Assembly: GCF_000024605.1 (NCBI RefSeq)
Contig: NC_013385.1
Coordinates: 1,998,175 to 2,062,174, forward strand
Length of the DNA: 64,000 nt
Direction: 5' to 3'
Origin: Ammonifex degensii KC4
GTDB lineage: Bacteria > Bacillota > Desulfotomaculia > Desulfotomaculales > Ammonificaceae
Shown here in pieces: positions 1 through 64,000 of the stretch. Each line of letters starts with the position of its first letter. Position 1 is the stretch's first letter. The position numbers were made by a program, and so were the translations under genes. The notes below the pieces were generated by a model that ran no database searches, had not been told where the DNA came from, and was given only the letters and a program-made list of their open reading frames with translations.

Positions 1-651
1 CCTGCCAACCCTGTGGACGGCATCAAGAAGCGCAGGGAGGATGGAACGCCGCGCCCGGTGAGCCTCGAAGCTGTGCAGAAGCTCCTCACCGCCTGCGACA
101 GGAAGAGCTTCACAGGGCTGAGAGACTACGCGCTGATCCTCTTCCAGCTGGACACGGGAGTAAGGCCAGGAGAGGCCCTGAAGCTCCTTCCCGAGCACTT
201 CAACCTGCGCAGTCTGGAGGTCTACATCCCCGCGCAGGTCAGCAAGACGAGGGCGGCCCGCACTGTGGTCATCAGCCCCCAGACGGCCAGGGCGGTGCAG
301 AGGCTCCTCGCGGTGAGGCCTGCCGCCTGGGGGAGCAAGGCCCCGGTCTTCTGCTCGGAGACGGGCCAGCCGATGCAGGTGAGCAGCTGGACTCACCGCC
401 TGGCCTTAATCAGCCGCAGGGCGGGCGTGAAGGTGACGCCCTACCAGCTCAGGCACACGGCGGCCACGGAACTTCTGCGTGGTGGCGCTTCCGCCTTCGC
501 AGTGGCGAGGCAGCTGGGCCACCTGCACTTGAGCACCACGAGGCGGTACATCCAGCTCGTGGAGGAGGACTTGCGCAGGGAGCACGACAGGGCCAGCCCC
601 GTGGCCCGCCTGGTGCCTGAGAGGGTGCGGGCACCGAGGAGGCTCGACTAG
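1..651 (+). CDS. Tyrosine recombinase/integrase, 5' end outside the window
   Basis: The frame is open from base 1 (codons before the GTG at 13 read P-A-N-P), so the N-terminal SAM-like DNA-binding domain lies beyond the window. The visible part is the catalytic domain of a XerC/XerD-type site-specific recombinase. Numbering from the GTG at 13, the catalytic set is R51 (TGVRPGEA), K78 (SKTRAAR), R147 (YQLRHT), H170 (LGHLHL) and the nucleophile Y179 (RRYIQ). The usual His of the HxxR box is Tyr here (Y144-x-x-R147), a known but less common variant. With a tRNA-Trp fragment at the far side of the region, this is the likely integrase of the element. It converges on the XRE gene at 687-902 with a strong hairpin between them. 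Confidence 0.93.
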   Translation, partial: PANPVDGIKKRREDGTPRPVSLEAVQKLLTACDRKSFTGLRDYALILFQLDTGVRPGEALKLLPEHFNLRSLEVYIPAQVSKTRAARTVVISPQTARAVQRLLAVRPAAWGSKAPVFCSETGQPMQVSSWTHRLALISRRAGVKVTPYQLRHTAATELLRGGASAFAVARQLGHLHLSTTRRYIQLVEEDLRREHDRASPVARLVPERVRAPRRLD

Positions 652-663
652 GCCGGGAGGGCA

Positions 664-694
664 GGCGGTAGGCCAGGAGGGCAGGCCTACCGCC
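664..694. terminator. Hairpin between convergent integrase and regulator genes
   Basis: GGCGGTAGGCC (664-674) and GGCCTACCGCC (684-694) form perfect 11-bp arms around a 9-base loop. It lies directly after the integrase stop and covers the stop codon of the minus-strand XRE gene. There is no clear T-run on either side, so it is a bidirectional terminator or mRNA-end stabiliser by position rather than a textbook intrinsic terminator. Confidence 0.5.
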
Positions 695-902
695 CGTCCT
701 CAGGCTCGTAGACCAGCAGATCTCCCACCTGGCACCCAAGCGCCTCGCAAATCTTCTCCAGTACGCGGTAGTCCACCTTGCGAACGCGGTCGTGGTAAAG
801 TGCGAGGATCGTGTTCTTGGCCAGGCCGGTCTTGCGGGCAAGCTCGCTCATCTTCATGCGGCGCTCGCCCAGCAAGGTGGAAAGCTTGCAGTGGATCGGC
901 AT
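687..902 (-). CDS. Small Cro/CI-family (XRE, HTH_26-like) transcriptional regulator
   Basis: This 71-residue protein is almost entirely one helix-turn-helix domain. MSELARKTGLAKNTI is helix 2-turn-recognition helix, followed by the helix pair KVDYRVLEKICEALGC and the short tail VGDLLVYEPED. That is the pattern of single-domain Cro/CI proteins of the HTH_26 type. It is transcribed away from the coiled-coil gene at 1100, and a 35-bp palindrome lies between them, so autoregulation plus control of the divergent gene is the natural inference. Such small repressors are typical of integrative elements and toxin-antitoxin-like loci. The binding site and partner are not shown by sequence alone. Confidence 0.9.
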   Translation of the reverse strand: MPIHCKLSTLLGERRMKMSELARKTGLAKNTILALYHDRVRKVDYRVLEKICEALGCQVGDLLVYEPEDGR

Positions 903-962
903 CAGCCCCTCACCTCCCTCGTGGCAGTGCTACTCCTGAGTTTAGCACGCCGGAGACACAGG

Positions 963-997
963 CGCAAGTCAGCGAGAAAAATTTTCACCGACTTGCG
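963..997. promoter_or_regulatory. 35-bp imperfect palindrome, candidate operator
   Basis: CGCAAGTC (963-970) and GACTTGCG (990-997) are perfect 8-bp inverted arms. The inner part also pairs partly (around GAAAAATTTTC at 976-986), giving 13 of 17 symmetrical positions in all. It lies between the start of the XRE gene (902) and the -35 box of the divergent promoter (1007). A further copy of GCGAGAAA follows at 995-1002. It is the likely binding site of the 71-aa regulator. Confidence 0.65.
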
Positions 998-1006
998 AGA
1001 AAGGTA

Positions 1007-1035
1007 TTGACACAGGAGCAAGCATGTGGTATGAT
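1007..1035 (+). promoter_or_regulatory. Strong sigma-A promoter for the coiled-coil gene
   Basis: A perfect -35 box TTGACA (1007-1012) is followed after exactly 17 bases by TATGAT (1030-1035), a five-of-six match to TATAAT. The coding start at 1100 lies 65 bases downstream with a purine-rich ribosome site (GGAGAGGGGGAG). The palindrome at 963-997 ends 9 bases upstream of the -35 box, which fits control by a bound repressor or activator. Confidence 0.85.
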
Positions 1036-1099
1036 GGAGCCAGGAGGTGAGCCAAAGGCTCACCGGCAAACACCACACGAGGGAGAGGGGGAGTGCAGA

Positions 1100-1747
1100 A
1101 TGCTCAAAGGCCTGATCGCGGAGGCGCTGACCCTGCCGGAGGAGCTTGAGAGGTTCCTCCTGGAGGCGGGGGAGGTGAAGGCGAGGCTGGCGAAAGTCGA
1201 GGAGGCCAGGAAGGCCAGGGAGATCGAAGCCCTGAAGCACGCCGCGTCGAACGGCAAGAACGAGGCGGAGAGGAAGGCGGCCATGGCCTCCTTCCTGGCG
1301 AGCGATCCGGAGTACCAGCATCTCAGCCAGGAGGAAAGGAGGGCCAAGGCGAGGCTGCAGGAGCTTGAGGCGGCGGTCGAGGTGGTGAAGGCCAGGGTGA
1401 AGCTCACGAGGGAACTCCTCCACCTGGCGGCCAAGGCGATCGAAGCCAACCACAAAGAAGCGCTAGAGGCGTTCGGCCTCGAAGTCACCGAACCCAGGCA
1501 GGAGGCGAAGAAGAACGGCGTGTGGGAGGCGGATTGGACGTGGGTTCGCGGCGAGGTCACCGGCGTGGAGCGCGGCAAGAAGGAAGGCGTGGTGAAAGTG
1601 CGGATCACCACGCCGGAGGGCAACGAACGGGAAGTGTACGCCAACAACAGCCTCGCCGACAAGTTCAAGGCCAAGCTCGGCGAGAAGGTGGCGGTGAAGG
1701 CGAAGAAGCTAGACAGCGGCAACCTGCTGGCGGTGGCGGTGGACTAG
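1100..1747 (+). CDS. Coiled-coil protein with small C-terminal beta domain, unknown function
   Basis: I do not recognise this 215-residue protein. The ATG at 1100 follows GGAGAGGGGGAG and is preferred over the longer open frame, which would run back through the promoter and operator. Residues 1-135 are almost wholly helical and rich in Glu, Lys, Arg and Ala (repeats such as EEARKAREIEALK), consistent with a long coiled coil. Residues 140-215 begin with tryptophans (WEADWTWVRGEV) and look like a compact beta-barrel or OB/SH3-like fold with alternating Val/Lys strands and a basic surface. A dimeric nucleic-acid-binding or scaffold protein is possible. The gene has its own strong promoter, divergent from an XRE regulator, so it is probably an expressed accessory gene of the element. 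Confidence 0.85.
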   Translation: MLKGLIAEALTLPEELERFLLEAGEVKARLAKVEEARKAREIEALKHAASNGKNEAERKAAMASFLASDPEYQHLSQEERRAKARLQELEAAVEVVKARVKLTRELLHLAAKAIEANHKEALEAFGLEVTEPRQEAKKNGVWEADWTWVRGEVTGVERGKKEGVVKVRITTPEGNEREVYANNSLADKFKAKLGEKVAVKAKKLDSGNLLAVAVD

Positions 1748-1779
1748 GCCACACAGCCTAGCCCACCCCACGCCACAGA

Positions 1780-1829
1780 CCGGGAGGCCAGGCGAGCGAA
1801 GCGAGATGCCTCCCGGCCTTAAACTTTTT
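1780..1829 (+). terminator. Probable terminator of the coiled-coil gene
   Basis: CCGGGAGGC (1780-1788) and GCCTCCCGG (1808-1816) form a perfect 9-bp stem 32 bases after the stop codon. The loop holds a smaller GCGAGCGAAGCGAG hairpin. A run of five T follows at 1825-1829, slightly far from the stem. Confidence 0.6.
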
Positions 1830-1830
1830 C

Positions 1831-2036
1831 GCCACGAGGGAGGCAGACTCCTCCCGCTGGGCCTGGGTACCCCGGCCCGAAGCGTGGGGCGAACCGGGCG
1901 GCGGTATGGGGGAGACTTAACCCCGCGAACTCGGCCACACGGAACCTTTCGCTGAACACAAGCGTGGCTAGCGAAGGCGGCGAGTATTTTCGGCCATTCT
2001 GAGGGCCTAGAAGGCCTGTCTGTGAGCCGGGCAGGT
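1831..2036 (+). ncRNA. Candidate structured non-coding RNA
   Basis: This non-coding stretch is packed with short perfect hairpins: GGGAGG/CCTCCC, GGGCC/GGCCC, GGGG/CCCC around 1917-1924, CCTTTCGCT/AGCGAAGG (1946-1977) and GGCCT-AGA-AGGCC near 2004-2016. Between them are purine-rich linkers and a GGCGGTATGGGGG segment. This looks like a conserved multi-stem RNA of about 200 nt rather than coding DNA. Its size and layout recall large bacterial RNA classes such as the raiA motif, but I cannot confirm a family. No separate promoter is clear. It would lie downstream of the terminator at 1780-1829, or be transcribed by read-through. Confidence 0.45.
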
Positions 2037-2321
2037 GTTGTGATATCCCTCCTCGTGCTAAGATGGGCTTGTAGGGCCTTGCACGAGGAGGTGGCGGCCA
2101 TCACCCAGCCGGAGTTCCGCGAGGAGGCCTCTGAGGAGGTCTCTACTCGTGAAGTCTCGGCGTGGGAAGGGCTTGAGGAAGTCCTGCCAGCGGGCTACCC
2201 GCGCCACTGCCCGGGCTTCGTGGTGCTGAAGAAGGCCAAGCGCGGCGGCGGCAGGAAGAAGGCCAGGGGCAGGAGGAAGTCCTATCCCCGGCCCTCGTGG
2301 CGGCGGTGGCTGTGGGAGTAG
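2022..2321 (+). CDS. Small basic-tailed hypothetical protein, start uncertain
   Basis: The frame shows strong third-position GC and a protein-like make-up: an acidic first half (EEASEEVSTREVSAWEGLEE) and a very basic tail (KKAKRGGGRKKARGRRK) ending in aromatic residues. That suggests a small nucleic-acid-binding protein. The first GTG (2022) lies inside the candidate RNA. TTG 2079 and GTG 2091 are alternatives, but GTG 2091 directly abuts its own GAGGAGG. A hairpin (2048-2091) would hide that GAGGAGG. The 3' end overlaps the convergent minus-strand gene by 40 bases. No family is recognised, and it may not be a real gene. Confidence 0.35.
   Translation: MSRAGVVISLLVLRWACRALHEEVAAITQPEFREEASEEVSTREVSAWEGLEEVLPAGYPRHCPGFVVLKKAKRGGGRKKARGRRKSYPRPSWRRWLWE
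2048..2091. repeat. 11-bp inverted repeat around a GAGGAGG motif
   Basis: CCTCCTCGTGC (2048-2058) and GCACGAGGAGG (2081-2091) are perfect complements separated by 22 bases. As RNA on the plus strand the stem would pair an anti-Shine-Dalgarno sequence with GAGGAGG at the beginning of the small open frame. This could control its translation or be the last stem of the candidate RNA. Confidence 0.5.
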
Positions 2322-2587
2322 GGCGGCCAGGGCACAGCGCCTTGGGGCCACGAGGCAGGCCCCAGCAGTGCCGTGGCCCGGTAGTGGTCATCGAGATCGG
2401 CCTCCCACAGGCCGTATGTGGGCTTCAGGAGGCCGGGGGCGTCAGGCTCCCAGGCCACAGGGTGAAAGCCGGGAGGGGAGGCAGGCCCCCTGGCCCCCAC
2501 AGGGCAGAAGACCTTCCGCACCCAAGCCAGGCGGATGCCCAGCTTGGCTTCAAGCTTCTTGACAGCTTTGTGGCTGACGACGAGCAC
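2282..2587 (-). CDS. Hypothetical protein, translationally coupled to the upstream gene
   Basis: This 101-residue protein matches no family I know. It begins at GTG 2587 with GAGGAGG about 9 bases upstream, inside the end of the preceding gene (38-base overlap), so the two are probably translated together. The N-terminus (SHKAVKKLEAKLGIRLAWVRKVF) is a basic amphipathic helix. The rest is rich in Pro, Gly and Trp with no obvious membrane segment or metal motif, though it contains a WEADLDDHY segment. Third-position GC is high, as in neighbouring genes. It belongs to a small minus-strand cluster (2282-3282) downstream of a broken XRE gene. Confidence 0.6.
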   Translation of the reverse strand: MLVVSHKAVKKLEAKLGIRLAWVRKVFCPVGARGPASPPGFHPVAWEPDAPGLLKPTYGLWEADLDDHYRATALLGPASWPQGAVPWPPYSHSHRRHEGRG

Positions 2588-2951
2588 GCCTTTGCTCCTC
2601 CTCTTCCCTCAGCACCCGGCAGACCGGCAGAATCTCGCCCCCATCGACGCGGAGGCACGGACAGCCCTCGAAGGGGATCAGCAGGAGATGGTCTGCGTCC
2701 AGCTCCCAGTCCTCGAAGGCGGAAAGTTCGTGGATGCCGACGGCGGGCGTGCCGGTCTCCAGCCGCAGTTCTTCGGCGAACTCAGCCGCGTCCTGGATGG
2801 ACTCGAAGCCCACCACAGGACTGCCCAGGTAGGTGACCACCCACCACCGCTTCGCCTCGTGGTCAACCACAGGCTTGACAGGGGCGGGCGGGCACCGCCT
2901 GAGCATACACGGCGCGAAGGCCAGGACGGGCCAGAGGAACAGACTGCGCAT
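2550..2951 (-). CDS. Hypothetical exported or membrane-anchored small protein
   Basis: The ATG at 2951 is chosen because it is preceded by a near-perfect ribosome site (AAGGAGGTGAT). The 133-residue product starts with a short hydrophobic stretch (SLFLWPVLAFAPCML) followed by Arg and Cys, which could be a signal or anchor. The body contains KRWWVVTYLGSPVVGFESI and an acidic region, then an alpha/beta-looking part with cysteines (FEGCPCLRVDGG and VCRV) and a highly charged tail (EEEEQRRARRQ). No known domain is recognised. It lies between a 24-residue membrane peptide and the 101-aa gene, and the tight spacing suggests one transcript. Confidence 0.7.
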   Translation of the reverse strand: MRSLFLWPVLAFAPCMLRRCPPAPVKPVVDHEAKRWWVVTYLGSPVVGFESIQDAAEFAEELRLETGTPAVGIHELSAFEDWELDADHLLLIPFEGCPCLRVDGGEILPVCRVLREEEEQRRARRQPQSCQEA

Positions 2952-2980
2952 CGAGATCACCTCCTTCCACAGCTTGGCGT

Positions 2981-3055
2981 TCAGCGGAGAAGTAGCCACA
3001 CGCCCAGTGCGAATGCGGCGAGGTGGAACGCCGTCCACGCGAGGAGGAACCTCAT
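2981..3055 (-). CDS. 24-residue single-span membrane peptide
   Basis: A very short frame starts at ATG 3055 and ends at TGA 2983-2981. An excellent ribosome site (GGAGGAGGTGAT) lies just upstream. The peptide starts MRFLLAWTAFHL and ends ALGVWLLLR, so it is one continuous hydrophobic helix with a positive residue at each end. This is the form of small membrane toxins, holin-like peptides or regulators of membrane proteins. The next gene begins 30 bases downstream with an equally strong ribosome site, supporting a real cistron. Function is unknown. A type I toxin-like or accessory role is only a possibility. Confidence 0.6.
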   Translation of the reverse strand: MRFLLAWTAFHLAAFALGVWLLLR

Positions 3056-3061
3056 GGCCCA

Positions 3062-3282
3062 TCACCTCCTCCTCCACGCACACACCGCCCGCCTCGCGAA
3101 GCCACGCGCGCTGAAAAACTCGCGCTCCTCACAGCCGAGGGCCTCGGCCAGGCGGGAACGGAAGGCCTTACCCGCACGCACGGTGCCGTTCTCTACGACG
3201 GAGAGGTAAGCAGCCTCCCGGCCAGCTCGGTGCAGGTGAGGCCCTTGCGCACGCGGTAGATCTTAATCCTCGTCAGTGCCAC
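3062..3282 (-). pseudogene. Frameshifted XRE-family regulator
   Basis: From GTG 3282 the frame reads RIKIYRVRKGLTCTELAG, the start of a Cro/CI helix-turn-helix, and then stops prematurely. In another frame the domain continues as AAYLSVVENGTVRAGKAFRSRLAEALGC-type sequence (recognition helix and the following helices) and ends at TGA 3064-3062. Joined at the GAGGCTGCT region, the turn between helices 2 and 3 is about four residues too short, so a small deletion rather than a simple one-base slip is likely. A palindrome resembling its operator remains upstream (3306-3321). Loss of this regulator would leave the small genes at 2282-3055 without local control. A sequencing error cannot be excluded, but the missing residues argue against it. 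Confidence 0.7.
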
Positions 3283-3305
3283 AGCTGTGGTTCACCTCCC
3301 TGCAT

Positions 3306-3321
3306 TTGCCATCGCTGGCAA
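3306..3321. promoter_or_regulatory. Palindrome upstream of the broken XRE gene
   Basis: TTGCCA (3306-3311) and TGGCAA (3316-3321) are perfect inverted arms around TCGC. The site lies 24 bases before the GTG of the frameshifted regulator, a typical place for an autoregulatory operator. No convincing -35/-10 pair was found beside it. Confidence 0.45.
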
Positions 3322-3491
3322 CTCCTCGCCACGCCGCTTTCCACCCCCACTGTACCACGCCCCTCTCCACCGGCCCGCTCGCAGTTTTTGGCCGTCTTGG
3401 GGCGTGGCGGCTGTGTTCAGTGGGTTAGCTTGCCCACACAAGGCCACGCTTGGCCTGGCTCGTTCAGGCTCGCGATTTCGCGTGGGCGAAG

Positions 3492-3699
3492 TGTCATCAT
3501 TTTTTGTCATCACGGCACCTCGTGGCCCGAAGGCCAGGTGGCTCAAGGCTTTCAGGGGCACGAGGGGAAAATTAAGAGAGACCGAGGGTGAGAGAGATCT
3601 CTATCTCGACCCCCCGTTAATTTTGCCTTCGTGCCCGGAAAGCCGCGTGGCCCAAGGGATTCCGGGCACGAAGTCGCGTGATGACAAAAAGCGATGACA
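3492..3699. repeat. 208-bp nested inverted repeat with GTCATC/GATGAC motifs; possible replication origin
   Basis: The outer arms at 3492-3514 and 3677-3699 match at 21 of 23 positions when one is inverted. Each arm holds two GTCATC words 15 bases apart, separated by a T/A run. Inner arms at 3556-3575 and 3617-3636 match at 18 of 20 and extend outward through a GGCTTTC/GGAAAGCC pair. The stretch between outer and inner arms is also weakly symmetrical (repeated CGTGGCCC-AAGG). The centre holds purine-rich DNA. No gene is present from 3283 to 3888. The element's replication genes end at 3889, so this structure could be an origin, a recombination site or a small non-autonomous repeat. Confidence 0.8.
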
Positions 3700-3869
3700 G
3701 TTGTGGGCCTCGTTTTCGCCCGTCTGCCGCTGCTATGTTCGGTTTTGCGCCAAGGCCAAAAACCTCCTGCCTGACACATGGCCCTTCCTCGCTCTCCCTC
3801 TCTCACGCTCTCTCACGCTCGCTCGTCGTGGCGGCTAATTTGAAACGATTTCAGCTTCAAGGTTTTGCC

Positions 3870-3887
3870 AGTTAGGTGCATCTAACT
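3870..3887 (-). terminator. Hairpin directly after the helicase-like gene
   Basis: AGTTAG (3870-3875) and CTAACT (3882-3887) flank a six-base loop immediately beyond the stop codon of the minus-strand replication operon. There is no T-run, so the terminator role is tentative. The preceding stretch 3700-3869 shows only short tandem words (TCTCTCACGC twice near 3799-3820) and no gene. Confidence 0.3.
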
Positions 3888-3888
3888 T

Positions 3889-5184
3889 TCACTCGCCCAC
3901 CCATACGACGAGCCTCCGCTTCCTGCCGCCCCGCACCTCGACTTCGCCCAGCTCCACCAGGCTCCTGACCGCGAGTTCGAAGACGTAGCCCCCGTACCGC
4001 TGGGCGTTGATGGCACGGTACAAATCGCGGAAGGCCATCCGCCTGGCCCGGCGCAGAGTTTTGCGGATCTTCTCCTCCACGATGGCCGTCTTGGTGGCCG
4101 CGTCCACGGGGAAGAGCAGCTGGCGGCACTCGTGTTGCCAGCGCAGGAGCTTGACCACCTTTTCGATCGTGTCGGCTTCGATGGCTTCAAAGTTGCCCCG
4201 CGACACCTCCAGTAGCACGGCCAGCCTCAGGCCGTAGGTTTCCAGGCGCTTGGCGTGAAGGTCGCGGGGCCGTGTTGTTGTGTACCACTCACTCCAGACT
4301 CTTTCAGCTTCGGGCGTCATGCCCAGTTTCCACTCGTAAGGGAGCGCTACCTCTTCTTTGGTGCCCCACGTGCGGATGCGGAACGTCGCCTGCGCGGCCT
4401 TTTCCACGATCTCCCTGAGCCTCCGCTTCAGCTCCTGCACCTGGCCTTCCGGCAGCTCCCTGGGCAGGGGCACGTCCTTCGTCGGCTTACCGGGCACCAC
4501 CCACAGCCTGTTGACGAAGCCGATGTCCAGGAACGCAGGCGTCCACATCGATTCGTAAGTCTCCCTCGTGCAGGCGGCCAGCAGGGAGAGGTGCGTGTCC
4601 TCGAAGCGGATGTTTCGGTGCTTCGTGGGCGCGTCGTAGTTCACGCGGCTGAACAAACTGTTCACGACGGTCAGCAAAACCGAGCCTTGAACCATGGCCT
4701 TGTCCACGAACAGCTTCAGCTCGTCCAGCTCCAGCAAAACGCGGCGTGGGGCTCCAAGCCTTTCCACCGCCACCGCGAGGCCTTCCGCGCTCCCAATGCC
4801 CCGCTGGACATAAGGTGCTAGGTCGCCCAGGGCCTCCTTGAAGAAGTCGCTCACCAGCTCGATGGCCGTGGACTTCCGGGGGTCTGCGCTCTCGCCAACG
4901 AGGACAGTGTAGAGGCGCGGAGGCTCCCGCAAGGCTCCTGCCAGTGTCACGTGCCCGCTGATGGCCGCTCCGAGGGCCGTCAAAGCGGCAAAATACCAGA
5001 ACTGGATTGGAGCTTCCAGATGTTCGGCGAATAGCCTGGCAATGTCCCCGCAGATGCCCGTCAGTGCATCCTCCGGGAAAGGAGGAAGAGCATCTTCTGG
5101 CGGCGAACTAGTTTCTTCGAGCAGGAGACGCCGCTCCTCCGCTTCGAGTTCCGCTAAGCGCCTGATGTGCTCCATCTCCACCAT
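3889..5184 (-). CDS. Replicative helicase-like P-loop protein (DUF3987-like)
   Basis: The ATG at 5184 follows AAAGGAGG at 8 bases and gives 431 residues. The longer open frame upstream is only read-through of the primase gene in another frame. The ATPase core begins near residue 90: a P-loop-like GESADPRKST (97-106) and a Walker B-like LLELDEL (150-156). The remainder is helical, with conserved-looking TRETYESMWTPAFLDIGFVNRLW, as in DUF3987/primase-associated helicase-like proteins. A C-terminal winged-helix-like part (residues 365-431) ends in a basic tail. The P-loop is unusual (A-D-P-R before K-S-T instead of the common glycine-rich loop). It overlaps the primase gene by 31 bases, so both are co-translated and likely act together in replication of the element. 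Confidence 0.8.
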   Translation of the reverse strand: MVEMEHIRRLAELEAEERRLLLEETSSPPEDALPPFPEDALTGICGDIARLFAEHLEAPIQFWYFAALTALGAAISGHVTLAGALREPPRLYTVLVGESADPRKSTAIELVSDFFKEALGDLAPYVQRGIGSAEGLAVAVERLGAPRRVLLELDELKLFVDKAMVQGSVLLTVVNSLFSRVNYDAPTKHRNIRFEDTHLSLLAACTRETYESMWTPAFLDIGFVNRLWVVPGKPTKDVPLPRELPEGQVQELKRRLREIVEKAAQATFRIRTWGTKEEVALPYEWKLGMTPEAERVWSEWYTTTRPRDLHAKRLETYGLRLAVLLEVSRGNFEAIEADTIEKVVKLLRWQHECRQLLFPVDAATKTAIVEEKIRKTLRRARRMAFRDLYRAINAQRYGGYVFELAVRSLVELGEVEVRGGRKRRLVVWVGE

Positions 5185-6005
5185 TTCCCTAGCCTCCTTT
5201 CCAGCTCTTTCTTTGCGATGCTGTCCACCGTGCGCACCACTTCTTCGTCCGGAAGGGGTGGCCTGCACTTGACCTGGTTCCAAGCCAGAAGCAGGTCTAG
5301 CGCCACGTAGGGATCGACCCTCTTCCGTAGCAGGTGCCCGGCCAAAGCGGCGATCGAGTTGTTGCGCTGGCCTTCCTCCACGCCCTCGGAGACCAGCTGT
5401 CGCCACACCTCCACCGGGCGGCCTAAACCCTCCGCTGGCCCGGCCAGAAGCTCTAAGAGCCAACCCGGTGCTTCGGCGATCTGAACCTCGCCCGGCCTGG
5501 AAGAAAATTCCCATTCGTACCGCCTCCCACCAGCGTGGATTGAGGGTGCCGCCACGATGTAGCCGCCCTCCCCGCGAACGTCCAGACCGGGAGCCAGCCT
5601 CACTTTGTTCCCGATGGCCCGGCCCTCAGGCATCCGGAAGAGCAGGTGGCGGCCACCCGAGCCGGTGATTTGCTCCACGGTCTCCGGCAGCTCGCCGTGC
5701 CGCCTCACCAGTTCGTAGAGGGAATCCTCGCCTTCAGGGCCATCGACGTCCAGCACGAAGAAGCCACTGGCTTTGCCGGTAGCGATCCCAATGTTGGCCC
5801 AGGGCCACCTGCGCCACCAGGCCGCGATGGCCTCTGAGTCTTTGCTGGCTTCTTTCACGCCGTGCCGCGTAAGGGGGTGCTTGCCGGGGCTGGGGCAGTC
5901 CACCCGCCCGCAGGTGCAGCGGCCACCTGCGATTGAATGCAATGGGAGCACCGCCCAGCCGAACCTTTCGGCATAGTAAACTGCGGCTTCGGCCAGCTCG
6001 CTCAT
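5154..6005 (-). CDS. Bifunctional primase-polymerase (Prim-Pol) with PriCT domain
   Basis: The 283-residue protein has an N-terminal Prim-Pol domain of the archaeo-eukaryotic primase fold and a C-terminal primase-associated helical domain. The first catalytic acidic pair is DVD (86-88, in VLDVDGPEG). The conserved TGSGGRHLLF (114-123) and LDVRGEGGYIVAAPS (141-155) blocks bind nucleotide and template. Cys30, Cys32, Cys37 and His43 could form a small zinc site. From about residue 210, GQRNNSIAALAGHLLRKR followed by LPDEEVVRTVDSI is typical of PriCT_1. Such proteins make primers and extend them in plasmids, phages and satellites. The start overlaps the preceding XRE gene in an ATGA, and the end overlaps the helicase-like gene. 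Confidence 0.93.
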   Translation of the reverse strand: MSELAEAAVYYAERFGWAVLPLHSIAGGRCTCGRVDCPSPGKHPLTRHGVKEASKDSEAIAAWWRRWPWANIGIATGKASGFFVLDVDGPEGEDSLYELVRRHGELPETVEQITGSGGRHLLFRMPEGRAIGNKVRLAPGLDVRGEGGYIVAAPSIHAGGRRYEWEFSSRPGEVQIAEAPGWLLELLAGPAEGLGRPVEVWRQLVSEGVEEGQRNNSIAALAGHLLRKRVDPYVALDLLLAWNQVKCRPPLPDEEVVRTVDSIAKKELERRLGKWWRWSTSGA

Positions 6006-6205
6006 TCCTGCACCTCCCCGAAGAGTTCGTCCAGCCGGTCAAGCGGCCAGCCCAGGGCTTCGGCGATCTTTATCCGCCAGCCTTGGTAAACAGGCCAAAC
6101 ACCGCGCTCAAGCTTCGAGAGGTTGGAAGGGTGGATTCCCGTCCGCCGCGCGAGTTCAAATTGAGACCATCCGCGCTTTTTCCTCTCGGCTACGAAGCGA
6201 AGCAC
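6002..6205 (-). CDS. XRE-family regulator heading the replication operon
   Basis: GTG 6205 is chosen because GGAGGAG lies just upstream. The longer frame to 6283 would start with a Cys-rich, non-homologous stretch through the promoter region. The 67-residue protein is a single Cro/CI domain: ERKKRGWSQFELARRTGIHPSNLSKLERG contains helix 2 and the recognition helix, followed by RIKIAEALGWPLDRLDELF. Its stop overlaps the primase start (ATGA), so it leads a regulator-primase-helicase operon. Direct GTGTAAA repeats upstream (6249-6268) are a candidate operator. It probably controls copy number, replication or lysogeny-like maintenance of the element and may also affect the divergent gene at 6301. 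Confidence 0.9.
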   Translation of the reverse strand: MLRFVAERKKRGWSQFELARRTGIHPSNLSKLERGVWPVYQGWRIKIAEALGWPLDRLDELFGEVQE

Positions 6206-6248
6206 GCCTCTCCTCCTCCCTTTCGAGCTTGCGTTTCCACTGGTTCCA

Positions 6249-6268
6249 GTGTAAACTGTAGGTGTAAA
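6249..6268. promoter_or_regulatory. Direct repeats in the divergent control region
   Basis: GTGTAAA occurs at 6249-6255 and again at 6262-6268, 13 bases apart, in the 95-base space between the divergent XRE gene and the gene at 6301. On the minus strand this reads TTTACAC twice, with TTGTTTTACACC resembling promoter elements. It is a likely regulator site by position. Confidence 0.45.
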
Positions 6269-6300
6269 ACAACAGCAGAACACAGGAGGTGACCGGGGCG

Positions 6301-7230
6301 GTGCTCGGTGCCAGGCTCTATACCTATCCCGCGCGTGTGGTGGCTAGGGAGGAGCCTCTGCGCGATCCCCTGCGCGAGGCCATCGCCCGCAGGTTGGGCC
6401 TCCCGCCTGTGGAGAGGGTTTTAGTCCCCGTCCGCTGTGGCCGGGTGAGGAGGGTGGTTCTGGAAGAGCTTGCCCAGGCCGTGCTGGACGTGGTGGAGGG
6501 CCAGCTCACGGTCGAGGGCCTGCTGGCCCGCTACGGCAACTTCTTCGGTGGCCCGGTGGCCGAGAGGGAGGCCGCCAGGCGGCTCCTCGGCCTCTTCTTC
6601 CTGCTGGCCACGCGTCTACTGCTCGAACGCAGGCCTCCCGCCGTGTTCTGGATCGAGCGCTGGGTTCTCGGCCCCTTCAAGCGCTACGCCGAGGGAGTTC
6701 CTGAGGAGGAGCGCCTGGCCGTGGCCGTGCGTGAGGGGGAGGGCGTGGTTCTGGGCGGGCCGGGCGAGAGGGCCTTCACTGTGGTTGACATGGTGAACTT
6801 CCTGCCCGTGTGGGTGCCCGCCGGGGAGGGCGACTGGCCCGTGTTCCACTTGCCACAGGAATGGCCCACCACGCGGGAAGAGATCACACGCTACGCCCAG
6901 GCCCAGCTCCAGGCCCACGCGCCGTTCGTGAGCTTCCGGGCCGAGTGGCGGGATGGCGTGCTGGAAGTCCAGCCATCCAGCCTCGTGGACGGCCTGTTGC
7001 TTTACCTCTGCGCGAAGGAGGTGAGGATTGAGGTGGGGAAGAAAAGGCTGAGCACGTACGATCGCCGTGTCGTCGAGGACTACTTCCACGTGTACCGCAG
7101 GCGGGGAAAGATCACGGAAGAGGAGTGCCGGAAGGCCATAGCCGCCGTCAAGCAGGCGTGGCGGAGAGGGAAGCGCGACAGGGCCGCGCTGAGGGAGATC
7201 GGCTGGCGGGCCATCAGGGAGGATTTTTGA
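6301..7230 (+). CDS. Unrecognised 309-residue protein at the element's right end
   Basis: GTG 6301 is preferred because it lies 11 bases after AGGAGG. GTG 6289 overlaps that ribosome site. The protein has no domain I can name. Residues 1-130 are helical and rich in Arg and Leu (EAIARRLGLPPVERVL and AARRLLGLFFLLATRLLLERR, the latter partly hydrophobic). A middle part contains VVDMVNFLPVWVP. The C-terminal 90 residues (KKRLSTYDRRVVEDYFHVYRRRGKITEEECRKAI) look like a basic, helical, possibly DNA-binding region. It is divergent from the replication operon and is the last gene before the tRNA scar. That is a typical place for an excision or replication accessory factor, or for cargo such as a defence gene. 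None of these is shown. Confidence 0.8.
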   Translation: MLGARLYTYPARVVAREEPLRDPLREAIARRLGLPPVERVLVPVRCGRVRRVVLEELAQAVLDVVEGQLTVEGLLARYGNFFGGPVAEREAARRLLGLFFLLATRLLLERRPPAVFWIERWVLGPFKRYAEGVPEEERLAVAVREGEGVVLGGPGERAFTVVDMVNFLPVWVPAGEGDWPVFHLPQEWPTTREEITRYAQAQLQAHAPFVSFRAEWRDGVLEVQPSSLVDGLLLYLCAKEVRIEVGKKRLSTYDRRVVEDYFHVYRRRGKITEEECRKAIAAVKQAWRRGKRDRAALREIGWRAIREDF

Positions 7231-7332
7231 CGGTGAAACAGGAGGAACCCTGCTCCCCTGTGGCGAATTCCACAGGCAACGGATCTTCCGGTGGCCCGGG
7301 CCAGGCCGTTCAGGGCTCGACGGGCGGGATTC

Positions 7333-7387
7333 ACAGCGTGGCCTCCAAAGCCGCGGGCTGTGGGTTCAAGTCCTGCCTCCCCCGCCA
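7333..7387 (+). other. 3' fragment of tRNA-Trp (CCA anticodon): attachment-site scar
   Basis: From ACAGC to the encoded CCA (ending 7387), the sequence is a clear 3' part of tRNA-Trp. It shows an anticodon stem GTGGC/GCCGC, loop CTCCAAA with anticodon CCA (7345-7347), T-loop TTCAAGT with its stem, the 3' acceptor strand CTCCCCC, the discriminator G and CCA. The matching 5' acceptor (GGGGGAG) and a normal D-arm are absent upstream, where the DNA instead contains palindromes (CCTGTGG/CCACAGG at 7257-7276 and TGGCCCGGGCCA at 7292-7303). This is the expected attR after integration of an element into tRNA-Trp, with the functional gene at the other end. Confidence 0.8.
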
Positions 7388-7456
7388 TTTTATTTTAAAA
7401 AGCTTCTACCCCCTCCCCGTCCCTGCATAAGGTTTTTACGGAGGAGGGGTTAGAAA

Positions 7457-7846
7457 GTGCGTGGACACGAGGAAAAGGGATCTTTCAGCCTGTCCGCCGT
7501 GGGACAGGGCATTTTCGGGGCGGCTTCCTTCGTCTTGGGCTTCACCCTTTTGACCGCCGCGCTCTTCTACTTCGCCCCTTTACCTGAAAGGCTCCTTCCC
7601 TATTTCGCCAGCTCCGGGCTCTTCCTGGGGAGCTTCGTCGGCGGGGTTCTGGCAGCCCGCCGGGCGGCGAGTAAGGTGCTGCTGCACGGCCTGACCGTAG
7701 GAACGGCCCTCTTCATCCTCCTCTGGTTCACCTCCCTCGTTTTCTACCCGGGGCCGGTGGTGACTGCCCATCTATTGAAGAAGCTTTTCCTGCTCCTCCT
7801 CGGCGGCGCTTTAGGGAGCACTTTGGGGGCAACTCTACTTTCGTGA
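7457..7846 (+). CDS. TIGR04086/YrzE-like small membrane protein
   Basis: The GTG at 7457 follows GGAGGAGGGG. The 129-residue product has four hydrophobic segments at about residues 14-40, 45-68, 75-97 and 105-128, with small-residue-rich packing (GSFVGGVLAARRA and GGALGSTLGA). This matches the TIGR04086/YrzE family of four-helix membrane proteins of unknown function in Firmicutes. It is the first gene right of the tRNA-Trp scar, so it belongs to the core chromosome. It converges with the peptidase gene and overlaps its 3' end by 12 bases, which leaves no room for a separate terminator. Confidence 0.8.
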   Translation: MRGHEEKGSFSLSAVGQGIFGAASFVLGFTLLTAALFYFAPLPERLLPYFASSGLFLGSFVGGVLAARRAASKVLLHGLTVGTALFILLWFTSLVFYPGPVVTAHLLKKLFLLLLGGALGSTLGATLLS

Positions 7847-9037
7847 AGATATCACCTGAATCGCGTCAGGGTAATTGGTGAGGCGCCGGGCACCTGAGGG
7901 GGTAACCACCACCGTGTTCTCGATCCCCACCGCCCCCTTGCCGGGAAAGACGAATTTGGGCTCGATGGCTATCACCATCCCCGCTTCCAGCGGCTCCTCC
8001 ACGCCAGGAGCCAGCACGGGAAGGTCGTTGAGCTCCAGCCCCACGCCGTGCCCGATGAAGCGCACTGGCTGCTGCCACCCCTGAAAGTATTCCTTCAGCC
8101 CCGCCTTCTCGCTCATCCGGCAGGCCAGCTCGTAAAGAGAGGCCGGGCTTTTGCCGGGACGGATCTCCTCTAAGACGGCTTGCTGGATCTCCAGCGCCAC
8201 CCGGTGGGCTCTCTCCAGTTCCGGATCCAACCGGCCGATGACATAGACCCGGGTGGCGTCAGTCACATAGCCCCGCCAGGCAAAACCATAGTCCACGTAG
8301 ATAGGCTCGTTTTCCCCCAGACGGCGCCAGCTCGGACCGAAGGCGAAGGAAGGGTCCAAGCCCGGTCCGGACACTGGACCGTCGAAGTAGGAAGGCTCGG
8401 CAGCACTAGGGCCGGTAAGGAAGTGCCCCATGAAAAAGTCTGCACTGAAGCCCCGGAAGCGCACCAGTCCCTGGTGTCCGAGGCGGCGGGCCTCCCCTTC
8501 CAGGCGCCCCGCCAGGGCCACCTCCGTCTCGCCCAGCTCCACCAGGTCGGGAACGGCGGCCAGCATGCGGTCGAGCCGCCGACCGCTCTCGCGCAAAAGC
8601 TCCAGCTCATAAGCTGATTTTACCGCCCGCTGCCGGCGGATGATGGGAGACACATCCCGGAACCGGGTCTGAGGGAAAAGCTTCTGGTACTGAAAGTAGT
8701 AGCTCACCGGTAGGACGTCGAGCTCCAGGCCCAAAGTTTGGGGGAGCTTAAAGCCGTGCTCCTGAAGCAAGGCCGGGATTTGCCGGAAGCTTTGAAGCTC
8801 TACCACCCGCCCGCAGAGGGTGGTGGCACGCGCTCTCTCCACGTTACGGCGCACCAAGTAAAGGGGCTCCCCTTCCGCCGGCAGGTAAAGGTGGCCGTTC
8901 TGAAAGGTGCCGGTGTAGTAAAGGATATCGGCACTCTGCACCAGCAGAGCTCCCTCTATTCCCTGCTCCTGCAAAGCTTTTTGCAGCTTCTTTACCCTGG
9001 CAACGACGTCCTGCTGCCAAGCTTCTCTATCGGTCAA
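7835..9037 (-). CDS. M24-family metallopeptidase (Xaa-Pro aminopeptidase-like)
   Basis: TTG 9037 is taken as the start because GGGGGG lies six bases upstream. The frame also stays open to TTG 9055. The 400-residue protein has an N-terminal creatinase-type domain (about 1-140) and a C-terminal pita-bread peptidase domain. The five metal ligands are visible: Asp in IYVDYGF, Asp in VTDATRVY, His in FIGHGVGLELND, Glu in AIEPKFVFP and Glu in VGIENTV. Such enzymes bind two divalent metals and cleave N-terminal residues before proline in the cytoplasm. It lies downstream of hypE with a 64-base gap that contains a small hairpin (GCAGGAA/TTCCTGC), so it may be read through from the hyp operon. Substrate specificity is not evident. 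Confidence 0.92.
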   Translation of the reverse strand: MTDREAWQQDVVARVKKLQKALQEQGIEGALLVQSADILYYTGTFQNGHLYLPAEGEPLYLVRRNVERARATTLCGRVVELQSFRQIPALLQEHGFKLPQTLGLELDVLPVSYYFQYQKLFPQTRFRDVSPIIRRQRAVKSAYELELLRESGRRLDRMLAAVPDLVELGETEVALAGRLEGEARRLGHQGLVRFRGFSADFFMGHFLTGPSAAEPSYFDGPVSGPGLDPSFAFGPSWRRLGENEPIYVDYGFAWRGYVTDATRVYVIGRLDPELERAHRVALEIQQAVLEEIRPGKSPASLYELACRMSEKAGLKEYFQGWQQPVRFIGHGVGLELNDLPVLAPGVEEPLEAGMVIAIEPKFVFPGKGAVGIENTVVVTPSGARRLTNYPDAIQVISSRK

Positions 9038-9101
9038 GGCTTTCCCCCCTGCCAAAAGCCGCTGAGCCTTTACTCTTCGCCGGCAGGAAGAAGAATTCCT
9101 G

Positions 9102-10109
9102 CTAGCAGATGCGCGGGAGGGGAGCGCCGGCCAGCATGTCCATGAGTTTGGTCCCTCCGAAAGCCGTCCTGAGGTAGACGTTGCCCCTGCCCTCGCGCAC
9201 CTCCCCGACGATGGCGGCTTCTTTTCCCAGGGGGTGCTGGCGCAGTACCGCCAGGGCTTTTTCCGCCTCTTCGGGAGCCACTATGGCCATGAATTTGCCC
9301 TCGTTGGCCAGGTAAAGGGGGTCAAGCCCCAGAAGGTCGGCCGCTCCCCGCACTAAGCCGGAAACGGGGATCGCTTCCTCTTCCAGCAGCAGGTCTTTAC
9401 CCGTGGCCAGGGCGATCTCCTTGGCGGCCGTGACCAGGCCCCCCCGGGTGAGATCGCGCATGAGCTTCACTCCTGGCACCGCGGCCAGGAGATCGGCGAT
9501 TATGCCGTTGAGCGGGGCACAGTCGCTTTTGAGTTGCCCAGCGAAGTCCAGGCCCGAGCGCAGGGCCAAGACAGCCAGCCCGTGCTCCCCCATCCCGCCG
9601 TTCACTAGAATGCGATCCCCGGGGGCCACGCGGTGGTAGCCCAGGTTCACCTCCGGCGGGATGACCCCTACGCCGGTAGTGCTGATGAAGATCCGGTCGA
9701 GCTTTCCCCGCTCCACCACCTTGGTATCCCCCGCCACGATCTCCACCCCTGCCTCCCGGCAGGTGGCGGCCATGGAAGCCACCACCCGCTCCAGGTCTGC
9801 CAGGGAAAGCCCCTCCTCCAGCAGGAAAGAAGCAGTTAGGTAAAGGGGGCGGGCACCACTCACCGCCAGGTCGTTAACGGTGCCGCAGACCGCCAGCTTC
9901 CCTATATCGCCGCCGGGAAAAAAAGGGGGGCTCACCACGAAAGCGTCGGTGCTCACCGCCAGCCTGCCCGCCGGCAAATCTAAAGCCGCCGCGTCGGTGA
10001 GGGCCTGCAGGGCCTGACCAGGAAAGTAGCGCAAAAAGAGATCTTTCACCAGCCGGTAGGTAAGTGCTCCGCCGTCACCGTGAGCCAGCAAAATCACGTC
10101 GTGGGCCAA
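9102..10109 (-). CDS. hypE: Hydrogenase maturation protein HypE
   Basis: HypE dehydrates the carbamoyl group delivered by HypF to its own C-terminal cysteine, forming the thiocyanate that becomes the CN ligands of the [NiFe] site. The 335-residue protein has the PurM-like ATP-binding fold (VAGDTKVVERGK and GVGVIPPEVNLG are characteristic) and the diagnostic end PRIC, whose last Cys carries the ligand. It starts at TTG 10109 after GGGAGGTTTAGAAG, four bases after hypD ends. Order on this strand is hypA-B-F-C-D-E, so it closes the maturation operon. All expected residues appear present. Confidence 0.97.
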   Translation of the reverse strand: MAHDVILLAHGDGGALTYRLVKDLFLRYFPGQALQALTDAAALDLPAGRLAVSTDAFVVSPPFFPGGDIGKLAVCGTVNDLAVSGARPLYLTASFLLEEGLSLADLERVVASMAATCREAGVEIVAGDTKVVERGKLDRIFISTTGVGVIPPEVNLGYHRVAPGDRILVNGGMGEHGLAVLALRSGLDFAGQLKSDCAPLNGIIADLLAAVPGVKLMRDLTRGGLVTAAKEIALATGKDLLLEEEAIPVSGLVRGAADLLGLDPLYLANEGKFMAIVAPEEAEKALAVLRQHPLGKEAAIVGEVREGRGNVYLRTAFGGTKLMDMLAGAPLPRIC

Positions 10110-10112
10110 CTT

Positions 10113-11219
10113 CTAAACCTCCCGTTCGTAGCGGTAGTAGGCGGCGCAGGCACCCTCGGAAGATACCATGCAGGGGCCTACGGGATGTGTGGGATGGCAG
10201 GCCCGGGCGAAGAGGGGACAGTCTTTGGGTGTGAGCTTCCCTTTGAGGATTTCCCCGCAGGCGCAGCCCGGCGGGACGCGCGACTCCACCGGAGGGAGCT
10301 CGAAGCGCCGCGCGGCGTCAAAGGCGGCCAGCTCCTCTCTCAGCCTGAGCCCGCTTTGCGGTATGCACCCGAAGCCTCGCCAGGGAACGTCGCAGACGGT
10401 GAAGACCTCCGATAAAAGCTTCTGCGCCCGGAGGTTGCCTTCCTCCCGCACCACGTGGGAGTAAGCGTTGCGCACCTCCGCCTTGCCTTCGAGTAGCATC
10501 TCGAGCAGCTCGCGAACGGCATCCAAGATTTCGTTGGGCTCAAACCCGGCTATCACCGCCGGCATGCCGTACTCCTCCAGGAAAAGGTAGGCCCGGCGCC
10601 CGATGATGGTGCTCACGTGCCCCGGCAGGAGAAAGCCGTCCAGCCGGTTCTCCGGGTCAGCCAACAGGGCCTTCAAAGCCGGGGGGATGAGCTTGTGGGA
10701 GACGTAGACGCTGTAGTTGCTTATGCCTTTCTGTTCGGCCTCTTTGATGCTCAAAGCAACGCCGGGGGCGGTGGTCTCAAAACCCACGCCCAAGAAAACC
10801 ATCTGCTGTGAGGGGTTGGCCGCCGCCCAGGCCACCGCCTCGGCGGGAGAGTAGAAGATCTTCACCTGCGCCCCCAAGGCCCGTTCGCGCTCCAGGGAAG
10901 AGGAGCTCCCCGGCACCCGCAGCATATCACCAAAAGTGCCCACCACCACGCCCTCTAGCCGCGCCAGGGCTATCATGCGGTCGATGTCCGCTTGGTCGGT
11001 GACACACACCGGACAGCCGGGACCACTGCGCAGCTCCAGATAATCTCTCAAGAGGCTCCTTATGCCGGAGCGGGAGATGGCCATGGTGTGGGTGCCGCAG
11101 ACCTCCATGAAGACCAGACGGCGCCCCAAGCGGTCGCAGACTCGAGCGGCCAGCTCCCGGACCCTACCAGCCAGCTTACGTCCGGTCGCCGGGTCTCTCA
11201 GTCTCTCCCATATCTGCAT
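10113..11219 (-). CDS. hypD: Hydrogenase maturation protein HypD
   Basis: HypD is the [4Fe-4S] scaffold on which, with HypC, the Fe(CN)2CO unit is assembled. The 368-residue sequence contains the family blocks FMEVCGTHTMAISRSGIR, SGPGCPVCVT, GFETTAPG and the C-terminal cysteine-rich VPPGCACGEILKG ... CPLFARAC. The first two cysteine motifs bind the Fe(CN)2 unit and redox thiols; the last region binds the cluster. It begins at ATG 11219 inside the end of hypC (44-base overlap), consistent with tight coupling of the HypC-HypD complex. The next gene, hypE, follows after four bases. Confidence 0.97.
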   Translation of the reverse strand: MQIWERLRDPATGRKLAGRVRELAARVCDRLGRRLVFMEVCGTHTMAISRSGIRSLLRDYLELRSGPGCPVCVTDQADIDRMIALARLEGVVVGTFGDMLRVPGSSSSLERERALGAQVKIFYSPAEAVAWAAANPSQQMVFLGVGFETTAPGVALSIKEAEQKGISNYSVYVSHKLIPPALKALLADPENRLDGFLLPGHVSTIIGRRAYLFLEEYGMPAVIAGFEPNEILDAVRELLEMLLEGKAEVRNAYSHVVREEGNLRAQKLLSEVFTVCDVPWRGFGCIPQSGLRLREELAAFDAARRFELPPVESRVPPGCACGEILKGKLTPKDCPLFARACHPTHPVGPCMVSSEGACAAYYRYEREV

Positions 11220-11436
11220 ACTTCAATATTTCCTCCCAAAGTTTGAGTCTCTCCCGGGCCTCTTCTACGTCGATCTTCTCGATGGCGTAGCCCGCGTGGA
11301 CCATGACGTACTCTCCCACTTCCACCTCACCGATGAGGAAGGTGCTGACGCGCTGGCGCACGCCGAAAGTCTCGATCACGGCCACGTGCTCTTCGGGGTA
11401 GACCTCCACGATCCTCCCCGGTATTCCTAGGCACAC
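11176..11436 (-). CDS. hypC: Hydrogenase maturation chaperone HypC
   Basis: The start is GTG 11436, which gives the invariant N-terminus M-C-L-G-I-P-G. The processed Cys2 is essential for binding iron and HypD or the hydrogenase large subunit. The longer upstream frame is discarded because it would bury this cysteine. The 86-residue protein has the OB-like core (RIVEVYPEEHVAVIE, VGEYVMVHAGYAIEKID) and a helical tail slightly longer than usual. It overlaps hypF by 10 bases and hypD by 44 bases. Only one hypC copy is seen, matching the single hydrogenase in the window. Confidence 0.96.
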   Translation of the reverse strand: MCLGIPGRIVEVYPEEHVAVIETFGVRQRVSTFLIGEVEVGEYVMVHAGYAIEKIDVEEARERLKLWEEILKYADMGETERPGDRT

Positions 11437-13748
11437 TCTTCCCACCACCTCTTGTAAGCTATGGCTGCCTGGCCTAAACACAGGCCACCGTCGTTAGCCG
11501 GCACCTGCCGGTGATGAAGCACCTTAAGCCCCAGTTCTTCCAGGGCCTCCCTGCCCAGGACAAAAAGGTAAGGGTTCTGCCAACTCCCGCCGCTCAAGAC
11601 CACGGTGGCAAGCCCGGTACTTCTTACCACCCGGGCCACCGCCTCCCGTACCATGGCAACCACGGTGTTGTGGAAACGGGTGCTGATGATCCGTTTATCT
11701 TCTCCCCGCGCCAGATCGGCTAGGATCTCCCGGAAGAGAGGAGCGGGGGATATCTCCTCCCCTTCGAAGGCGAAGGGGTAGGGAGGAAGGTGCTTGCCTT
11801 CTTCCGGCGGCAGGGCCATCTCCCCCAGCTCTATCGCCGCCTGCCCCTCGTAGCTTATCTCCCACCTCACCCCCAAAAGGGCGGCCACCGCATCGAAGAG
11901 GCGGCCGCAGCCGCAAGCCAGCGGGGCGTTTACCCGCTGAGCGATTATTTTTTCCAGCAGGGAAAGCTCCTGCCCCTTGGCGCCGAAGAGCCGGCGGGAC
12001 CACTCCCGTCCCTCCTCCCCCAGGAAAGTGAGGAGATAGGAGACGGCTATCCGCCAGGGGTGCTTTATGGCCGCCTCCCCACCCGGGAGGGGAGTGTAGG
12101 CCAGGTGGTAATGGCGCTCGAACCGGCTGAAATCGCCGGTTAGGATCTCAAAGCCCCACAGGCACCCGTCGGTACCGTAGCCGGTCCCATCCAATATCGC
12201 TCCGACGGCAGGTCCCTCGGCCCCGTTTTCGGCCAAGCAGGACGCCATGTGGGCGTGGTGGTGCTGGACGGCGAAGCGGTACTTGGCCTCGAGCTCCCGC
12301 GCCAGGCGGGAAGAGCGGTAGTCGGGGTGCAGGTCGTAGCCTACGACTTCCGGCTTCACCCCCAGAAGCCTGGTGAAGCTCTCCAGGCTGGTCTTCAGGT
12401 TCTCCTCCCCTTCCACCGTGTCGAGCTCCCCTATGTGCTGGCTCAAGAAGGCTTCGCCCCGCCGCAGAAGACAGAAGGTGTTCTTCATCTCCCCGCCTAT
12501 TCCCAGCACCACCGGCCCTTCACCCGCCGGCACCTTGACCGGCTGGGGGACGTAGCCCCGCGAGCGCCGGTAAAAGGCGGGTATACCTCCCATTACCGCC
12601 ACTACCGAGTCGTCGCAGCGGTTGACGATGTCCCGGTTGTGGATGAGGAAGTAGTCGGCAATGTCTCCCAGCTCCTCCCAGGCCCGCTCGTTGTCCTTAC
12701 AAAGAGGCAGGCCCGAGCGGTTGCCGCTCGTCATGACCAGCAAGGGAAGGGGGCCTTGCAGGAGCAGGAGGTGCAGCGGTGTGTAGGGCAGCATGACCCC
12801 CAGGGTTTTAAGGCCGGGGGCCAGCTCCTCCGGCAAGCCCGCCTCCGGGCGCCTCTTCAGCACCACGATGGGCGCCGCCGGCGAGGTGAGCAGCTCTTCC
12901 TCAACCGGGCCAAGCTCGCAGAAGCGGCGCACCACCTCCAGATCCCGCGCCATGACGGCCAAGGGCTTGTGGGGACGCCGCTTGCGCCGGCGCAGCAGGG
13001 CCACCACTCGAGGCTCAAGGGCGTCGCAGCAGAGGTGAAAGCCGCCCAAGCCCTTAATCGCCAGGATCTTCCCTGCCCGCAAAAGTTCCCAGCAATTTTC
13101 CCGCCAGTCCCCCTCCACCGATCTCCCCTGAGCGTCGAAAAGCTTGAGCTGAGGACCGCAGCGCGGGCAGGCCACCGGCTGGGCATGGAAGCGCCGGTCC
13201 AAGGGGTCGTGGTACTCGCGGGAGCAGTCCGGGCACATGGGGAAAGAAGCCATGGAGGTGCGCGCCCGGTCGTAAGGGAGCTCCCGCACGATGGTGAAAC
13301 GGGGGCCGCAGTTGGTGCAGTTAGTAAAGGGGTAAAGGTAATGCCGGTCCTCGGGATCAAAAATCTCCCGGGCGCAATCGGGGCAAATGGCCACGTCCGG
13401 AGGAACCAGTGCCTCCTTCTCTGGAGCCGCACGGCTCAAATCTATCTCAAAGGCGGAGTAACCCGCCGGCGGCAGCACCTCCACCAGAAGCTCAGCTATC
13501 CGGGCCAGGCGCGGGGGGTGCTGGCAAAGTTCCTTACAGAAGCGCTTGACCTCCTCCTCCCCGCCCTCCACTTCCACATAGACCCCCTGGGCGTCGTTGC
13601 GCACGAAGCCCTTAAGCCCATACTTCACGGCCAGGTGGTAGACGAAGGGACGGAAGCCTACGCCCTGCACCGTGCCCTTGACGGTCAGGCGGTAACGGAC
13701 GCGGCCTCCTTTTTCTGCCGAAGCCGCTCTTCCAGCCACTGGCACCAT
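11427..13748 (-). CDS. hypF: Carbamoyltransferase HypF
   Basis: HypF makes carbamoyl-AMP from carbamoyl phosphate and ATP and transfers the carbamoyl group to HypE. The 773-residue protein shows its domains in order: acylphosphatase (GTVQGVGFRPFVY near residue 25), two zinc-finger-like pairs (CPDCAREIFDPED ... CTNC and CPDCSREYHDPLD ... CPRC), a Sua5/YrdC-like nucleotide domain (KILAIKGLGGFHL) and a Kae1-like C-terminal domain (HHHAHMASCLAE and DGTGYGTDG). The start is GTG 13748 or GTG 13742, inside the hypB end (about 64 bases overlap). Its 3' end overlaps hypC. A large antisense open frame across this gene is a GC artefact. Confidence 0.97.
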   Translation of the reverse strand: MVPVAGRAASAEKGGRVRYRLTVKGTVQGVGFRPFVYHLAVKYGLKGFVRNDAQGVYVEVEGGEEEVKRFCKELCQHPPRLARIAELLVEVLPPAGYSAFEIDLSRAAPEKEALVPPDVAICPDCAREIFDPEDRHYLYPFTNCTNCGPRFTIVRELPYDRARTSMASFPMCPDCSREYHDPLDRRFHAQPVACPRCGPQLKLFDAQGRSVEGDWRENCWELLRAGKILAIKGLGGFHLCCDALEPRVVALLRRRKRRPHKPLAVMARDLEVVRRFCELGPVEEELLTSPAAPIVVLKRRPEAGLPEELAPGLKTLGVMLPYTPLHLLLLQGPLPLLVMTSGNRSGLPLCKDNERAWEELGDIADYFLIHNRDIVNRCDDSVVAVMGGIPAFYRRSRGYVPQPVKVPAGEGPVVLGIGGEMKNTFCLLRRGEAFLSQHIGELDTVEGEENLKTSLESFTRLLGVKPEVVGYDLHPDYRSSRLARELEAKYRFAVQHHHAHMASCLAENGAEGPAVGAILDGTGYGTDGCLWGFEILTGDFSRFERHYHLAYTPLPGGEAAIKHPWRIAVSYLLTFLGEEGREWSRRLFGAKGQELSLLEKIIAQRVNAPLACGCGRLFDAVAALLGVRWEISYEGQAAIELGEMALPPEEGKHLPPYPFAFEGEEISPAPLFREILADLARGEDKRIISTRFHNTVVAMVREAVARVVRSTGLATVVLSGGSWQNPYLFVLGREALEELGLKVLHHRQVPANDGGLCLGQAAIAYKRWWEECA

Positions 13749-14365
13749 GCTTCCAGCCCCTCTCCGGTCTTAGCCGAGGTGACTATGATCGGAGCTTCAG
13801 GGTTTAAGCGGTGTACGTCTTTCTTTACCTCTTCCAGGTCGAACTCCAGGTAGGGGAGTAAGTCCCCCTTGGTTATGAGAACAAGCTGGGCCTGCTCGAA
13901 AACCAGCGGGTACTTCGCCGGCTTGTCTATCCCCTCCGTGACGCTCAAAAGGGCCACTTTAGCGTCTTCTCCTAGATCAAACTCAGCCGGGCAGACCAGG
14001 TTCCCCACGTTTTCCACGAAGATGAGGTCGAAAGGACCTTCCCCCAGCTCCTCCAGTGCCTTGGCCACCATGGAAGCGCTGAGGTGGCACACCCCCGCCG
14101 TGTTGATCTGCACCACTGGGACCTCAAGATGCGCTATGCGGGCCGCGTCGCGGACGGTGTAAACGTCCCCCTCGATCACCCCTATGCGCCACCGGTCCCT
14201 CAGGCGCTCCAAAGTAGCCTCCAAAAGGGTGGTCTTGCCCGCCCCGGGGGAGCTGATGAGGTTTACCATGAGGCAGGTACTCCTTGCCAGGCGCTCCCTC
14301 ACCTTCCGCGCCACTTCTTCATTGGCACGGAGCAGCCGTTGCCCCATTACCACTTTTATCTCCAT
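13685..14365 (-). CDS. hypB: Nickel-insertion GTPase HypB
   Basis: HypB drives GTP-dependent nickel delivery to the hydrogenase large subunit together with HypA. The 226-residue sequence has a G1/Walker A loop SSPGAGKTTL (about residues 38-47), the EGDVYTVRDAARI switch region, VENVGNLVCPAEFDLGED (G3-like and metal-binding Cys), and the NKxD-equivalent ITKGDLLPY. The N-terminus lacks the histidine-rich nickel store of some species. Its start lies inside the hypA 3' end (47-base overlap) and its stop lies within hypF, so hypABF are translationally linked. Confidence 0.97.
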   Translation of the reverse strand: MEIKVVMGQRLLRANEEVARKVRERLARSTCLMVNLISSPGAGKTTLLEATLERLRDRWRIGVIEGDVYTVRDAARIAHLEVPVVQINTAGVCHLSASMVAKALEELGEGPFDLIFVENVGNLVCPAEFDLGEDAKVALLSVTEGIDKPAKYPLVFEQAQLVLITKGDLLPYLEFDLEEVKKDVHRLNPEAPIIVTSAKTGEGLEAWCQWLEERLRQKKEAASVTA

Positions 14366-14726
14366 GTTCCTCCTCCTCCTCCTCCTCCGTATCCCCCTCG
14401 TAGAAGTCCACGTAAAGCTCTTTCCCGCTTACGACCTCACAGCGCCCCCCGCAGGAAGGACAGGCATACTGGATGTACTCCGGCTTAAAGGTTTCCCCGC
14501 ACTGGCGGCAGCGCATGACCAAGGGGCGCTCTTCTATCTCCAGCACCGCCCCCTCGAATATGGTCTCCGGCGCCAGGGTGGCAAAAGCAAACTGTAGAAG
14601 ATCGGGCTGGGCCAGGGTGAGCTGCCCCACCACCAGCTTGACCTTGGTCACCCGGCGCACCCGGTTGGCGGCGGCACTCTCTTGTATGAGCTCCATCATC
14701 GATTGCACGATGCTGAGTTCGTGCAC
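14319..14726 (-). CDS. hypA: Nickel metallochaperone HypA
   Basis: HypA binds Ni(II) through its N-terminal MHELSI motif (His2) and Zn through two CxxC pairs, here CRQC (about 75-78) and CPSC (about 90-93). The 135 residues are longer than the usual 113-120, because the frame runs on past the conserved end (YVDFYEGD) into an acidic stretch with seven consecutive glutamates and a Gly/Ala-rich tail overlapping hypB. That glutamate run coincides with the hypB ribosome site on the mRNA (repeated GAGGAG), which explains it. It is the first gene of the maturation operon, with 65 bases to the upstream protease gene. Confidence 0.96.
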   Translation of the reverse strand: MHELSIVQSMMELIQESAAANRVRRVTKVKLVVGQLTLAQPDLLQFAFATLAPETIFEGAVLEIEERPLVMRCRQCGETFKPEYIQYACPSCGGRCEVVSGKELYVDFYEGDTEEEEEEEHGDKSGNGATAAPCQ

Positions 14727-14791
14727 TTTTTTCGCCCCCTCTATAGCTTTCGAGCCAAACGGGGCCTTTCCTTTAAGTTAATTTTTAGTGC

Positions 14792-15274
14792 TTAGGATTT
14801 ATTTTGCAAAAAACGCTCGATTTCGCGCCTGGCCAGGGCTAATGCCCTGGGCACCGCTTCCTCTACCTCCGGGGAAAGGGTCTCCTGCCAAAGCCCCATT
14901 TGCTTCCCCACTATCCCGATGACGACCAGCTCTTCAGGCATCGGCACCCCTACCGCCCTCCCCCAGGCCAAAGCCTCGCGCACGGTGACGTCGTGGGCGG
15001 AGAGTCTCCTCGCCCCCTTAGGCAGGTCCGCCTCGGTCAAGCGCACGACCGAGCCCGGCGGCAGGTCGGCCACCATCGCGTCCACTAAGATAGCCTTCTC
15101 GGCCCCGTAAAGAAAGTCCAAGATCCCCAGCCCCGCCGTGCCGCACTCTATAGCCTCCACCCCTGGTGGCAAGCCCTCTTCCTTGAGCCGCCTGACCACT
15201 TCCAACCCCACGGCGTCGTCGCCGCCGTAGGGATGGCCGCAGCCTAAAACCACCACGCGCGCCTTCCTTTCCAT
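14792..15274 (-). CDS. Hydrogenase maturation endopeptidase (HyaD/HybD/FrhD family)
   Basis: This 160-residue protein is the specific protease that removes the C-terminal peptide of the [NiFe] large subunit after nickel insertion. The conserved acidic and histidine nickel-sensing residues are visible in HPYGGDDAVGLEV (about 14-26), ILVDAMV (about 61-67) and SAHDVTV (about 92-98). It starts at ATG 15274 after GGAGGG, lies directly downstream of the hydrogenase large subunit gene and upstream of hypA, and so probably serves MvhA. A hairpin at 15297-15332 separates it from mvhA. Confidence 0.92.
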   Translation of the reverse strand: MERKARVVVLGCGHPYGGDDAVGLEVVRRLKEEGLPPGVEAIECGTAGLGILDFLYGAEKAILVDAMVADLPPGSVVRLTEADLPKGARRLSAHDVTVREALAWGRAVGVPMPEELVVIGIVGKQMGLWQETLSPEVEEAVPRALALARREIERFLQNKS

Positions 15275-15296
15275 GTTCCCTCCTCCAGGGAAAATC

Positions 15297-15332
15297 AGGG
15301 CCTCCCCGGAGGCTTCTCCCCGGGAAGGCCCT
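15297..15332 (-). terminator. Hairpin between mvhA and the protease gene
   Basis: AGGGCCT (15297-15303) and AGGCCCT (15326-15332) pair around an inner GC-rich region that also pairs (CCCCGG/CCGGGG). On the minus strand the stem is followed by GATTTTCC, with only four T. It may be a partial terminator or an mRNA stabiliser that lowers expression of the maturation genes relative to the structural genes. Confidence 0.45.
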
Positions 15333-15353
15333 TAACCAGACGTCTACCCGGCA

Positions 15354-16817
15354 TCATGCCCGGCGTATCTGCTCTACCAGCTCTCCGTAGTGGTTGTAGA
15401 TGTTCACCACCAGTGGCAGCTCTCCCAGGAGGGCGTGGGTGGCACAGCTGAAGCAGGGATCGAAGGCCCGGAAGGCCATCTCGATCATGTTCAAAAGCCC
15501 TTCTTTAATGGCCACGCCGGGCTTGATGAGGTGCTGCGCCGCCTTCTTCACCGCCATGCAGATGGGGGCGTTGTTGTTGGTGGTGCCGACGATGAGGTTG
15601 GCCTTGACGACAATGCCCCGTTCGTCGGTCTTGTAGTGGTGGGTGAGGGTGCCGCGCGGCGCCTCGATGATGCCCACCCCCTCTCCCGCCACCCCTTCGG
15701 GGATGTTGCGGATGTCAGGGCTGGTTATCTCGGGGTCCCGCGCCAGCTCGAGCAGCTCCTCGGCCGCCTGGAGGAGTTCTATCAGGCGGGCCCAGTGAGT
15801 AGCCAGGATGTTATGCACCGGCCGGCCACCGAAGAACTCAAAGAACTTCTGCCGCTCCTCTTCGGCCAGCGGCGTCTTCATGGCATCGGCTGCGTTTATT
15901 CTGCCCAGCGGAGCCGCCTGGTAGATCGAAGTGCCAGGGCCCTCCACAAACCCCTTCCAGCCTAGCTTCTTGAGGAAGGGGAACTTGAGGTAGCTCCAGG
16001 GCTCCACGTGCTCCGCCACGTGCTCCAGGTACTCCTCTTCCTTGTAGCGGCCGATCTCCCGCCCCTGGGTGTCCACGTAGCGGATTTCGCCGTCGTAGAA
16101 GTCCACCCGGTTCTTCTCGTCCACTATCCCCATGTAGTTGGTCTCCAGGCGGTAGGCGTCGCTCTGGATGAGCTCCAGATACTGCTTGTTCTTGAGCACT
16201 ACGTCCTCGAAGAGCTTCAAGGAGAAGCGGGCGAACTCCACCTCGAACTGGGCCCACTCCTCAATCTGCTTGCGCTCCCCCTCCGTAAGCCCTTTGCTTA
16301 CGCCGCCGGGAAGCACAAAGGCGGGATGGGTTGCTCGTCCGCCCAGCATGGCCTGGATCTCCTGAGCCAGCCGTCGCGCCTTGATCACCTGCCCGCCGGT
16401 CTCCAGGCCCACCTTGTTGATCAGCCCCACAACATTGCGCACCGGGGGATCGGCCTCAGGACCCACGACGAAGTCGGGAGCCGCCAGGGCGTAGAAATGG
16501 GCCAGGTGGCTATGGATGTAGTGGGCGCTGTAGAAAAGCCGGCGCAGCTTTATAGCCGTGGGGGTGGGTTTTACGCCGAATACCTTATCCACCGCCTTGC
16601 CCGCACATATGTGGTGCGCAGCCGGGCAGACCCCGCAGATGCGGCTGACGATCCGGGGCACTTCCTCCGCCGGACGCCCCTCCACAAATTTCTCAAAGCC
16701 GCGGAGTTCGGGAATCTGGAAGTAGGCGTTCTCCACCTCACCCCGCTCGTTAAGGAAGATCTCTATTTTCCCGTGGCCTTCGAGCCGCGTTATCGGATCA
16801 ATCGTGATCCGCTGCAT
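15354..16817 (-). CDS. mvhA: [NiFe] hydrogenase large subunit (MvhA-like, group 3)
   Basis: The catalytic subunit of a cytoplasmic [NiFe] hydrogenase, 487 residues. The two nickel-binding cysteine pairs are C61 and C64 (RICGVCPAAHHIC) and C455 and C458 (DPCFSC, residues 453-458). The maturation protease is expected to cut after His461, removing the last 26 residues. Sequence style (ITRLEGHGKIEIFLN and the VKANLIVGTTNNN block) is that of the methyl-viologen-reducing/F420-nonreducing hydrogenases of group 3c. Its ATG overlaps the stop of the small subunit gene (TAATG), and MvhD precedes that. No selenocysteine codon is seen in place of the active-site Cys. Confidence 0.95.
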   Translation of the reverse strand: MQRITIDPITRLEGHGKIEIFLNERGEVENAYFQIPELRGFEKFVEGRPAEEVPRIVSRICGVCPAAHHICAGKAVDKVFGVKPTPTAIKLRRLFYSAHYIHSHLAHFYALAAPDFVVGPEADPPVRNVVGLINKVGLETGGQVIKARRLAQEIQAMLGGRATHPAFVLPGGVSKGLTEGERKQIEEWAQFEVEFARFSLKLFEDVVLKNKQYLELIQSDAYRLETNYMGIVDEKNRVDFYDGEIRYVDTQGREIGRYKEEEYLEHVAEHVEPWSYLKFPFLKKLGWKGFVEGPGTSIYQAAPLGRINAADAMKTPLAEEERQKFFEFFGGRPVHNILATHWARLIELLQAAEELLELARDPEITSPDIRNIPEGVAGEGVGIIEAPRGTLTHHYKTDERGIVVKANLIVGTTNNNAPICMAVKKAAQHLIKPGVAIKEGLLNMIEMAFRAFDPCFSCATHALLGELPLVVNIYNHYGELVEQIRRA

Positions 16818-17776
16818 TACTTCCTCACCCTCCTCAGGAGCGAAGCTGGCAGGCCGAACCAGTAAAGCATTCCTGCCGGGTCGGCAATCTGGTCAAAGAT
16901 CTTGGCCGCTTCCTCCGGATTGTTAGCATCTATAACCGAGGCCAGCGCGCTTATGTACTTGGCCCCGTGATCGATCACCCCGTCCAGCGGACCGTAGCAG
17001 CCCCGGCAGGGCTGGTTGGCCACCGGACAAGCTGCCCCGCAACCGCCCCGGGTGGCGGGCCCCATGCAGGGAATGCCCTGCTCTAAGAGGCAGCGCTCCG
17101 GGTCGGGAATTATCTCGTGCACGCGGTAGAAGCGCTTGATGGTCTTGTTCTCCTTTATCCGGGAGCACTCTTCGCAGACCGACTTGGTGGAAGCGCCGAC
17201 TATCGACCCCTTGGGCGGAAGGTTGCCGGCCACTATGGCCTGAAAGACGTTTACGATCTGGTGGGAAGCCGGAGGACAGCCGGGCATGAAGTAGTCCACG
17301 TCCACCACATCAGCTAAAGTTTTTACCTCTTCGTAGAAGGCGGGTAGGGTAAGAACCCCTTCGCGCACCTGGGTTTCTGTCTGGGGAAGAACTTTATCCG
17401 GGTTATCGGTGGAGGGGCTTTCGAAGTAGACCCGGCTCAAGATCCCTTCCCGGTCCTTGAAGTTGGCCAAGCCCGGAACGCCTCCCATCATGGCGCAGCT
17501 ACCAAAGGCTACCAGTACCTTCGACTTGCGACGCAAGAGCTTGGCCATGTGCTCGTTTTCCGAGTTACGAATGGCACCGTGGAAGAAGCAGACATCGATG
17601 TAGCCGTCGGGGAAGGCCTCCACATCTTTTTCTTTGATGTCCACCGCGATGGGCATGAAGACAATGTCGGCTGCCTGCACTATATCCAGGAACTTTTCGT
17701 GCGTGTCTAGGATGGCCACATCGCAGCCGCCACAGTCGGCCGCCCAGTAAGAAGCAATCTTGAGCTTCTCCGCCAT
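16817..17776 (-). CDS. mvhG: [NiFe] hydrogenase small subunit (MvhG-like)
   Basis: The 319-residue small subunit carries the iron-sulfur relay between the [NiFe] site and MvhD. Proximal-cluster cysteines are in WAADCGGCDVAILD (about 9-22) and GSCAMMGGVPG (about 97-107). Further cysteines appear in MPGCPP, in CLLEQGIPCMGPATRGGCGAACP and in CRGCYGP, which fits three [4Fe-4S] clusters. There is no twin-arginine signal peptide or C-terminal anchor, so the enzyme is cytoplasmic, as expected for group 3. It lies between mvhD (4-base gap) and mvhA (overlap), consistent with one complex. Confidence 0.94.
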   Translation of the reverse strand: MAEKLKIASYWAADCGGCDVAILDTHEKFLDIVQAADIVFMPIAVDIKEKDVEAFPDGYIDVCFFHGAIRNSENEHMAKLLRRKSKVLVAFGSCAMMGGVPGLANFKDREGILSRVYFESPSTDNPDKVLPQTETQVREGVLTLPAFYEEVKTLADVVDVDYFMPGCPPASHQIVNVFQAIVAGNLPPKGSIVGASTKSVCEECSRIKENKTIKRFYRVHEIIPDPERCLLEQGIPCMGPATRGGCGAACPVANQPCRGCYGPLDGVIDHGAKYISALASVIDANNPEEAAKIFDQIADPAGMLYWFGLPASLLRRVRK

Positions 17777-17779
17777 GCG

Positions 17780-18220
17780 CTACGCCCCCTTCCCTACTGA
17801 AGCTGCTTTCTCTTTGAACTTGGAAGGACCCAGACGCCGGATGGTCTCGGTGAACTCGGTAACCACCTGGGCAAATCGGGCCCCTTCTGCTGCCGAGATC
17901 CACTCCAGCCGCACCCGCTCGTCTTCCACGCCGAACTCCTTGAGCAGCTTCTTCAGGTAGAGGTAGCGGCGCATGGCCTTGTAGTTGCCGCTCTCGTAGT
18001 GACAGTCACCAGGGTGGCAACCAGCGATGAGAACTCCGTCCGCCCCTTCTTTCAGGGCCTTCAGCACGAAGGAAGGATCGACACGACCGGAACACATGAC
18101 GCGGATGATGCGTATGTTGGGAGGATATTGCAGGCGGGAGACGCCGGCCAGATCCGCGCCGGCATAGCTACACCAGTTGCAGAGGAAACCAATAATCTTA
18201 GGCTCAAAGCTCTGCTCCAT
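17780..18220 (-). CDS. mvhD: Hydrogenase electron-transfer subunit MvhD
   Basis: ATG 18220 with AAGGAG just upstream gives a 146-residue protein beginning MEQSFEPKIIGFLC. The longer frame is not needed. The family cysteines that bind a [2Fe-2S] cluster are visible: FLCNWCSY (about 13-19), MCSGRVDP (about 42-49) and GCHPGDCHY (about 67-75). In methanogens MvhD links the hydrogenase to heterodisulfide reductase HdrABC, allowing flavin-based electron bifurcation. No hdr gene is present in this window, so the partner must be elsewhere. It is the first gene of the D-G-A operon. The 249 bases upstream contain a TATATAA stretch on this strand and a stable hairpin AGCCTC-TTCG-GAGGCT (18383-18398). 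Confidence 0.93.
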   Translation of the reverse strand: MEQSFEPKIIGFLCNWCSYAGADLAGVSRLQYPPNIRIIRVMCSGRVDPSFVLKALKEGADGVLIAGCHPGDCHYESGNYKAMRRYLYLKKLLKEFGVEDERVRLEWISAAEGARFAQVVTEFTETIRRLGPSKFKEKAASVGKGA

Positions 18221-18420
18221 GCTCCTTACCCCTTTCTTCGTTAAAGGGTTTTCCGTACCTAAACCAAGCACCGGCTGAGGCTTAAACCTGGATCTTCCGC
18301 AGTTTCACCCCCATCCGACTGAAAGGTTTTATATATCAGGCAGGTTATCTAGTTGAGTTAAGTTTAGTTTTGCCGTGGTTTAAGCCTCTTCGGAGGCTCG
18401 TCTTTACTATAACAGAAATC

Positions 18421-18441
18421 GGAGGGTGGTGCAAGCCCTCC
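18421..18441 (-). terminator. Hairpin after the O-antigen ligase-like gene
   Basis: GGAGGG (18421-18426) and CCCTCC (18436-18441) pair around a nine-base loop about 30 bases beyond the stop codon of the minus-strand gene that ends at 18470. On that strand GATTTCTGTT follows. The U-tract is weak, so termination is plausible rather than certain. Confidence 0.45.
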
Positions 18442-18469
18442 GCGAAAGAGCAGGATAGTATTTTAAAAC

Positions 18470-20779
18470 TCAGCGCAACACCGGAAGCTTGCGGGTCTGC
18501 TCCAGCCACTGATCAAAACCGGGCGCCAGCTTCTTGCCCTCCTCAGCGTATCTCTGAGCAGCTTTAGCGTCCCCCGACTTTTCCGCCACCAAGGCAAGCC
18601 AGAGCAGGGCCTGGGCCTTAAGCATTTTATCCTTGTCTTCTTTCAACTCCGGTAGCACGGAGGTGAGGTATTTCTGCGCCTCTTCTCCCTGCCCCAAGAA
18701 GTAGTAGGCGCCACCTACCGCCACCTTGATGGAGGGGGTAGGGGCAAGGTAAGGAGCCACCACCCACAGCCGCTTCTCCTGTGGGGTGACCGTGGCCATG
18801 CGCTTCTCGATCAGTTGAGGCACTTCTACCACTTTGGTGAAGAAGAAGCGAGCCTCGTCCTTTTTGCCGTTGGCAAGCTCCATGTAGCCGCCGTAGAAGG
18901 CGGTGTCGGCTAAAAGTTCATAGTCCTGAATGCGGAAGGGGGCGTGCCTCACCGCCTTCTCGGCCGCCTCCACCGCTTCCCGGTAACGGCCGGCCTGTTT
19001 TAAGGCGTTGGCCAAGAGGGCGTAGCTGGCCTCGCTGTAACGGCTGAGCCTCACCACCTCTTGCGCCTCTTTTACGGCCGCCTGCGGGTTTTGCTCCATG
19101 AGATAAATCTGCACCAGCAGGGCCCGGTAGTCTGCATTCAAGGGGTTATAAGCCTGGGCTTTGAGAGCCAGCGCCCGGGCCTCGCTCAAGTTATGCTGCT
19201 GCAAGGCTTGAGTCGCGGCCCAGGCCGCATTGCCGGCCACCGCTAAAGAGGTACCCAGGGCCGCTAGCGCCAAGGCGAAGAAAGAAACCAGAACCAGAGG
19301 AGCCGGCGAGGGGCGAACAAGCTGCGCCTTAGCCCGCCGAGCCTTCTTCCCCTCTTCCTGGGGATGGCGGGCAGAAAGCTCCAACCCCGTGACCACGCCA
19401 AAGAGGGAGAAGAGCAGAAGGGCTAGAGCGGAAAGGGAAAGGTTGAAGTCCACGGCAGCGTGAATCCCTATGGCCAGGGCCGCCACAGTAGTAAGCCAGA
19501 TGAAGAGCCGCTGCCGGGGATCGGAGGCAGTGTGGTAGAGACGGTGGGCAGACCGGAGAAAAAGTACCCAGATGGCCAGGAGTACTAAAAGGCCCAGCAC
19601 CCCCGTCTCTACCCCTACCTGCAGGTAGTAGCTGTGCACCTGGGTGGAGTTGTAAAGATAGTGCTGGAAATGGCGGTAAGCTTCCTGCCAGCCTCCCCCT
19701 CCCCAGCCCAGCCAGGGGCGGGTTGCCATCATTTCCAGAGCGTCGCGATAAAAGTAAAGACGCTCGATGGCGTTCCGGGCGTGCAGGAGATTCCAAAGGT
19801 GCACCCGCTCAAGGCGAGGATGGGAAAGAACCACTATCAAAGGAACAAGCAGAACAACGCTTAAGCCCACCCACCAGAAAAGCGAGGGTATTCGTGCCAA
19901 GGGATTAGGCCAGCCCCGGTAATTTCCGTAGTCAACAAGCCACTGACAGCCTAAAGAGAAGATAAGGCCCAAAAAGGTGACTCCCCAGGCCGCATCGTAA
20001 CTGCCAGCTAAAGCCAGGCAGGTGAAAACGAGACCGGAGATGAGTCCCCAGAAGTTGGCCTGCAGAAGGTGCAAGCCCCAGGAAAGCCGTGCCTCTTTAG
20101 GGAGACGCCAGAGGAGAAGCGGAGCTATGACTAGCAGGGTGAGAACCCCACCGTTGGACTTGGTTCCCCAGAAGACAGTGGCCAACAGGAAGTTCCCCAG
20201 GGCCAAGGAGTAAGAAGAATAAGGGAAACCCCGCCAGCGCGGCCCCTCCTTCCAGGACCAGTACCAGAGGTAGGTCCCTACGAGTAAAAGGGCCAGAAGG
20301 AAACTGGCCAGCGCGTTGGGGTACTGGAAGGAAGAGTAAATGCGTCCGTTAAGGAAGCCGTCGCGGATGAAGATTATCCCGGTGGCCGTACCCAGGCCCG
20401 CCAGCGCCACCCCTACCCCCGAAAGCCAAAAGGCGAACAAAAGCTTCTCCGCCTTGTCTACTGTGCCCACCAAACGGGCCACCGACCAGAAAATAGCGAA
20501 GTAAAGGGCGTTTTTCACCACCTCGTTAAGTGCCAGTCCCTTGTTCACTGCTACTGGTAAGCTAACCAAGTAGACAAATAAAAAGGCCAGAATGGCCAGG
20601 TCTAGCGGATGTTCCAGGAAGCGAGCTTTTCCTTTGAGCCAGCGCTCCAGATAGACAAGGAGAAGACACACCGCCGCCACCACCAGAGCCCTTTCCTGTT
20701 CCGGCGGGAAGAAAAGCCCCCGGAAATATGGCGCAAGAAAGAGAAGAGCCAAAATACCCCACCAGGCTACCGCCGCCAT
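18470..20779 (-). CDS. O-antigen ligase/polymerase-like membrane protein with C-terminal TPRs
   Basis: The 769-residue protein has about 12-14 membrane segments in residues 1-480, including a Wzy_C-type loop (EMMATRPWLGWGGGGWQEAYRHFQHYL, near 350) typical of the O-antigen ligase/polymerase superfamily. After a further membrane segment, residues from about 530 form soluble tetratricopeptide repeats (SEASYALLANALKQAGRYREAVEAAEKAV and neighbours). This layout is frequent in Gram-positive anaerobes, where these proteins are thought to act in surface glycan or S-layer/pilin glycosylation. The substrate is unknown. It is a single gene between the hydrogenase region and the flagellar block, with a hairpin after it. 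Confidence 0.85.
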   Translation of the reverse strand: MAAVAWWGILALLFLAPYFRGLFFPPEQERALVVAAVCLLLVYLERWLKGKARFLEHPLDLAILAFLFVYLVSLPVAVNKGLALNEVVKNALYFAIFWSVARLVGTVDKAEKLLFAFWLSGVGVALAGLGTATGIIFIRDGFLNGRIYSSFQYPNALASFLLALLLVGTYLWYWSWKEGPRWRGFPYSSYSLALGNFLLATVFWGTKSNGGVLTLLVIAPLLLWRLPKEARLSWGLHLLQANFWGLISGLVFTCLALAGSYDAAWGVTFLGLIFSLGCQWLVDYGNYRGWPNPLARIPSLFWWVGLSVVLLVPLIVVLSHPRLERVHLWNLLHARNAIERLYFYRDALEMMATRPWLGWGGGGWQEAYRHFQHYLYNSTQVHSYYLQVGVETGVLGLLVLLAIWVLFLRSAHRLYHTASDPRQRLFIWLTTVAALAIGIHAAVDFNLSLSALALLLFSLFGVVTGLELSARHPQEEGKKARRAKAQLVRPSPAPLVLVSFFALALAALGTSLAVAGNAAWAATQALQQHNLSEARALALKAQAYNPLNADYRALLVQIYLMEQNPQAAVKEAQEVVRLSRYSEASYALLANALKQAGRYREAVEAAEKAVRHAPFRIQDYELLADTAFYGGYMELANGKKDEARFFFTKVVEVPQLIEKRMATVTPQEKRLWVVAPYLAPTPSIKVAVGGAYYFLGQGEEAQKYLTSVLPELKEDKDKMLKAQALLWLALVAEKSGDAKAAQRYAEEGKKLAPGFDQWLEQTRKLPVLR

Positions 20780-20837
20780 CTCGACACCATCCTTTCCCGG
20801 GCTTCCCCCAAAATTTTAAGATCAACCTCGGCCAAGA

Positions 20838-21920
20838 TCAACGCTTCCGGGGCCGAGCTAAGTAGCGGAGGCGCTCCTGGGGGGTGACTATGCTGGTGAT
20901 GCGCACGCCAAAATTCTCTTCCACTACCACCACCTCGCCGCGGGCCACCAGTACTCCGTTTACCAGTATTTCCACCGGCTCGTCGGCCAGGGCGTCCAAC
21001 TCCAGGATACTCCCCGGCCCCAAGCCCAGGATCTCCTTTATGGGACGGCGCGTGCGCCCCAGCACCACCGAGACCTTGAGAGGAATGTCCAAGATAAGCT
21101 CCAGGCGGGAGCGATCCACGTCCAGAGGAGGGGGAGCCGGAGAAGAAGGAGTAACGGCTGGGGCGGCAGTAGCCGCCGCTTCCTCCGCGGGAGAAGGCTT
21201 TTCGGAATAAGGCTTCTCCCTTTTCTCTTCCTCGCCATAAACCCCCTGCCAGAGGAGAGAAGCCTCTTCTTTGGCAGTGCTCACCGACAGCACCCGCATG
21301 ATCTCGGTATCGAGTAAATCCTCTATCGTCATCCGGAAGGAGATCACGGCGATGGGGTCTTCTACCCCCAAATCGTTGGTCGCGGCTTCTCCTTCCTTAG
21401 AAAAAATGCGCACCTGCGGCGGGGCGATGCCCACCGTGCGGTGATAAATATCGGCCAGAGAGGTGGCTGCCGCCCCCATCATCTGGTTCATGGCCTCCGC
21501 CACCGCGCTTATCTCTATCTCGCCCAGGGTGGGAGAGCGCTTGCCCTCGCCCCCCATCATGAGGTCGGCTATTACCGAAGCGTCTTCTACCTTCACCACC
21601 AGAAGACTGAGGCCTTCTAACCCCTCGGTGTAGGGAACCGAAACGATTAGGTAAGGCACGGTGAAGCTCTTGAGCAGTTCTTCCTTGGTGGTCACCTGCA
21701 CGTGGGGGCTGGTGATAGTGACCCGCCGGCCCAGAATCTCCGAAAGGGCCGTGGCTGCTGCTCCCATGGCAATGTTGCCTATCTCACCTAAAGCGTCCTT
21801 TTCTTCCTCGGTAAGCTCGGGGTTCTCCTTAGCAGTTCCAGAGCCCTCGTCCGGAGAAGCACCGAACCCCTTCAAGAGGGCATCGATTTCCTCCTGGCTC
21901 AAGAAATGTTCATCTTTCAA
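20838..21920 (-). CDS. fliY: Flagellar motor switch phosphatase FliY
   Basis: FliY combines CheY-P phosphatase activity with a FliN-type C-ring domain. The 360-residue protein has an N-terminal CheY-binding-like peptide (LSQEEIDALL, residues 7-16), two CheC-type active-site helices (EKDALGEIGNIAMGAAATA near 40-58 and SAVAEAMNQMMGAAATS near 135), a Pro/Ala-rich linker (about 235-270) and a C-terminal SpoA/FliN domain (RSRLELILDIPLKVSVVLG to the end). The start is TTG 21920, right after the fliM stop. It is the last gene of the flagellar block. A second, short FliN is encoded at 34880-35224. Confidence 0.95.
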   Translation of the reverse strand: MKDEHFLSQEEIDALLKGFGASPDEGSGTAKENPELTEEEKDALGEIGNIAMGAAATALSEILGRRVTITSPHVQVTTKEELLKSFTVPYLIVSVPYTEGLEGLSLLVVKVEDASVIADLMMGGEGKRSPTLGEIEISAVAEAMNQMMGAAATSLADIYHRTVGIAPPQVRIFSKEGEAATNDLGVEDPIAVISFRMTIEDLLDTEIMRVLSVSTAKEEASLLWQGVYGEEEKREKPYSEKPSPAEEAAATAAPAVTPSSPAPPPLDVDRSRLELILDIPLKVSVVLGRTRRPIKEILGLGPGSILELDALADEPVEILVNGVLVARGEVVVVEENFGVRITSIVTPQERLRYLARPRKR

Positions 21921-22904
21921 TCAAACTTCGCCCCCTTCTGCTAAGCCCGTAATCTGCACGGCCAGATGCCGGCCCAAAAGCCCGGGCTGGGCCCGGTAAC
22001 GCTTGATTTTGCCCACGTAAACGTCGAGATCCTCGCCGAAGCGCCGGTCGAGCACCAGAACATCACCTACCTCCAGGTCCAGGAACTCCTGGACGGAAAG
22101 ACGCGTTTCCCCTACTACAACCGAGACCTCCACCGGCACCTTCTCCAGCCAGTAGCGGAGGTTGCGGGTGGCAGAAGCGTCAGGAGGCTCGGAGGGACGC
22201 ATGTGGTAAAAGCGCGAGAGCTGGCTTAAGACCGGCTCCAGCATCATGTGGGGGAAGCAGAGGTTTATAAGCCCCCGCGATTCGGTCCCTACGGAGGTGG
22301 TGAGGGTGATCACCGCCACTACTTCGCTGGGAGAGATGATCTGCTGTAGCCGAGGGTTGGTCTCCACCCCTTCCACCGCCGGGGTAACCTTAAAGACGTC
22401 GCGCCAGGCAAAGGAGAGGTTTTCCAGAAGCTTCTCGGCCAGCTTGCGCCCCACTGAGACCTCTATCTCTGTAAACTCTCTTATCTTCTCCGGCATCTCT
22501 CCCGGCCCACCGAAGAGGAGGTCGATGACCGGGAAAAGAAAGCTGGGGTTGGTCTCCATGACCGCCGCTCCCGGCAGGGGCTCCAGAGTGAAAATTATCA
22601 GGAGCGTGGGGGCAGGGAGAGAGCGGATGAAATCGTCAAAAGTTAGCTGGTCGACGCCGCTTACCGTCACCGAGATGTTGGTGCGCAGGTAGCCGGAAAG
22701 GAAGCCGGAGAGAATGCGGGCCCAGTTCTCGTGCAGGAGCTGCAGGGTGCGCAGCTGCTCCTTGGAGAACTTGTTGGGGCGGCGGAAATCGTACTTTTTG
22801 GGTACCGCTTTTTCCTCGGAAGGCAGCTCTACTTTCGGCAGCTCCCCCGAAGCCAAAGCAGCCAGCAGGGCGTCGATCTCTGCCTGCGACAGAACCTCCG
22901 CCAT
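21921..22904 (-). CDS. fliM: Flagellar motor switch protein FliM
   Basis: FliM is the C-ring subunit that binds CheY-P and connects FliG with FliN/FliY. The 327-residue protein starts with the CheY-binding peptide LSQAEIDALLAAL (residues 5-17), has the middle FliG-binding domain (NISVTVSGVDQLTFDDFIRSL, LLFGGPGEMP and REFTEIE) and ends with a SpoA/FliN-like domain (VPVEVSVVVGETRLSVQEFLDLEVGDVL). Length and motifs are standard. The stop is followed directly by fliY. Unlike Bacillus, where fliM follows fliL, here fliM-fliY sit at the 3' end of the block next to cheY and cheC. Confidence 0.97.
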   Translation of the reverse strand: MAEVLSQAEIDALLAALASGELPKVELPSEEKAVPKKYDFRRPNKFSKEQLRTLQLLHENWARILSGFLSGYLRTNISVTVSGVDQLTFDDFIRSLPAPTLLIIFTLEPLPGAAVMETNPSFLFPVIDLLFGGPGEMPEKIREFTEIEVSVGRKLAEKLLENLSFAWRDVFKVTPAVEGVETNPRLQQIISPSEVVAVITLTTSVGTESRGLINLCFPHMMLEPVLSQLSRFYHMRPSEPPDASATRNLRYWLEKVPVEVSVVVGETRLSVQEFLDLEVGDVLVLDRRFGEDLDVYVGKIKRYRAQPGLLGRHLAVQITGLAEGGEV

Positions 22905-22916
22905 GCTCTCCCCCCT

Positions 22917-23288
22917 TTAGTCGTCGCGGGCCAGCACCCTCTCCAGCGCCTGCAGGACTCTTTCTTGCTGGAAAGGCTTCACGATGAAATCTTTGGCCCC
23001 TGCCTGAATGGCCTCCATCACCATGGCCTGCTGTCCCATGGCGCTTATCATGATTATCTTGGCGTTGGGGTCTATGGCCCTTATGGCCTTCACTCCCTCG
23101 ATGCCGTCCATCTCCGGCATGGTTATGTCCATGGTAACCACGTCGGGCTTGAGCTGTTTGTAAAGCTCTACCGCTTCCTTGCCGTTGGCTGCTTCCCCCA
23201 CTACCTCGTACCCGTGCTTGGTGAGGATGTTCTTAATCATCATCCGCATGAAGGCCGCGTCGTCTACTATGAGAACTCTTTTGCCCAT
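22917..23288 (-). CDS. cheY: Chemotaxis response regulator CheY
   Basis: A single receiver domain of 123 residues. The acidic pocket D9-D10, phosphorylation site D54 (VTMDITMPEMDG), S82 (MISAMG) and K104 (IVKPF) are all present. CheY-P binds FliM or FliY and sets the direction of flagellar rotation. It is flanked by cheC and fliM, and three candidate phosphatase or switch proteins (CheC, FliY, FliM) are in the same block. The kinase CheA is not in the window. No output domain is attached. Confidence 0.97.
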   Translation of the reverse strand: MGKRVLIVDDAAFMRMMIKNILTKHGYEVVGEAANGKEAVELYKQLKPDVVTMDITMPEMDGIEGVKAIRAIDPNAKIIMISAMGQQAMVMEAIQAGAKDFIVKPFQQERVLQALERVLARDD

Positions 23289-23307
23289 GTTTCAAATCCC
23301 TCCTCGT

Positions 23308-23913
23308 TTAAAGGTTCTCGGCCGCCAGGCCCAAGGACTTAAGGAGCGTGGCCAAGGAAGGAGGGGTCAGGAAGAGGAAGAAGTGGGCGGTAATCGCCCT
23401 GCTGTCAAGCATGAACTCGGTCTCGAAAAGGAGTACTCGATCCGCTATCACTTCTCCTGCCACCAAACTGGTGGAGACTATGGAGCCCAGCATGTCATAG
23501 GCGTAAAAGGGCACATCGGGCACGAAAGTAAGCCCGGTGAAATCGCTTATGGCGGTAAGAAAAGCCCCCGTTAAGATATTGCCAATCTCCTGCAAGACCG
23601 AAGCGGCCTCCGGAGTCAAGGAGAAGGGGTCGGGGAACTCCTCCCCTATGAGTCGCCTCACCAGCTCCGTTGCGCTGGAGGCGGAAAAGGCGAAGAGCAC
23701 CGTCCCTCTGATCTCTCCGCCCACGCGTACCAGCACCCCGGCCACCGGCTCTTCGGCGTCTCCCACCACGTTGAAGATCCCCTCCAGCGGGACAAAAGTG
23801 GCCTGGGGAACGCTTATCAGCACCTTGGTCCCTATGAGCTCGGCCAGGGCGGTGGCCGCGTTACCCACGCCTATATTACCTATTTCCTGCAAAACTCCCA
23901 GGTAGGCCTCCAA
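23308..23913 (-). CDS. cheC: CheY-P phosphatase CheC
   Basis: The 201-residue protein has the two pseudo-symmetrical active-site helices of CheC: LQEIGNIGVGNAATALAEL (about 8-26) and VLQEIGNILTGAFLTAI (about 108-124), each with the E-x-x-N dephosphorylation motif. CheC removes phosphate from CheY-P and is stimulated by CheD, whose gene is two genes upstream. The start is TTG 23913 after GAGGGTG. No FliN domain is present, which distinguishes it from FliY. Confidence 0.95.
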   Translation of the reverse strand: MEAYLGVLQEIGNIGVGNAATALAELIGTKVLISVPQATFVPLEGIFNVVGDAEEPVAGVLVRVGGEIRGTVLFAFSASSATELVRRLIGEEFPDPFSLTPEAASVLQEIGNILTGAFLTAISDFTGLTFVPDVPFYAYDMLGSIVSTSLVAGEVIADRVLLFETEFMLDSRAITAHFFLFLTPPSLATLLKSLGLAAENL

Positions 23914-23938
23914 AAGTCACCCTCTCCTTCGATCGATA

Positions 23939-24709
23939 TTAACTGACTTTCTGGTAGATGGAGGGAAAGCGCCGCTCAAAGCCCATCTCCCGGTAGTTGA
24001 GAATGGTCTCGCTCCCTCCCAGGAAAAGGTAGCCGCCCGGGCGCAGGGCGCGCTGGAAGCCCATAAGCACCCGATCCTGCGCTTCCTTAGTGAAATAGAT
24101 GAGGACGTTGCGGCACAGGATGAGATCGTATTCTTGCCCGTAGGAATCGCGCAAGAGGTCGTGCTGCCGGAAGAACACCCGGGAGCGGTACTCCGGCCGG
24201 AAGGCGTAGCGCCCGTCGAGCGGGGTGAAGTACTTGGCTAGGCGTCTGGAGTCGACGTGGCGCAGCAGGTCGGCGGAGTAAACCCCCTCGCGAGCCACGG
24301 CCAGGATCCGGGGATTCACGTCGGTGGCCTCTATGCGGTGGCGCCTCCCCGGCGTGAGGTCTTCTAGAATCATCACCACCGAGTAAGGCTCCGCCCCGTT
24401 GGCACAGGCCGCGCTCCAGATTTTGAGCAAAAACCGCTCCTGTAAAAGCTCCGGCAGCACCTTATCCTCCAGCAACTTGAAAAGATGCGGGTCGCGAAAG
24501 AACTCGGTGACGCTTATGGTGAGATAAGCCACCAGTTCCTGGAAGCTTCTAGGGTCGCGCTTGAGCCTTTCCAAGTACTCTTCGTAGGAAGGAATCCCCT
24601 GGCGGAGCATGAAAGCTTCCAGGCGCCTTCTCAGCTGATTTTCCTTGTAGCTGCCGAGATCAAATCCCAGTTGCTCCCTGACTTTTTCGCGAAAGGTGTA
24701 GAAATCCAC
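23939..24709 (-). CDS. cheR: Chemoreceptor methyltransferase CheR
   Basis: CheR methylates glutamates of chemoreceptors with S-adenosylmethionine. The 256-residue protein has the N-terminal helical receptor-binding domain (about 1-75, LGFDLGSYKENQLRRRLEAF) and a Rossmann-type methyltransferase domain with SVTEFFRDPHLF, KIWSAACANGAEPYS (SAM site), ATDVNPRIL and LILCRNVLIYF. No C-terminal TPR or pentapeptide-binding extension is present. It lies between cheD and cheC, as part of an adaptation module. CheB is not in the window. Confidence 0.96.
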   Translation of the reverse strand: MDFYTFREKVREQLGFDLGSYKENQLRRRLEAFMLRQGIPSYEEYLERLKRDPRSFQELVAYLTISVTEFFRDPHLFKLLEDKVLPELLQERFLLKIWSAACANGAEPYSVVMILEDLTPGRRHRIEATDVNPRILAVAREGVYSADLLRHVDSRRLAKYFTPLDGRYAFRPEYRSRVFFRQHDLLRDSYGQEYDLILCRNVLIYFTKEAQDRVLMGFQRALRPGGYLFLGGSETILNYREMGFERRFPSIYQKVS

Positions 24710-24715
24710 GCCTCT

Positions 24716-25222
24716 TTACAGCTCCTTCGGCGAACTTCCTAGGGTTTTGATGATCACCTTGCCCGTAGAGGTATCCAGGATCATGGTTCTTCCCCGGCTA
24801 CCTCCGACGTCCTCCGCCACCAGCCGTATGCCCAAAGCAGCCAAAGCCTCTTTTACCGCCTCCACGTTGCGCTCGCCGATGTTGACCATCCCCTCGAACA
24901 TCTGCGCCCCTCCGGCTATCTTAGCCTCCAGCACGCGCTTGTCCGCCCCTAGCTTCAAGACCTCGGCCAGCAGAAGCGGCACTCCCGTGTCGGCGAACTT
25001 GGCCGGGTGGGAGTTGCGGCTGAACTCACTTGAGCGGGGAAGCATGACGTGCAAAAGCCCCCCTATCTTTTTCACCGGGTCGTAAAGGGTCACCCCTACG
25101 CAGGAACCTAGACCCAGGGTGATGAGGATGAGGGGTGCACGCCCTACCTTGAGATCGGCAATGCCCACATAAACCTCTGTTTTAGGACTTTTGGCCGAAA
25201 GCTCTTGCGAAGCCAAGTTCAA
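24716..25222 (-). CDS. cheD: Chemoreceptor glutamine deamidase CheD
   Basis: CheD deamidates receptor glutamines and activates CheC. The catalytic triad is visible in the 168 residues: C41 (LGLGSCVGV), H58 (GGLLHVMLP) and T79 (KFADTGVP). The end (RTMILDTSTGKVIIKTL) is typical. The start is TTG 25222, though other TTG codons are close. It is followed by cheR after six bases. Confidence 0.95.
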   Translation of the reverse strand: MNLASQELSAKSPKTEVYVGIADLKVGRAPLILITLGLGSCVGVTLYDPVKKIGGLLHVMLPRSSEFSRNSHPAKFADTGVPLLLAEVLKLGADKRVLEAKIAGGAQMFEGMVNIGERNVEAVKEALAALGIRLVAEDVGGSRGRTMILDTSTGKVIIKTLGSSPKEL

Positions 25223-25237
25223 GCCCCCTAAAGCTTT

Positions 25238-26020
25238 TTACGCGTTCTTGGCCGTCTGGTTTATTATGCGATTTAAAAGTTCGTCGTGGGTTTTAAGCGC
25301 CCGGCTGGCCAGTTGATAAGCGCGGAGGCAGGTGCAAAGCCGGGCCATCTCTCCGGCCAGGTCCACATTGGCCGCCTCCAGCCAGCCCTGCCGCACCAGG
25401 GTACCGACAGCCGGAGCTTCACTCCCTCCCACCAGCCGGTAATAGTTCCTTCCTTCCTTGGCTAGGATTCCGCTGTCCCAGATTGGGAGCTCCCCTTCAC
25501 GCTGCTGAGGGTTTATTATCCGCACCACCAGCAGGCGCCCGACCGTCCTTCCGGCTACCTCCACCGTGCCGTCAGGCAAGATGGTGAAGGACTCCTCTCC
25601 TACCTGGATGGGTCTCCTACCCTCGCCCAGAACCCGGTCGCCGGTGGCCGTCGTCAGGTACCCCTCCCGGTCGACGAAGAGGGTACCGCTGCGGAAGTAG
25701 CGTATTCCCTGGGGAGTGTCGGCCACCAGGAAGCCCTCCCCGACCAGGGCCACGTCCCGGTAATTGCCTGTTTCCACCAGCGCTCCCTGTGTGAAGTCGG
25801 TGTAAGACCTTTCGGGTAAAGTGCCGTAGTTGGTGGTGCCGATGGCCGTGATCCCCTCGCGCTCCAGGCGGTAAAGCAGAACCTCAGCGAAAGTAGTGGC
25901 CGTCAGCCGGTCTTGCTTAAAGCCGGGCGTAGAAAGATTGGCTAGGTTGTTGGCCGTCACGTCCAGCAGCGCCTGCTGCAGGTTCAGCCCCGAAGCCGCT
26001 ATGTAGATGCCCCTTATCAT
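25238..26020 (-). CDS. Flagellar rod protein of the FlgF/FlgG family
   Basis: The 260-residue protein begins with the conserved rod/hook N-terminus (MIRGIYIAASGLNLQQALLDVTANNLANLSTPGFKQD; ANNLAN motif). It ends with the matching C-terminal helix (LEAANVDLAGEMARLCTCLRAYQLASRALKTHDELLNRIINQ). The middle is a beta domain. These proteins form the proximal or distal rod and are exported without a cleaved signal. Length fits FlgF or FlgG. It sits in an unusual place, between the swrB-like gene and cheD, apart from flgB/flgC/flgE at the operon front. The ATG at 26020 has GGGAGGG upstream and lies inside the preceding frame. Confidence 0.92.
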   Translation of the reverse strand: MIRGIYIAASGLNLQQALLDVTANNLANLSTPGFKQDRLTATTFAEVLLYRLEREGITAIGTTNYGTLPERSYTDFTQGALVETGNYRDVALVGEGFLVADTPQGIRYFRSGTLFVDREGYLTTATGDRVLGEGRRPIQVGEESFTILPDGTVEVAGRTVGRLLVVRIINPQQREGELPIWDSGILAKEGRNYYRLVGGSEAPAVGTLVRQGWLEAANVDLAGEMARLCTCLRAYQLASRALKTHDELLNRIINQTAKNA

Positions 26021-26372
26021 ACGTTCTTCCCTCCCTCAGGCGACCTAAGCGCAGCATGAGCTCCACTTCTCCTTTGGTCTTCCCCCACCTGCGGGCAAGT
26101 TCGACCAGTTCCCCCTCCTTTCGCCCTTCCTTCTGGGTCAAAAGCATCTCTAGGCGTCGACCCTGCTCCTTGATCTCCTGGAGGGTCTGGGCCAGGGAGT
26201 AAATCCGGTTTTCCAGGTTGGCCAGACGCGACTCCCAGTCCAAGTCCTCCAGGGAGAGCTCTTCCAGCACCCGCTGGAAGATGCCCTGGCGCCGCCGCCA
26301 GAAGATGATCCCGGCCAGCACCGCAAGGCAGATCCCTAAAAGGAAGCCCAATATACCGGCAGCTAAGGTCAA
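25917..26372 (-). CDS. SwrB-like single-span membrane protein after fliA
   Basis: TTG 26372 overlaps the fliA stop (TTGA) and follows GAAGGAGAAGAG. It gives 151 residues: a membrane helix (about 3-25, AAGILGFLLGICLAVLAGIIFW), a basic RRRQ boundary, then a coiled coil (about 35-80) and a C-terminal segment ELARRWGKTKGEVELMLRLG resembling a helix-turn-helix. Position directly after the sigma factor and topology match Bacillus SwrB (YlxL), which promotes assembly of the flagellar export apparatus. The identification is by context. The frame runs 104 bases into the following rod gene, giving a non-conserved tail. Confidence 0.65.
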   Translation of the reverse strand: MTLAAGILGFLLGICLAVLAGIIFWRRRQGIFQRVLEELSLEDLDWESRLANLENRIYSLAQTLQEIKEQGRRLEMLLTQKEGRKEGELVELARRWGKTKGEVELMLRLGRLREGRTYDKGHLHSGFGAEPAAGAAGRDGQQPSQSFYARL

Positions 26373-27127
26373 CTCTTCTCCTTCCCCCTTTCTTCTGCCA
26401 GAATTTCCCTTAGCTTGGTTAAGGCCCGAGAATGGAGCTGGCAAACGCGCGACTCCGAGATCCCCAGCACCTCGCCTATCTCCCTGAGGGTAAGCCCTTC
26501 CTGATAGTAGAGGGCCAGGATGAGCTGCAGGCGCTCCTCCAGACGGCCTATCGCCTCCGCCAGGCGCCCCAGATCTTCTTTTTCCAGGAGTTCCTCCAGC
26601 GGGTCTTGACCTTTGGGGTCGGCCAGGAATTCCTCCCAGGGGGAGCGCCCCTCCGCCGACCGGACCTCCTCCAGAGAAAAGGAGTTGAAGGCGGCAAAGT
26701 AACGGCCCAGCCGGTCCACCTGCGCCGGCTCCCAGCCCAGTTCCTGAGCCACGTCTTCTACCTTAGGCCGGCAGCCCTTCTCCCGCTCCCAGCGCTCCTG
26801 CACCTTGAGCACCGCCTGCATCTGCTGCCAGGTGCGTCGGGAGAAGCGGGCCCAGCGCCGCACCTCGTCCAGCATAGCTCCCCAGATGCGGTAGCGGGCG
26901 TAGGACTCGAACTCCACTCCCTGGGAGGGGTCGTAGCGCTCCATAGCGGCCAGCAACCCCAGGATACCCGCCCCCTCTATGTCCTCCAGCGAGACCCAGG
27001 GCGGGAGGCGCACCGCCAGCCGGCCCACCAGGTACTTCACCAGGGGAAGGTAGCGCCTTACCAGCTCCTCCTTGCTCGTAGTGTTCCCCCTCTGCTTGTA
27101 GGCCCGCCAGGCCTGATCGATGGCCAA
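26369..27127 (-). CDS. fliA: Flagellar sigma factor sigma-28 (FliA/SigD/WhiG)
   Basis: This 252-residue sigma factor directs transcription of late flagellar and chemotaxis genes. Region 2 contains LPLVKYLVGRLAVRLPPWVSLEDIEGAGILGLL and YARYRIWGAMLDEVRRW (DNA melting and -10 recognition). Region 3 is WEREKGCRPKVEDVAQELG. Region 4 ends with the helix-turn-helix GLTLREIGEVLGISESRVCQLHSRAL. Its presence inside the block is like Bacillus sigD. The anti-sigma factor FlgM is not seen. Confidence 0.96.
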   Translation of the reverse strand: MAIDQAWRAYKQRGNTTSKEELVRRYLPLVKYLVGRLAVRLPPWVSLEDIEGAGILGLLAAMERYDPSQGVEFESYARYRIWGAMLDEVRRWARFSRRTWQQMQAVLKVQERWEREKGCRPKVEDVAQELGWEPAQVDRLGRYFAAFNSFSLEEVRSAEGRSPWEEFLADPKGQDPLEELLEKEDLGRLAEAIGRLEERLQLILALYYQEGLTLREIGEVLGISESRVCQLHSRALTKLREILAEERGKEKS

Positions 27128-27140
27128 AGCAAATACCCCC

Positions 27141-27797
27141 TTAACGTAGCCGCCGCTGCTCCATCATCCGCCAGAAAACGTAGCTGAAGATCTTGTCCTT
27201 CTGGCTACGCGAAAGGTTGAGAAACTCCATGCCCAGATGGTAAAGCTTTCTTCCTTCCAGCATCACCGGCTCGCAGCGCACCACCCGCGCTGGCGTGGCT
27301 AAAGTGAACTCCTCGTTGCGAAGGGGAAGGCTGAATTTTATCCACAAGGTGGTACCCGGCTCGTAAGGCTTAGGCGAAGCGATTCTTATTCCCCCCGCGC
27401 TGAGATCCAGCGCCAGCGTGGGCTTGAAATCCGGCTCCTCCCCTTCCCGGTAAGGGGCGAAAAAGACCTGCATGGTCTCGTAGAGCCTGACGTCCCGGCG
27501 CCGCTGAATGCGCTTGATGGTCGAGGGCAGGGCCAAGGCGTAAAGAATAACCTTTTCCTCCTCCAGTCGGGATTTGACCGTCGTGGAAAAGCAGAAGCAC
27601 TCGTTCTTCCCGGGAAAGAGCACTTTCACCCGATCCCCCGCTTCCAGCAGCAGGGGATGGCGCTGGCGGTAGGGAAGGGCAATGAAGATGGCGTCATCGG
27701 TGATATCCTCTACGGTGGAGACGTAATACTCTTCGCTTTCCTCCCGGGCAACCTGGATGCGCTGACTTACTGCCAATTCCGGCAATTTCGAATTCAT
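27141..27797 (-). CDS. PilZ-domain c-di-GMP receptor (YcgR-like flagellar brake)
   Basis: The 218-residue protein has an N-terminal YcgR-like beta domain (1-95) and a C-terminal PilZ domain. The c-di-GMP-binding residues are present: the RxxxR motif at R100-R104 (QRRRDVRL) and D-x-S-x-x-G at 131-136 (DLSAGG). Proteins of this form bind c-di-GMP and slow or bias the flagellar motor. Its location between flhG and fliA supports a motility role. A diguanylate cyclase is encoded in the window at 46923-47846, which could supply the signal, though that link is inferred. Confidence 0.93.
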   Translation of the reverse strand: MNSKLPELAVSQRIQVAREESEEYYVSTVEDITDDAIFIALPYRQRHPLLLEAGDRVKVLFPGKNECFCFSTTVKSRLEEEKVILYALALPSTIKRIQRRRDVRLYETMQVFFAPYREGEEPDFKPTLALDLSAGGIRIASPKPYEPGTTLWIKFSLPLRNEEFTLATPARVVRCEPVMLEGRKLYHLGMEFLNLSRSQKDKIFSYVFWRMMEQRRLR

Positions 27798-27823
27798 AAA
27801 CCCTAATTTTCCCTCCTTACTTC

Positions 27824-28675
27824 CTAGCTGAAAAGTAGTTGGGCCAAGCGGTGGAAGAACTGCTCCACCCCTTTGCCCGAAGTCTTCCTGCCTTCCAGTT
27901 CGTCAGCTATCTTCTCCAGCTGCCTGACGATGGGAGAGAAGGGGAAGCGCAACACCAAAGGCCTCTGCTCCTTTGCCGCCTGCACCATCCCCCTATCCTC
28001 GGGAAGGAAGCCCAAGTAGCCGGGCTCCCAGCCCAGAAAGTGCCGGCAGACAGCCCGCAGGCGCAAACTCGTCTGCTCCGCCTCCTTTGCTCCGCCAGCC
28101 CGGTTGACCACCAGAAAGACCCGGGGATGGATTTCCCTCCGGTGCAGTACCTTGAGCAGAGCGTAGGCGTCGGTGAGGGAGGTGGGTTCAGGGGTGAGTA
28201 CCAGCAGGACCTCCTCCGCCGCCGCCACGAAGCTCAGCACCCCCTCAGCTATGCCTGCGCCGGTGTCCACCAGGAGGAAGTCGGTCTGCTCCTGGAGGTA
28301 AGGGAGCAAGGCCAGGAGGCGCGCCCGCCCCCGGGCATCCAGCTGCGCCAGCTCCTCTATCCCCGATCCCCCGGAGATGAACTTGAGCCCGCCCGGGCCG
28401 GTGTTTATCAACTCCTCCACCCTTTTTCCCCGATAGAGGTAGTCGTAGAGGGTGCAGGCAGGGGTTACCCCCAGCAAGACCTCGGCGTTGGCCAGCCCCA
28501 GATCAGCGTCGAAGAGGACGACCCGCTTTCCCCGCTGCGCCAGCAAGATGCCCAAGTTTACCGCCAGGCTGGTCTTGCCCACCCCTCCCTTGCCGGAGGT
28601 GATGGCTAGCACGCGGGACCTGGAGGTTGCCTTTTGGTTCACCAGCATCTTAAGCTTGTACGCTTGGTCGCGCAT
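27824..28675 (-). CDS. flhG: Flagellar number regulator FlhG (MinD/ParA-type ATPase)
   Basis: The 283-residue protein is a deviant Walker A ATPase. SGKGGVGKTSLAVN (about 27-40) contains the MinD-type lysine pair, followed by VVLFDADLGLANAE, and LLVDTGAGI. FlhG (YlxH) pairs with the GTPase FlhF to set flagellar number and position and stimulates FlhF GTP hydrolysis through its N-terminal region. The start ATG 28675 lies within the flhF end (26-base overlap), as usual for this pair. Confidence 0.95.
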   Translation of the reverse strand: MRDQAYKLKMLVNQKATSRSRVLAITSGKGGVGKTSLAVNLGILLAQRGKRVVLFDADLGLANAEVLLGVTPACTLYDYLYRGKRVEELINTGPGGLKFISGGSGIEELAQLDARGRARLLALLPYLQEQTDFLLVDTGAGIAEGVLSFVAAAEEVLLVLTPEPTSLTDAYALLKVLHRREIHPRVFLVVNRAGGAKEAEQTSLRLRAVCRHFLGWEPGYLGFLPEDRGMVQAAKEQRPLVLRFPFSPIVRQLEKIADELEGRKTSGKGVEQFFHRLAQLLFS

Positions 28676-29702
28676 GCCGCTCTCCTCCCTCGATGAGGAG
28701 CCGGGCCAGCCGGCGGGGGCTCAAGTGTTCGATGTCGTCCGGAACGCTCTGACCTGTCGTGACGTAAAGGGCGGGCAATTTTAGGCGGTAGACCAGGTTG
28801 AGCATCGGCCCCCAGGAGTCGGTCTCGTCGAGCTTGGTGAAGATCAGCAAGTTAGGGCCGAGTTCGCGGAAAGCCTCAGCCGTCCGCACCAGATCCCGGT
28901 AGCGGGTATTGAGACTTAAGACCAGCCCCACGTCCCTGGGAGAGGGCAAAACCGCCAGGAATTCTTGGAGTTCCGCGATCTCCTCCCACCGGCGCCCAGG
29001 GCGTCCCACGGTGTCCACCAGGAAGTGATCCGCCTCCGGGTACCGCTCCAAGATAGCCCGCAGCTCCGCAGGGGTCATGGCTACCCCAAAGGGTACCCCC
29101 ATAACCTCCGCATAGGTGCGCAATTGCTCCACCGCTCCTATGCGGTAGGTGTCGATGGTCACTAAGACCACGCGGCGGTGCTGGTAAAGGCTTAGGCGCG
29201 CCGCCAGCTTGGCCAAAGTAGTGGTTTTCCCTACCCCCGTAGGGCCCACCAGGGCGAAGACCCGCGCCATCTCGACCCGAGAGTAAAGTGGGGCCACCAG
29301 ATCCACGATACGCTCCTCCAGCGCCGTCACCTCGTTCTCGGCTCCCTCCAGCCGCTGGAGGATGAGCCCTATGAGCTCGTCCTCTACCTCCAAGGCGGTA
29401 AGGCACTCTTGCCAGCGCCTGACCTGAGGGGGAAGGGAGGTATCCTCCCCGTTGCGGTTCAGCCTAGCTAAGCGGTAGATTAAGCCCTTGACCTCCTGCA
29501 GTTCCCTCTCCAGCCGGCTTTCCAGGCTGGGCGGCTGCCGCCGGTCATCCACCGCCGCCACCACCTCGAGACCACTCTCCCAGAAGCGGAAGATACCGCG
29601 CACCCGGCGCGTGGAGATGATCACAGCGTCCGGCCCCAGATCGCGCCGAATGAGGCTCAAAGCTTCCTGCATATCGCGCACCCGGTACTTTTTAACCCGC
29701 AT
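28650..29702 (-). CDS. flhF: Flagellar SRP-type GTPase FlhF
   Basis: FlhF is a third SRP-family GTPase, with FtsY and Ffh, that places the flagellar basal body. In 350 residues the N-terminal basic B-domain (MRVKKYRVRDMQEALSLIRRDLG) is followed by an N-domain and a G-domain with GPTGVGKTTTLAKLAA (about 170-185), VLVTIDTYRIGAVEQL, DTVGRPGR and the TKLDET specificity motif. It overlaps flhA by 11 bases and flhG by 26. Length is typical. Confidence 0.96.
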   Translation of the reverse strand: MRVKKYRVRDMQEALSLIRRDLGPDAVIISTRRVRGIFRFWESGLEVVAAVDDRRQPPSLESRLERELQEVKGLIYRLARLNRNGEDTSLPPQVRRWQECLTALEVEDELIGLILQRLEGAENEVTALEERIVDLVAPLYSRVEMARVFALVGPTGVGKTTTLAKLAARLSLYQHRRVVLVTIDTYRIGAVEQLRTYAEVMGVPFGVAMTPAELRAILERYPEADHFLVDTVGRPGRRWEEIAELQEFLAVLPSPRDVGLVLSLNTRYRDLVRTAEAFRELGPNLLIFTKLDETDSWGPMLNLVYRLKLPALYVTTGQSVPDDIEHLSPRRLARLLIEGGERHARPSVQA

Positions 29703-31746
29703 TCCAGTCCACCGTCCCCACTGCTTCTACCGTTACCTGCGGCCAAACCTCCCGGTAAGAGATAACCGCCACCTGCGGGAATTTGGCTGCTATCAGACGC
29801 CGCAGCAGAAGGCGCGCCCCGGGGGCGCAGAGGATGACGGGAGCAATCCCCCGGCGCAAGGCACCTTCTACCGCCTGTCCCACCTTCTCCAGTAACCGCT
29901 GGACCTCCCTGGGTTCGAGCACCTTCCCCTCCTCCTTGGCCTGGGAAAGCCTCTCTTCCCAGCGCGGGTGCAAGGTCAAGACCGAAAGTTTGTTATCCCG
30001 GGCATACTGCTGGGTTATCACCCGGGATAAAGCCGCGCGCGCCTGCTCCAGCAAGAAATCGGGATCGCGGCTGACCCGGGCCGCATCGGCCAGCGCCTCC
30101 AGGATACTTACCAGGTCCTTTATCGGCACCCGCTCTTCCAGAAGCCCTTGCAGCACCTTCTGCACCTCCCCCAAGCCGAGCAGGCCCGGAACCAACTCCT
30201 CCACCAAAGCGGGGTATTTTTCTTTTATCGCGTCGAGCAGCTCGCGGGTCTCCTGCCGGCCCAAAAGTAGAGGGGCGTTTTGCTTGATGAACTCGGAAAG
30301 GTGGGTGGCCAGCACCGCCGAAGGCTCCACTACAGTAAAGCCCGCCGCCTCCGCCTTCTCCTTGTCCGCCGGGCTTATCCACCAGGCCGGCAGGCCGAAG
30401 ACCGGCTCCTTGGTAGCAATCCCCTCCAGCTTGGCCTCCCCCATGGGGCTCACGGCCAGGTAGTAGCCCGGCATGAGCTCCCCCCGTGCCGCCTCGATAC
30501 CTCGTAGCCGGAAGAGATAGACGTTGGGGGGGAGTTGCAGGTTGTCCCTTATCCGGATGGGGCGCACGTAAATGCCCAACTCCGCCGCGCACTGCCGTCT
30601 GACCGCCGCCACCCGGGCCAAAAGGTCCCCACCCTGCTCCTCCTGGGCCAGGGGTACCAACCCGTAACCCAGCTCTATCTCTAAAGGTTCCACCTGGAAG
30701 TAGGTAAGCACATTTTCCGGTTCCGTCCGCTTCTCTTTAGGGGGAGCAGGGGGAGCAGCAGCTTTAATCTGCTTCTTCCGCTCCTCCTCCAGGAAGTATC
30801 CCAGGGCACCTGTGGCCCCGCCGATGCTCAGCAGCAGCAAGTGCGGCAGCCCGGGCACCAGACCCAGGAGGATAAAGATAGCCGCCGCCACGAAGAGAAT
30901 GCGGGGAAAGGCGGCCAACTGACGAGGGAACTCCCGGCCAAAGGCAGCTTCAGCCCCCGAGCGGGTGACCAGCACGCCGGCAGAGGTGGAAACCAGGAGG
31001 GCGGGGATCTGGGTGACCAGCCCCTCGCCGATGGTGAGGAGAGTGTAGGTGCGCAGGGCGGTGGTGAGGTCCATGCCCTTTAGCACCATCCCCACCACAA
31101 AGCCCCCCAGGATGTTGATGAGGATGATCACCAGGCTGGCGATGGCGTCGCCCCGTACGAACTTGGCCGCGCCGTCCATGGCCCCAAAGAAGTCGGCCTC
31201 GCGCTGCAACCGCCGCCTCCTCTCCCTGGCCTCCGCCTCGGTTATGAGGCCGGCGTTGAAGTCCCCGTCGATGGCCATTTGCTTGCCCGGCAGGGAGTCC
31301 AGGCAGAAGCGAGCGGCCACCTCCGCCACCCGGTTGGCCCCGTTGGTGATCACCACGAACTGAACTACAGTGATGATGAGGAAGATGACGAAGCCCACCA
31401 CGTAGCTGCCGCCTACCACGAAGCTGCCGAAGGCGTGGATAACCGCCCCGGCGGAAGCCTGGCCCAGAATAAGCCGGGTGGCCGCTACCTCCAAAGCCAG
31501 CCGGAAGAGGGTGAGCACCAGCAGAACTGTGGGGAAGACCGAAAACTGCAGGGGCTCCACGGTGAAGAGGGTGACTAGCAGGATCACCAGGCTCAGGGCC
31601 AGGTTGGTGAGGAGCAGAAGGTCTAAAACCACCGGCGGCAGGGGGACGATAATGAGCAGCACCAGCCCCACCACCAGGCCGGCAACAACCAGATCTCCGT
31701 GACGGCTAAAAACTTTGTCTAGAGCCGAATAAATCCCGGCAAGCAT
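29692..31746 (-). CDS. flhA: Flagellar type III export protein FlhA
   Basis: The largest export-gate subunit, 684 residues. Residues about 15-310 form eight membrane helices with the conserved FHIPEP-type loop (ERRRRLQREADFFGAMDGAAKFVRGDA), and a cytoplasmic domain from about 340 binds export substrates and chaperones. The nonamer of cytoplasmic domains forms the export docking ring. It follows flhB and precedes flhF, the common order. A homologous virulence secretion protein is excluded by the all-flagellar context. Confidence 0.97.
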   Translation of the reverse strand: MLAGIYSALDKVFSRHGDLVVAGLVVGLVLLIIVPLPPVVLDLLLLTNLALSLVILLVTLFTVEPLQFSVFPTVLLVLTLFRLALEVAATRLILGQASAGAVIHAFGSFVVGGSYVVGFVIFLIITVVQFVVITNGANRVAEVAARFCLDSLPGKQMAIDGDFNAGLITEAEARERRRRLQREADFFGAMDGAAKFVRGDAIASLVIILINILGGFVVGMVLKGMDLTTALRTYTLLTIGEGLVTQIPALLVSTSAGVLVTRSGAEAAFGREFPRQLAAFPRILFVAAAIFILLGLVPGLPHLLLLSIGGATGALGYFLEEERKKQIKAAAPPAPPKEKRTEPENVLTYFQVEPLEIELGYGLVPLAQEEQGGDLLARVAAVRRQCAAELGIYVRPIRIRDNLQLPPNVYLFRLRGIEAARGELMPGYYLAVSPMGEAKLEGIATKEPVFGLPAWWISPADKEKAEAAGFTVVEPSAVLATHLSEFIKQNAPLLLGRQETRELLDAIKEKYPALVEELVPGLLGLGEVQKVLQGLLEERVPIKDLVSILEALADAARVSRDPDFLLEQARAALSRVITQQYARDNKLSVLTLHPRWEERLSQAKEEGKVLEPREVQRLLEKVGQAVEGALRRGIAPVILCAPGARLLLRRLIAAKFPQVAVISYREVWPQVTVEAVGTVDWNAG

Positions 31747-31751
31747 CTACT

Positions 31752-32822
31752 TTAACCTCCGCGTGCTTGGCGCCGCAGGCGGTAAACCAGCGCGATGATC
31801 TCCGCCACCGCCTGGTAAAGGGCGGGCGGGATCTCCTGCCCCACCTCCACCCGCCGGTAGAGAAACTGCGCCACCGGCGGGTTCTCCACCACCGGCACCC
31901 CATTGGCACGGGCGATTTCCTTTATCTTTTGCGCCAGAAATCCTGCCCCTTTAGCCACCACCTTGGGCGCGTTCATGGGGGGCTCATATTTTAGGGCCAC
32001 TGCTATGTGCAGGGGGTTGGTCACCACCACCGTAGCCTTGGGGACCTCCTGGCGGATGCGGTTGAGCGAAACCTGGCGCAGCCGGCGCCGGATCCAGCCC
32101 TTCACCAGGGGGTCTCCCTCCGTCTGCTTCAGCTCCTCCTTGAGCTCGGCCTTGGTCATCATGAGCTCCTTCCGGTAGCGGTTCCGCTGGTAAAAGAAGT
32201 CCAGGAGGCCCAGGGCCAGGTAAGCCAGGCCCACCACCACACCCAGGCGCAGGAGAATCCCCGCCACCAGAGTAAACCCGGCTAAAGGTGGTGTCTCCAG
32301 GAGCAGGAAGAGGCGCGGAATCTCCTGCCGGATGACGAATACGGCTATGCTACCCACGATCACCAGCTTGAAAAAGGCCTTGCCAAGCTCCACCAGCCCC
32401 TGCAGAGAAAAGATCCGGCCCAGCCCCCGGGTAATGCTTATCCGGTCGAGCTTGGGAAGCAGGACCGAAGGGGAGAAGACGAAACCCACCTGCGCCAGGT
32501 TCACCCCTATTGCCAGCACCAGGGCTGTCAGGAAGAAGGGGGCCAGGAGTTCGAGCAGAATCCTGCCCCAGAAGCCTAAAGCTACAGCGGCTGAAGCAGG
32601 AGTAAGATCCCCCGTCAGGAAGGAGAGGGAATGGTGCATCCCCCGGGTCAGGGTTAAAAGCGCCTGCTCTTTTAGGAGGTAGCAGACGAAGACCAGCGCC
32701 AGGCAGGCTAAAGCGCCTGAAAGCTCAGCCGAGCGCGCCACCTGCCCCTTGCGCCGCGCTTCTTCCAACCTTCGGGGAGTTGCCGGTTCGGTTTTCTCCT
32801 GCCCCGGCCCGAAAAGAGACAT
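31752..32822 (-). CDS. flhB: Flagellar export switch protein FlhB
   Basis: FlhB has four membrane helices (about 35-205) and a cytoplasmic domain that normally self-cleaves between Asn and Pro of NPTH to switch export specificity from hook to filament. Here the motif reads NPLH (residues 269-272, VTNPLHIAV). Asn, Pro and His are kept but Thr is Leu. The N-terminal signature EKTEPATPRRLEEARRKGQV is standard. The 356 residues are of usual length. It lies between fliR and flhA. Whether the leucine alters cleavage is unknown. Confidence 0.96.
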   Translation of the reverse strand: MSLFGPGQEKTEPATPRRLEEARRKGQVARSAELSGALACLALVFVCYLLKEQALLTLTRGMHHSLSFLTGDLTPASAAVALGFWGRILLELLAPFFLTALVLAIGVNLAQVGFVFSPSVLLPKLDRISITRGLGRIFSLQGLVELGKAFFKLVIVGSIAVFVIRQEIPRLFLLLETPPLAGFTLVAGILLRLGVVVGLAYLALGLLDFFYQRNRYRKELMMTKAELKEELKQTEGDPLVKGWIRRRLRQVSLNRIRQEVPKATVVVTNPLHIAVALKYEPPMNAPKVVAKGAGFLAQKIKEIARANGVPVVENPPVAQFLYRRVEVGQEIPPALYQAVAEIIALVYRLRRQARGG

Positions 32823-32823
32823 C

Positions 32824-33591
32824 CTAGCTCAACCCCCTGGTGAGCAACAGCAAATTATGCGCCACTTCCTGCAAAAGCCTCCCGATGACCGTGCCGAGCG
32901 TGGTGGCCAGCAGCCCGAGGAGCAGAAGGGAAGCACCGATCTTGAGGGGGAAGCCGAGCATGAAGACGTTAATCTGAGGCACCATGCGCACAAGCAACCC
33001 CAAAGAGGCGTCGATGAGCACCGTCACCGCCAGTACGGGCGCCGCCAGCTGCAAAGCCGTCGCCAGCATGCCGCCCACGAGCTTCACCGTAAGCCAAATC
33101 GCCCCTCCCTTAACCGCCGCACCCCCCAGGGGCAGTACCTCGTAGCTGCGCACCAGTGCCTCGATCAGGTATTGGTAGGCGTCGGTGGTGAAGAAGAGAA
33201 CCGTCCCCAGAAGAAAGAAGAATTCTGCCAGCATAGTCTCCGGTACGCCCCCCAGGGTCAAAAGCTCCGCCATTCCGAAACCCATCTGCAGCCCCATGAG
33301 CTGGCCAGCAACCCGCAGGGCCTGAAAGACAAGCCCGGCCACGAAGCCCATCCCTAAGCCTAAAGTGAACTCCCCCGCCCAGGTCAGGGCCCACTCCCAC
33401 GCCCCGCCCGAAAAAGGGCGGTCCGGCGGCAAAAGGGGGGTGACGAAGAGGGAGAGGCTCATGGCCACCCCCAGGCGCCAGAGCACCGGCAAACCGGGCA
33501 GGGCCAGAGGGGGAAAGGCCAGGGTGAACCCCAGAAGGCGGGCCCAGACCAGGAGGTAAAGGAGATAAAGCTCAGCCAGGGCTTCTGGCAT
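32824..33591 (-). CDS. fliR: Flagellar export protein FliR
   Basis: The 255-residue integral membrane protein is part of the FliPQR export gate core. It has about six hydrophobic segments, with the conserved GLGMGFVAGLVFQALRVAGQLMGLQMGFGMA block (about 76-107) and a C-terminal LGFPLKIGASLLLLGL segment. Together with FliP5 and FliQ4 it forms the helical entry channel in the MS ring. Gene order fliP-fliQ-fliR-flhB is preserved, with gaps of only a few bases. Confidence 0.96.
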   Translation of the reverse strand: MPEALAELYLLYLLVWARLLGFTLAFPPLALPGLPVLWRLGVAMSLSLFVTPLLPPDRPFSGGAWEWALTWAGEFTLGLGMGFVAGLVFQALRVAGQLMGLQMGFGMAELLTLGGVPETMLAEFFFLLGTVLFFTTDAYQYLIEALVRSYEVLPLGGAAVKGGAIWLTVKLVGGMLATALQLAAPVLAVTVLIDASLGLLVRMVPQINVFMLGFPLKIGASLLLLGLLATTLGTVIGRLLQEVAHNLLLLTRGLS

Positions 33592-33597
33592 AGTTCT

Positions 33598-33870
33598 TCA
33601 GCCTCCCGTCATCCCGGCGAAGCGGGCCATGATCTCCTGGGTGAAGCTGATCATCAACCGCAGGAAGAGAGGAAAGCAGAGGGCTAAGGTGAGAAACACA
33701 GCCACTATCTTGGGCACGAAGGAGATCATCTGGTCCTGGATCTGGGTGGTGGCCTGAAGAATGCCCACCACCAGCCCCACCAGGGCGCTGACCAGAAGTG
33801 CCGGTCCCGCCAGGAGCAGGACTAAGAAAAAGGCCTTGGTTACCAGATCAAGGGCCATGGCCTGCGACAT
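33598..33870 (-). CDS. fliQ: Flagellar export protein FliQ
   Basis: A 90-residue protein with two membrane helices forming a hairpin (about 13-38 and 50-75). The conserved VGLVVGILQATTQIQDQMISFVPKI segment lies between them. It is the smallest part of the FliPQR export gate. It sits between fliP and fliR with no room for other genes. Confidence 0.95.
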   Translation of the reverse strand: MSQAMALDLVTKAFFLVLLLAGPALLVSALVGLVVGILQATTQIQDQMISFVPKIVAVFLTLALCFPLFLRLMISFTQEIMARFAGMTGG

Positions 33871-33884
33871 GCGGCTTTACCCCC

Positions 33885-34556
33885 CTAGTGAAAGCTCTCC
33901 ACCAGAGACTTGACCACCAGATACCAGCCGTCCACCAGCACGAAGAGCAGAAGCTTAAACGGAAGTGAAATCATCACGGGCGGCAGCATGAACATGCCCA
34001 TGGACATAAGAACGCTAGCCACCACCATGTCGATTACCAGGAAGGGCAGATAAAGGAGGAAGCCCATGGCGAAGGCCGTCTTGAGCTCGCTTATGAGGAA
34101 GGCGGGGATTATCACCCGCAAGGGGAGCTCCTCTTTGTTGACCGGCTGGGGGAGATGGGCCAGGTTAACAAACAAAGCCAGGTCCTTCTCCCGCACCTGC
34201 CGGAGCATGAACTCTTTCAAGGGCCTGAGCCCCCTCACCTGCGCTTCCTGGCGAGTTATCTGGTTGGCTAAGTAAGGTCTTATCGCCTCCTGATTTATGC
34301 GCTCGTAAACCGGGGCCATGATGAAGACGGTGAGGAAAAGGGCCAGCCCCACCAGCACCTGGTTGGGAGGGGCCTGGTGGGTGCCTAAAGCGCTACGCAG
34401 AAGCGAAAGCACGATCACGATGCGGGTGAAGGAGGTCATGAGGATGAGAATGGCCGGCACCAAAGAGAGCACGGTAAGCAGAAGTAGTATCTTCACCGCG
34501 TCGATCACCTGGGCGGGACTACCCGTCCCGCCAATGCTGATGCTAATCGGAGGCAC
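33885..34556 (-). CDS. fliP: Flagellar export protein FliP
   Basis: The 223-residue protein has four membrane segments and the family signatures SFTRIVIVLSLLRSALG (about 46-62), LVGLALFLTVFIM and the C-terminal FLVIDMVVASVLMSMGMFMLPP. FliP is the main ring-forming subunit of the export gate. A cleavable signal peptide, found in some bacteria, is not obvious. Its start overlaps the fliO end by 14 bases. Confidence 0.96.
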   Translation of the reverse strand: MPPISISIGGTGSPAQVIDAVKILLLLTVLSLVPAILILMTSFTRIVIVLSLLRSALGTHQAPPNQVLVGLALFLTVFIMAPVYERINQEAIRPYLANQITRQEAQVRGLRPLKEFMLRQVREKDLALFVNLAHLPQPVNKEELPLRVIIPAFLISELKTAFAMGFLLYLPFLVIDMVVASVLMSMGMFMLPPVMISLPFKLLLFVLVDGWYLVVKSLVESFH

Positions 34557-34887
34557 GCTTCTTCCCCTCCTGGAAGCGCCTCAGCCAATGGTTGAGCGGG
34601 GAGGGAAAGGGCTCCGCCGGCGCCGCCGTGAACTTCCCCTCCAGCTCCTTGAGCAGGGTGACCGCTCCCTCGCCGTGCCCGATGAGATAATAGCGCTCCC
34701 CCACCCGTACCAGGCTCAGAACCGCCTTGGGCCCCAGAGGTATCTGCTCCACCACCTCCAGGTGCTGTCCCCGGCCGGGAAGGAAACGACGCCCCAGGCC
34801 GTAGCGCAGCGTCAGGTAGAGCAGGCCCAGCACCAAAGGAAGGAAGATTATGAGCTTGAGCAAGGCCCACAGGAGCTCCTTATCCAC
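34543..34887 (-). CDS. fliO: Flagellar assembly protein FliO (FliZ)
   Basis: GTG 34887, preceded by GGGGAGGAAAAG, gives 114 residues. The longer frame reads back through fliN. There is one membrane helix (about 5-27, LLWALLKLIIFLPLVLGLLYL) followed by a small SpoA-like cytoplasmic domain (LEVVEQIPLGPKAVLSLVRVGERYYLIGHGEG). FliO helps the FliP ring assemble. Sequence conservation in this family is low, so the call relies on topology and position between fliN and fliP. Confidence 0.88.
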   Translation of the reverse strand: MDKELLWALLKLIIFLPLVLGLLYLTLRYGLGRRFLPGRGQHLEVVEQIPLGPKAVLSLVRVGERYYLIGHGEGAVTLLKELEGKFTAAPAEPFPSPLNHWLRRFQEGKKRASD

Positions 34888-35224
34888 TCTTTTCCTCCCC
34901 GCCTTCGCCTTTAAGCTCCTGGGGAGGGAAGACCTGCAGCACCCGCACCACAAAGCGCTCGTTCAGAACCATAACCTCCCCGCGCCCGAACTTCTGGCCG
35001 TCGAGCAGCAGATCCACCGCCTCCCCCGCCACCCGGTCCAGGCGTATAACTGACCCTTCCCGCAGCTCCAGAAGCTCTTGAACGGTGAGGGTGGCCTCCC
35101 CCAAAAGCGCCGTCACCTCCAGGGTGACCCCGTGCAAGAGCTCTAAAGCCGTGGTGGCCTTCGGCTCCCACGCCTTCTCTGTCGAGAAGGGAGAAAAGAC
35201 TACCTTAGAGATCTTGGCCTGCAT
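34880..35224 (-). CDS. fliN: Flagellar motor switch protein FliN (short form)
   Basis: The 114 residues are a single SpoA domain: LLHGVTLEVTALLGEATLTVQELLELREGSVI followed by LDGQKFGRGEVMVLNERFVVRV, the standard FliN core. It lacks CheC domains. Because a full FliY is also encoded (20838-21920), the C-ring may contain both proteins, or one may act mainly in export via FliH. It overlaps fliO by eight bases and follows fliL. Confidence 0.93.
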   Translation of the reverse strand: MQAKISKVVFSPFSTEKAWEPKATTALELLHGVTLEVTALLGEATLTVQELLELREGSVIRLDRVAGEAVDLLLDGQKFGRGEVMVLNERFVVRVLQVFPPQELKGEGGEEKSG

Positions 35225-35234
35225 GCTTCGCCCC

Positions 35235-35690
35235 CTACTGGGCCAGATACTCGGTGAAGTAAATCTCTTTCACCTTATCCCCGCCCAGGTAAGCGTTGAT
35301 CTTCTGCTTGAGCTCCTCCTTGAGTTTGGTCGGGTAGTCGGGCTTCATCACCTCGGCAAAAGTCTTGTGCCGCAAGAGCTGGATTATGAGGTCGCGCAGT
35401 TCGAACTTTTTACCCTCGATTTCCTTCGCCAGCTTCTCGTCGGCAGGAACGGCCAGTACCACCGTCACCCGCAGGTAGTGGTTGGTGTCGCCGTCCGCCA
35501 GGTTGACCACGATGCTATCGAGCGACACAGTCTTGAGCGGGGGAGGGGGAGGCGGCTGGGCAGGCTTCTTTCCTCCGGCCAGCTTCACTCCCAGAAAGAT
35601 CCCTCCCCCGCTTACCCCCGCCAGCACCAGCAACAGGAGAAGGATCAATACCAGCTTGCTCTTCTTACCCTTCTCCGCCAAATTTCTCAC
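35235..35690 (-). CDS. fliL: Flagellar basal body-associated protein FliL
   Basis: The 151-residue protein has a short basic cytoplasmic start (AEKGKKSK), one membrane helix (about 11-32), a proline linker (QPPPPPP) and a periplasm-facing SPFH-like domain (SIVVNLADGDTNHYLRVTVVLAVP and FAEVMKPDYPTKLKEELKQKIN). FliL stabilises stator units and raises motor torque. The start is GTG 35690. It follows the hook gene directly. Confidence 0.94.
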   Translation of the reverse strand: MRNLAEKGKKSKLVLILLLLLVLAGVSGGGIFLGVKLAGGKKPAQPPPPPPLKTVSLDSIVVNLADGDTNHYLRVTVVLAVPADEKLAKEIEGKKFELRDLIIQLLRHKTFAEVMKPDYPTKLKEELKQKINAYLGGDKVKEIYFTEYLAQ

Positions 35691-35696
35691 CCACGT

Positions 35697-36497
35697 TTAG
35701 CGTTTGAGGTCTACCAGCTCCCGCAGGAGCTCGTCGGATGTGGTAATCACCCGGGCGTTGGCCTGGTAGCCCCGCTGGGTGATGATCATGTTGGTGAACT
35801 CCTGCGCCAGGTCCACGTTGGACATCTCCAGGAAACCGGAGCGGATATACCCACGCCCGTCCGTTCCCGGCGCCCCTGGAGTAGGAGTAGCGGGATCAGT
35901 AACGTTGGGCGTTACGTCCCATAGATTAGCTCCCACCCGCTGAAGACTTTCCGGGTTTTTAAAGGTAACTAGCCCAATGTTATATGTAATTTTTGTACCA
36001 TCACTTTTCACTACCGATATTACACCGTCAGAACCTATACTGATGCTAACAATCTTATCTGGGTCAGCGATTTGAATATTATCGTTACTTGTAGATTGCA
36101 GCCTATATCCTTGAGCATTGACTATGTAGCCACTTTTATCTATGTAGAAAGTGCCGTCACGGGTGTATAATGGGTGGTTAACAGAGTTGCCGCTACTATC
36201 GACCGGCTTGACCACAAAAAACCCGTTCCCTTCAATGGCCAAATCCAGAGCCCGGCCGGTGGTCTGGAGCGCCCCCTGGGTCATGATGTTGTCGATAGCT
36301 GCCAGGCTCACACCCAGGCCCACCTGGGTGGTATTGACCGCCGAGCGTCCTAGGGTCTGGGAAAGAATATCCTGGAAGTTGGCCCTGGCTGCCTTGAAGC
36401 CCGTGGTGTTGATGTTAGCGATATTGTTGGCGATGACGTCCATGCGGATTTGGTGCACTCTCAGCCCGGAAACGCCAGAGAAAAGCGAGCGCAGCAC
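35697..36497 (-). CDS. flgE: Short flagellar hook protein FlgE (FlgG family)
   Basis: The 266-residue protein has the conserved N-terminus (SLFSGVSGLRVHQIRMDVIANNIANINTTGFKAARANFQDIL) and C-terminus (SNVDLAQEFTNMIITQRGYQANARVITTSDELL). It lies right after flgD, the hook cap, so it is taken as the hook protein. Bacillus has a similarly short hook protein in this position. The central exposed domain (about 35960-36200) is visibly AT-richer than the flanks and has different codon use (many ATA, TTT, AAT codons), suggesting a recombined or fast-evolving surface part. Confidence 0.9.
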   Translation of the reverse strand: MLRSLFSGVSGLRVHQIRMDVIANNIANINTTGFKAARANFQDILSQTLGRSAVNTTQVGLGVSLAAIDNIMTQGALQTTGRALDLAIEGNGFFVVKPVDSSGNSVNHPLYTRDGTFYIDKSGYIVNAQGYRLQSTSNDNIQIADPDKIVSISIGSDGVISVVKSDGTKITYNIGLVTFKNPESLQRVGANLWDVTPNVTDPATPTPGAPGTDGRGYIRSGFLEMSNVDLAQEFTNMIITQRGYQANARVITTSDELLRELVDLKR

Positions 36498-36512
36498 AAA
36501 AACCCCTCCCTT

Positions 36513-36923
36513 TTACCAGACTTCCTTTACCGCCGCCAGAGGATACTCCCGGCCGTCGATCACCAGGCGAATCTTTCCGTCCTCCAGACGGACTTTTTCC
36601 ACCGTTCCCGTCACCGCCGAACCGTCTGCTTCTACCGTCACCCTCTTTCCCACTAAGCTGGCCCCCTGGCCCAGCTCCAGCCACCTGCTGAAGCTGTCCA
36701 GGCTGGAAGTCAGGCGCATCATCTGCTCCAGCAGGGCCAGGTTAGACATCTCCGAAATGATGGTCTCCGGCTTGGGCGGCGAGAAGGGATCGGGGTGGCT
36801 GAGTTGGGCTACCAGGATCTTGAGGAAGGTATCCTTGCTCCAGCGGAAAAGGGAACTTGCCGCCTCGGTCGTGCTCGCCGCGCTTGTACCTGCCGTAGGA
36901 GCCATGAGGGTGCTCACATCCAT
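36513..36923 (-). CDS. flgD: Hook cap protein FlgD
   Basis: A 136-residue short FlgD. The conserved N-terminal part includes SKDTFLKILVAQLSHPDPFSPPKPETIISEMSNLALLEQM (compare the usual LKLLxxQLxxQDPxxP). The C-terminal half has GKRVTVEADGSAVTGTVEKVRLEDGKIRLVIDGREY. FlgD caps the growing hook and is discarded when the hook is complete. It lies between fliK and flgE, the classical order. Confidence 0.93.
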   Translation of the reverse strand: MDVSTLMAPTAGTSAASTTEAASSLFRWSKDTFLKILVAQLSHPDPFSPPKPETIISEMSNLALLEQMMRLTSSLDSFSRWLELGQGASLVGKRVTVEADGSAVTGTVEKVRLEDGKIRLVIDGREYPLAAVKEVW

Positions 36924-36939
36924 GCTCTTGCCTCCTTTC

Positions 36940-38091
36940 TCAAGCCCAGTAACTGAGCCCTTTTTCCTGCTCTTCCTCCCGCCGGGTCAGCTCGAAGGCC
37001 AAAGCCCTCGGGCTTGGGGGCCGGTTCGGCTCGCTCCCTTCCCGCGGCAGATCTCCGCTGCCCGTTCCCACCAGCACCGCCACCTCGCCCAGCTCCACCC
37101 CCACTCGCATAAGCTGTTGTTGGAGCTCCGGCAGAGTGTGCAGGATGATCTCCCTTATCCCCGCCTCCGGCGCCCAGAAGTGAAGCCTGAGGTTCCCTTT
37201 CGCGAAGGTGAGGTGCGCCACAATCCGTCCGAGCTCTGGAGGCTCAAGCTTGAGCTCCAGCTGCAGGGTCTCCCCCTCCCGTCGCCAGGAGGTAACATGA
37301 GTCACTATCTCCTGGGTAAGCCTCTGAGGAAGCTGGTGAAGTTCGCAGGGCTTGTCCAATACTACCCTTTCCACTGCGCCGCCTAAAGTAGGGAACCCGG
37401 CCCAAGAGCTGGACTGCTTTTCCACCCGCCCCACTTCCTTCACGGCCCCCGGCAGATCTTGTGTCTTACTCCCCTCCTCTGCCGCCGGGGAAGGAGTCAC
37501 AGGAGCGGCAGCATAGAGTTCTTTCGGCTGAGGCTGAAGGCTGGGCAAGCTGAAAGGTGCGAGATTAGACTTCAGCGGCGGTAGTTGGGAATCCAGGAGC
37601 TTCAAAACCGGTGCGGTAGTGGCTTCAGGCTGTAGGGGGCAATTTGGGGCCGGAACCTTGTCGGCAGAAAGTTCGGTTTCTTCCGCTGCAGGCTTTTCTT
37701 GCAGGAAGCTTTGCAGCGCGCCCTTGAGAGAAGAGCCGGCAATGTGGGGCCCAAGCTCTCTTGCTCCGGGGAAACCCTGCGGCGCCCCTTGGAAGGAGAA
37801 GCCGAGAATGCAGGTTTTAGGCTCTGCTGGGGGTTGCTGGATCACATTTCCTGTTGGCAGCTTCTTCTCTCCGGCAAAAGCCGGGGATAAGAAGTCAGCA
37901 GGCTTGTCCTCTCCGACCGGCGCCAGCTCACCTGCCTGGAAGTTCATCGCCGGGAGGCCCGGGAAGAAGAGGGCCAGCAAAAGGGCGGAGAGCAGAGAGG
38001 CGAAATCCTCTCCTCCCTTGCCTCCGGTAGGGAGCTGGAGGCTCAGGCCCGGTTCCGGGAAACTGCTGGCTGTGATGGGCGGCGTAGCCAT
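36940..38091 (-). CDS. fliK: Flagellar hook-length control protein FliK
   Basis: ATG 38091, after GAAAGGAGGTGAG, gives 383 residues. The longer frame runs into fliJ. The first 250 residues are Pro/Ser/Ala-rich and low in conservation, as expected of the ruler part. The C-terminal domain (about 280-365) has the FliK core LQLELKLEPPELGRIVAHLTFAKGNLRLHF followed by ELQQQLMRVGVELGEVAV. FliK measures the hook and triggers the FlhB switch. It precedes flgD. Confidence 0.92.
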   Translation of the reverse strand: MATPPITASSFPEPGLSLQLPTGGKGGEDFASLLSALLLALFFPGLPAMNFQAGELAPVGEDKPADFLSPAFAGEKKLPTGNVIQQPPAEPKTCILGFSFQGAPQGFPGARELGPHIAGSSLKGALQSFLQEKPAAEETELSADKVPAPNCPLQPEATTAPVLKLLDSQLPPLKSNLAPFSLPSLQPQPKELYAAAPVTPSPAAEEGSKTQDLPGAVKEVGRVEKQSSSWAGFPTLGGAVERVVLDKPCELHQLPQRLTQEIVTHVTSWRREGETLQLELKLEPPELGRIVAHLTFAKGNLRLHFWAPEAGIREIILHTLPELQQQLMRVGVELGEVAVLVGTGSGDLPREGSEPNRPPSPRALAFELTRREEEQEKGLSYWA

Positions 38092-38095
38092 CTTC

Positions 38096-38536
38096 TCACC
38101 TCCTTTCCTCCTGAAAACGGTGGTTGAAGGAGAGGCAGCCGACCTCATCTAGCAAGCGGCTCTCCTTCAGCGCCTCCTCCGCCAGGAAAGCCGCGTAGCG
38201 GCGCTCCTTGAGCTTTTCCACCGTCAACCGCTCCTTACGGGCCGAAAGCACGTTTTCCCGCTGCCGCTCCTCGGCCTGCCGGGCCTCCGCCACGGCCTGA
38301 GCGGCCCGGCGTACCTCTCGGCGCAGGGCCTCCCGGTAGCAGGACCCTAGCCATCGCTCCCACCAGTCTCCCCCCGTCTCCTCCTGAGAAGCTTCGTAGA
38401 GGTCCATCAACTGGCTAAACCTGGCTTCCTCCTCCTGCGCCCGGCGTTTGAGCTGAGCCAGTTCCGAAATCTCCCTTTCTTCCTTGGCCGCCCGCAGGCG
38501 CAGGACAGCTTCCAGCCGGAAAACGAAGCGCCCCAA
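38096..38536 (-). CDS. fliJ: Flagellar export chaperone FliJ
   Basis: A 146-residue, almost wholly helical coiled-coil protein starting FVFRLEAVLRLRAAKEEREISELAQL, the typical FliJ opening. It is rich in Glu, Arg and Ala without membrane segments. FliJ is the stalk that links the FliI ATPase hexamer to FlhA. Position between fliI and fliK supports the call, since coiled-coil content alone would not. Confidence 0.92.
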   Translation of the reverse strand: MGRFVFRLEAVLRLRAAKEEREISELAQLKRRAQEEEARFSQLMDLYEASQEETGGDWWERWLGSCYREALRREVRRAAQAVAEARQAEERQRENVLSARKERLTVEKLKERRYAAFLAEEALKESRLLDEVGCLSFNHRFQEERR

Positions 38537-38539
38537 GCT

Positions 38540-39850
38540 TTACTTCCCCCTTTCCGCCAGCTCTTTAAGCCTCGCCACGCACTCGGGGAAAGAGGTGTAC
38601 TCTTCCGGCTTCTGCCGGAGGAAGGCAACAAGTTCCGGATAGAGGGCAATGGCTCGGTCCACGGTAGGGTTGGAGCCAGACACATAAGCGCCGATGTTGA
38701 TGAGATCCTCGTTCTGCCGGTAGGCAGCCAGCAGGCTCCGGAGAAGATCGGCTGCTTCCCGGTGCTCCGGCGTGACCACCGCGCTCATTAGTCGGCTGAC
38801 GCTCGCAAGTACGTCTATGGCCGGGTAGTGGTTGGCCTGGGCTAGTTGCCGGCTCAAGACTATGTGCCCGTCCAGAATGCTGCGGGCGGCGTCGGTTATG
38901 GGCTCATTGAGGTCGTCCCCTTCCACCAGGACGGTGTAAAAACCCGTGATGGAGCCTTTGGCCGCATTGCCCGCCCGTTCCAGGAGGCGGGGGAGCAAGG
39001 CAAAGACCGAAGGTGTGTAGCCCCGGGTGGTGGGCGGCTCCCCCACCGCCAGCCCCACTTCCCGCTGGGCGAGGGCGAAGCGAGTGAGGGAGTCCATGAG
39101 CAAAAGGACGTGCCTCCCTGTGTCCCGGAAATACTCCGCGATGGTGGTGGCTACGAAGGCTGCCCGTAGCCGCAAAAGCGCCGGTTCGTCCGAGGTGGCC
39201 ACTACCACTACCGACTTGGCCAGCCCCTCTTCCCCCAGGTCCTTCTCGATGAACTCCAGTACCTCTCTCCCTCGTTCCCCTACCAGGGCGATGACGTTGA
39301 CGTCGGCGTTGCCGAAGCGGGCGATCATTCCCAAGAGAGTACTCTTTCCCACGCCGCTACCAGCGAAGATTCCTATCCTCTGCCCCCGGCCACAAGTGAT
39401 GAAGGCGTCGATCGCCCGCACGCCGGTGACGAAGACCTCCTCGATGCGGCGCCGCGCCAAGGGGGAAGGAGGACGGTTGTTGACCGGCAGCGGTATGCCG
39501 GAGGGAAGAGGCTTGCCATCGATGGGCTCCCCCAGACCGTTGAGTACCCTCCCCAAAAGATGTTCCCCTACACGCACGGTGAAGGGGCGGCGGCGCGGAT
39601 AGACGCGGCAGCCGGGCCTTATTCCTGTAAGCTCTCCGAAGGGCATAAGCAAAACCACATCCTCCCGGAAGCCGGCCGCCTCGGCCACTACATACTTCCC
39701 GGGAGAGAGTTCCACCAGGCAGACCTCCCCCACGAAGGGCTTTATCCCCTTGACCTCCAGGGTAAGCCCCACCACCTTGCTCACCACCCCCACCTGCTGG
39801 CAGAGGGTGGGTACCTCCTCTACCCGGCGCCGGTAAATACCCAGGGTCAT
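38540..39850 (-). CDS. fliI: Flagellar export ATPase FliI
   Basis: The 436-residue F1-beta-like ATPase carries a Walker A loop FAGSGVGKSTLLGMIAR (about 163-180), the catalytic GERGREVLEF, Walker B VLLLMDSLTRFA (about 247-258) and the GEPPTTRGYTPSVFALLPRLLERAG segment. It powers or regulates type III flagellar export with FliH and FliJ. Length and spacing are standard. It is 4 bases from fliJ. Confidence 0.97.
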   Translation of the reverse strand: MTLGIYRRRVEEVPTLCQQVGVVSKVVGLTLEVKGIKPFVGEVCLVELSPGKYVVAEAAGFREDVVLLMPFGELTGIRPGCRVYPRRRPFTVRVGEHLLGRVLNGLGEPIDGKPLPSGIPLPVNNRPPSPLARRRIEEVFVTGVRAIDAFITCGRGQRIGIFAGSGVGKSTLLGMIARFGNADVNVIALVGERGREVLEFIEKDLGEEGLAKSVVVVATSDEPALLRLRAAFVATTIAEYFRDTGRHVLLLMDSLTRFALAQREVGLAVGEPPTTRGYTPSVFALLPRLLERAGNAAKGSITGFYTVLVEGDDLNEPITDAARSILDGHIVLSRQLAQANHYPAIDVLASVSRLMSAVVTPEHREAADLLRSLLAAYRQNEDLINIGAYVSGSNPTVDRAIALYPELVAFLRQKPEEYTSFPECVARLKELAERGK

Positions 39851-39856
39851 CGTTCT

Positions 39857-40540
39857 CTACTCCTTTAAGCTCTCCAGCAAGACCTCCCAACGGGCCTTAA
39901 AAGTCGCGTCCACCATCCCCTGGTCGGTCTCCACCTGACACTCCCCTTTACTGAGCCGGGGGTCGGGAAGCAGGCGCAGGACCGCCCCTTCCGGCAAAAG
40001 CGCTTCAAACTTCCGGCGGTTCGCCTGGCAGAGGGCCAAATCCTCCGGGTTCACCAGCAGGAGGACGTAAGGGCGGTCGCGCACTAGGGACAGAGCCTCT
40101 TTGGCTATGCTCAGCACTACTTCCGGGTTAAGCTTGAGTTCGGCCGCCACCAGGCGGCGGGCCATGGCCACCGCCAGGTCGATAAGCTCCGGTTCTAGCT
40201 GATCGAGCAGGCGGCGGCGCTCCTCCTCGGCGGTCTTTATCGCCTCGCGCGCCTGGTTCATTAGTTTCTCGGCTTCCCGGCGAGCCGCTTCCAGCTCGGC
40301 CACGGCTTCGGCTTTTAACCTCTCGGCCTCCTCGCGCGCCCGGGAAAGCAGAGCTTCCGCCTCGGCTCGCAGAGAGGCCAGCACCTCTTCCTCCGAAGGA
40401 GCAGGCTCGGGTTCCTCCGCCCGGACTTCCTCGTTCTCCGGGGGAGGGAGCTCCTTCAAAGGGAGAGGACGTAAGTTCACCCGGCCGCTCTCCCAGCGCC
40501 GCAGAACCCGCGAGCTATAAGACCAGGGCATCCTCGCCAC
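39857..40540 (-). CDS. fliH: Flagellar assembly protein FliH
   Basis: The 227-residue protein has a Pro/Glu-rich N-terminus, a long Glu/Ala coiled coil (about 55-110) with repeated A-x-x-x-A/E pattern (RAEAEALLSRAREEAERLKAEA), and a conserved C-terminal half related to V-ATPase subunit E (LIDLAVAMARRLVAAELKLNPEVVLSIAKEAL). FliH regulates FliI and tethers it to the C-ring. The start (GTG 40540 or ATG 40531) lies in the fliG end. Confidence 0.93.
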   Translation of the reverse strand: MARMPWSYSSRVLRRWESGRVNLRPLPLKELPPPENEEVRAEEPEPAPSEEEVLASLRAEAEALLSRAREEAERLKAEAVAELEAARREAEKLMNQAREAIKTAEEERRRLLDQLEPELIDLAVAMARRLVAAELKLNPEVVLSIAKEALSLVRDRPYVLLLVNPEDLALCQANRRKFEALLPEGAVLRLLPDPRLSKGECQVETDQGMVDATFKARWEVLLESLKE

Positions 40541-41528
40541 CCCTTGCGATGACGATCTCTCCCGCTTCCTCCAAGGCCCGGATGATCTTCACTATCTTCT
40601 GCTGGGCTTCCTCCACCTGGCGCAGGCGCACCGGCCCCATGTACTCCAGTTCGTCCTTGAGCATCTTGCCCGCTCGCTGGGAGAGGTTGCGGAAGATGCG
40701 GTTCTTTACCTCCTCCGTGGCCCCCCGCAGGGCCACCGCCAGGTCTTTCAGGTTGACCTCGCGCAGCACCCGCTGGATGGACATGTCGTCCAGCTTGACA
40801 ATGTCCTCGAATACGAACATCCGCTTCCGCACCTCATCCGCCAGCGCCGGGTCGCGAGCCTCCAGCTCCTCCAGGAGGTTTTTCTCGGTGGCCCGGTCCA
40901 CCATGTTTAGGATGGCAACCAGCGACTCTATTCCCCCAACCTGCGACTGCTCCGGAGCAAAGATGGCGGTGAGCTTCTGCTCCAGCACCCGCTGCACCTC
41001 ACTTATCACCTCAGGCGAGGTGCGCTCCATGGTGGCGATACGTCGGGCCACATCTACCCGCAGTTCCGGCGGAAGGGCCGACAGAATCGCCCCCGCCTGG
41101 GCCGGGTCCAGATGTGCCAGGACCAGGGCTATAGTCTGGGGATGCTCATTGCGCAGGAAGTTGAAAAGGTGCTTGGGGTCGGCCTTGCGCAGGGAGCGGA
41201 AGGGAATGATGGCCGCCGACTGAGTAAGCCTCCTTATGATCTCCTCGGCCTTGTGCGGCCCCACCGCCTTCTCCAGTATCTCCCTGGCCCGCTTGACCCC
41301 GCCGTGGATTATGTGGGTGCGCGCCTCCTGGAGCTCCAAAAACTCCTCCAGGACGGCATCACGCACCTCAGGAGGAACGCGGCCGAGGTTGGAAATAGTG
41401 TAGGTGAGCTGCTCGATCTCCGCCTCGGAAAAGCCGTGGCGCAGCACTTTGGCCGAGAGATCCGTGCCCAAGGTCAAAAGCAATATAGCGGCTTTTTGCA
41501 AACCTTTAAGGTTAACTTGCGGCGCCAT
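40515..41528 (-). CDS. fliG: Flagellar motor switch protein FliG
   Basis: FliG forms the torque-generating rim of the C-ring. The 337 residues include LKGLQKAAILLLTLGTDLSAKVL, the middle EHPQTIALVLAHLDPAQAGAILSALP and the C-terminal domain with MFVFEDIVKLDDMSIQRVLREVN and LAVALRGATEEVKNRIFRNLSQRAG (charged residues facing MotA). All armadillo-like parts are present at typical length. It follows fliF and overlaps fliH by 26 bases. Confidence 0.97.
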   Translation of the reverse strand: MAPQVNLKGLQKAAILLLTLGTDLSAKVLRHGFSEAEIEQLTYTISNLGRVPPEVRDAVLEEFLELQEARTHIIHGGVKRAREILEKAVGPHKAEEIIRRLTQSAAIIPFRSLRKADPKHLFNFLRNEHPQTIALVLAHLDPAQAGAILSALPPELRVDVARRIATMERTSPEVISEVQRVLEQKLTAIFAPEQSQVGGIESLVAILNMVDRATEKNLLEELEARDPALADEVRKRMFVFEDIVKLDDMSIQRVLREVNLKDLAVALRGATEEVKNRIFRNLSQRAGKMLKDELEYMGPVRLRQVEEAQQKIVKIIRALEEAGEIVIARGGEDALVL

Positions 41529-41543
41529 AGCCTTTCCTCACCC

Positions 41544-43040
41544 TTACTCTTCCGAGCGGAGCCAGACCTTGATGATCTCTGCCACTTCTTCCGGCCGCTT
41601 TTCTGCCAATTCTTTCACCTCAGCGAATTTCTGGTCGGTCGGGGATGGAGGAGGAACGGCCGTGACAGCCACCGGGACCACCTCCTCCACCACTGGCGCC
41701 TCAGGCGCCCGCCGCAGGCGCCGCCGGAGCAAAAGGAGCAGCACCAGTCCCAGAAGCCCGCCCGCTCCGGCACCTATCAGGGTGTAAAGCCGCCGCTTGG
41801 CCGCCTCCTGCCGGGCTTTGGCCTCCGCCTTGGCCATCTCCGCCTCCATCTGGCGCTGGTAGGTGCGGTCGAAAGTGAAGCTATCCACCGTTATCTGGTC
41901 CCCCCGTTGGGGGTTGTAGCCCAAAGCCCCGGCCACCAAGTTCTGGATCTTCTGCATGGTGACCGGATCCAAGTTGCCGTCCACCACCACCGAGGCGGTC
42001 AGGCGCCTGAGCCTCCCCGGCACCTCTATGACCTTCTCCCGCTGCTCCCCCACCTGGTAGTTGCGCGTGGTCTCCTGCTTGGAGTAGTTCTGCCCTCCCG
42101 CTCCTCCGGCAGGATAAGTGGGGGCCACTCCTGCGGCCGCCTGAGCCGCTCCCTGTTCGGTAAGGGTATGCTCGCTTACCGGCACCTGGCCCTGGGGCAG
42201 CACGGTGACCACTTCCCGCCGGCTGAAGTCGAAGTCGGCGTTAACCATTACCGCCGCCTTGCCGGGGCCTAAGATCTGGTCGAGCAAGTTTTTCACCCGC
42301 CGCTCGAGCTCCCGCTCGAAAGCCAGCACGAGCTCCTGCTGGTTCCTGACCGCTCCCACTTCGCCACCTTGGGTCGGCGGGGTAAGTACTTCTCCCCGCG
42401 TGTCGATCACTCGGACATCTTCGGGCTTGAGTCCCTGCACCGCCCCGCTTACCAGGGCCACAATTCCCTCCACTTGCTCCGGCTTGAGCTTTTCCAGAGG
42501 CTTAAGCTTCAGAACCACCGAAGCCGAGGGCTTGGGCTGCTCGGTGACGAAGGGGCTTCGCGGCGGCAGGACCAGGTGCACCCGCGCGTCCTCCACCCCG
42601 TCAAACTGCAAGATGGTGCGGCGTAACTCCTCCTGCAAAGCCCGCTGGTAGTTCACCTGCTCTTCGAAGTCGGTTATCCCCAGCCTGGTCTTGTCAAAGA
42701 GCTCGAAACCTTTGCCCGCCCCGGGCAAAGCTCCTTTAGCCGCCAGCTCCGCCCGCACTTTATAGACCTGATCTTTGGGCACCAGGATGGTAGTGCCACC
42801 GTCGGTCATCCGGTAGGGAACCTTCATTTCTTCCAGCTTCTGCACTACTGCTCCGGCATCTTCCGGGCGCAGCCCTTTAAAGAGAGGGGCGTAGTTAAGC
42901 TGTGCCAGGTAAAGGGGGAGAAAGACACAGCAGGCGATGAGTGCCACCCCGGCTACCACCACGGCCACGCGCTGGACCGGGCTAAAGGACTCCCAACGGC
43001 TCTTCCAGCGCTCCCATACCGGCTTTGTAGCCAACGCCAC
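41544..43040 (-). CDS. fliF: Flagellar MS-ring protein FliF
   Basis: The 498-residue MS-ring subunit has two membrane helices (about 23-45 and 425-447), ring-building motifs between them (YAPLFKGLRPEDAGAVVQKLEEMKVPYRM, VNYQRALQEELRRTILQFDGVEDARVHLVLP), a Gly/Ala-rich segment (AAAGVAPTYPAGGAGGQNYS) and a C-terminal cytoplasmic tail (KEL AEKRPEEVAEIIKVWL) that binds FliG. The start is GTG 43040. Gene order fliE-fliF-fliG is standard. Confidence 0.97.
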   Translation of the reverse strand: MALATKPVWERWKSRWESFSPVQRVAVVVAGVALIACCVFLPLYLAQLNYAPLFKGLRPEDAGAVVQKLEEMKVPYRMTDGGTTILVPKDQVYKVRAELAAKGALPGAGKGFELFDKTRLGITDFEEQVNYQRALQEELRRTILQFDGVEDARVHLVLPPRSPFVTEQPKPSASVVLKLKPLEKLKPEQVEGIVALVSGAVQGLKPEDVRVIDTRGEVLTPPTQGGEVGAVRNQQELVLAFERELERRVKNLLDQILGPGKAAVMVNADFDFSRREVVTVLPQGQVPVSEHTLTEQGAAQAAAGVAPTYPAGGAGGQNYSKQETTRNYQVGEQREKVIEVPGRLRRLTASVVVDGNLDPVTMQKIQNLVAGALGYNPQRGDQITVDSFTFDRTYQRQMEAEMAKAEAKARQEAAKRRLYTLIGAGAGGLLGLVLLLLLRRRLRRAPEAPVVEEVVPVAVTAVPPPSPTDQKFAEVKELAEKRPEEVAEIIKVWLRSEE

Positions 43041-43057
43041 CTTTTCCCCCTATGCCC

Positions 43058-43342
43058 CTAGATCTGCATGCGCGATATCTCCTGGTAGGCTTCCACCAGC
43101 TTGTTGCGCAGCTGCACGGCTAGCTCCAACCACAGGCGGGCTTCCTGGGCCGCGATCATAACGGTATGTAGCTCCGCCTTTCCCGTGAGGAAATCGCGCA
43201 AGGCGGTGTCGGCCTCGGCCCGGGCTCTCTCCAACCGGTCCAGGAACTGATTCAGATAATCGGAGAAGGAGGAACCTTTGGGAGACCGGCTTTCTGGGAA
43301 AACACCCGCTCCTGGTGAAGAACCTACTGGCGTGACCGCCAA
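43058..43342 (-). CDS. fliE: MS-ring/rod junction protein FliE
   Basis: A 94-residue helical protein ending in the family pattern VMIAAQEARLWLELAVQLRNKLVEAYQEISRMQI. It joins the MS ring to the rod and is exported first. The start is TTG 43342. It lies between flgC and fliF as in most Firmicutes. Confidence 0.94.
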   Translation of the reverse strand: MAVTPVGSSPGAGVFPESRSPKGSSFSDYLNQFLDRLERARAEADTALRDFLTGKAELHTVMIAAQEARLWLELAVQLRNKLVEAYQEISRMQI

Positions 43343-43359
43343 GGCTTTAAACCCCCTTT

Positions 43360-43773
43360 TTAGGCTCGCCCTATCTCTATGGCCTGCCGGGCCATCTCTT
43401 TGGCCGTCTCCAGCACGGTGGCGTTGGCCTCGTAAGCTCTGGCCGCTCCTATCAGATCCACCACTTCGTCGGCCACGTTGACGTTGGGATAGCGCACATA
43501 TCCATTTTGGGCATCGGGATGGTTAGGATCATAGACCACCTTGAAGGGGCTTTGATCTTCCACTATCGCCACTACCCGCACACCCATCCCTACCATTCCT
43601 TCTTTCCGCGCCTCCAGCACCTGGGCGAAGACGGGCACGCGGCGCCGGTAAGGACCACCTGCTGGCGTGCGAGTGGTATCGATGTTGGCCAGGTTGTTGG
43701 CTACCAGGTCCAGGCGCAGCCGCTCAGCCGTCAGGCCCGAGCCGCTTATCCGGAAGGGGTCGATGAAAGCCAC
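43360..43773 (-). CDS. flgC: Proximal rod protein FlgC
   Basis: GTG 43773 is selected because AAAGGAGGTGAT lies seven bases upstream. An earlier GTG overlaps that ribosome site. The 137 residues show the rod N-terminus (FRISGSGLTAERLRLDLVANNLANIDTTRT) and C-terminus (VNVADEVVDLIGAARAYEANATVLETAKEMARQAI). FlgC, with FlgB and FlgF, builds the proximal rod. It is the second gene of the block. Confidence 0.95.
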   Translation of the reverse strand: MAFIDPFRISGSGLTAERLRLDLVANNLANIDTTRTPAGGPYRRRVPVFAQVLEARKEGMVGMGVRVVAIVEDQSPFKVVYDPNHPDAQNGYVRYPNVNVADEVVDLIGAARAYEANATVLETAKEMARQAIEIGRA

Positions 43774-43787
43774 TGGTATCACCTCCT

Positions 43788-44189
43788 TTAGCGGCCGCCG
43801 TTTATGACGTAATGCCAGGAAGCATAACGCCCGGCCACTATCTGGGTCAGCGCATGGTAGAAAAGAGCGTTAACCACCAGGTTGACCATTTGCTCGTCCA
43901 CATCCACGTTGTTACCGTCGGCGCGCATGCTGGTGAAGTAATCGCGTTCTACCCGGGGGGAGACCTTTTCTAGAGGAACGGGAGAGGGGAAATGGCGAGG
44001 ATCGGTGGTTCTTAAGGGCAAAGGAGCATTCAAGGCTCGCTTAAGCTCTTCTTCGAAGCGCACCACTCCCTTTTTGAAACCGGGGGTATCTACGTTGGCC
44101 AGGTTGTCCGCTATAACCCGCTGCCGCAAGGCGGCGGCATCCAGGGTCTTCAAAAGCGCCGTATGCACCGGGGAAGCAAAAAGCTCCAC
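43788..44189 (-). CDS. flgB: Proximal rod protein FlgB, first gene of the flagellar block
   Basis: GTG 44189 follows AAAGGGGAGGAGG by about ten bases and is preferred to ATG 44213, which would place that ribosome site inside the protein. The 133 residues include LLKTLDAAALRQRVIADNLANVDTPGFKKG and the C-terminal NNVDVDEQMVNLVVNALFYHALTQIVAGRY. All genes from here to 20838 run in the same direction with gaps of a few to tens of bases. Its promoter must lie in the 380-base region upstream. I could not identify a convincing sigma-A or sigma-28 site there. Confidence 0.95.
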   Translation of the reverse strand: MELFASPVHTALLKTLDAAALRQRVIADNLANVDTPGFKKGVVRFEEELKRALNAPLPLRTTDPRHFPSPVPLEKVSPRVERDYFTSMRADGNNVDVDEQMVNLVVNALFYHALTQIVAGRYASWHYVINGGR

Positions 44190-44376
44190 CGTGCCCTCCT
44201 CCCCTTTCGACATTTGCCGCTAATCGTTCAGCTGATCACCTTTAATTCGACACTTAATGACCAATTCCTTCTTGCGTTATGAATGCACTGCCAAAAAAAT
44301 TGGTGGGGTTAACTTGCACTGGCTTTCGGGACCAAGCTCCCGGAATACCAATTCTGGTGCTCCATGCTCCTCTGGG

Positions 44377-44415
44377 CGCTTAGCAATTACCCCTTTTTTG
44401 GGTAATTGCTAAGCG
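44377..44415. repeat. Perfect 16-bp inverted repeat with T6 loop
   Basis: CGCTTAGCAATTACCC (44377-44392) and its exact complement GGGTAATTGCTAAGCG (44400-44415) flank a 7-base loop of C plus six T. It lies in the 44190-44622 control region between divergent flgB and the GAF-LuxR gene. It may be a protein-binding site for a dimeric regulator or a very stable RNA hairpin. No T-run follows it on either strand. Confidence 0.8.
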
Positions 44416-44480
44416 GGAAACCGGTTGTTAAGATGGAGCTTGAGAAGAAAACTTAAAGAAATTAAAAGTTCCACCCCAAA

Positions 44481-44526
44481 GAGGAGGCATGAAGCCCTTT
44501 CATGCTTCCTCCTCCCCCCGTTTTTT
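44481..44526 (+). terminator. Intrinsic terminator on the plus strand with no upstream gene
   Basis: GAGGAGGCATGAA (44481-44493) pairs with TTCATGC-TTCCTCCTC (44499-44514) with a three-base bulge. Six T follow at 44521-44526 after CCCCCCG. This is a good Rho-independent terminator for transcripts reading to the right. All genes to the left run the other way, so it must end either a short unannotated transcript from 44214-44480 or spurious antisense transcription. Confidence 0.7.
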
Positions 44527-44540
44527 GATCCCCTTTTTCC

Positions 44541-44569
44541 TTGTCCCCCTCACCGGAATTTGCTATAGT
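44541..44569 (+). promoter_or_regulatory. Sigma-A promoter of the GAF-LuxR gene
   Basis: TTGTCC (44541-44546), a 17-base spacer and TATAGT (44564-44569) form a good promoter directly after the terminator. Transcription would start near 44576. That leaves a leader with GCGGAGGGG in front of TTG 44623. Confidence 0.75.
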
Positions 44570-44622
44570 GAAAGGAAAGACAAACTATTCCAGTGGGCAG
44601 CAAGAAGGCGGAGGGGCTAGTC

Positions 44623-45465
44623 TTGGCTCCATTTAGCAAGAAAAGCGGAATTTTCGCCGAAGATTACTTCCCTCTCCTTTGTTCTCCGGAGGAGCTGGAA
44701 GCCTCTTACGCCCGCTGCCGCGCCTGCGGCGTGCCGCAAGATTTAACCCGACCCCGAGAGATTTTGGATCCCGCTGCCTTGACACCCCGTCTTAAAGCCG
44801 CCGAACTCCTTCTATCCCTGGCTGAGAAGACAGTAAAGCCGATATGCACCACCGACTCCCAGCGGAACTTCATCTGCATCCTCTGCGACCCGGAACTGGT
44901 TGCCCTCAAGCTTTACGCCTCGCCCGAGATTCTGGAAGCCGCGGCAAAAGTGGGTGTAGTCCCAGGTACGGTCTTCACCGAGGAAAGCTGCGGTACCAAC
45001 GCCCTGGCCCTGGCACGGGAGCATAAGCGCCTCATTGCCATTCGCGGCGAGCAACATTTCTGCCAGTTCTTCCACAACTGGTGTTGCGTGGCAGCCCCCG
45101 TGCAGGGCCTCGGCAACTCCACCCTGGGGTACCTAGACATCTCCATGCACGCCGAAAGGGAGCTCGGCTTCGCCGTAACCTTCCTCAAAACGCTGCTTTT
45201 ACTTATGAAAAAAGAACTGGCGCTCGCCCGCGAGATCTCCTCGCTCCCGCTAGAGATCGAGCGCCGCCTTTCTCCTCGCGAAAGGGAAATATTGTTCCTT
45301 CTGCTCCGCCGGCTTACCAACGAAGAAATCGCCGCTTACCTCAACCTCAGTGTCTACACCGTAAAGACCTACCGCAAGTTCATCTACCGCAAGCTCGGTG
45401 TCAGCAGCTTCAACGAACTTCTGGCGAAATACCGAACCGCGGCAGAAAGGCTCGATTTAAACTAA
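44623..45465 (+). CDS. GAF-domain regulator with LuxR-type DNA-binding domain
   Basis: TTG 44623 follows GGAGGGG by six bases. The in-frame GTG at 44593 has no ribosome site. The 280-residue protein has an N-terminal sensor of the kind found in sigma-54 activators such as AcoR (SYARCRACGV; GAF core VFTEESCGTNALALA), rich in cysteine (CILCDPE, NWCC). Instead of an AAA+ domain it ends in a LuxR/GerE helix-turn-helix (LSPREREILFLLLRRLTNEEIAAYLNLSVYTVKTYRKFIYRKLGV, about 220-265). This combination suggests a ligand- or redox-responsive activator or repressor using sigma-A promoters. It is divergent from the flagellar block and shares its control region, so flagellar regulation is a reasonable guess. 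Confidence 0.88.
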   Translation: MAPFSKKSGIFAEDYFPLLCSPEELEASYARCRACGVPQDLTRPREILDPAALTPRLKAAELLLSLAEKTVKPICTTDSQRNFICILCDPELVALKLYASPEILEAAAKVGVVPGTVFTEESCGTNALALAREHKRLIAIRGEQHFCQFFHNWCCVAAPVQGLGNSTLGYLDISMHAERELGFAVTFLKTLLLLMKKELALAREISSLPLEIERRLSPREREILFLLLRRLTNEEIAAYLNLSVYTVKTYRKFIYRKLGVSSFNELLAKYRTAAERLDLN

Positions 45466-46667
45466 TTCCCCTTAAGACGGGAAAGTAGCACTCGGCTTAA
45501 CGCCGCTATCACCTCTTCCTGCTCTTCGTTGGTCATGGCCGGGTAAAGGGGTAAAGAGATGAGCTCCGGATATAAAGCCTCTGCCCGAGGACAAGGAGGG
45601 CCTTGACCCAAAGTGCAAACGTTGGGATCCCCTATCCAGCCGTAGAGCGGGTGCAGATAAAGAGGCAGGTAATGCACCCCCACCTCGACCCCTTCAGCCC
45701 ACAGGGCAGGATAGATCTCCTCCCGGCCCGCTCGTAGCATCTCAAGGTCAAGCCTCACCGGGAAGAAGCTCCAGGCCGGCTGGGAGTTCGGAGGATAAGA
45801 GACTGGACGCAGAGGTAGGGAAGATAAGGCTTTAAGGTAGCGGGCAGCTAGCTCCCGCCTCCGAGTCAGCATTTCCTCAAGCCGGCCCAGCTGTACCAGC
45901 CCCAAGGCCCCTTGTATCTCACCGGGGCGGTAGTCGAAGCCTATTTCCTGTACTTCGAAATGCCAGGGGCCTTCCTTCCGCACCCAGTCGGCCAGCGAGC
46001 GGACTATTCCCAGGGAAGTGAAAAGCCTTAGCCACCGGTAAACTTCGGGGTCGTCGGTCACCACTGCCCCTCCGGTTCCGGTGGTGAGGGTGGAGTCTGG
46101 AGAAAAAGAAAAGGCGGCTACCTGCCCGAAACTTCCCACTGGCCTCCCTTCATAAGTAGCTCCCAAGGCGCAGGTCGCGTCCTCGATGAGCACCAGCTCG
46201 TTCTCGGCTGCAAACTTAATCAGGGGCCCGATGTCCGCCGGTAACCCGGCGTAGTGCGTCACTATCAGGGCACGGGTCTGAGGAGTCAAGTTGCGCTTGA
46301 CCTCTTCCGGGTCAAGGGTCAAGGTCTCAGGATTAACGTCGGCGAACACCGGCTTGGCTCCCAGGTAAAGAATGGCGCTGCCCACCTCCGGCGGGGCAAG
46401 CGGGGAGAGGATCACCTCGTCTCCCCGGCTTATCCCCACGGCATACAGGGCCGCGTGCAGGGCCGCCGTTCCGCTTGCTACCATGACGGCGTACTTTACC
46501 CCCAGCCAGCTGGCTAGGCGCTCCTCAAAAGCCCGCACCCGCGGGCCGGGTTCCAGTCTCCCTTCGCGCAAAACCTCGCGCACCGCCTCCTCTTCCTCCG
46601 AACCCAGGTAAGGCCGGTTGAAGGGTATCCGTTTAACGGGTGAATTCTGCCCTACTTCTGCGGCCAA
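45462..46667 (-). CDS. DegT/DnrJ/EryC1-family PLP-fold protein lacking the usual lysine
   Basis: The 401-residue protein follows the sugar aminotransferase/dehydratase fold: substrate loop GPRVRAFEERLASWLGVKYAVMVASGTAALHAAL (about 41-74), PLP-contacting D163 (LIEDATCALGA) and the active-site block FSFSPDSTLTTGTGGAVVTDD. In family members this block normally reads like SFHPxKxxTTGEGG with the Schiff-base lysine. Here the lysine position is S192, checked on the DNA (TCT CCA GAC TCC ACC CTC). It may act without a covalent PLP, use another residue, or serve as a regulator. It converges with the GAF-LuxR gene, overlapping four bases. No sugar-nucleotide pathway genes adjoin it. Confidence 0.88.
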   Translation of the reverse strand: MAAEVGQNSPVKRIPFNRPYLGSEEEEAVREVLREGRLEPGPRVRAFEERLASWLGVKYAVMVASGTAALHAALYAVGISRGDEVILSPLAPPEVGSAILYLGAKPVFADVNPETLTLDPEEVKRNLTPQTRALIVTHYAGLPADIGPLIKFAAENELVLIEDATCALGATYEGRPVGSFGQVAAFSFSPDSTLTTGTGGAVVTDDPEVYRWLRLFTSLGIVRSLADWVRKEGPWHFEVQEIGFDYRPGEIQGALGLVQLGRLEEMLTRRRELAARYLKALSSLPLRPVSYPPNSQPAWSFFPVRLDLEMLRAGREEIYPALWAEGVEVGVHYLPLYLHPLYGWIGDPNVCTLGQGPPCPRAEALYPELISLPLYPAMTNEEQEEVIAALSRVLLSRLKGN

Positions 46668-46726
46668 ACTCTCCCCGCTCCTTTTTAATCACTTTCGAGG
46701 TTTGGTTTGCCCCTCCGTCTCCGTAC

Positions 46727-46732
46727 TATAAT
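46727..46732 (+). promoter_or_regulatory. -10 box upstream of the zinc-ribbon gene
   Basis: A perfect TATAAT lies 34 bases before the ATG of the gene at 46766. Upstream only a poor -35 (TTGGTT at 19 bases) is found. It lies in the 5' region of the divergent DegT gene. Confidence 0.5.
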
Positions 46733-46765
46733 AAGAAAAACGGAGTTTGGGAGGCCAGGAGTAAC

Positions 46766-47011
46766 ATGCCTAACATCCGCTGTCCTCGCTGCGGTTCCAG
46801 CCGCATCGTGCCGGTGGGGCAAAACGACAAGTTTATCCTTTACGGTTTCGGCGGCACGGCGGTACTGTTTGGTGGCGGCTTCCTCCTCCCTCTCCTATGG
46901 GCCTTTATTCCAGCGTGGTGGTTCATAGACCTGCTCTTCTATCTGCGCCGTCCTCTGGCCGCCTGTGAAGAGTGCGACTACATGTGGGACCCGCGGAGCC
47001 GTTCCTCCTAA
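46766..47011 (+). CDS. Small zinc-ribbon membrane protein
   Basis: ATG 46766 with AGGAG just upstream gives 81 residues. The N-terminus has a zinc-ribbon half CPRCGSSRIVP and the C-terminus the other half CEECDYMWD, so the four cysteines can form one zinc site. Between them lie two hydrophobic segments (about 24-60, YGFGGTAVLFGGGFLLPLLWAFIPAWWFIDLLFYL). Function is unknown. Such zinc-ribbon membrane proteins are common and poorly studied. Its last 89 bases overlap the 3' end of the GGDEF gene on the other strand. Confidence 0.75.
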   Translation: MPNIRCPRCGSSRIVPVGQNDKFILYGFGGTAVLFGGGFLLPLLWAFIPAWWFIDLLFYLRRPLAACEECDYMWDPRSRSS

Positions 47012-47846
47012 CAAACCTTTCCTTCCGCTGCACCTTGTCGCGGTACATTGCCCGGTCGGCCTCATCCAACCCCTCGCGCAGGCGTCCCGGGGAAGAGGCC
47101 GTGCCTACTCCCACTGAGATGCTCAAAGGGATGTGGGGGAACTGGGAGTTGTGGGCCGCCATGCGTTTCTTTATACGTCGGGCCACCTTAAGTGCCGCCT
47201 GGCGCTCCGTCCGAGGTAGTATCACTACAAACTCGTCTCCGCCGATCCTGGCCACCACGTCGCTTTCACGTACTGACTCTTTGATTAACTTGGCCGCCGC
47301 CCGTAAAAGCTCGTCTCCAAAGCTGTGCCCTTGGTTATCGTTGGCCTCTTTAAGGTTGTCCAGGTCACAAACGATGAAACTCACCGGGTAGGCGAAGGCC
47401 TCTTTCAAGCGCTCCAGCTCGGCCTCGAAATACGCCCGGTTGGGAAGGCCGGTCAGGCAGTCGTGGCAGGTGAGGTACTGCAGCCGCTGGTACCAGTAAA
47501 AGGTACGCAGGTTCTGCCCCAGCTGGCAACCCAAGACGTTTAATAGACGCCGGGCCCGCTCATCAAAGCCCTGCGGGTGGACGAGACTCATTTCCAGCTC
47601 AAGCTCAGCGTCTCTCCAGGAGTAGCGATGTTGGGGCTCCACTCCTTTCTCGCCCCACCGCCAGACCTGGGGAGCAGGGGAGCCGGGAATTTTTACTTCC
47701 ACCGAGAAGCCGGTCACCCCGAAAAGCCGGCTGGCCTTGTCGATAAACCAGAGCAAGATCTCCTCTTCTGAGCGCGGGAACCGCCAGCTGGTAATCTCAT
47801 AAAGGGACAGCAACTCCAACATCATGGGCGAAAGCTGCGCCACCAA
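46923..47846 (-). CDS. Diguanylate cyclase (GGDEF) with N-terminal sensor region
   Basis: The 307-residue protein has an N-terminal region (1-120) that looks like a divergent GAF or similar sensor, then a GGDEF domain: LTGLPNRAYFEAEL (131-144), the metal and substrate residues FIVCDLDNLKEANDNQGHSFGDELL and the intact active site GGDEF (202-206). An RxxD inhibitory site (R193-E-S-D196) stands exactly five residues before it, so product inhibition by c-di-GMP is likely. The C-terminus has a non-conserved basic tail overlapping the zinc-ribbon gene on the other strand. It begins 5 bases after the FIST gene and is probably its effector. A PilZ receptor exists in the flagellar block. Confidence 0.93.
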   Translation of the reverse strand: MVAQLSPMMLELLSLYEITSWRFPRSEEEILLWFIDKASRLFGVTGFSVEVKIPGSPAPQVWRWGEKGVEPQHRYSWRDAELELEMSLVHPQGFDERARRLLNVLGCQLGQNLRTFYWYQRLQYLTCHDCLTGLPNRAYFEAELERLKEAFAYPVSFIVCDLDNLKEANDNQGHSFGDELLRAAAKLIKESVRESDVVARIGGDEFVVILPRTERQAALKVARRIKKRMAAHNSQFPHIPLSISVGVGTASSPGRLREGLDEADRAMYRDKVQRKERFVRRNGSAGPTCSRTLHRRPEDGADRRAGL

Positions 47847-47850
47847 GTCA

Positions 47851-48990
47851 CTACTCCCTCCCCAAAGCTACGGTGACCGTCTTGTTCTGCACGAAGGGAA
47901 CCGTTCCCCTCGCGGCTACCTCGCCGAAGCTCAAGAAGCCCAGATAAGGAACCTCGCCCCATAAGCTTATCATCTCTTCTGCCGATGTGCGGGCAAGCCA
48001 GTATTGCGAAAGGCAATAAGCTATAAAGCCGAAGCTGGGCTTGGGCGAAAACTCGAGTGCCTTCTTTACCACCCTTTCCGCCACCGCTGCCAGGTCCTCC
48101 GCTCGCATAAGGAAAGCAGCACTGTTAAAGGGAACCTCGCTTACAAATTCTATCGCTCCTCCGGGTAATTCCCTTAAGGGATCGCGCAGCAAAAATTCTC
48201 CTGTCAGTCGGGGAAAACCTAGGGGATGAGCGATTCCTATTTCGGAAATACTTTTATCCTTTTCTCCCACCAGGTTAAGATAAGCTTCCCGAGCCGGAAA
48301 ACCGTTGATGCTGGTTACTATCCTCCCTTCGGCCCGCGTGATGAAAAAGGGATCGGCCTTAGGACGCCAACCGTGTTCTGCTAGTGCGACCGTCCTCAGT
48401 CCCCTTACTCCCGCCACCACTGCCGCCCCCGTGGTCCAGCCCCTCTCCGTGAGCTGAACCGATCCCTTTCCACGGAAATGCTCCCCTCCTCCCCCTCCCA
48501 CATAGGTGAAGTCGGGACCCAGCACGTCGTAAAGCCCCCAGAGGAAGGGGGTGATGCCCTCGGCGTAGCCATCGTAAAAGACGAAGATGGTTCCGGGAGG
48601 CCTTACCCCTCCCGCCAGCAGCTCCTCCCCCGCTTCCTGCCCGGCCTGGAAGGCAGCCAGCCGCCCTAGTTTGGCCATGGAGGTCACTACCACTAGTCCT
48701 TCTCCGGATATGCGGAGCAATCCCAGGCCCTGCTCCCATATTCCCCGGGGAGAGATGATACCGGCCGTAGAGAGCCCGGCCAGCCGCCAAGAGGGCCGCT
48801 CGTAAAGAAGGAAGTTCAATTGGGAGAAAACTTCATCGGGGGAGTAGTCAGGGGTAAAGAAGCAAAGAAAAAGGGAAGGCTCTACCTCTCCCGGCACCAC
48901 CTGCGCCCAAGCCTCGTAGACCGCTTCCCGGGGAGTGCTCCGTTTACTTGCCCCCCAGGCCGCTTTTACCTTCCGGCCCCCGTTTGACAA
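47851..48990 (-). CDS. FIST-domain sensory protein
   Basis: The 379 residues match the FIST N-terminal (about 20-210; VEPSLFLCFFTPDYS, RLAGLSTAGII, IFVFYDGYAEGITPFLWGLYDVLGPDFTYVGGGGGEH) and FIST C-terminal domains (about 215-375; GFPAREAYLNLVGE, FNSAAFLMRAEDLAAVAERVVKKAL, VPYLGFLSFGEVA). FIST domains are thought to sense small ligands such as amino acids and are often joined to signalling proteins. Here the neighbour is a GGDEF enzyme. The start appears to be TTG 48990 with GGGGGTAAGG upstream, so its 5' end coincides with the -35 box of the divergent tRNA-Sec promoter. Confidence 0.9.
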   Translation of the reverse strand: MSNGGRKVKAAWGASKRSTPREAVYEAWAQVVPGEVEPSLFLCFFTPDYSPDEVFSQLNFLLYERPSWRLAGLSTAGIISPRGIWEQGLGLLRISGEGLVVVTSMAKLGRLAAFQAGQEAGEELLAGGVRPPGTIFVFYDGYAEGITPFLWGLYDVLGPDFTYVGGGGGEHFRGKGSVQLTERGWTTGAAVVAGVRGLRTVALAEHGWRPKADPFFITRAEGRIVTSINGFPAREAYLNLVGEKDKSISEIGIAHPLGFPRLTGEFLLRDPLRELPGGAIEFVSEVPFNSAAFLMRAEDLAAVAERVVKKALEFSPKPSFGFIAYCLSQYWLARTSAEEMISLWGEVPYLGFLSFGEVAARGTVPFVQNKTVTVALGRE

Positions 48991-49013
48991 AACCTTACCC
49001 CCACCGCTATAAT
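48984..49013 (+). promoter_or_regulatory. Promoter of tRNA-Sec
   Basis: TTGACA (48984-48989) and TATAAT (49008-49013) are both perfect, with an 18-base spacer, 17 bases before the tRNA. The -35 box overlaps the TTG start codon of the divergent FIST gene. Confidence 0.88.
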
Positions 49014-49029
49014 CGAAAACGAGAAGAGC

Positions 49030-49126
49030 GGGAGTGGACGGATCCTGGTGGATCTCCTGGCCTTCAAAGCCAGCTGGCGGGCAGGAAAAAGTCCGCGGTA
49101 GGTTCGATTCCTACCCACTCCCGCCA
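49030..49126 (+). tRNA. selC: Selenocysteine tRNA (UCA anticodon)
   Basis: The 97-nt sequence has an 8-bp acceptor stem (GGGAGTGG at 49030-49037 with CCACTCCC at 49115-49122), discriminator G and encoded CCA. The anticodon arm CTGGC-CTTCAAA-GCCAG carries TCA at 49064-49066. A long extra arm (GCTGGCGGGCAGGAAAAAGTCCGC region) follows, then a T arm GTAGG-TTCGATT-CCTAC. The long acceptor, the large variable arm and UCA anticodon are diagnostic of tRNA-Sec. It shows that the organism reads UGA as selenocysteine in some mRNAs. SelA, SelB and SelD are not in the window. Confidence 0.96.
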
Positions 49127-49347
49127 AGGTGTACTCAGAGTCGTTCCCCCCGAATTATACTGGTAAAACTTCTCCCCTGGCAACTTTTATGTTCTCCTAT
49201 CTTGTGTCAGAAAGTATCTCACTTCTCCCTTTTTAACCTCCGGCCAAGCGAATTTCCAGGAGGAACTTCTGGCTCAACGCCGTATTTTCTCAGATGATTG
49301 CTGTGTTACAATCCAGCATTACAAAATTTGCGAGGGGAGGATGGAAA

Positions 49348-50163
49348 ATGAAAAGGTTCTGGTCGAGGCTGTGCATAGGACTTGTGCTGGTGACCGCTAT
49401 CTTTTTATCCGGCTGCGGCGCTTCCAGCAGCAAAACCACCGCCGAAAGCCAAAAGCCCAAGTATGTGGTAGCCACCGAGGCTTCCTTTGCTCCCTTTGAG
49501 TTCCGCGACGACAAGACCGGGCAGATAACGGGCTTTGACATCGACCTTATGAAGGCTCTGGCAGCTATCCAAGGCTTTGACGTGGAGTTCAAAGACATGG
49601 GGTTTGACGGCATTATCGCCGCCGTGAAGACGGGAAGCGTGGACATGGCCATATCGGCCATAAGCATTGACGAAGAGCGCAAAAAGCAGGTTAACTTCTC
49701 CCTACCCTACTACCAGTCCGGGCTTTGCGTGGCCGTGCGGGCAGACAACCAGAATATCAAGACTCTCAAAGACCTCGAAGGGAAGAAAATAGCGGCCCAG
49801 CTCGGCACCACCGGGGCAAAATTTGCCAAGACCATTCCGGGAGCCAAAGTCATCGAGTTTAATACGGCCAACGACGCCTTCATGGAGCTCATCAACGGGG
49901 GCGTGGACGCCTTCATCAACGACTACCCGGTGACCGCTTACTTCATCAAGCAAGGTCACCCAGAGGTAAAAGTGGTCAAGGATATCCATATCAACAGCGA
50001 ATTCTACGGCATCGCCGTTCCCAAGAACCGGCCCGAGCTCTTGCAGAAAATAAACGAGGGACTGAAGAAGCTAAAAGAGAACGGCCAGTATGCGGAAATC
50101 TACCGCCGCTGGTTTGGGGAAAATCCCCCGGACTTTCTCCCTGGTGAGCCTCCGGCCAAGTAA
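49348..50163 (+). CDS. Polar amino-acid ABC transporter, substrate-binding lipoprotein
   Basis: ATG 49348 follows GGGGAGG. The 271-residue protein has a lipoprotein signal (about 1-22, FLSGCGAS; Cys lipidated) and a type 2 periplasmic-binding fold: YVVATEASFAPFEFRDDKTGQITGFDIDLMKALA, TGSVDMAISAISIDEERKKQVNFSLPYY, GKKIAAQLGTTGAKFAKTIPG and NGGVDAFINDYPV. Length and motifs match GlnH/ArtJ-like proteins for glutamine, arginine or other polar amino acids. Permease and ATPase genes follow. The 220 bases upstream hold no other gene and only a weak promoter-like TTACAAT near 49306. Confidence 0.95.
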   Translation: MKRFWSRLCIGLVLVTAIFLSGCGASSSKTTAESQKPKYVVATEASFAPFEFRDDKTGQITGFDIDLMKALAAIQGFDVEFKDMGFDGIIAAVKTGSVDMAISAISIDEERKKQVNFSLPYYQSGLCVAVRADNQNIKTLKDLEGKKIAAQLGTTGAKFAKTIPGAKVIEFNTANDAFMELINGGVDAFINDYPVTAYFIKQGHPEVKVVKDIHINSEFYGIAVPKNRPELLQKINEGLKKLKENGQYAEIYRRWFGENPPDFLPGEPPAK

Positions 50164-50181
50164 GACCAGAGGTGGCTTGCG

Positions 50182-50883
50182 TTGAAGTTAATCTGGCGTA
50201 ATCTTCCTTATTTGCTCCTAGGAGCGGTAGAAACCTTAAAGATAACTTGCTTGGCCGTTTCTCTGGGTTGCGTTTTCGGCCTCATTGTGGGGTTAGGGAG
50301 GCTTTCTCGGAACCGGGTGATCCGCTTCCTCTCCACCTGTTACGTGGACTTCCTGCGGGGAACCCCGCTTTTGGTGCAGATCTTCATCGTCTACTTCGGC
50401 CTCCCGCAGCTGTTAGAACAGCTGCAGAACTTCCTGGTGGAGAGCTGGGGCCTGCCCCGGCTCTTCACCAGTACCCATATTCCCGCCTTCGCTGCCGCCA
50501 TCATCGCCACCAGTCTGAACAGTGGTGCTTACGTAGCTGAGATCTTCCGCGCCGGCATCCAGTCCATACCTAAGGGGCAGATGGAGGCTGCCCGCAGTCT
50601 AGGTATGACCTACCGTCAGGCCATGCGCTACGTGATTCTTCCCCAGGCCTTCCGGAACATCATTCCGCCTCTGGGCAACGAGTTCATCGCCATGCTGAAA
50701 GATACTTCTCTGCTTTCGGTGATCGGGATCGTGGAGCTCACCCGGCGGGGGCAGATCATAATTGCCAGCACCTTCCGCCCCTTTGAGATATGGCTGACCG
50801 TAGCCCTCATTTATTTGATCCTTACCTTGTCCATATCCCGCCTGGTAGACTATTGGGAGAAGAGATTGCGGGTGAGGACCTGA
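50182..50883 (+). CDS. Polar amino-acid ABC transporter, permease
   Basis: The 233-residue permease of the HisM/GlnP type has about five membrane segments. The conserved cytoplasmic loop is [58 protein letters not shown], including the EAA motif for ATPase contact. The start is TTG 50182 after AGAGGTGG. A single permease gene suggests a homodimer. Its stop overlaps the ATPase start (TGATG). Confidence 0.95.
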
Positions 50884-51617
50884 TGCCTGCAAGTATGATC
50901 GAGGTAAGGGGACTATACAAGAATTTCGGGAAGTTAGAAGTGCTGCGGGGCATCGACTGCCAGGTGGCGGCCGGTGAAGTGGTGGTGATTATCGGCCCCT
51001 CGGGCTCGGGCAAAAGCACCTTCCTGCGCTGCCTTAATTTTCTGGAAGAGCCCACGGCAGGGACCATCGTCATCGACGGGGTCAAGCTCAACCATTCCTC
51101 CACCGATATCAATCTCGTCCGCCAGAAAGTGGGAATGGTCTTCCAGAGCTTTAACCTCTTCCCCCACAAGACGGCGCTGGAGAACATCATCCTGGCCCCC
51201 ATGGTGGTGAAGAAGGTGCCCCGACAGCAGGCGGAAAGGAAGGCCTATGAGCTTTTACGCAAGGTGGGTCTGGAAGAAAAAGCCCACTCTTATCCTGACC
51301 AACTCTCTGGTGGGCAACAGCAGCGGGTGGCCATCGCCCGCGCCCTAGCCATGGAGCCCAAGGTAATGCTTTTCGACGAGCCCACCTCGGCGCTTGATCC
51401 GGAAATGGTGGGGGAGGTGCTGGCCGTCATGCGGGATCTGGCCCGGGAGGGCATGACCATGGTGGTGGTGACGCACGAGATGCGCTTCGCCCGCGATGTG
51501 GCCGACCGGGTTATCTTCATGGACGAGGGGCGAATAGTGGAAGAAGGCCCGCCGGAAAAGATCTTTCGCGAGCCAGAAAACCCCCGTACCCGCGCCTTCT
51601 TGAGCAAATTCCTGTAG
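50883..51617 (+). CDS. glnQ: Polar amino-acid ABC transporter, ATPase (GlnQ type)
   Basis: ATG 50883 overlaps the permease stop, giving 244 residues. ATG 50895 is also possible. The ATPase shows Walker [12 protein letters not shown] (about 37-47), Q-loop [15 protein letters not shown], signature LSGGQQQR (about 138-145), Walker [13 protein letters not shown] and the H-loop VVVTHEM. It closes the SBP-permease-ATPase operon. The glnQ name reflects family, since the true substrate is not known. Confidence 0.95.
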
Positions 51618-51632
51618 GGGAGTTGTTTAAGC

Positions 51633-52655
51633 TTGTCGGAACTCGTTTTTCCCGGGTTGCTCGAGGGGCGCTTCGACTGGCTGCAGCTGGAAGTAACCTC
51701 TTACTGCAACGCCTCGTGCATATACTGTCCCCGCACCGTCTACCGCGAGCAGTGGGACAACCGGCACCTGCCGGAAGTCATTTTTGCCAAGCTCCTCCCT
51801 GTTTTTCCCCGCACCGGGTTCGTTTACCTCCAGGGCTGGGGAGAGCCGCTTTTGCACCCGGAGTTCTTCAACCTGGCCCGGAGGGTACGCGAGGCAGGAA
51901 GCCGGGTGGGCTTTACCACCAACGGCATGTTACTGGACCGGGAAAAGATGGAGCTCATCCTGGACCTCGAGTTTTATGTGGTAGCCTTCTCTTTGGCCGG
52001 CATCCGCCGCAACGACATTGTGAGGCGTGGGACCAGGCTCGAGCAAGTGCTAGACGCTTTAGAAACCTTGGCCTCGCTCCGGGAAAAACGAGGGCTTAAA
52101 TATCCCCGCCTGCACGTGGCCTACATGCTCTTGCGCCCCGATCTGGAAGAGCTACCGGAGGTACCTCGCCTGCTGGCCAGCCGGGGAGCTGATGAAGTGG
52201 TGATCAGCACCCTGGACTTTGTTCCTTCGCCGGAGCTGGAAGGTGAGGCCATCCTGCCTAAAGACAAAAGGGAGCTCGGGAGAATAAAACGATTCTTAAA
52301 GCTCGCGGTTAAGGCCGGGCGTAAAGCGGGGATAGCCGTTCACTACCACCTGCCTTATCCCTGGAAGCGCCGCCTTTACTGCACGGAAAACGTCTTGCGG
52401 GCGGCCTTTATAGGCGTTAAGGGCACGGTCGCCCCCTGCACCTTTACCAACCTGCCGGTGACAACCGCGCCCTCTTTCGTCCGCCAAGGCAAGACTTTAA
52501 CCTACGAACCGCTCATTTTAGGGGATCTCAACCGCAACTCCTGGGAGGAAATCTGGTCAAGCCCCCTCTACCAAGCTTTCCGTACCTCTTTCCGTAAGAA
52601 AGACCTCTTCCCTCCCTGCCGCGAGTGCCCCAAGCTCCTGGGCGAGACCGTTTAG
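51633..52655 (+). CDS. Radical SAM protein with C-terminal SPASM-like cysteines
   Basis: The 340-residue protein has the radical SAM motif CNASCIYC (about 25-32; CxxxCxxC) binding the [4Fe-4S] cluster and SAM, followed by FVYLQGWGEPLLHPEF and GFTTNGMLL blocks typical of the core barrel. The end carries CTENV ... APCTFTN ... CRECPKL, a SPASM-like set for an auxiliary cluster. Such enzymes often modify peptides or proteins, or mature cofactors. No obvious peptide substrate gene is adjacent. The start is TTG 51633, 15 bases after the transporter operon. It converges with fhs, overlapping by four bases. Confidence 0.9.
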   Translation: MSELVFPGLLEGRFDWLQLEVTSYCNASCIYCPRTVYREQWDNRHLPEVIFAKLLPVFPRTGFVYLQGWGEPLLHPEFFNLARRVREAGSRVGFTTNGMLLDREKMELILDLEFYVVAFSLAGIRRNDIVRRGTRLEQVLDALETLASLREKRGLKYPRLHVAYMLLRPDLEELPEVPRLLASRGADEVVISTLDFVPSPELEGEAILPKDKRELGRIKRFLKLAVKAGRKAGIAVHYHLPYPWKRRLYCTENVLRAAFIGVKGTVAPCTFTNLPVTTAPSFVRQGKTLTYEPLILGDLNRNSWEEIWSSPLYQAFRTSFRKKDLFPPCRECPKLLGETV

Positions 52656-54355
52656 AAAAGCCCCACTGTGCGCCCTTGTTCGTCGATATCTACCTTGAAT
52701 GCCGCTGGCTGCGAGGGCAGCCCCGGCATGGTCCGCATGGCCCCCGCCAGCGGGTAGAGGAAGCCCGCCCCTATAGAAGCTCGGATGTCGCGGATGGGGA
52801 AGATGTAATCGCGCGGCACGTTTTTGAGGTTGGGATCGTGCGAGATGGAAAGGTGGGTCTTGGCCATGCAGATGGGAAGGTGCCCCCAACCGTGCTCTTC
52901 GAAAAGGGCAATCTTTTTCTCGGCCAGCGGCTCATAGCGGACCCCGGCCGCGTTGTAAACTTTGGTGGCTAGGATTTCGATCTTCTCCTTGATGCTCAGG
53001 TGGTCGGGATAGAGGAACTGGAAGTTGGTGGGCTTCTCGCAGGCCTCGATCACTGCCTTGGCCAGATCGATGGCCCCGGCACCGCCGTCAGCCCACACCG
53101 TGATGGGATAGGCGCCTTCCGCTCCGGCCTCCAGTGCTTTCTGCCGTATTACCTCGATCTCCGCTGGCGTGTCGGTAGTGAACTGGTTTATGGCCACCAG
53201 CACAGGAACACCGAAGTACTTGGCGATCTTGATCATGTGGGCCAGGTTCTCGCAGCCCCTCTCCACCGCCGGCACGTTCTCCTTGAGAATTTCTTCCGGC
53301 AGGGGCTTGCCCGCCACCACGTTGCCCACGCCGCCGTGCATCTTGAGCGCCCGCACCGTGCAGGTCACCACCACGCAGTTGGGCCGGAGCCCAGAGTAGC
53401 GGCACTTGATGTTCATGAACTTCTCCATCCCCAGGTCGGCCCCGAAGCCGCTCTCGGTCACCACGTAGTCGGCCAGCTTAAGGGCGATCATGTCCGCCAG
53501 GATGGAACACTGGCCGTGGGCGATGTTGGCGAAGGGACCGGCGTGCATGATGCAGGCCTGCCCCTCCAGGGTCTGGACCAGGTTGGGCTTGATGGCCTCC
53601 TTGAGAATGACGGTCATGGCACCGGCAGCCCGCAGATCTTCCGCCGTTATGGGCTTGCCAGAGTAGCTGTAGCCGACAACGATCCTCCCCAGCCTTTTCC
53701 GCAGATCATGAAGCCCGGTGGTGAGGGCCAAGATGGCCATCACTTCCGAGGCCACTGTGATATCGAAACCCGTTTCCCGGGGATAGCCGTTTTCCCGGCC
53801 GCCCAATCCGATGACTATCTGGCGCAAAGCCCGGTCGTTGACGTCCACCACCCGGGGCCACATGATGGTCAGAGGATCGATGCCCAGAGGGTTGCCGTGC
53901 AGGATGGAGGCATCGATCATGGCCGCCAAGAGGTTGTGTGCCTGCCCCACGGCGTGGATGTCGCCGGTGAAGTGGATATTTATGTCCTCCATGGGGACCA
54001 CCTGGGAGTAGCCCCCACCTGCTGCCCCTCCCTTTATGCCGAAGACGGGACCCATGGAAGGCTGGCGCAGGGTGCAGATAGCCTTCTTCCCCAGCCTCCC
54101 CAGGGCCTGGGTAAGACCGATGGTGGTCACCGTCTTACCTTCGCCCAACGGAGTAGGAGTAATGGCGGTGACGTCGATATACTTGCCGTTGGGCCGGTCG
54201 CGAAACTTCTCCAGTACCTCCAACCGGATCTTGGCCTTGTACCGTCCGTAATACTCAATATCTTCCTCGTCCAAACCTATGGAAGCGGCTATGTCCTTTA
54301 TGGGAATGAGTTTGTGTGCCTGGGCTATTTCTAGATCACTGGGCACCTGACGCAT
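52652..54355 (-). CDS. fhs: Formate-tetrahydrofolate ligase
   Basis: The enzyme converts formate, ATP and tetrahydrofolate to 10-formyl-THF, the first tetrahydrofolate step of the Wood-Ljungdahl methyl branch. The 567-residue sequence has the ATP-binding loop TPTPLGEGKTVTTIGLTQAL (about 66-85), TLRQPSMGPVFGIKGGAAGGGYSQV and NCVVVTCTVRALKMHGG. Length is typical (about 556-560). In autotrophic anaerobes it links formate dehydrogenase with methyl synthesis, fitting the hydrogenase in the window. An extended -10 (TGC-TATAGT, 54400-54408 on this strand) lies upstream. It is not clustered with other pathway genes here. Confidence 0.97.
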   Translation of the reverse strand: MRQVPSDLEIAQAHKLIPIKDIAASIGLDEEDIEYYGRYKAKIRLEVLEKFRDRPNGKYIDVTAITPTPLGEGKTVTTIGLTQALGRLGKKAICTLRQPSMGPVFGIKGGAAGGGYSQVVPMEDINIHFTGDIHAVGQAHNLLAAMIDASILHGNPLGIDPLTIMWPRVVDVNDRALRQIVIGLGGRENGYPRETGFDITVASEVMAILALTTGLHDLRKRLGRIVVGYSYSGKPITAEDLRAAGAMTVILKEAIKPNLVQTLEGQACIMHAGPFANIAHGQCSILADMIALKLADYVVTESGFGADLGMEKFMNIKCRYSGLRPNCVVVTCTVRALKMHGGVGNVVAGKPLPEEILKENVPAVERGCENLAHMIKIAKYFGVPVLVAINQFTTDTPAEIEVIRQKALEAGAEGAYPITVWADGGAGAIDLAKAVIEACEKPTNFQFLYPDHLSIKEKIEILATKVYNAAGVRYEPLAEKKIALFEEHGWGHLPICMAKTHLSISHDPNLKNVPRDYIFPIRDIRASIGAGFLYPLAGAMRTMPGLPSQPAAFKVDIDEQGRTVGLF

Positions 54356-54490
54356 GAATTACTACTCCCCCTTCGGCAAGGATATTTTCGGTCCCAACTA
54401 CTATAGCAAGTTTTAGTTATCCACCTCCAGGCTTATCCCTCCAAAAGGCGTGCTTGTACGATCAAACGCTAAAAAGGGAGGCCGAACGGT

Positions 54491-54527
54491 TAGAAAAAGA
54501 AGCGAGGGGCGGAACATAACACCCCTC
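54491..54527 (-). terminator. Intrinsic terminator after ndk
   Basis: On the minus strand, GAGGGG and CCCCTC (54522-54527 and 54504-54509) form a stem around a loop of 12 bases, followed by GCTTCTTTTTCTA. It lies about 110 bases beyond the ndk stop and before the fhs promoter. The stretch 54356-54640 contains no gene. Confidence 0.7.
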
Positions 54528-54640
54528 TTGCCTTGCGCCGGGAAAAGTTTGTGACTTACTCCCCACACCTCAAGATGTAGGGCTTGCCTTTACGGCGGTG
54601 CATGCACCTGCCGGGTTACACCGGTTGCCGGAGGGAAGCG

Positions 54641-55102
54641 TCATTCGTAAATCCAGACGTCTAGGTTGCGGTCGTAAGTCACTAGCTCCTCCGGGGAGAA
54701 GAAGAGGTTTATCTCTCGCTCTGCGGTGGCCGGGGAGTCGGAGCCGTGCACCACGTTGCGCCCGATGTCTATGCCGTAAGTACCCCGGATGGTGCCAGGA
54801 AGGGCCTTCTGCGGGTCGGTGGCCCCCATCATTTCCCGCACCGCCGCCACTACATTCTTCCCCTCCCACACCATGGCCACCACCGGCCCGGAGGTGATGT
54901 AGCTTATGAGCCCGGGAAAGAAGGGCTTCCCCCGGTGCTCAGCATAGTGCTTCTCGGCCATTTCCGGGGTCAGGCGTAACATCTTGAGCCCTATAAGCTT
55001 GTACCCCCGCTTCTCCAGGCGGCTTATGATCTCTCCCACCAGCCCCCGCTGTACTCCGTCGGGCTTCACCATGACAAAGGTTCGTTCCACGTTAGACTTC
55101 AA
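54641..55102 (-). CDS. ndk: Nucleoside diphosphate kinase
   Basis: The 153-residue protein transfers phosphate between nucleoside tri- and diphosphates through an active-site histidine, seen in [10 protein letters not shown] (about His117). Other family parts are [27 protein letters not shown] and [14 protein letters not shown]. Length is standard. It follows ftsH after 15 bases and is followed by a terminator. Confidence 0.97.
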
Positions 55103-55117
55103 CCTCCTTAACTTGGG

Positions 55118-57037
55118 CTAGGTTTGGGGTTGAGGCTTTATGGTCACGGCCGGCTCCGGCCTGACGGTAGGCATAGGCTCTTCCGCTTTGTCCTCCTCTT
55201 TGCGGAAAGAAACCTGAGGCACAGGCCTCTCCTCCCGCCCCTCCACCAGCGCCAGGAACTCGCTAGCCTCCAGTGTCTCCTTCTCGAAGAGGCAACGGGC
55301 CACCCGCTCGAGCTTCTCCTTATTCTCTATGAGCAGATTCCTGGCCCGCTCGTAGCAGGACTCAATTATCCGCCGCACCTCGCGGTCGATGGCCGAAGCC
55401 ACCTCCTCGCTGTAGTTGCGGTCCCGCGCCAGGTCCCTCCCCAGGAAGGGGGTGTCGTGCTTGTAGCCGAAAGTCAGGGGTCCCAGCTCGTCGCTCATGC
55501 CGTACTCCATCACCATCCGCCGAGCGATCTCCGTGGCCCGCTCCAGGTCGTTCTGAGCCCCGGTGCTGACCTCCCCCAGCATGAGATCCTCCGCCACCCG
55601 GCCTCCCAGCAACATGGTGATCTGGTCCAACAGCTGGGAGCGGGTCATGTAGTAGCGGTCTTCCTCCGGCAGGAGGAGGGTGTAGCCCCCGGCCCGCCCA
55701 CGCGGGATAATGGATATCTTGTGCACGGGATCGGTGTGGGGCAGAAGGTAACCGAGCAGGGCGTGTCCCGCCTCGTGGTAGGAAACTAGCCACTTCTCCC
55801 GCTCACTTATAACGCGGGACTTCTTTTCCGGACCGGCGATCACGCGCTCGATGGCGTTTTCGAAGTCCTCCATGTGGATCCGCTTGCGGTTCTGGCGGGC
55901 GGCCAAAAGCGCCGCCTCGTTCACCACGTTGGCCAAGTCCGCACCGCTAAAACCAGGAGTGCGCCGGGCCAAAATGTCCAGATCCACATCCTCCGCCAGC
56001 GGCTTGCCCCGGGTATGCACACGCAGGATAGCCTTGCGCCCGTTTATGTCGGGCATATCCACCACTATCTGCCGGTCGAAGCGCCCCGGCCGCAGGAGGG
56101 CCGGGTCGAGAATGTCCGGGCGGTTGGTCGCTGCAATGACGATGATCCCCTCGTTGGGGTTAAAGCCGTCCATTTCCACCAGTAGCTGGTTCAGCGTCTG
56201 CTCCCGCTCGTCGTGCCCGCCGCCCAAGCCCGCTCCCCGCTGGCGCCCCACGGCGTCTATCTCGTCGATGAAGACGATACAGGGAGCGTTTTTCTTGGCC
56301 TGCTCGAAGAGGTCGCGCACCCGCGCCGCACCCACACCGACAAACATCTCCACGAAGTCGGAACCGCTGATGCTGAAGAAGGGAACCCCTGCCTCGCCAG
56401 CCACCGCCCGGGCAATGAGGGTCTTGCCCGTGCCCGGGGGCCCGTAAAGCAGTACGCCTTTAGGTATGCGGGCACCCAGTTCGCTGAACTTGCGCGGGTT
56501 TTTCAAAAACTCTACTATTTCCTGCAGTTCTTCCTTGACCTCGTCTATGCCCGCCACGTCGTCGAAGGTGACCCGCTTACGGTCATCGGGGGTGTGTAAC
56601 CTGGCCCGGCTCCTACCGAAGGACATCACCCGGTTGCCCCCTCCCTGGGCTTGTTGCATCATGTAAAAGAAGATCCCCAAGACCAGCAGCATGGGCAGAA
56701 TCGCCAGGATAAGGTTAGACCACCAGCCGGTCTGCGGAGAGGGCTGCTGCTCTATGGTAACCTTCTTGGACTCGAGCAGGGGCAGGAGCGTGTTGTCGAA
56801 GATCGGCCCTACCGTCTCGAACTTGCTCCCGTCCTTCTTCTTCCCCGTGATGTAGTTGACCGAGTTTTCGGTCCGGATGGTTACTTCTTTTACCTCTCCC
56901 TGGGCTACCGCCTCCCGGAAGGCCGAGTAGGTGAGGTGCTCCGAGGGCGAGGAGACCGGCGTGGCGTACCGGAGGAGCGCCACGACCCCCAGGACCAACA
57001 AGAGATATATGACCAGACTCTTAAGCCACCTCGGCAA
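55118..57037 (-). CDS. ftsH: ATP-dependent membrane metalloprotease FtsH
   Basis: The 639-residue protein has two N-terminal membrane helices (about 8-25 and 110-128), an AAA+ domain with Walker [15 protein letters not shown] (about 198-211), Walker [13 protein letters not shown] and the SRH region [20 protein letters not shown], and an M41 peptidase domain with zinc motif HEAGH (about 420). It degrades membrane and short-lived regulatory proteins. In Firmicutes it also acts in sporulation. It starts at TTG 57037 with a good promoter upstream and is followed by ndk. The usual hpt gene between tilS and ftsH is missing. Confidence 0.97.
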
Positions 57038-57087
57038 AAGCTTTCCTACCTCCTGTAGGGTTTCGGGATAATCCCTTTAACTAAAGA

Positions 57088-57116
57088 ATTATACCGCATT
57101 TTCGGAGCACTGATAA
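57088..57116 (-). promoter_or_regulatory. Promoter of ftsH
   Basis: On the minus strand TTATCA (57111-57116), a 17-base spacer and a perfect TATAAT (57088-57093) lie about 50 bases before the ftsH start. Transcription therefore restarts after tilS. Confidence 0.75.
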
Positions 57117-57154
57117 AGCGCCTCTAAAGCTTTGTTTCGCCACCGGGCAACTTT

Positions 57155-58570
57155 TCACCTGCCTCCAGTACTATTTTCCTGCACTGAGAAGGGATAAAGC
57201 CGGAGGTGAAGGCCCACGCGAGTCTCTGGCCTCACCGCAACCCTGGCACTTATCCTCACTCCTCCCACCCAGACTATGCCCTCGGCATCCTCCACCAGGG
57301 GCAAGCGATCCCGCCTGTAACGAGGGATCTTCTGATTTATGAGGAAGCTCTTGAGCTTGACCGGCACCGGGTAGCCAAAGGGGTGGAAGCGATCCCCCGG
57401 CAGTCGGCGCCTCACCCGCAAAGGGGGGACCAGCACCTCCCAATCTAGCAGGGCCTCGGTAGAGGGAAGCTTTCGGGGATCGCCTAACTCCTGAGGCGTA
57501 ATCAGACGAGCCTCCAGAAGCAAACCCACCTCGGGCAGATAGGTGATGCCCGGAACCCTTAAGGGGTAGGCGTAGAAGGGTACAGAAGAAGGCTTGGCCT
57601 GGGGGGGAAGAAAGACCAGGGAATCGTATTCCCGCACCACCTTCACGTTCTTGGGTAAAGAAAGCTCCTTCCCGGTCGGCCGGTAAAGCCATTGCCGAAC
57701 CGCTTCCACGTGCTCGAAAGGGAGCTCCTCCCCCACTAACTCGCGGTAGGCCAAGCGCACCACCCGCCTGGCTAAGGCCAGAGGAAGAGTTTTTAGCGGC
57801 TCTAAAGCTAAGCCAAGTCCTTCCTCCGCCTCCCGCCGCAATTCCCGGTAAGCTTTGCCTGCCTCTTTTTCCAGAAACTCATCTTCTTCCCGGGCTATTT
57901 CCGCCAAGCGGCAGAGAACCTCCACTATGGAGGGATTGAACTCCCGAGCCAGCAGGGGAAGGAGCTGGTGGCGAATGCGGTTGCGGGTATATTCCAGCGA
58001 CCAGTTGGAGAGGTCCAGACAAGGGGAAAGCCCCCGCCACTGGCAGTAGGCCTCTATCTCCGCCCGCCGCACCCTCAAGAGGGGTCTGATGAAGGGACCG
58101 CGTACTGGCGGGATTCCCCTAAGCCCGGAAAGTCCCGTGCCGCGCAGGAGATGCAAAAGCACCGTCTCCGCCTGGTCGTCAGCCTGGTGCCCCAGGGCTA
58201 TCCGGTTGGCTCCAACCTCCCCGGCTACCTCTAGCAAGAAGCGGTAGCGCAACTCCCGCGCGGCAGTTTCTATGGAAAGTTTGTTTTGCTGCGCGTGTTT
58301 TTTCACATCAACCCTATCCAGGAAAAAGGGGAGACCGTACCTCCGGGCCAGCTCAGACACCATGGCCGCCTCCTCGTCCGCCTCCGCCCGCAGGCCGTGG
58401 TGCAGGTGCGCCACGTAAAGGGAAAGCTCCTTATCTTCTCGCAGGCGATAGAGGAGATCGAGCAGGGCCACGGAGTCCGGTCCTCCCGATACCCCTACCA
58501 CCACCTTGTCGCCGGGAAAGAGCATTCGCCACTCTTCTATGGTGGCCCTGAACACGGGAAGAAGGTCCAA
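57155..58570 (-). CDS. tilS: tRNA(Ile)-lysidine synthetase TilS
   Basis: TilS attaches lysine to the wobble cytidine of tRNA-Ile(CAU), changing both its codon and amino-acid specificity. The PP-loop SGGPDSVALL lies near residue 25-35, followed by LYVAHLHHGLRAEADEEA and ALGHQADDQAETVLLHLLRGTGLSGL. The C-terminal TilS domains (PGDRFHPFGYPVPVKLKSFLINQKIPRYRRDRLPL) are complete. The start is taken as TTG 58570 after AGGAG, giving 471 residues. The open frame upstream runs into spoIIE without conservation. Order spoIIE-tilS-ftsH is the Firmicute standard. Confidence 0.94.
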   Translation of the reverse strand: MDLLPVFRATIEEWRMLFPGDKVVVGVSGGPDSVALLDLLYRLREDKELSLYVAHLHHGLRAEADEEAAMVSELARRYGLPFFLDRVDVKKHAQQNKLSIETAARELRYRFLLEVAGEVGANRIALGHQADDQAETVLLHLLRGTGLSGLRGIPPVRGPFIRPLLRVRRAEIEAYCQWRGLSPCLDLSNWSLEYTRNRIRHQLLPLLAREFNPSIVEVLCRLAEIAREEDEFLEKEAGKAYRELRREAEEGLGLALEPLKTLPLALARRVVRLAYRELVGEELPFEHVEAVRQWLYRPTGKELSLPKNVKVVREYDSLVFLPPQAKPSSVPFYAYPLRVPGITYLPEVGLLLEARLITPQELGDPRKLPSTEALLDWEVLVPPLRVRRRLPGDRFHPFGYPVPVKLKSFLINQKIPRYRRDRLPLVEDAEGIVWVGGVRISARVAVRPETRVGLHLRLYPFSVQENSTGGR

Positions 58571-58596
58571 AAGCCTCAACTCCTGCCCATCCGAAC

Positions 58597-60975
58597 TCAG
58601 GCTGGTAGCAGCCGGGCCGCTACGACCGTAGCATCGTCCTGCAGGCGGCCACCCCCCACCAGCCGGGCGCGGTCGAGGAGGAACTTCCCCACCATCTCCG
58701 GATCTTCCCCCTTGAGTTCCTGCAAAACTTCCGCCCACCAGGTCTCTTTGTCCTCTCCCCGGTAAGCTTCCAAAAGGCCGTCGGAGACCAGCACCACAAG
58801 GTCACCGGGGCAGAGCTCCCGTTCTACCACCACCACGTCGATGGGGCTCAAAACTCCTGCCGGTAAAGAGGGTTCTCTTATTATTTCTACCACACCGTTC
58901 CGGCGGTAGACAAATCCTGGAGACGCCCCTATCTTCACCCACCTGAGCTTGCCCGTGTAGAGATCGACCACCGCCATGTCCAAGGTGGCAAAGCCGTCCC
59001 CCGGCGAGCGAAAGAGGATGAGGGAATTGGCGAGCTTCACGGCCAGCTCCTCGCCGAAGCCGGCCTGCAGCAAAAGCTCCAGTAGGGAGACCGCGGTGGC
59101 GCTCTCCATCGCCGCTCCCGTTCCGCTCCCCATGCCGTCGCTCAAGACCAGGGCGCAGCGCCCGCCGGGTAAAGAAATGGTGGTGTAAGTATCGCCGGAA
59201 ACCCGGTTAAAGCTCGCACTCGCCGCCCCCAGGGCCAAGCGGTAGCGCAGGGAGGGGTAAAGCACGAAGCGGCACTCTTCCGTCCCCTGGCGCCAGGGGC
59301 AGTTGGCGTGGGCCACGGCGTAGGGCCAGCGGGCCACCCGGGATACCAGGTCGGCCATCTCGCGCTGGCAGAAGAGCTCTCCCCGACAGGCCCGAGCCGC
59401 TACCTCCACCTCCACCTCCACCCGGCCGTCTGGGCGCAGATGGACGTTAAGCTCTTTCACCCGCAGCCCGCCGGAAGCCACCAGGCGTAAGAGCTCCTCT
59501 TCCACCGCCGCCGCCCGCTTGAGGTTCTCCCCCAACTCCCCCACGAAGCTTTGTAGTGCACGGGCAAAGCCCTGGAACTGCTCCGCCACTACTGCCCGGC
59601 TCTCCCCCACCTTGCGGCACCAGAAGCGGTTGGCCCGGTAGAGCTCCCAGAGGAGGGAGAGGGTGAGGGTAAGGTCAGAAAGACGTACGCAGCGTTGCGC
59701 AAAGTAGGAGGGGAATCCTTCCGGGCTAATGCTACCCTTTCGGCGGATAATGCTTAGGGCCTCGCGGTATAAAGCCCGCGTTTGCTCTCCTTCCCTTTCC
59801 CAGCAGACCCTAAAAAGGGGACAGTGGGAGCAGACCCGGTTTTTGGCCTCCTCTACAATCTCCTCCTCCCCCTCCGGCAACACCGGCCGGCTCTCGCGCT
59901 CGGCGGCGCTGAAGGTGGCCGCCAACTCTTGATAGACCCTGGACCAGCTATCAAGCCGCTTGGTTACCCAGGAATCGAGCCGGGCTAAGTTTTGGCCGGA
60001 AGGAAGAGAGGCACCGGCATAAGCCACCCGCAGGCCGGCATACCAATGCATTGGCAGCAATAGGTAAAGCACTATGGAAAGTACTGTCTCGGCCACAATC
60101 GAAGTTAGCACCTCCAGGCTGGCCGAGTCGGGCAGCACCAACAGGACGTTACCCAGGCCAAAGCCCAAGATCTGGCCCACCCGGCCGAAGCTCCGGAAAC
60201 TACCCGCCAAAAGGCCGATAAAGGCGTAGTTAGGAATCGCCTGGGGAAGTGAGGAAAAGGAAAGGCCCGGTATGGCCCCCAGAAGCGCTCCCACCGCCGC
60301 ACCGGCCCCGGCCCCTCCCGCCTGTGCCGCCAACAAAAGACTGAGACGCGTAAGCACTCCTTTGAGCGAGACCACCCCCCAGGAGATCTCCCCTGTACCT
60401 GCTATAATTCCGGTTCCAAGGACGAAAAGGCAGAAGAGTTCCTCCACCGAAAGGTTAAACCCCTTTTCCCGCCAAGCAGCAAGTCCCCGTAGGAAGAGGT
60501 AGGTGAGAACACCGGTGAAAAGCCCTTCAAAGAGGAGGCTTATGTACCCGTGCGGTGTGGGATGACCGAGAACCAAAAAGAAGGAGCGCAAAAAGAGACT
60601 GCTCGCCCCCACCAGCAGGGAGGCGTTTAGCGGCTGGCGCAAAGGCTTGGCCGGCACCAGCCCTAAAACAAGGGCAGTACCCAGCAAAGTTACCGCTCCG
60701 GAAAAGCGCCCCTCCGGGGGTAAGGACCAGAACTCCCCTAGGAGAACCGCCAGCCACACCGGCCAGAAGTTCCGGCCGAAAACCAAGTTCACCGCCGCCG
60801 CGTAGGCCGAGCCGAAAGGAGCTAGGCTGTCTAAAAGCAAAGCCCGGCCCAGGAAAAGGCCTATCGAGTAAAGGACTAAGTGCTTCCAAAGGCATGCTTT
60901 AGCTTCAGCCTTCACCCCTTTGACCTTCGGGATGCTGGCGGGAGCCACCAGTTTGAGTCGCCCTCTAGCCGGCAA
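58597..60975 (-). CDS. spoIIE: Stage II sporulation phosphatase SpoIIE
   Basis: SpoIIE dephosphorylates the anti-anti-sigma factor SpoIIAA to activate sigma-F in the forespore and takes part in asymmetric division. The 792-residue protein has about ten membrane segments in residues 30-310, a central helical region with cysteines (CSHCPLFRVCWERE), and a C-terminal PP2C-type phosphatase domain (LVLSDGMGSG near 620, DMAVVDLYTGKLRWVKIGASPGFV, LVVLVSDGLLEA). It starts at TTG 60975 after GGAGGTGATAC. It shows the organism has a sporulation programme. Confidence 0.96.
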   Translation of the reverse strand: MPARGRLKLVAPASIPKVKGVKAEAKACLWKHLVLYSIGLFLGRALLLDSLAPFGSAYAAAVNLVFGRNFWPVWLAVLLGEFWSLPPEGRFSGAVTLLGTALVLGLVPAKPLRQPLNASLLVGASSLFLRSFFLVLGHPTPHGYISLLFEGLFTGVLTYLFLRGLAAWREKGFNLSVEELFCLFVLGTGIIAGTGEISWGVVSLKGVLTRLSLLLAAQAGGAGAGAAVGALLGAIPGLSFSSLPQAIPNYAFIGLLAGSFRSFGRVGQILGFGLGNVLLVLPDSASLEVLTSIVAETVLSIVLYLLLPMHWYAGLRVAYAGASLPSGQNLARLDSWVTKRLDSWSRVYQELAATFSAAERESRPVLPEGEEEIVEEAKNRVCSHCPLFRVCWEREGEQTRALYREALSIIRRKGSISPEGFPSYFAQRCVRLSDLTLTLSLLWELYRANRFWCRKVGESRAVVAEQFQGFARALQSFVGELGENLKRAAAVEEELLRLVASGGLRVKELNVHLRPDGRVEVEVEVAARACRGELFCQREMADLVSRVARWPYAVAHANCPWRQGTEECRFVLYPSLRYRLALGAASASFNRVSGDTYTTISLPGGRCALVLSDGMGSGTGAAMESATAVSLLELLLQAGFGEELAVKLANSLILFRSPGDGFATLDMAVVDLYTGKLRWVKIGASPGFVYRRNGVVEIIREPSLPAGVLSPIDVVVVERELCPGDLVVLVSDGLLEAYRGEDKETWWAEVLQELKGEDPEMVGKFLLDRARLVGGGRLQDDATVVAARLLPA

Positions 60976-61036
60976 AGTATCACCTCCGCCTCGCCTTCCT
61001 CCCGGGAATTATAACTGGCGGAGGTGGAAATAATTG

Positions 61037-61948
61037 TCAAATAAGGTTGGGTTCTCTTCCTGCCCCTTCGACACACCCAGCAGCTGCCAGGGCCACGCCC
61101 CAAAGAAGATCGTGCTCGCTCACCGTGAGAAAAGGAAGCCGGGTGAGTTCCAGCACCGCCACGACAATAGCCGTCCCGGCCACGATGATATCTGCCCTTT
61201 CGGGGGCCAGCCCCGGAACTTGGCGCCTCTCCTCCAGAGAAAGCTCTTGTAGGTAGGTATAAAGCTCCTTTGCCTGGGCAGCAGTTAGACGCCGGCCATG
61301 AACGCAACCCGGATAGTACTCTTTTACCCCTCCGGCTATGGCCGCCAAGGTGGTGACCGTCCCACCGGTGGCCACCAACTCCTTCCGGCCAAGCCGGGAA
61401 AGGAGAGGAGCTAGTTTCTCCTTGGCCTTCTCGAGGTATTCTTCCTCCCGGGCCTCCAGGGTCAGGCGCACCGCCCCCAGCGGCAGGCTTGAAAGCTTGA
61501 GTTTTTTGTGCTCCTGCCAGATGAACTCCGTACTCCCACCGCCCAGATCCATCACTAGGGCGTTACGGGGTGAAAGGGAGGGCATTCCGGTGAGCACGCC
61601 GTGAAAGGTGTAAAAGGCTTCTTCTTCTCCGGAGAGCACCCGGAGTTCCAGCTTGGTAGCCTGCCGAAAGAGACGGCAAAACTCCTCCCGGTTGGCCGCC
61701 TCCCGTACGGCACTGGTGGCCACCGGCGCTATGACCTCCGCTCCCGCCACCTCCGCCCGACGCCAGAAGGCCACAACCGCCGCCAAAGTGCGGGCCATGG
61801 CTCGTTCCCCCAGCCGACCCGAGGTCATCTCCTCCCCTAGCCGGGTGATCTTGAGGTCGGCCTCGAGCAAGTCCACCTTACCGCAGGCGACCTCGGCCAG
61901 CAGGTAGCGGGTGGAGTTGGTCCCCACATCGATAACGGCCACGCGCAT
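61037..61948 (-). CDS. Exopolyphosphatase/GppA-type phosphatase
   Basis: ATG 61948 follows GGGGGGAGAAG and gives 303 residues. The ASKHA fold is evident: [18 protein letters not shown] (phosphate 1 loop), [14 protein letters not shown] (about 138-151) and [13 protein letters not shown] (phosphate 2). It is a short, two-domain form like Ppx1/GppA of clostridia, acting on polyphosphate or pppGpp. Which one cannot be told from sequence. It is divergent from hisG and separated from spoIIE by 61 bases. Confidence 0.93.
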
Positions 61949-61959
61949 CTTCTCCCCCC

Positions 61960-61989
61960 TTGACCAGGGCGATCCCCCTTGGTTAATAT
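61960..61989 (+). promoter_or_regulatory. Promoter of hisG
   Basis: TTGACC (61960-61965), an 18-base spacer and TAATAT (61984-61989) lie 42 bases before the GTG of hisG, inside the short space shared with the divergent phosphatase gene. Confidence 0.6.
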
Positions 61990-62030
61990 TACAGGAGCCT
62001 GAATTCAGCCGGTTTAGGAGGAGAAAGACC

Positions 62031-62903
62031 GTGAAAAAGTTGCGACTCGGCCTGCCCAAGGGCAGCTTGCAGGAGGCTACTTTTCAACTGTTCGAGCGGG
62101 CGGGTTACCACATAACCGTCACGGGGCGTTCTTATTACCCCCACATCGACGATCCGGAAATAGAAGTGGTGCTGCTGCGGGCGCAGGAAATTCCCCGCTA
62201 CGTGGCCGAGGGAGTACTGGATGCGGGCTTGAGCGGCTACGACTGGATTCAGGAGAACGAAGTCGACGTGGTGGAAGTGGCCGAACTGGTTTACTCCAAG
62301 CAATCGCGCCGCCCGGTTCGGCTGGTGCTGGCTGTAGCCCAGGACAGTCCTTTTAAGGAAGTGAAGGACCTGGAAGGAAAGCGCATTGCCACGGAGTTCG
62401 TGCGTCTGACCAAGCGCTTCTTGGCTGCGCACGGGGTCAACGCCACGGTGGAGTTCTCCTACGGGGCCACCGAGGCCAAGGTACCGGATGTGGTGGATGC
62501 CATTGTGGACCTCACCGAGACGGGAAGTTCGCTTAAAGCGCACAACCTGCGCGTTTTGGCCACCATCCTGGAGTCCACACCGCGCCTCCACGCCAACCGG
62601 CAGGCCTGGAACGACCCCTGGAAGCGGGCCAAACTGGAGAAGCTGGCCCTCCTGCTCAAAGGAGCCATTGCAGCCTACTCCAAGGTGGGACTGAAGATGA
62701 ACGTCCCGGGAGACAAGCTGCCCGACGTTCTGGCCATCCTGCCCGCCATGAAACACCCCACCGTCTCCCCTCTGCACAACGGTAACTGGGTAGCCGTAGA
62801 AGTGGTGATAGACGAACACCAGGTAAGAGACCTCATCCCGGCTCTAAAGGCGGCCGGTGCACAGGATATCATCGAGTACCCGCTCAACAAGGTGATACCT
62901 TAA
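62031..62903 (+). CDS. hisG: ATP phosphoribosyltransferase, long form
   Basis: HisG catalyses the first step of histidine synthesis, joining ATP and PRPP. GTG 62031 follows TTAGGAGGAGAAAG, and the upstream open frame is ignored. In 290 residues: [22 protein letters not shown], the PRPP loop region [20 protein letters not shown] (about 165-184) and a C-terminal regulatory domain (about 215-290; [21 protein letters not shown]) that binds histidine. The long form is self-sufficient and does not need HisZ. It stands alone, away from other his genes, between ppx/gppA and divIC. Confidence 0.95.
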
Positions 62904-63232
62904 GGAGTATTTTTATCCTGCTGCGGGGGAGGCTCCACTACCACCGGAGTCTCCCCCGCCTTTATCATGCCCAAGCGCTGGCGGGCAAGCTGCTCCAGGT
63001 AGCTGTCCGACTGGAGCAGCTTTATTTTTTCCCACAACTCATTGTTGCGCTCCTTGAGGGTATTAAGTTCCTGCTCCGCGCGCGCCAAGCTTTGCTCCAT
63101 CACCCGCAACTGCCTTATCTGCCCCCCCGTCACCACCAGAAGGTAGACCAGGAAGATGACGAAGAGCAGAGTAGGTAGCCGCCCGTAATTGAAGCGCCTC
63201 TTCTTAGCTTTCTTTGCCGTAGGCTTCTTCAT
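62900..63232 (-). CDS. divIC: Septum formation initiator FtsB/DivIC-family protein
   Basis: The 110-residue protein has a basic cytoplasmic start ([12 protein letters not shown]), one membrane helix (about 20-40, [21 protein letters not shown]), a coiled coil (about 42-75; [25 protein letters not shown]) and an extracytoplasmic end ([17 protein letters not shown], the DivIC signature). It belongs to the FtsQ/DivIB-FtsL-DivIC division complex. Position near yabQ agrees with divIC of Firmicutes. Its 3' end overlaps hisG by four bases on the opposite strand. Confidence 0.93.
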
Positions 63233-63452
63233 CCTCCTCTCCCCCCTCCATAGGCAGAAGGACTTGGCCCGGCAGAATCACTACCACTTCATACCCCTTC
63301 TGGCGGGCCCGGTGCAAAAGGGTGGTCACCGTCGAAGGGCTCAAACCGAGCTTCTTAGCAATTACCTCGGCAGAGTAGCCCATTTCCTTTAGGACCACCA
63401 CCTGCCGCTCCCGGAAGCTCAAACGCTCCATCTTTCGGAGCTCTATGCGCAA
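63204..63452 (-). CDS. Small sigma-region-4/LuxR-like helix-turn-helix protein
   Basis: The 82 residues contain SFRERQVVVLKEMGYSAEVIAKKLGLSPSTVTTLLHRARQKG, a helix-turn-helix like sigma-70 region 4 or LuxR/GerE. An acidic tail ([11 protein letters not shown]-type composition) follows. No other sigma regions are present, so it is a stand-alone DNA-binding protein or an adaptor. It sits between yabQ and divIC and overlaps divIC by 29 bases. Its regulatory target is not known, and a role in sporulation or division is only suggested by position. Confidence 0.8.
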   Translation of the reverse strand: MRIELRKMERLSFRERQVVVLKEMGYSAEVIAKKLGLSPSTVTTLLHRARQKGYEVVVILPGQVLLPMEGGEEDEEAYGKES

Positions 63453-63481
63453 GGTTACTCACCTTGCCTCCGAAGCTAAAT

Positions 63482-63490
63482 TTATCCACA
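63482..63490 (+). promoter_or_regulatory. DnaA box
   Basis: TTATCCACA is a perfect DnaA box, followed by near-matches (TTATCCCCT at 63494-63502 and TGTGTCCACA at 63502-63511). The cluster lies in the 125-base gap between the helix-turn-helix gene and yabQ, in a lower-GC patch. It could regulate the following genes or titrate DnaA. It is too small to be called an origin. Confidence 0.5.
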
Positions 63491-63577
63491 GAGTTATCCC
63501 CTGTGTCCACAAACTGAGGACAAAACCATTACAAGTCCAGTTCGTTAAAGGGGAAGCGAATTCCTGCTAAGAAATTC

Positions 63578-63880
63578 CTACACCTTACCCCGCCTGCTGC
63601 CAGGCAGCAAGCGGCGGCAGAACCTAAGGTAGAAGATGAGGCCTAGGGCCATCCCCAGGAAGAGGTAAAACCTCAGTTCCTTCGTCAAGCCCAAAAAAAG
63701 AAAAGCTGCGAGGGTGGCCGTAAAGAGAAGCCAAAAAAGGGCGTCGCCCACCGCTCTAGACCTTAGCCGCCGCCTCTTTCGAACCTGTCTACTTATAAGA
63801 CAACACAAGTCGTAAAGTAGCCCGCCCCACCAGCCCAAGAGCAGGCTCCAAAGGAATTCCCGCCAGGGGTCTAGCGCCAT
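63578..63880 (-). CDS. yabQ: Spore cortex protein YabQ
   Basis: ATG 63880 overlaps the yabP stop and gives 100 residues. An earlier GTG (63892) is possible. Membrane segments appear at about 5-25, 45-65 and 68-88, with a basic loop VRKRRRLRSRAVGD and a basic end (LRFCRRLLPGSRRGKV). The pattern LLGWWGGLLYDLCCL is typical of YabQ, a membrane protein needed for spore cortex formation. YabP precedes it, as in all spore-formers. Confidence 0.9.
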   Translation of the reverse strand: MALDPWREFLWSLLLGWWGGLLYDLCCLISRQVRKRRRLRSRAVGDALFWLLFTATLAAFLFLGLTKELRFYLFLGMALGLIFYLRFCRRLLPGSRRGKV

Positions 63881-64000
63881 AACCGGTCCCACAACCTGCG
63901 CCAGTCTTTCCGCGAGGCCATCGCCGCCTGCCCCTCGACATAGATGATCCCAGAGAAGTTCCCCTCCACCACCAGCCTTCCCGTCTCCAGGTTGAGCTCG
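63871..64000 (-). CDS. yabP: Sporulation protein YabP, N-terminal part outside the window
   Basis: On the minus strand the frame enters from the right edge as ELNLETGRLVVEGNFSGIIYVEG and ends LWDRLWR before TAG at 63873-63871. The sequence LxxETGxLVVEGxF...YxE with an aromatic/basic end matches the C-terminus of YabP. It overlaps yabQ. The start lies beyond base 64000. Confidence 0.85.
   Translation of the reverse strand, partial: ELNLETGRLVVEGNFSGIIYVEGQAAMASRKDWRRLWDRLWR

Follow-up and report, generated by a model that had tools for sequence, protein, structure and literature searches.

A displaced tRNA-Trp end bounds a small integrated element of Ammonifex degensii whose twin carries a different integration cassette

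The window analyzed here is the whole 64,000-nucleotide stretch of the Ammonifex degensii KC4 chromosome (contig NC_013385.1, referred to as G000:C1) that begins at C1:1998175. Its left part lies in an integrated element of 7,781 bp, measured start-to-start between two 48-base tRNA-Trp repeats. Rightwards from the tRNA, the element opens with the gene of a tyrosine integrase of 317 aa (start at G000:C1:1997872; 1-651 in the window, plus strand), followed by a small Cro/C1-type regulator of 71 aa with a family match to HTH_26 (687-902, minus strand) and by a 215-aa protein (1100-1747, plus strand), which is nearly identical in a second copy of the element described below and for which no convincing family match was found in Pfam, NCBIfam, or PHROGs. 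Next come poorly defined frames, including a 177-aa open frame (2550-3083, minus strand) that is an uncertain gene and is 92% identical at the amino acid level in the second copy. These are followed by a DUF3987 putative replicative helicase with an uncertain start codon (3889-5187, minus strand; Pfam DUF3987 E 9e-12 and a weak PHROG helicase match), the P-loop of which looks atypical (GESADPRKST), a bifunctional DNA primase/polymerase with Prim-Pol and PriCT-1 domains (5154-6005, minus strand; Pfam Prim-Pol E 1e-52, PriCT_1 E 2e-14), and a 93-aa regulator with a family match to HTH_3 (6002-6283, minus strand). At the right end, a 313-aa protein (6289-7230, plus strand) is 95% identical in the second copy, and its gene stops about 110 bases before the right attachment site (attR). 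An inverted repeat common to both copies, CCTGTGG-CGAATT-CCACAGG (7257-7276), lies just inside the right junction, and the non-coding attP right arm (7279-7339), which differs from the second copy, falls within the int-attP cassette that appears to have been exchanged. A DUF3792 membrane protein (7457-7846, plus strand) belongs to the chromosomal flank outside the element.

Within 7333-7387, the anticodon stem GTGGC/GCCGC occupies window positions 7338-7342 and 7350-7354 and encloses the loop CTCCAAA (7343-7349) with the anticodon CCA at 7345-7347. The T arm, the 3' acceptor strand, and the discriminator G with CCA are present as well, which accounts for every part of tRNA-Trp that the preliminary description had listed (anticodon arm, T arm, 3' acceptor strand, and CCA). 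ARAGORN called no tRNA at 7333-7387, Rfam returned for the fragment only a sub-threshold match to tRNA-Sec (22.9 bits vs a cut-off of 47), and when the 77 bases up to 7387 were folded, the best structure lacked the cloverleaf form to which the complete tRNA-Trp comes close. Taken together, folding, ARAGORN, and Rfam show a fragment without a D arm or a matching 5' acceptor strand, in agreement with the absence of both that had been claimed. Weak Rfam hairpin matches beside attR, to microRNA and lncRNA families, were dismissed as chance. A search of a phage collection with the fragment yielded mainly generic tRNA-Trp matches.

When the host genome was searched with the fragment, the sole other strong match was a stretch of 48 bases with 100% identity (E 6e-19), and an exact match of this length and E value in a 2.16-Mb genome rules out chance. 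The repeat joins the attR core, the displaced 3' part of tRNA-Trp at 7340-7387 (plus strand), to G000:C1:1997733-1997780 (attL), which sits inside a complete tRNA-Trp (CCA) at G000:C1:1997704-1997780 called by both ARAGORN and Rfam. The span of 7333-7387 originally given holds for the tRNA fragment, but the exact repeat is shorter, starting at 7340 and covering 48 bases. The complete gene ends 394 bases left of window base 1, on the side where a functional tRNA-Trp with an identical 3' part had been predicted. The intact integrase gene starts 92 bases after it, and its catalytic residues R, H-R, and Y are readable in the sequence; matches to Pfam Phage_integrase (E 3e-28) and to a PHROG integrase (E 6e-53) corroborate the tyrosine recombinase that had been recognized at the other visible end.

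G001, the one further genome of this genus among those searched, provided the comparison with a related genome proposed in the preliminary description, and in it an uninterrupted tRNA-Trp is directly followed by a homologue (95% identical) of the gene at 7457. The host flanks, joined at the tRNA, align unbroken to contig C23 of G001 at 89%, and the tRNA itself is identical at 77/77 bases. Thus the repeat, the adjoining integrase, and the empty site all agree with the attR of an element integrated into tRNA-Trp, as had been proposed. Partial tRNA genes have several origins (PMC9897764), and a degenerate tRNA-Trp pseudogene or an ordinary duplicate would involve no integration at all. We find this scarcely credible here, as the 48 bases are exactly identical through the CCA end and the integrase directly follows the complete copy, whereas a decayed copy would carry errors and would not coincide with an insertion boundary; the clean empty site in G001 already refutes it. 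On the upstream side of tRNA-Trp, an ISLre2-family transposase gene was observed about 110 bases away (G000:C1 about 1996188-1997591; L038:8189-9592). This stretch is absent from G001, so that a second insertion has struck the upstream side of the tRNA gene, where an apparent TTGACT/TATAAT promoter was left in place. A TnpB-like transposase-associated gene of 437 aa (L038:4446-5759) was also recognized by eye, in a stretch absent from G001 according to the alignment.

The element possesses the features that define a tRNA-gene island, namely a complete tRNA with an identical 3' fragment, an internal integrase, and an uninterrupted site in a relative. An Islander-type database holds 2,083 tRNA-integrated islands and 3,760 with a 3' fragment (PMC4383910), and the element is like these islands in its regenerated tRNA, its displaced 3' fragment at the opposite end, its internal tyrosine integrase, and its anticodon-centered attachment site. 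Unlike the usual ones, it is small and has a near-identical twin in another tRNA, although the principle is identical. As is generally understood for tRNA islands (PMC4383910), the fragment at 7340-7387 would be the displaced original 3' end of the host gene, and the element would have supplied the 3' half of the tRNA now in use.

On the basis of its gene content, the element reads as a cryptic integrated replicon. Its AEP primase and helicase-like ATPase (Prim-Pol, PriCT-1, and DUF3987) are the combination that characterizes the cryptic AEP-primase type, and a role as replicative helicase tied to the AEP primases of integrated elements has been suggested for DUF3987 (PMC5862659). The likeness to those elements extends to PriCT-1, the DUF3987-type putative helicase, tRNA integration, and the absence of phage and conjugation genes. 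However, that study covers the PrimPol-PV1 families, of which the Prim-Pol here (Pfam PF09250) is at most a candidate member, and the primase and DUF3987 form one fused protein there but separate overlapping genes here. No relaxase or conjugation genes, which distinguish integrative conjugative and mobilizable elements, were matched among the main frames in Pfam and NCBIfam, and PADLOC found a defense gene in none of five proteins. A phage satellite or prophage remnant packaged by a helper phage, as opposed to an integrated plasmid, is a possible but less favored identity. The size, terminal integrase, HTH regulators, and primase fit the minimal gene sets of small satellites generally, and relatives of Prim-Pol are common in phages, but no phage-structural genes were recognized among the main frames (Pfam, PHROGs, NCBIfam) and no terminase, packaging, or capsid-interfering gene among the proteins tested (PHROGs). 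Likewise, no confirmed relatives of the integrase, DUF3987, and 313-aa proteins were found in IMG/VR, and the closest Prim-Pol found beyond the host genome belongs to a small circular plasmid.

This closest Prim-Pol, 61% identical, is found on plasmid unnamed2 of Thermaerobacter sp. FW80 (NZ_CP037897.1), a small circle that is like the cryptic integrated replicon in carrying a tyrosine recombinase, an HTH gene, and a primase. Unlike the element, the plasmid is extrachromosomal, its primase bears a P4-family annotation and is part of one long fusion protein, and its recombinase is only 29% identical to that of the element; no clear tRNA-derived attP was found in it. In its record (L134; 8,456 bp) the first 1,570 bases recur at the end, which probably means that these 1,570 bases were assembled twice and that the real circle measures 6,886 bp. 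Among GTDB contigs, Prim-Pol matched two distant loci only, and a plasmid search with the 313-aa and DUF3987 proteins matched nothing. A third, more distant Prim-Pol gene (42%) was observed in the host at G000:C1:890866-891642, possibly within another integrated element.

The second copy resides in the same chromosome and measures 7,744 bp (C1:1194042-1201843, converted from the reverse-complemented locus L102). It is bounded by a 58-base exact repeat in tRNA-Leu(UAA), beside which lies its integrase gene (C1:1200809-1201711). In G001, the tRNA-Leu(UAA) at the corresponding place is intact and the second copy is absent; about 22 bases beyond the tRNA, a different stretch of 3.2 kb begins. Aligned over the whole backbone, the two copies are 96.1% identical. 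Identical blocks of 1,036, 625, 573, and 558 bases alternate with patches of 74-90% identity, which makes the backbone a recombined mosaic; the longest identical run of 1,036 bases compares with at most 335 in 2,000 shuffles of the same mismatches. The searches for relatives turned up no third element that shares this backbone.

Most backbone proteins are 92-99% identical between the copies, the int region about 45-66%, and the integrases 50% at the amino acid level. The change from near-identical to diverged sequence is abrupt: at the right junction identity drops sharply at 7278/7279, two bases past the inverted repeat, and the left junction falls at about 626-668 of the window, near the int 3' end. 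The C-terminal motif RAPR(R/K)LD is common to both host integrases and missing from other clade members, which suggests that this junction lies inside the end of the int gene. In the circular form, the differing part would be contiguous, running through the right arm, the tRNA core, the left arm, and int over about 1.1 kb. The simplest reading of these comparisons is that exchange of an int-attP cassette switched the tRNA target. For archaeal plasmids, the modular swapping of integration functions among mobile elements has been reviewed (PMC8371274), and here too the integration module appears to have its own history and to be separable from the rest of the element. Unlike those cases, both products are found in one bacterial chromosome, with different tRNA targets and junctions placed within tens of bases.

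Two other histories would also yield such a pair. A single integrase of relaxed specificity might have used both tRNA-Trp and tRNA-Leu, with the differences at the ends accumulating afterwards, a proposal that accommodates the near-identical backbones and the anticodon-loop pattern CTNNAAA common to both targets. We judge it very improbable, given that the integrases are just 50% identical against 92-99% for most backbone proteins, that the sequence passes abruptly from diverged to near-identical at two points, each intergenic or at a gene end, and that the 3' tRNA sequence in each copy is that of its own target. The main rival to a cassette swap is partial gene conversion between two unlike residents: distantly related elements would have met, and conversion would have homogenized their backbones but not the int-attP ends, which were too different, with no swap in the lineage. 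Long identical blocks alternating with patches of 74-90% are the expected trace of partial conversion, yet identity in the int region falls below that of every backbone patch, and an unconverted backbone relative was not found. We consider this second history unlikely, and it differs from a swap mainly in the extent and timing of exchange. The account that we regard as probable is that one chromosome holds two copies of a small Prim-Pol replicon differing essentially in a single contiguous int-attP cassette, that exchange of this cassette allows the element two compatible homes, in tRNA-Trp and tRNA-Leu(UAA), as backbone homogenization by recombination goes on, and that the clade has shifted isotype repeatedly at a constant anticodon-loop sublocation.

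Integrases of this clade (E <= 1e-50) were found in 18/113 genomes of the order, and a tRNA lies directly upstream in 18 of the 25 integrase-clade loci examined. The target tRNAs are Trp, Cys, Leu (three anticodons), Arg, Gly, and Sec. Both ends were located for five elements (7,781, 7,744, 6,471, 7,057, and 10,941 bp), in tRNA-Trp (two), tRNA-Leu (two), and tRNA-Sec. The direct repeats of all five begin at or just 5' of the anticodon stem, starts that correspond to the anticodon-loop class (sublocation A), with the crossover point itself inferred. The integrase tree requires 12 changes among nine target labels (one being 'no tRNA found') where the minimum is 8, with many weak branches, and suggests that tRNA targets change repeatedly within the clade; the branch leading to the integrase of the tRNA-Leu copy is long and has poor support. 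Prim-Pol genes occur within several kb of a clade integrase in G000 (twice), G001, G014, G065, and G080, and this co-occurrence makes a loose element family likely, although gene content varies among its members. Similarity between the 313-aa protein and the right-end gene of the G001 element was at chance level only. The window also contains a tRNA-Sec gene at 49030-49126, and a same-clade integrase adjoins tRNA-Sec in the relatives G015 and G034, and in the latter a 76-base repeat delimits an element of 10.9 kb. In G014 (L107:12728-12804), ARAGORN calls the attR fragment of a tRNA-Trp element a full tRNA-Trp; its 5' part is unlike a D arm, which makes it an example of a fragment mis-called as a gene.

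With high confidence we interpret 7340-7387 as the attR core of a 7,781-bp site-specifically integrated element that is predicted to have recombined in an anticodon loop and whose twin is best accounted for by int-attP cassette exchange. The integrase would recombine the circular attP with the anticodon loop of tRNA-Trp, and we infer that the exact crossover point lies in this loop, with CTCCAAA (7343-7349, plus strand) as the predicted 7-bp overlap flanked by the palindrome of the anticodon stem. The attP of the element would bear the tRNA's own 3' part, so that integration would regenerate the tRNA at attL and displace the original host 3' part to attR. An excised circle of the element would probably replicate with its own Prim-Pol primase and DUF3987 helicase, as the domain matches suggest. 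Recognized transfer genes are absent, and its mobility would therefore have to depend on a helper phage, a conjugative plasmid, or natural DNA uptake.

Islands in tRNA genes and exchange of integrase modules are already known, and the attR itself is ordinary, even textbook. The less ordinary part is the pair of twin copies with exchanged integration cassettes, a natural experiment on target change in which integrase and attP would have been replaced jointly and the rest kept. Clade members with located ends cut the anticodon loops of different tRNAs and so provide matched pairs of integrase and target, which could be used to learn which features of the enzyme read which tRNA. Integrases of this clade could also become genetic tools in their own host lineages.

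Follow-up and report, generated by a model that had tools for sequence, protein, structure and literature searches.

Between flgB, the first gene of a flagellar operon of Ammonifex degensii, and the divergent gene of a LuxR-type regulator lies a spacer that carries two inverted repeats in succession. We asked whether these structures belong to an RNA, serve as sites for a protein, or have no function. A sequence-only reading had proposed a small RNA (roughly 44230–44526) or an insulated regulator site. All positions are those of the window, the 64-kb stretch of the A. degensii genome (2,157,067 bases) that was analysed. The spacer can be aligned end to end with that of A. thiophilus, the closest named relative, in a comparison of two Ammonifex genomes, and outside one conserved block the identity is ~80%. 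The long reading frames to the left of the spacer are minus-strand flagellar genes, and the earlier statement that no gene reads into the right-hand hairpin holds for long reading frames. Homologues of the regulator in other genera did not adjoin flgB at any locus examined (taken with 1.5 kb or 4 kb flanks, which are shorter at contig ends, e.g. ~500 bases for L062 from a MAG named Ammonifex sp. SURF_55). Viral contigs gave no match, and the plasmid collection had none to the spacer. Most probably we are dealing with an ordinary region of divergent control that contains a single conserved element; a small RNA is possible there and unproven.

The left structure is a perfect inverted repeat with 16-bp arms (44377–44392 and 44400–44415) around a 7-nt loop (44393–44399, CTTTTTT). 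It is as perfect as first described, it exceeds chance expectation and it occurs once in the genome. With loops of up to 20 nt allowed, it is the longest perfect inverted repeat of the window, and the longest in six dinucleotide shuffles of the window was 11. It is also the longest in a 264-kb sample of the same genome, where eight repeats had arms of at least 12 and the runner-up had 14. Its arms have no further genomic copy with fewer than three mismatches (14 matches, each with three mismatches, vs 8 for a reversed-pattern control), and membership of a repeat family was rejected on this ground. The 56-nt stretch containing the repeat folds with –28.6 kcal/mol (z –5.6). Neither side of the repeat has a T-run (GGAAACC on one, CCCAGAGG on the other), which rules it out as a terminator in either direction; T-runs do stand behind some other long repeats of the 264-kb sample, which look terminator-like.

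Conservation of the palindrome in relatives had been put forward as a check, and the perfect form is not kept in A. thiophilus. Six of 16 bases are changed in the left arm and 3 of 16 in the right, leaving 10 Watson-Crick and 2 G-U pairs of 16 on the plus strand and 4 broken ones (pair types assigned by eye); the changes include 2 compatible double changes (also by eye, from two sequences). The predicted fold weakens from –25.5 kcal/mol in A. degensii to –12.4 in A. thiophilus as plus-strand RNA, vs –6.7 there as minus-strand RNA. When an equal number of random substitutions was simulated, the outcome was as good or better in 5–7% of cases by energy and in 12–13% by pairs. The centre of the repeat (44387–44408), with possible operator half-sites TTACCC/GGGTAA, is identical over 22 nt in A. 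thiophilus; an identical run of at least 22 arises in 45% of permutations, so the conservation of this core is not significant. Just to the left, identity drops to 12/20 and 8/20 in 44347–44386. Seven other sites in the genome match TTACCC-N7-GGGTAA with one mismatch, each of them within an open frame 100 codons long or longer; these do not make an operator set, and the core was rejected as the operator of a regulon. With up to one mismatch, this core outnumbers its reversed control by 8 to 0 in the A. degensii genome, by 8 to 1 in that of A. thiophilus and by 45 to 12 over eight genomes of the family.

The left repeat, which lies beside an unconstrained stretch, may be functionless: either mutation created it, one arm having been copied onto its partner by template switching, or it is a structure in decay. 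We regard the chances of this as evenly balanced, and it is compatible with any reading of the right-hand block. The divergence of both arms with its four broken pairs, the low identity across 44347–44386, the missing T tails, the single genomic copy, the non-significant core and the location of every one-mismatch core site in a long open frame all speak for it. Template switching at quasipalindromes is moreover an established route of mutation (PMC7202029). The arms, perfect in A. degensii and imperfect in A. thiophilus, resemble the outcome of such a quasipalindrome-to-palindrome conversion, although here no outgroup aligns to give the direction of change. Against a lack of function, the plus strand of A. 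thiophilus retains the capacity for 12 of the 16 pairs (the 5–7% and 12–13% of the simulations), the loop and the inner six pairs are identical in both species, and across the family the core exceeds its reversed control in number of sites.

Because A. thiophilus lacks the perfect form of the palindrome, the alignment indicates that this repeat and the right-hand hairpin have different histories. The latter lies in a block (44464–44528) in which 64 of 65 bases are shared with A. thiophilus, the one substitution falling in the hairpin loop; the best 64-nt stretch has p = 0.0007 in a permutation test that treats positions as independent. The hairpin itself (plus strand, 44481–44511, GAGGAGGCATGAA / GCCCT / TTCATGCTTCCTC) has 13 pairs, one of them G-U, and its stem is invariant between the two species, i.e. 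in two sequences. A 61-nt stretch containing it folds with –20.7 kcal/mol (z –4.75). The hairpin is predicted at –19.7 kcal/mol on the plus strand and –15.8 on the minus strand, equally in both species; it is stronger as plus-strand RNA owing to the G-U pair, which both species have in the stem. Modelled in this way, the G-U pairs of the right hairpin, and of the left repeat in A. thiophilus, are a weak hint favouring plus-strand RNA. Conservation was put in proportion by a control on all spacers that measure 60 nt or more where the window can be aligned, with coding intervals picked by hand. The best 60-nt stretch had 59 matches in 4 of 11 spacers, including the present one and that with the tRNA-Sec gene. 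Functional elements of spacers can take the form of such 59/60 blocks between these two species, and the blocks do not by themselves signify RNA. The selenocysteine tRNA gene (Rfam tRNA-Sec, 49030–49122) is located between a FIST-domain gene and a gene for an apparent amino-acid transport binding protein (the latter judged by eye). The conserved right hairpin was present in 2 of 60 genomes, both of them Ammonifex.

Is the right hairpin a terminator? A good Rho-independent terminator facing right had been claimed. The hairpin and a run of six T (44521–44526, conserved in A. thiophilus) are real and on the same strand, but the nine C-rich nucleotides CTCCCCCCG stand between them (44512–44526 for both parts, plus strand). 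In Rho-independent terminators the T-run follows ~0–3 nt behind the stem. Here the stable hairpin that such a terminator needs on the transcribed strand, G+C pairs included, was found (–20.7 kcal/mol, z –4.75), and the T-run directly behind the stem was not (9 nt, or 7 nt when the stem is extended through a mismatch). In the 264-kb sample, by comparison, 32 hairpins were followed by a T5 stretch, and for 20 of them the gap was at most 5 nt. Many hairpin and T-run pairs, 12 of these 32, come from one 20-kb part of the genome (700001–720000). A terminator scan had no plus-strand entry at the right hairpin; it gave a weak minus-strand site inside it (44505–44487, 7 pairs, tail CTCCTCTTTG) and, over a 2-kb region, 3 matches vs a shuffle mean of 3.4, i.e. 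no excess. Since nine bases separate the stem from T6, the right hairpin is, as judged from its sequence, a poor terminator.

We then considered whether an RNA could run through the hairpin. The proposed 5′ end near 44230 found no support: the segment 44227–44274 is conserved and holds the putative minus-strand flgB promoter (see below), and no plus-strand promoter was found there. A strict promoter scan gave no plus-strand site upstream of the right hairpin. After the rule was relaxed, on account of this lack of a site in 44300–44480, a single plus-strand candidate appeared in that interval: TTGCTA-17-TAAGAT with a TG extension (44406–44434, predicted start ~44441, score 8/12), whose –35 lies inside the right arm of the left repeat. 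The extended –10 is conserved in A. thiophilus, where the –35 reads TTGGCG. Such an extended site occurred in 2.9% of shuffles, and a site of any kind in 41.7% if TG was not required. By its sequence, this candidate weak promoter could start an ~86-nt RNA or a leader of the regulator gene. The candidate RNA (~44441–44526, 86 nt) has z –3.4 and its A. thiophilus counterpart (89 nt) z –5.1. It matched no described RNA family: Rfam gave nothing above the gathering score at the locus, tRNA-Sec being the sole such match in the window, and below that score there were three chance-level microRNA matches, far under the cut-off.

Gram-positive C-rich small RNAs of the RsaE/RoxS type have unpaired C-rich stretches able to meet ribosome-binding sites. 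The candidate resembles them in being short, in having such stretches and in its stable hairpin; it differs in that it is a prediction from sequence, has no Rfam match and has no conserved target. One specific possibility is that the C-rich tail of an RNA from 44441–44526 binds the ribosome-binding site of flgB and thereby represses this gene. For A. degensii there is a 10-base match between CCTCCTCCCC and that site, the 10-mer has 8 occurrences in 264 kb (both strands; two of them are the block itself and flgB), and flgB ranked 2nd (whole RNA) or 3rd (tail) of 57 genes. In A. thiophilus, however, flgB ranked 30th or 31st of 56; with the unpaired tail alone it ranked 11th of 57 in A. degensii and 8th of 56 in A. 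thiophilus, and the stem ties up one half of the bases that would pair with the flgB site. These ranks are duplex energies without accessibility, with approximate gene starts. Repression of flgB by this pairing deserves scarcely any credence, and flgB, a good target in A. degensii and not in A. thiophilus, was rejected as a conserved target of a C-rich RNA. A wider proposal joins the pieces in another way: a genus-specific small RNA of ~86 nt, made from a promoter controlled by a protein binding the 39-bp dyad, would pair through its conserved C-rich tail with ribosome-binding sites. Flanked by a flagellar promoter of sigma-H/Spo0A type on one side and the LuxR-type regulator on the other, it would link sporulation-type signals, motility and the regulator via one spacer. 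We consider this unlikely.

The conserved block might instead act as DNA on its right-hand neighbour. The LuxR-type regulator gene (plus strand, 44623–45465) probably starts at TTG 44623 behind GGAGGGG, because this is roughly where similarity to homologues sets in and where homologue L030 carries a methionine. In the earlier reading it was called GAF-LuxR; a Pfam scan found the GerE domain and did not find the GAF part. The strict scan placed its putative promoter at 44541–44569 (plus strand, TTGTCC-17-TATAGT with a TG extension, start expected at ~44577), where A. thiophilus has TTGTAC-18-TATAGT, and the conserved block ends 12 bases before the –35. Elsewhere in the A. degensii genome, partial matches to the regulator occur at 1071156–1071470, 1076665–1077024 and 1184582–1185103, and others occur in further genomes of the family (G002, G004, G006 and G041), some with in-frame stops; the regulator family may multiply and decay.

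A DNA operator would be the 31-bp dyad, whose centre is ~81 bp upstream of the start predicted for the regulator. A dimeric protein, which may be the LuxR-type regulator, would bind it, with no RNA involved. The dyad is just upstream of the regulator's –35, it is conserved at the nucleotide level with both its flanks, and 59/60 stretches occur in other spacers too. In position and conservation, such an operator is almost as good a fit as an RNA. Three observations weigh against it. The dyad core is single in the genome at up to two mismatches (1 site, seen on both strands; 3 sites for the reversed control). No such dyad was found upstream of seven further regulator homologues (L061–L067, one of them a second A. 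thiophilus copy), where the longest repeat was 12 bp, in L065, with its own T-run. Finally, the dyad is mismatched in DNA where RNA makes a G-U pair. We rate an operator acting as DNA as a possibility, somewhat doubtful on balance. Since no second genomic site turned up at this level of mismatch, the right dyad core was rejected as a repeat or as the mark of a regulon.

On the other side of the spacer, flgB (minus strand, 43788–44213) probably starts at GTG 44186 behind GGGGAGGAGG, as judged by eye. We infer its promoter from AGGAATT-N14-GAAT (minus strand, 44245–44269, start near 44237), which we take to be of the sigma-H type (consensus AGGAWWT-N14-GAAT). The motif is present in A. degensii and A. 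thiophilus and is the sole strict match on either strand in 264 kb. A TGTCGAA sequence overlaps the –10 (minus strand, 44246–44252) and a second is at 44206–44212; this sequence, expected 0.033 times per 480 nt on both strands, resembles the Spo0A box (consensus TGNCGAA). Both spo0A and sigH were found above the cut-off in the A. degensii genome; flgB thus has a box of the Spo0A type in a genome with a spo0A gene. Since flgB transcription would start near 44237, and both structures lie upstream of both divergent promoters, neither would be part of the flgB mRNA.

The comparison of flgB promoters covered 30 loci, 7 of the Ammonifex family and 23 of other families; flgB was found in 7 of 8 family genomes, whose upstream regions were compared, and in 85 of 100 genomes of the order. 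Forward TGTCGAA boxes were found upstream of flgB in all 7 family loci. At the five family loci from other genera, AGGAWTT is combined with a TATAAT; they share the –35 with Ammonifex and lack the sigma-H –10. The full sigma-H consensus together with a sigma-H gene was accordingly found in A. degensii and A. thiophilus and not at the five TATAAT loci. Neither promoter form occurred at any of the 23 loci of other families (one with a shorter upstream region), where a forward box was found in 2 and a reverse box in 2. The arrangement resembles the fla/che promoter of Bacillus subtilis in having an operon promoter with upstream regulator sites. That promoter is of the sigma-A/sigma-D type, with upstream sites for regulators; the flgB promoter here is in contrast sigma-H-like, with Spo0A-box-like sites. 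A. degensii is described as a non-spore-former and A. thiophilus as a spore-former (PMC3533761). The sigma-H-like flgB promoter and the Spo0A-box-like sites are kept in both. A literature search found no paper joining Spo0A, flgB, sigma H and motility; we do not claim that sigma-H control of flgB is unpublished.

The minus strand of the conserved block also contains a 13-codon mini-ORF with a strong ribosome-binding site (44503–44462, MKGLHASSLGWNF); its A. thiophilus counterpart has 12 codons (MKRLHASSLGWN, by eye). It is preceded by GGGGGGAGGAGG-AAGC-ATG, and the hairpin encloses its start codon; if translated, it would encode a leader peptide ahead of flgB. Start, ribosome-binding site and frame are present in both species (in A. 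thiophilus by eye), and the conserved block ends within 2 codons of the end of the ORF. The putative flgB promoter, however, is downstream, so a separate minus-strand promoter would be needed and none was found upstream; the sole substitution alters an amino acid, and GGAGG-N4-9-ATG occurs at 0.44 per kb on both strands. We consider translation of the block very improbable.

How, then, might the spacer work? We tentatively favour, as one possibility among those weighed, a divergent control region with the hairpin as a pause or partial-termination element in cis and the left dyad as a site of control by a protein. In this scheme flgB would be driven leftwards from the sigma-H-like promoter at ~44269–44245 under the Spo0A-box-like sites, and the LuxR-type regulator rightwards from 44541–44569, and the block 44464–44528 would serve the regulator gene as a conserved element in cis. 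Weak transcription to the right, from a start near 44441, would run into the hairpin at 44481–44511, where RNA polymerase may pause or partly stop at the T-run, giving an ~86-nt RNA and less read-through into the regulator gene. A protein would control the weak promoter at the dyad 44377–44415, whose right arm contains the –35. The block shared at 64/65 in an otherwise 80%-identical spacer (p = 0.0007) favours this scheme, as do the folds that are stronger on the plus strand (the right hairpin and the A. thiophilus left repeat), the conserved extended –10 upstream of the hairpin with the conserved T6, the regulator's own conserved promoter directly downstream, and the placement of the flgB promoter by comparison within the family. 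Several points count against it. The gap of nine bases between stem and T-run is unlike most pairs (20 of 32 at 5 nt or less), and the weak promoter scores 8/12 under a relaxed rule, with sites in 41.7% of shuffles when TG is not required. The locus was found in two genomes among those searched, nothing there exceeds the Rfam gathering score, and neither dyad had a further site in a promoter-like place. Since 4 of 11 spacers have a 59/60 stretch, strong conservation is no specific sign of RNA. Whichever way it acts, the right hairpin is most likely a cis element of the regulator gene, either as a short leader or small RNA or as an operator. The earlier idea of a regulator site in the flagellar control region fits this in general, through the conserved hairpin block (64/65) 12 bases before the regulator –35; the palindrome is not conserved in its perfect form.

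The outcome is mostly a correction: of the two structures, conservation is strong in the inconspicuous hairpin and poorer in the striking palindrome. Transcription of the hairpin, if it occurs, would mean that a thermophile has a regulatory RNA or leader in its flagellar control region. The flgB promoter, a by-product of this analysis, may be a more useful result than the hairpins. It is sigma-H-like and accompanied by Spo0A-box-like sites in Ammonifex, although A. degensii is described as a non-spore-former, and a related promoter with such boxes is present in the rest of the family; with it, one could test directly whether sporulation regulators are linked to motility.
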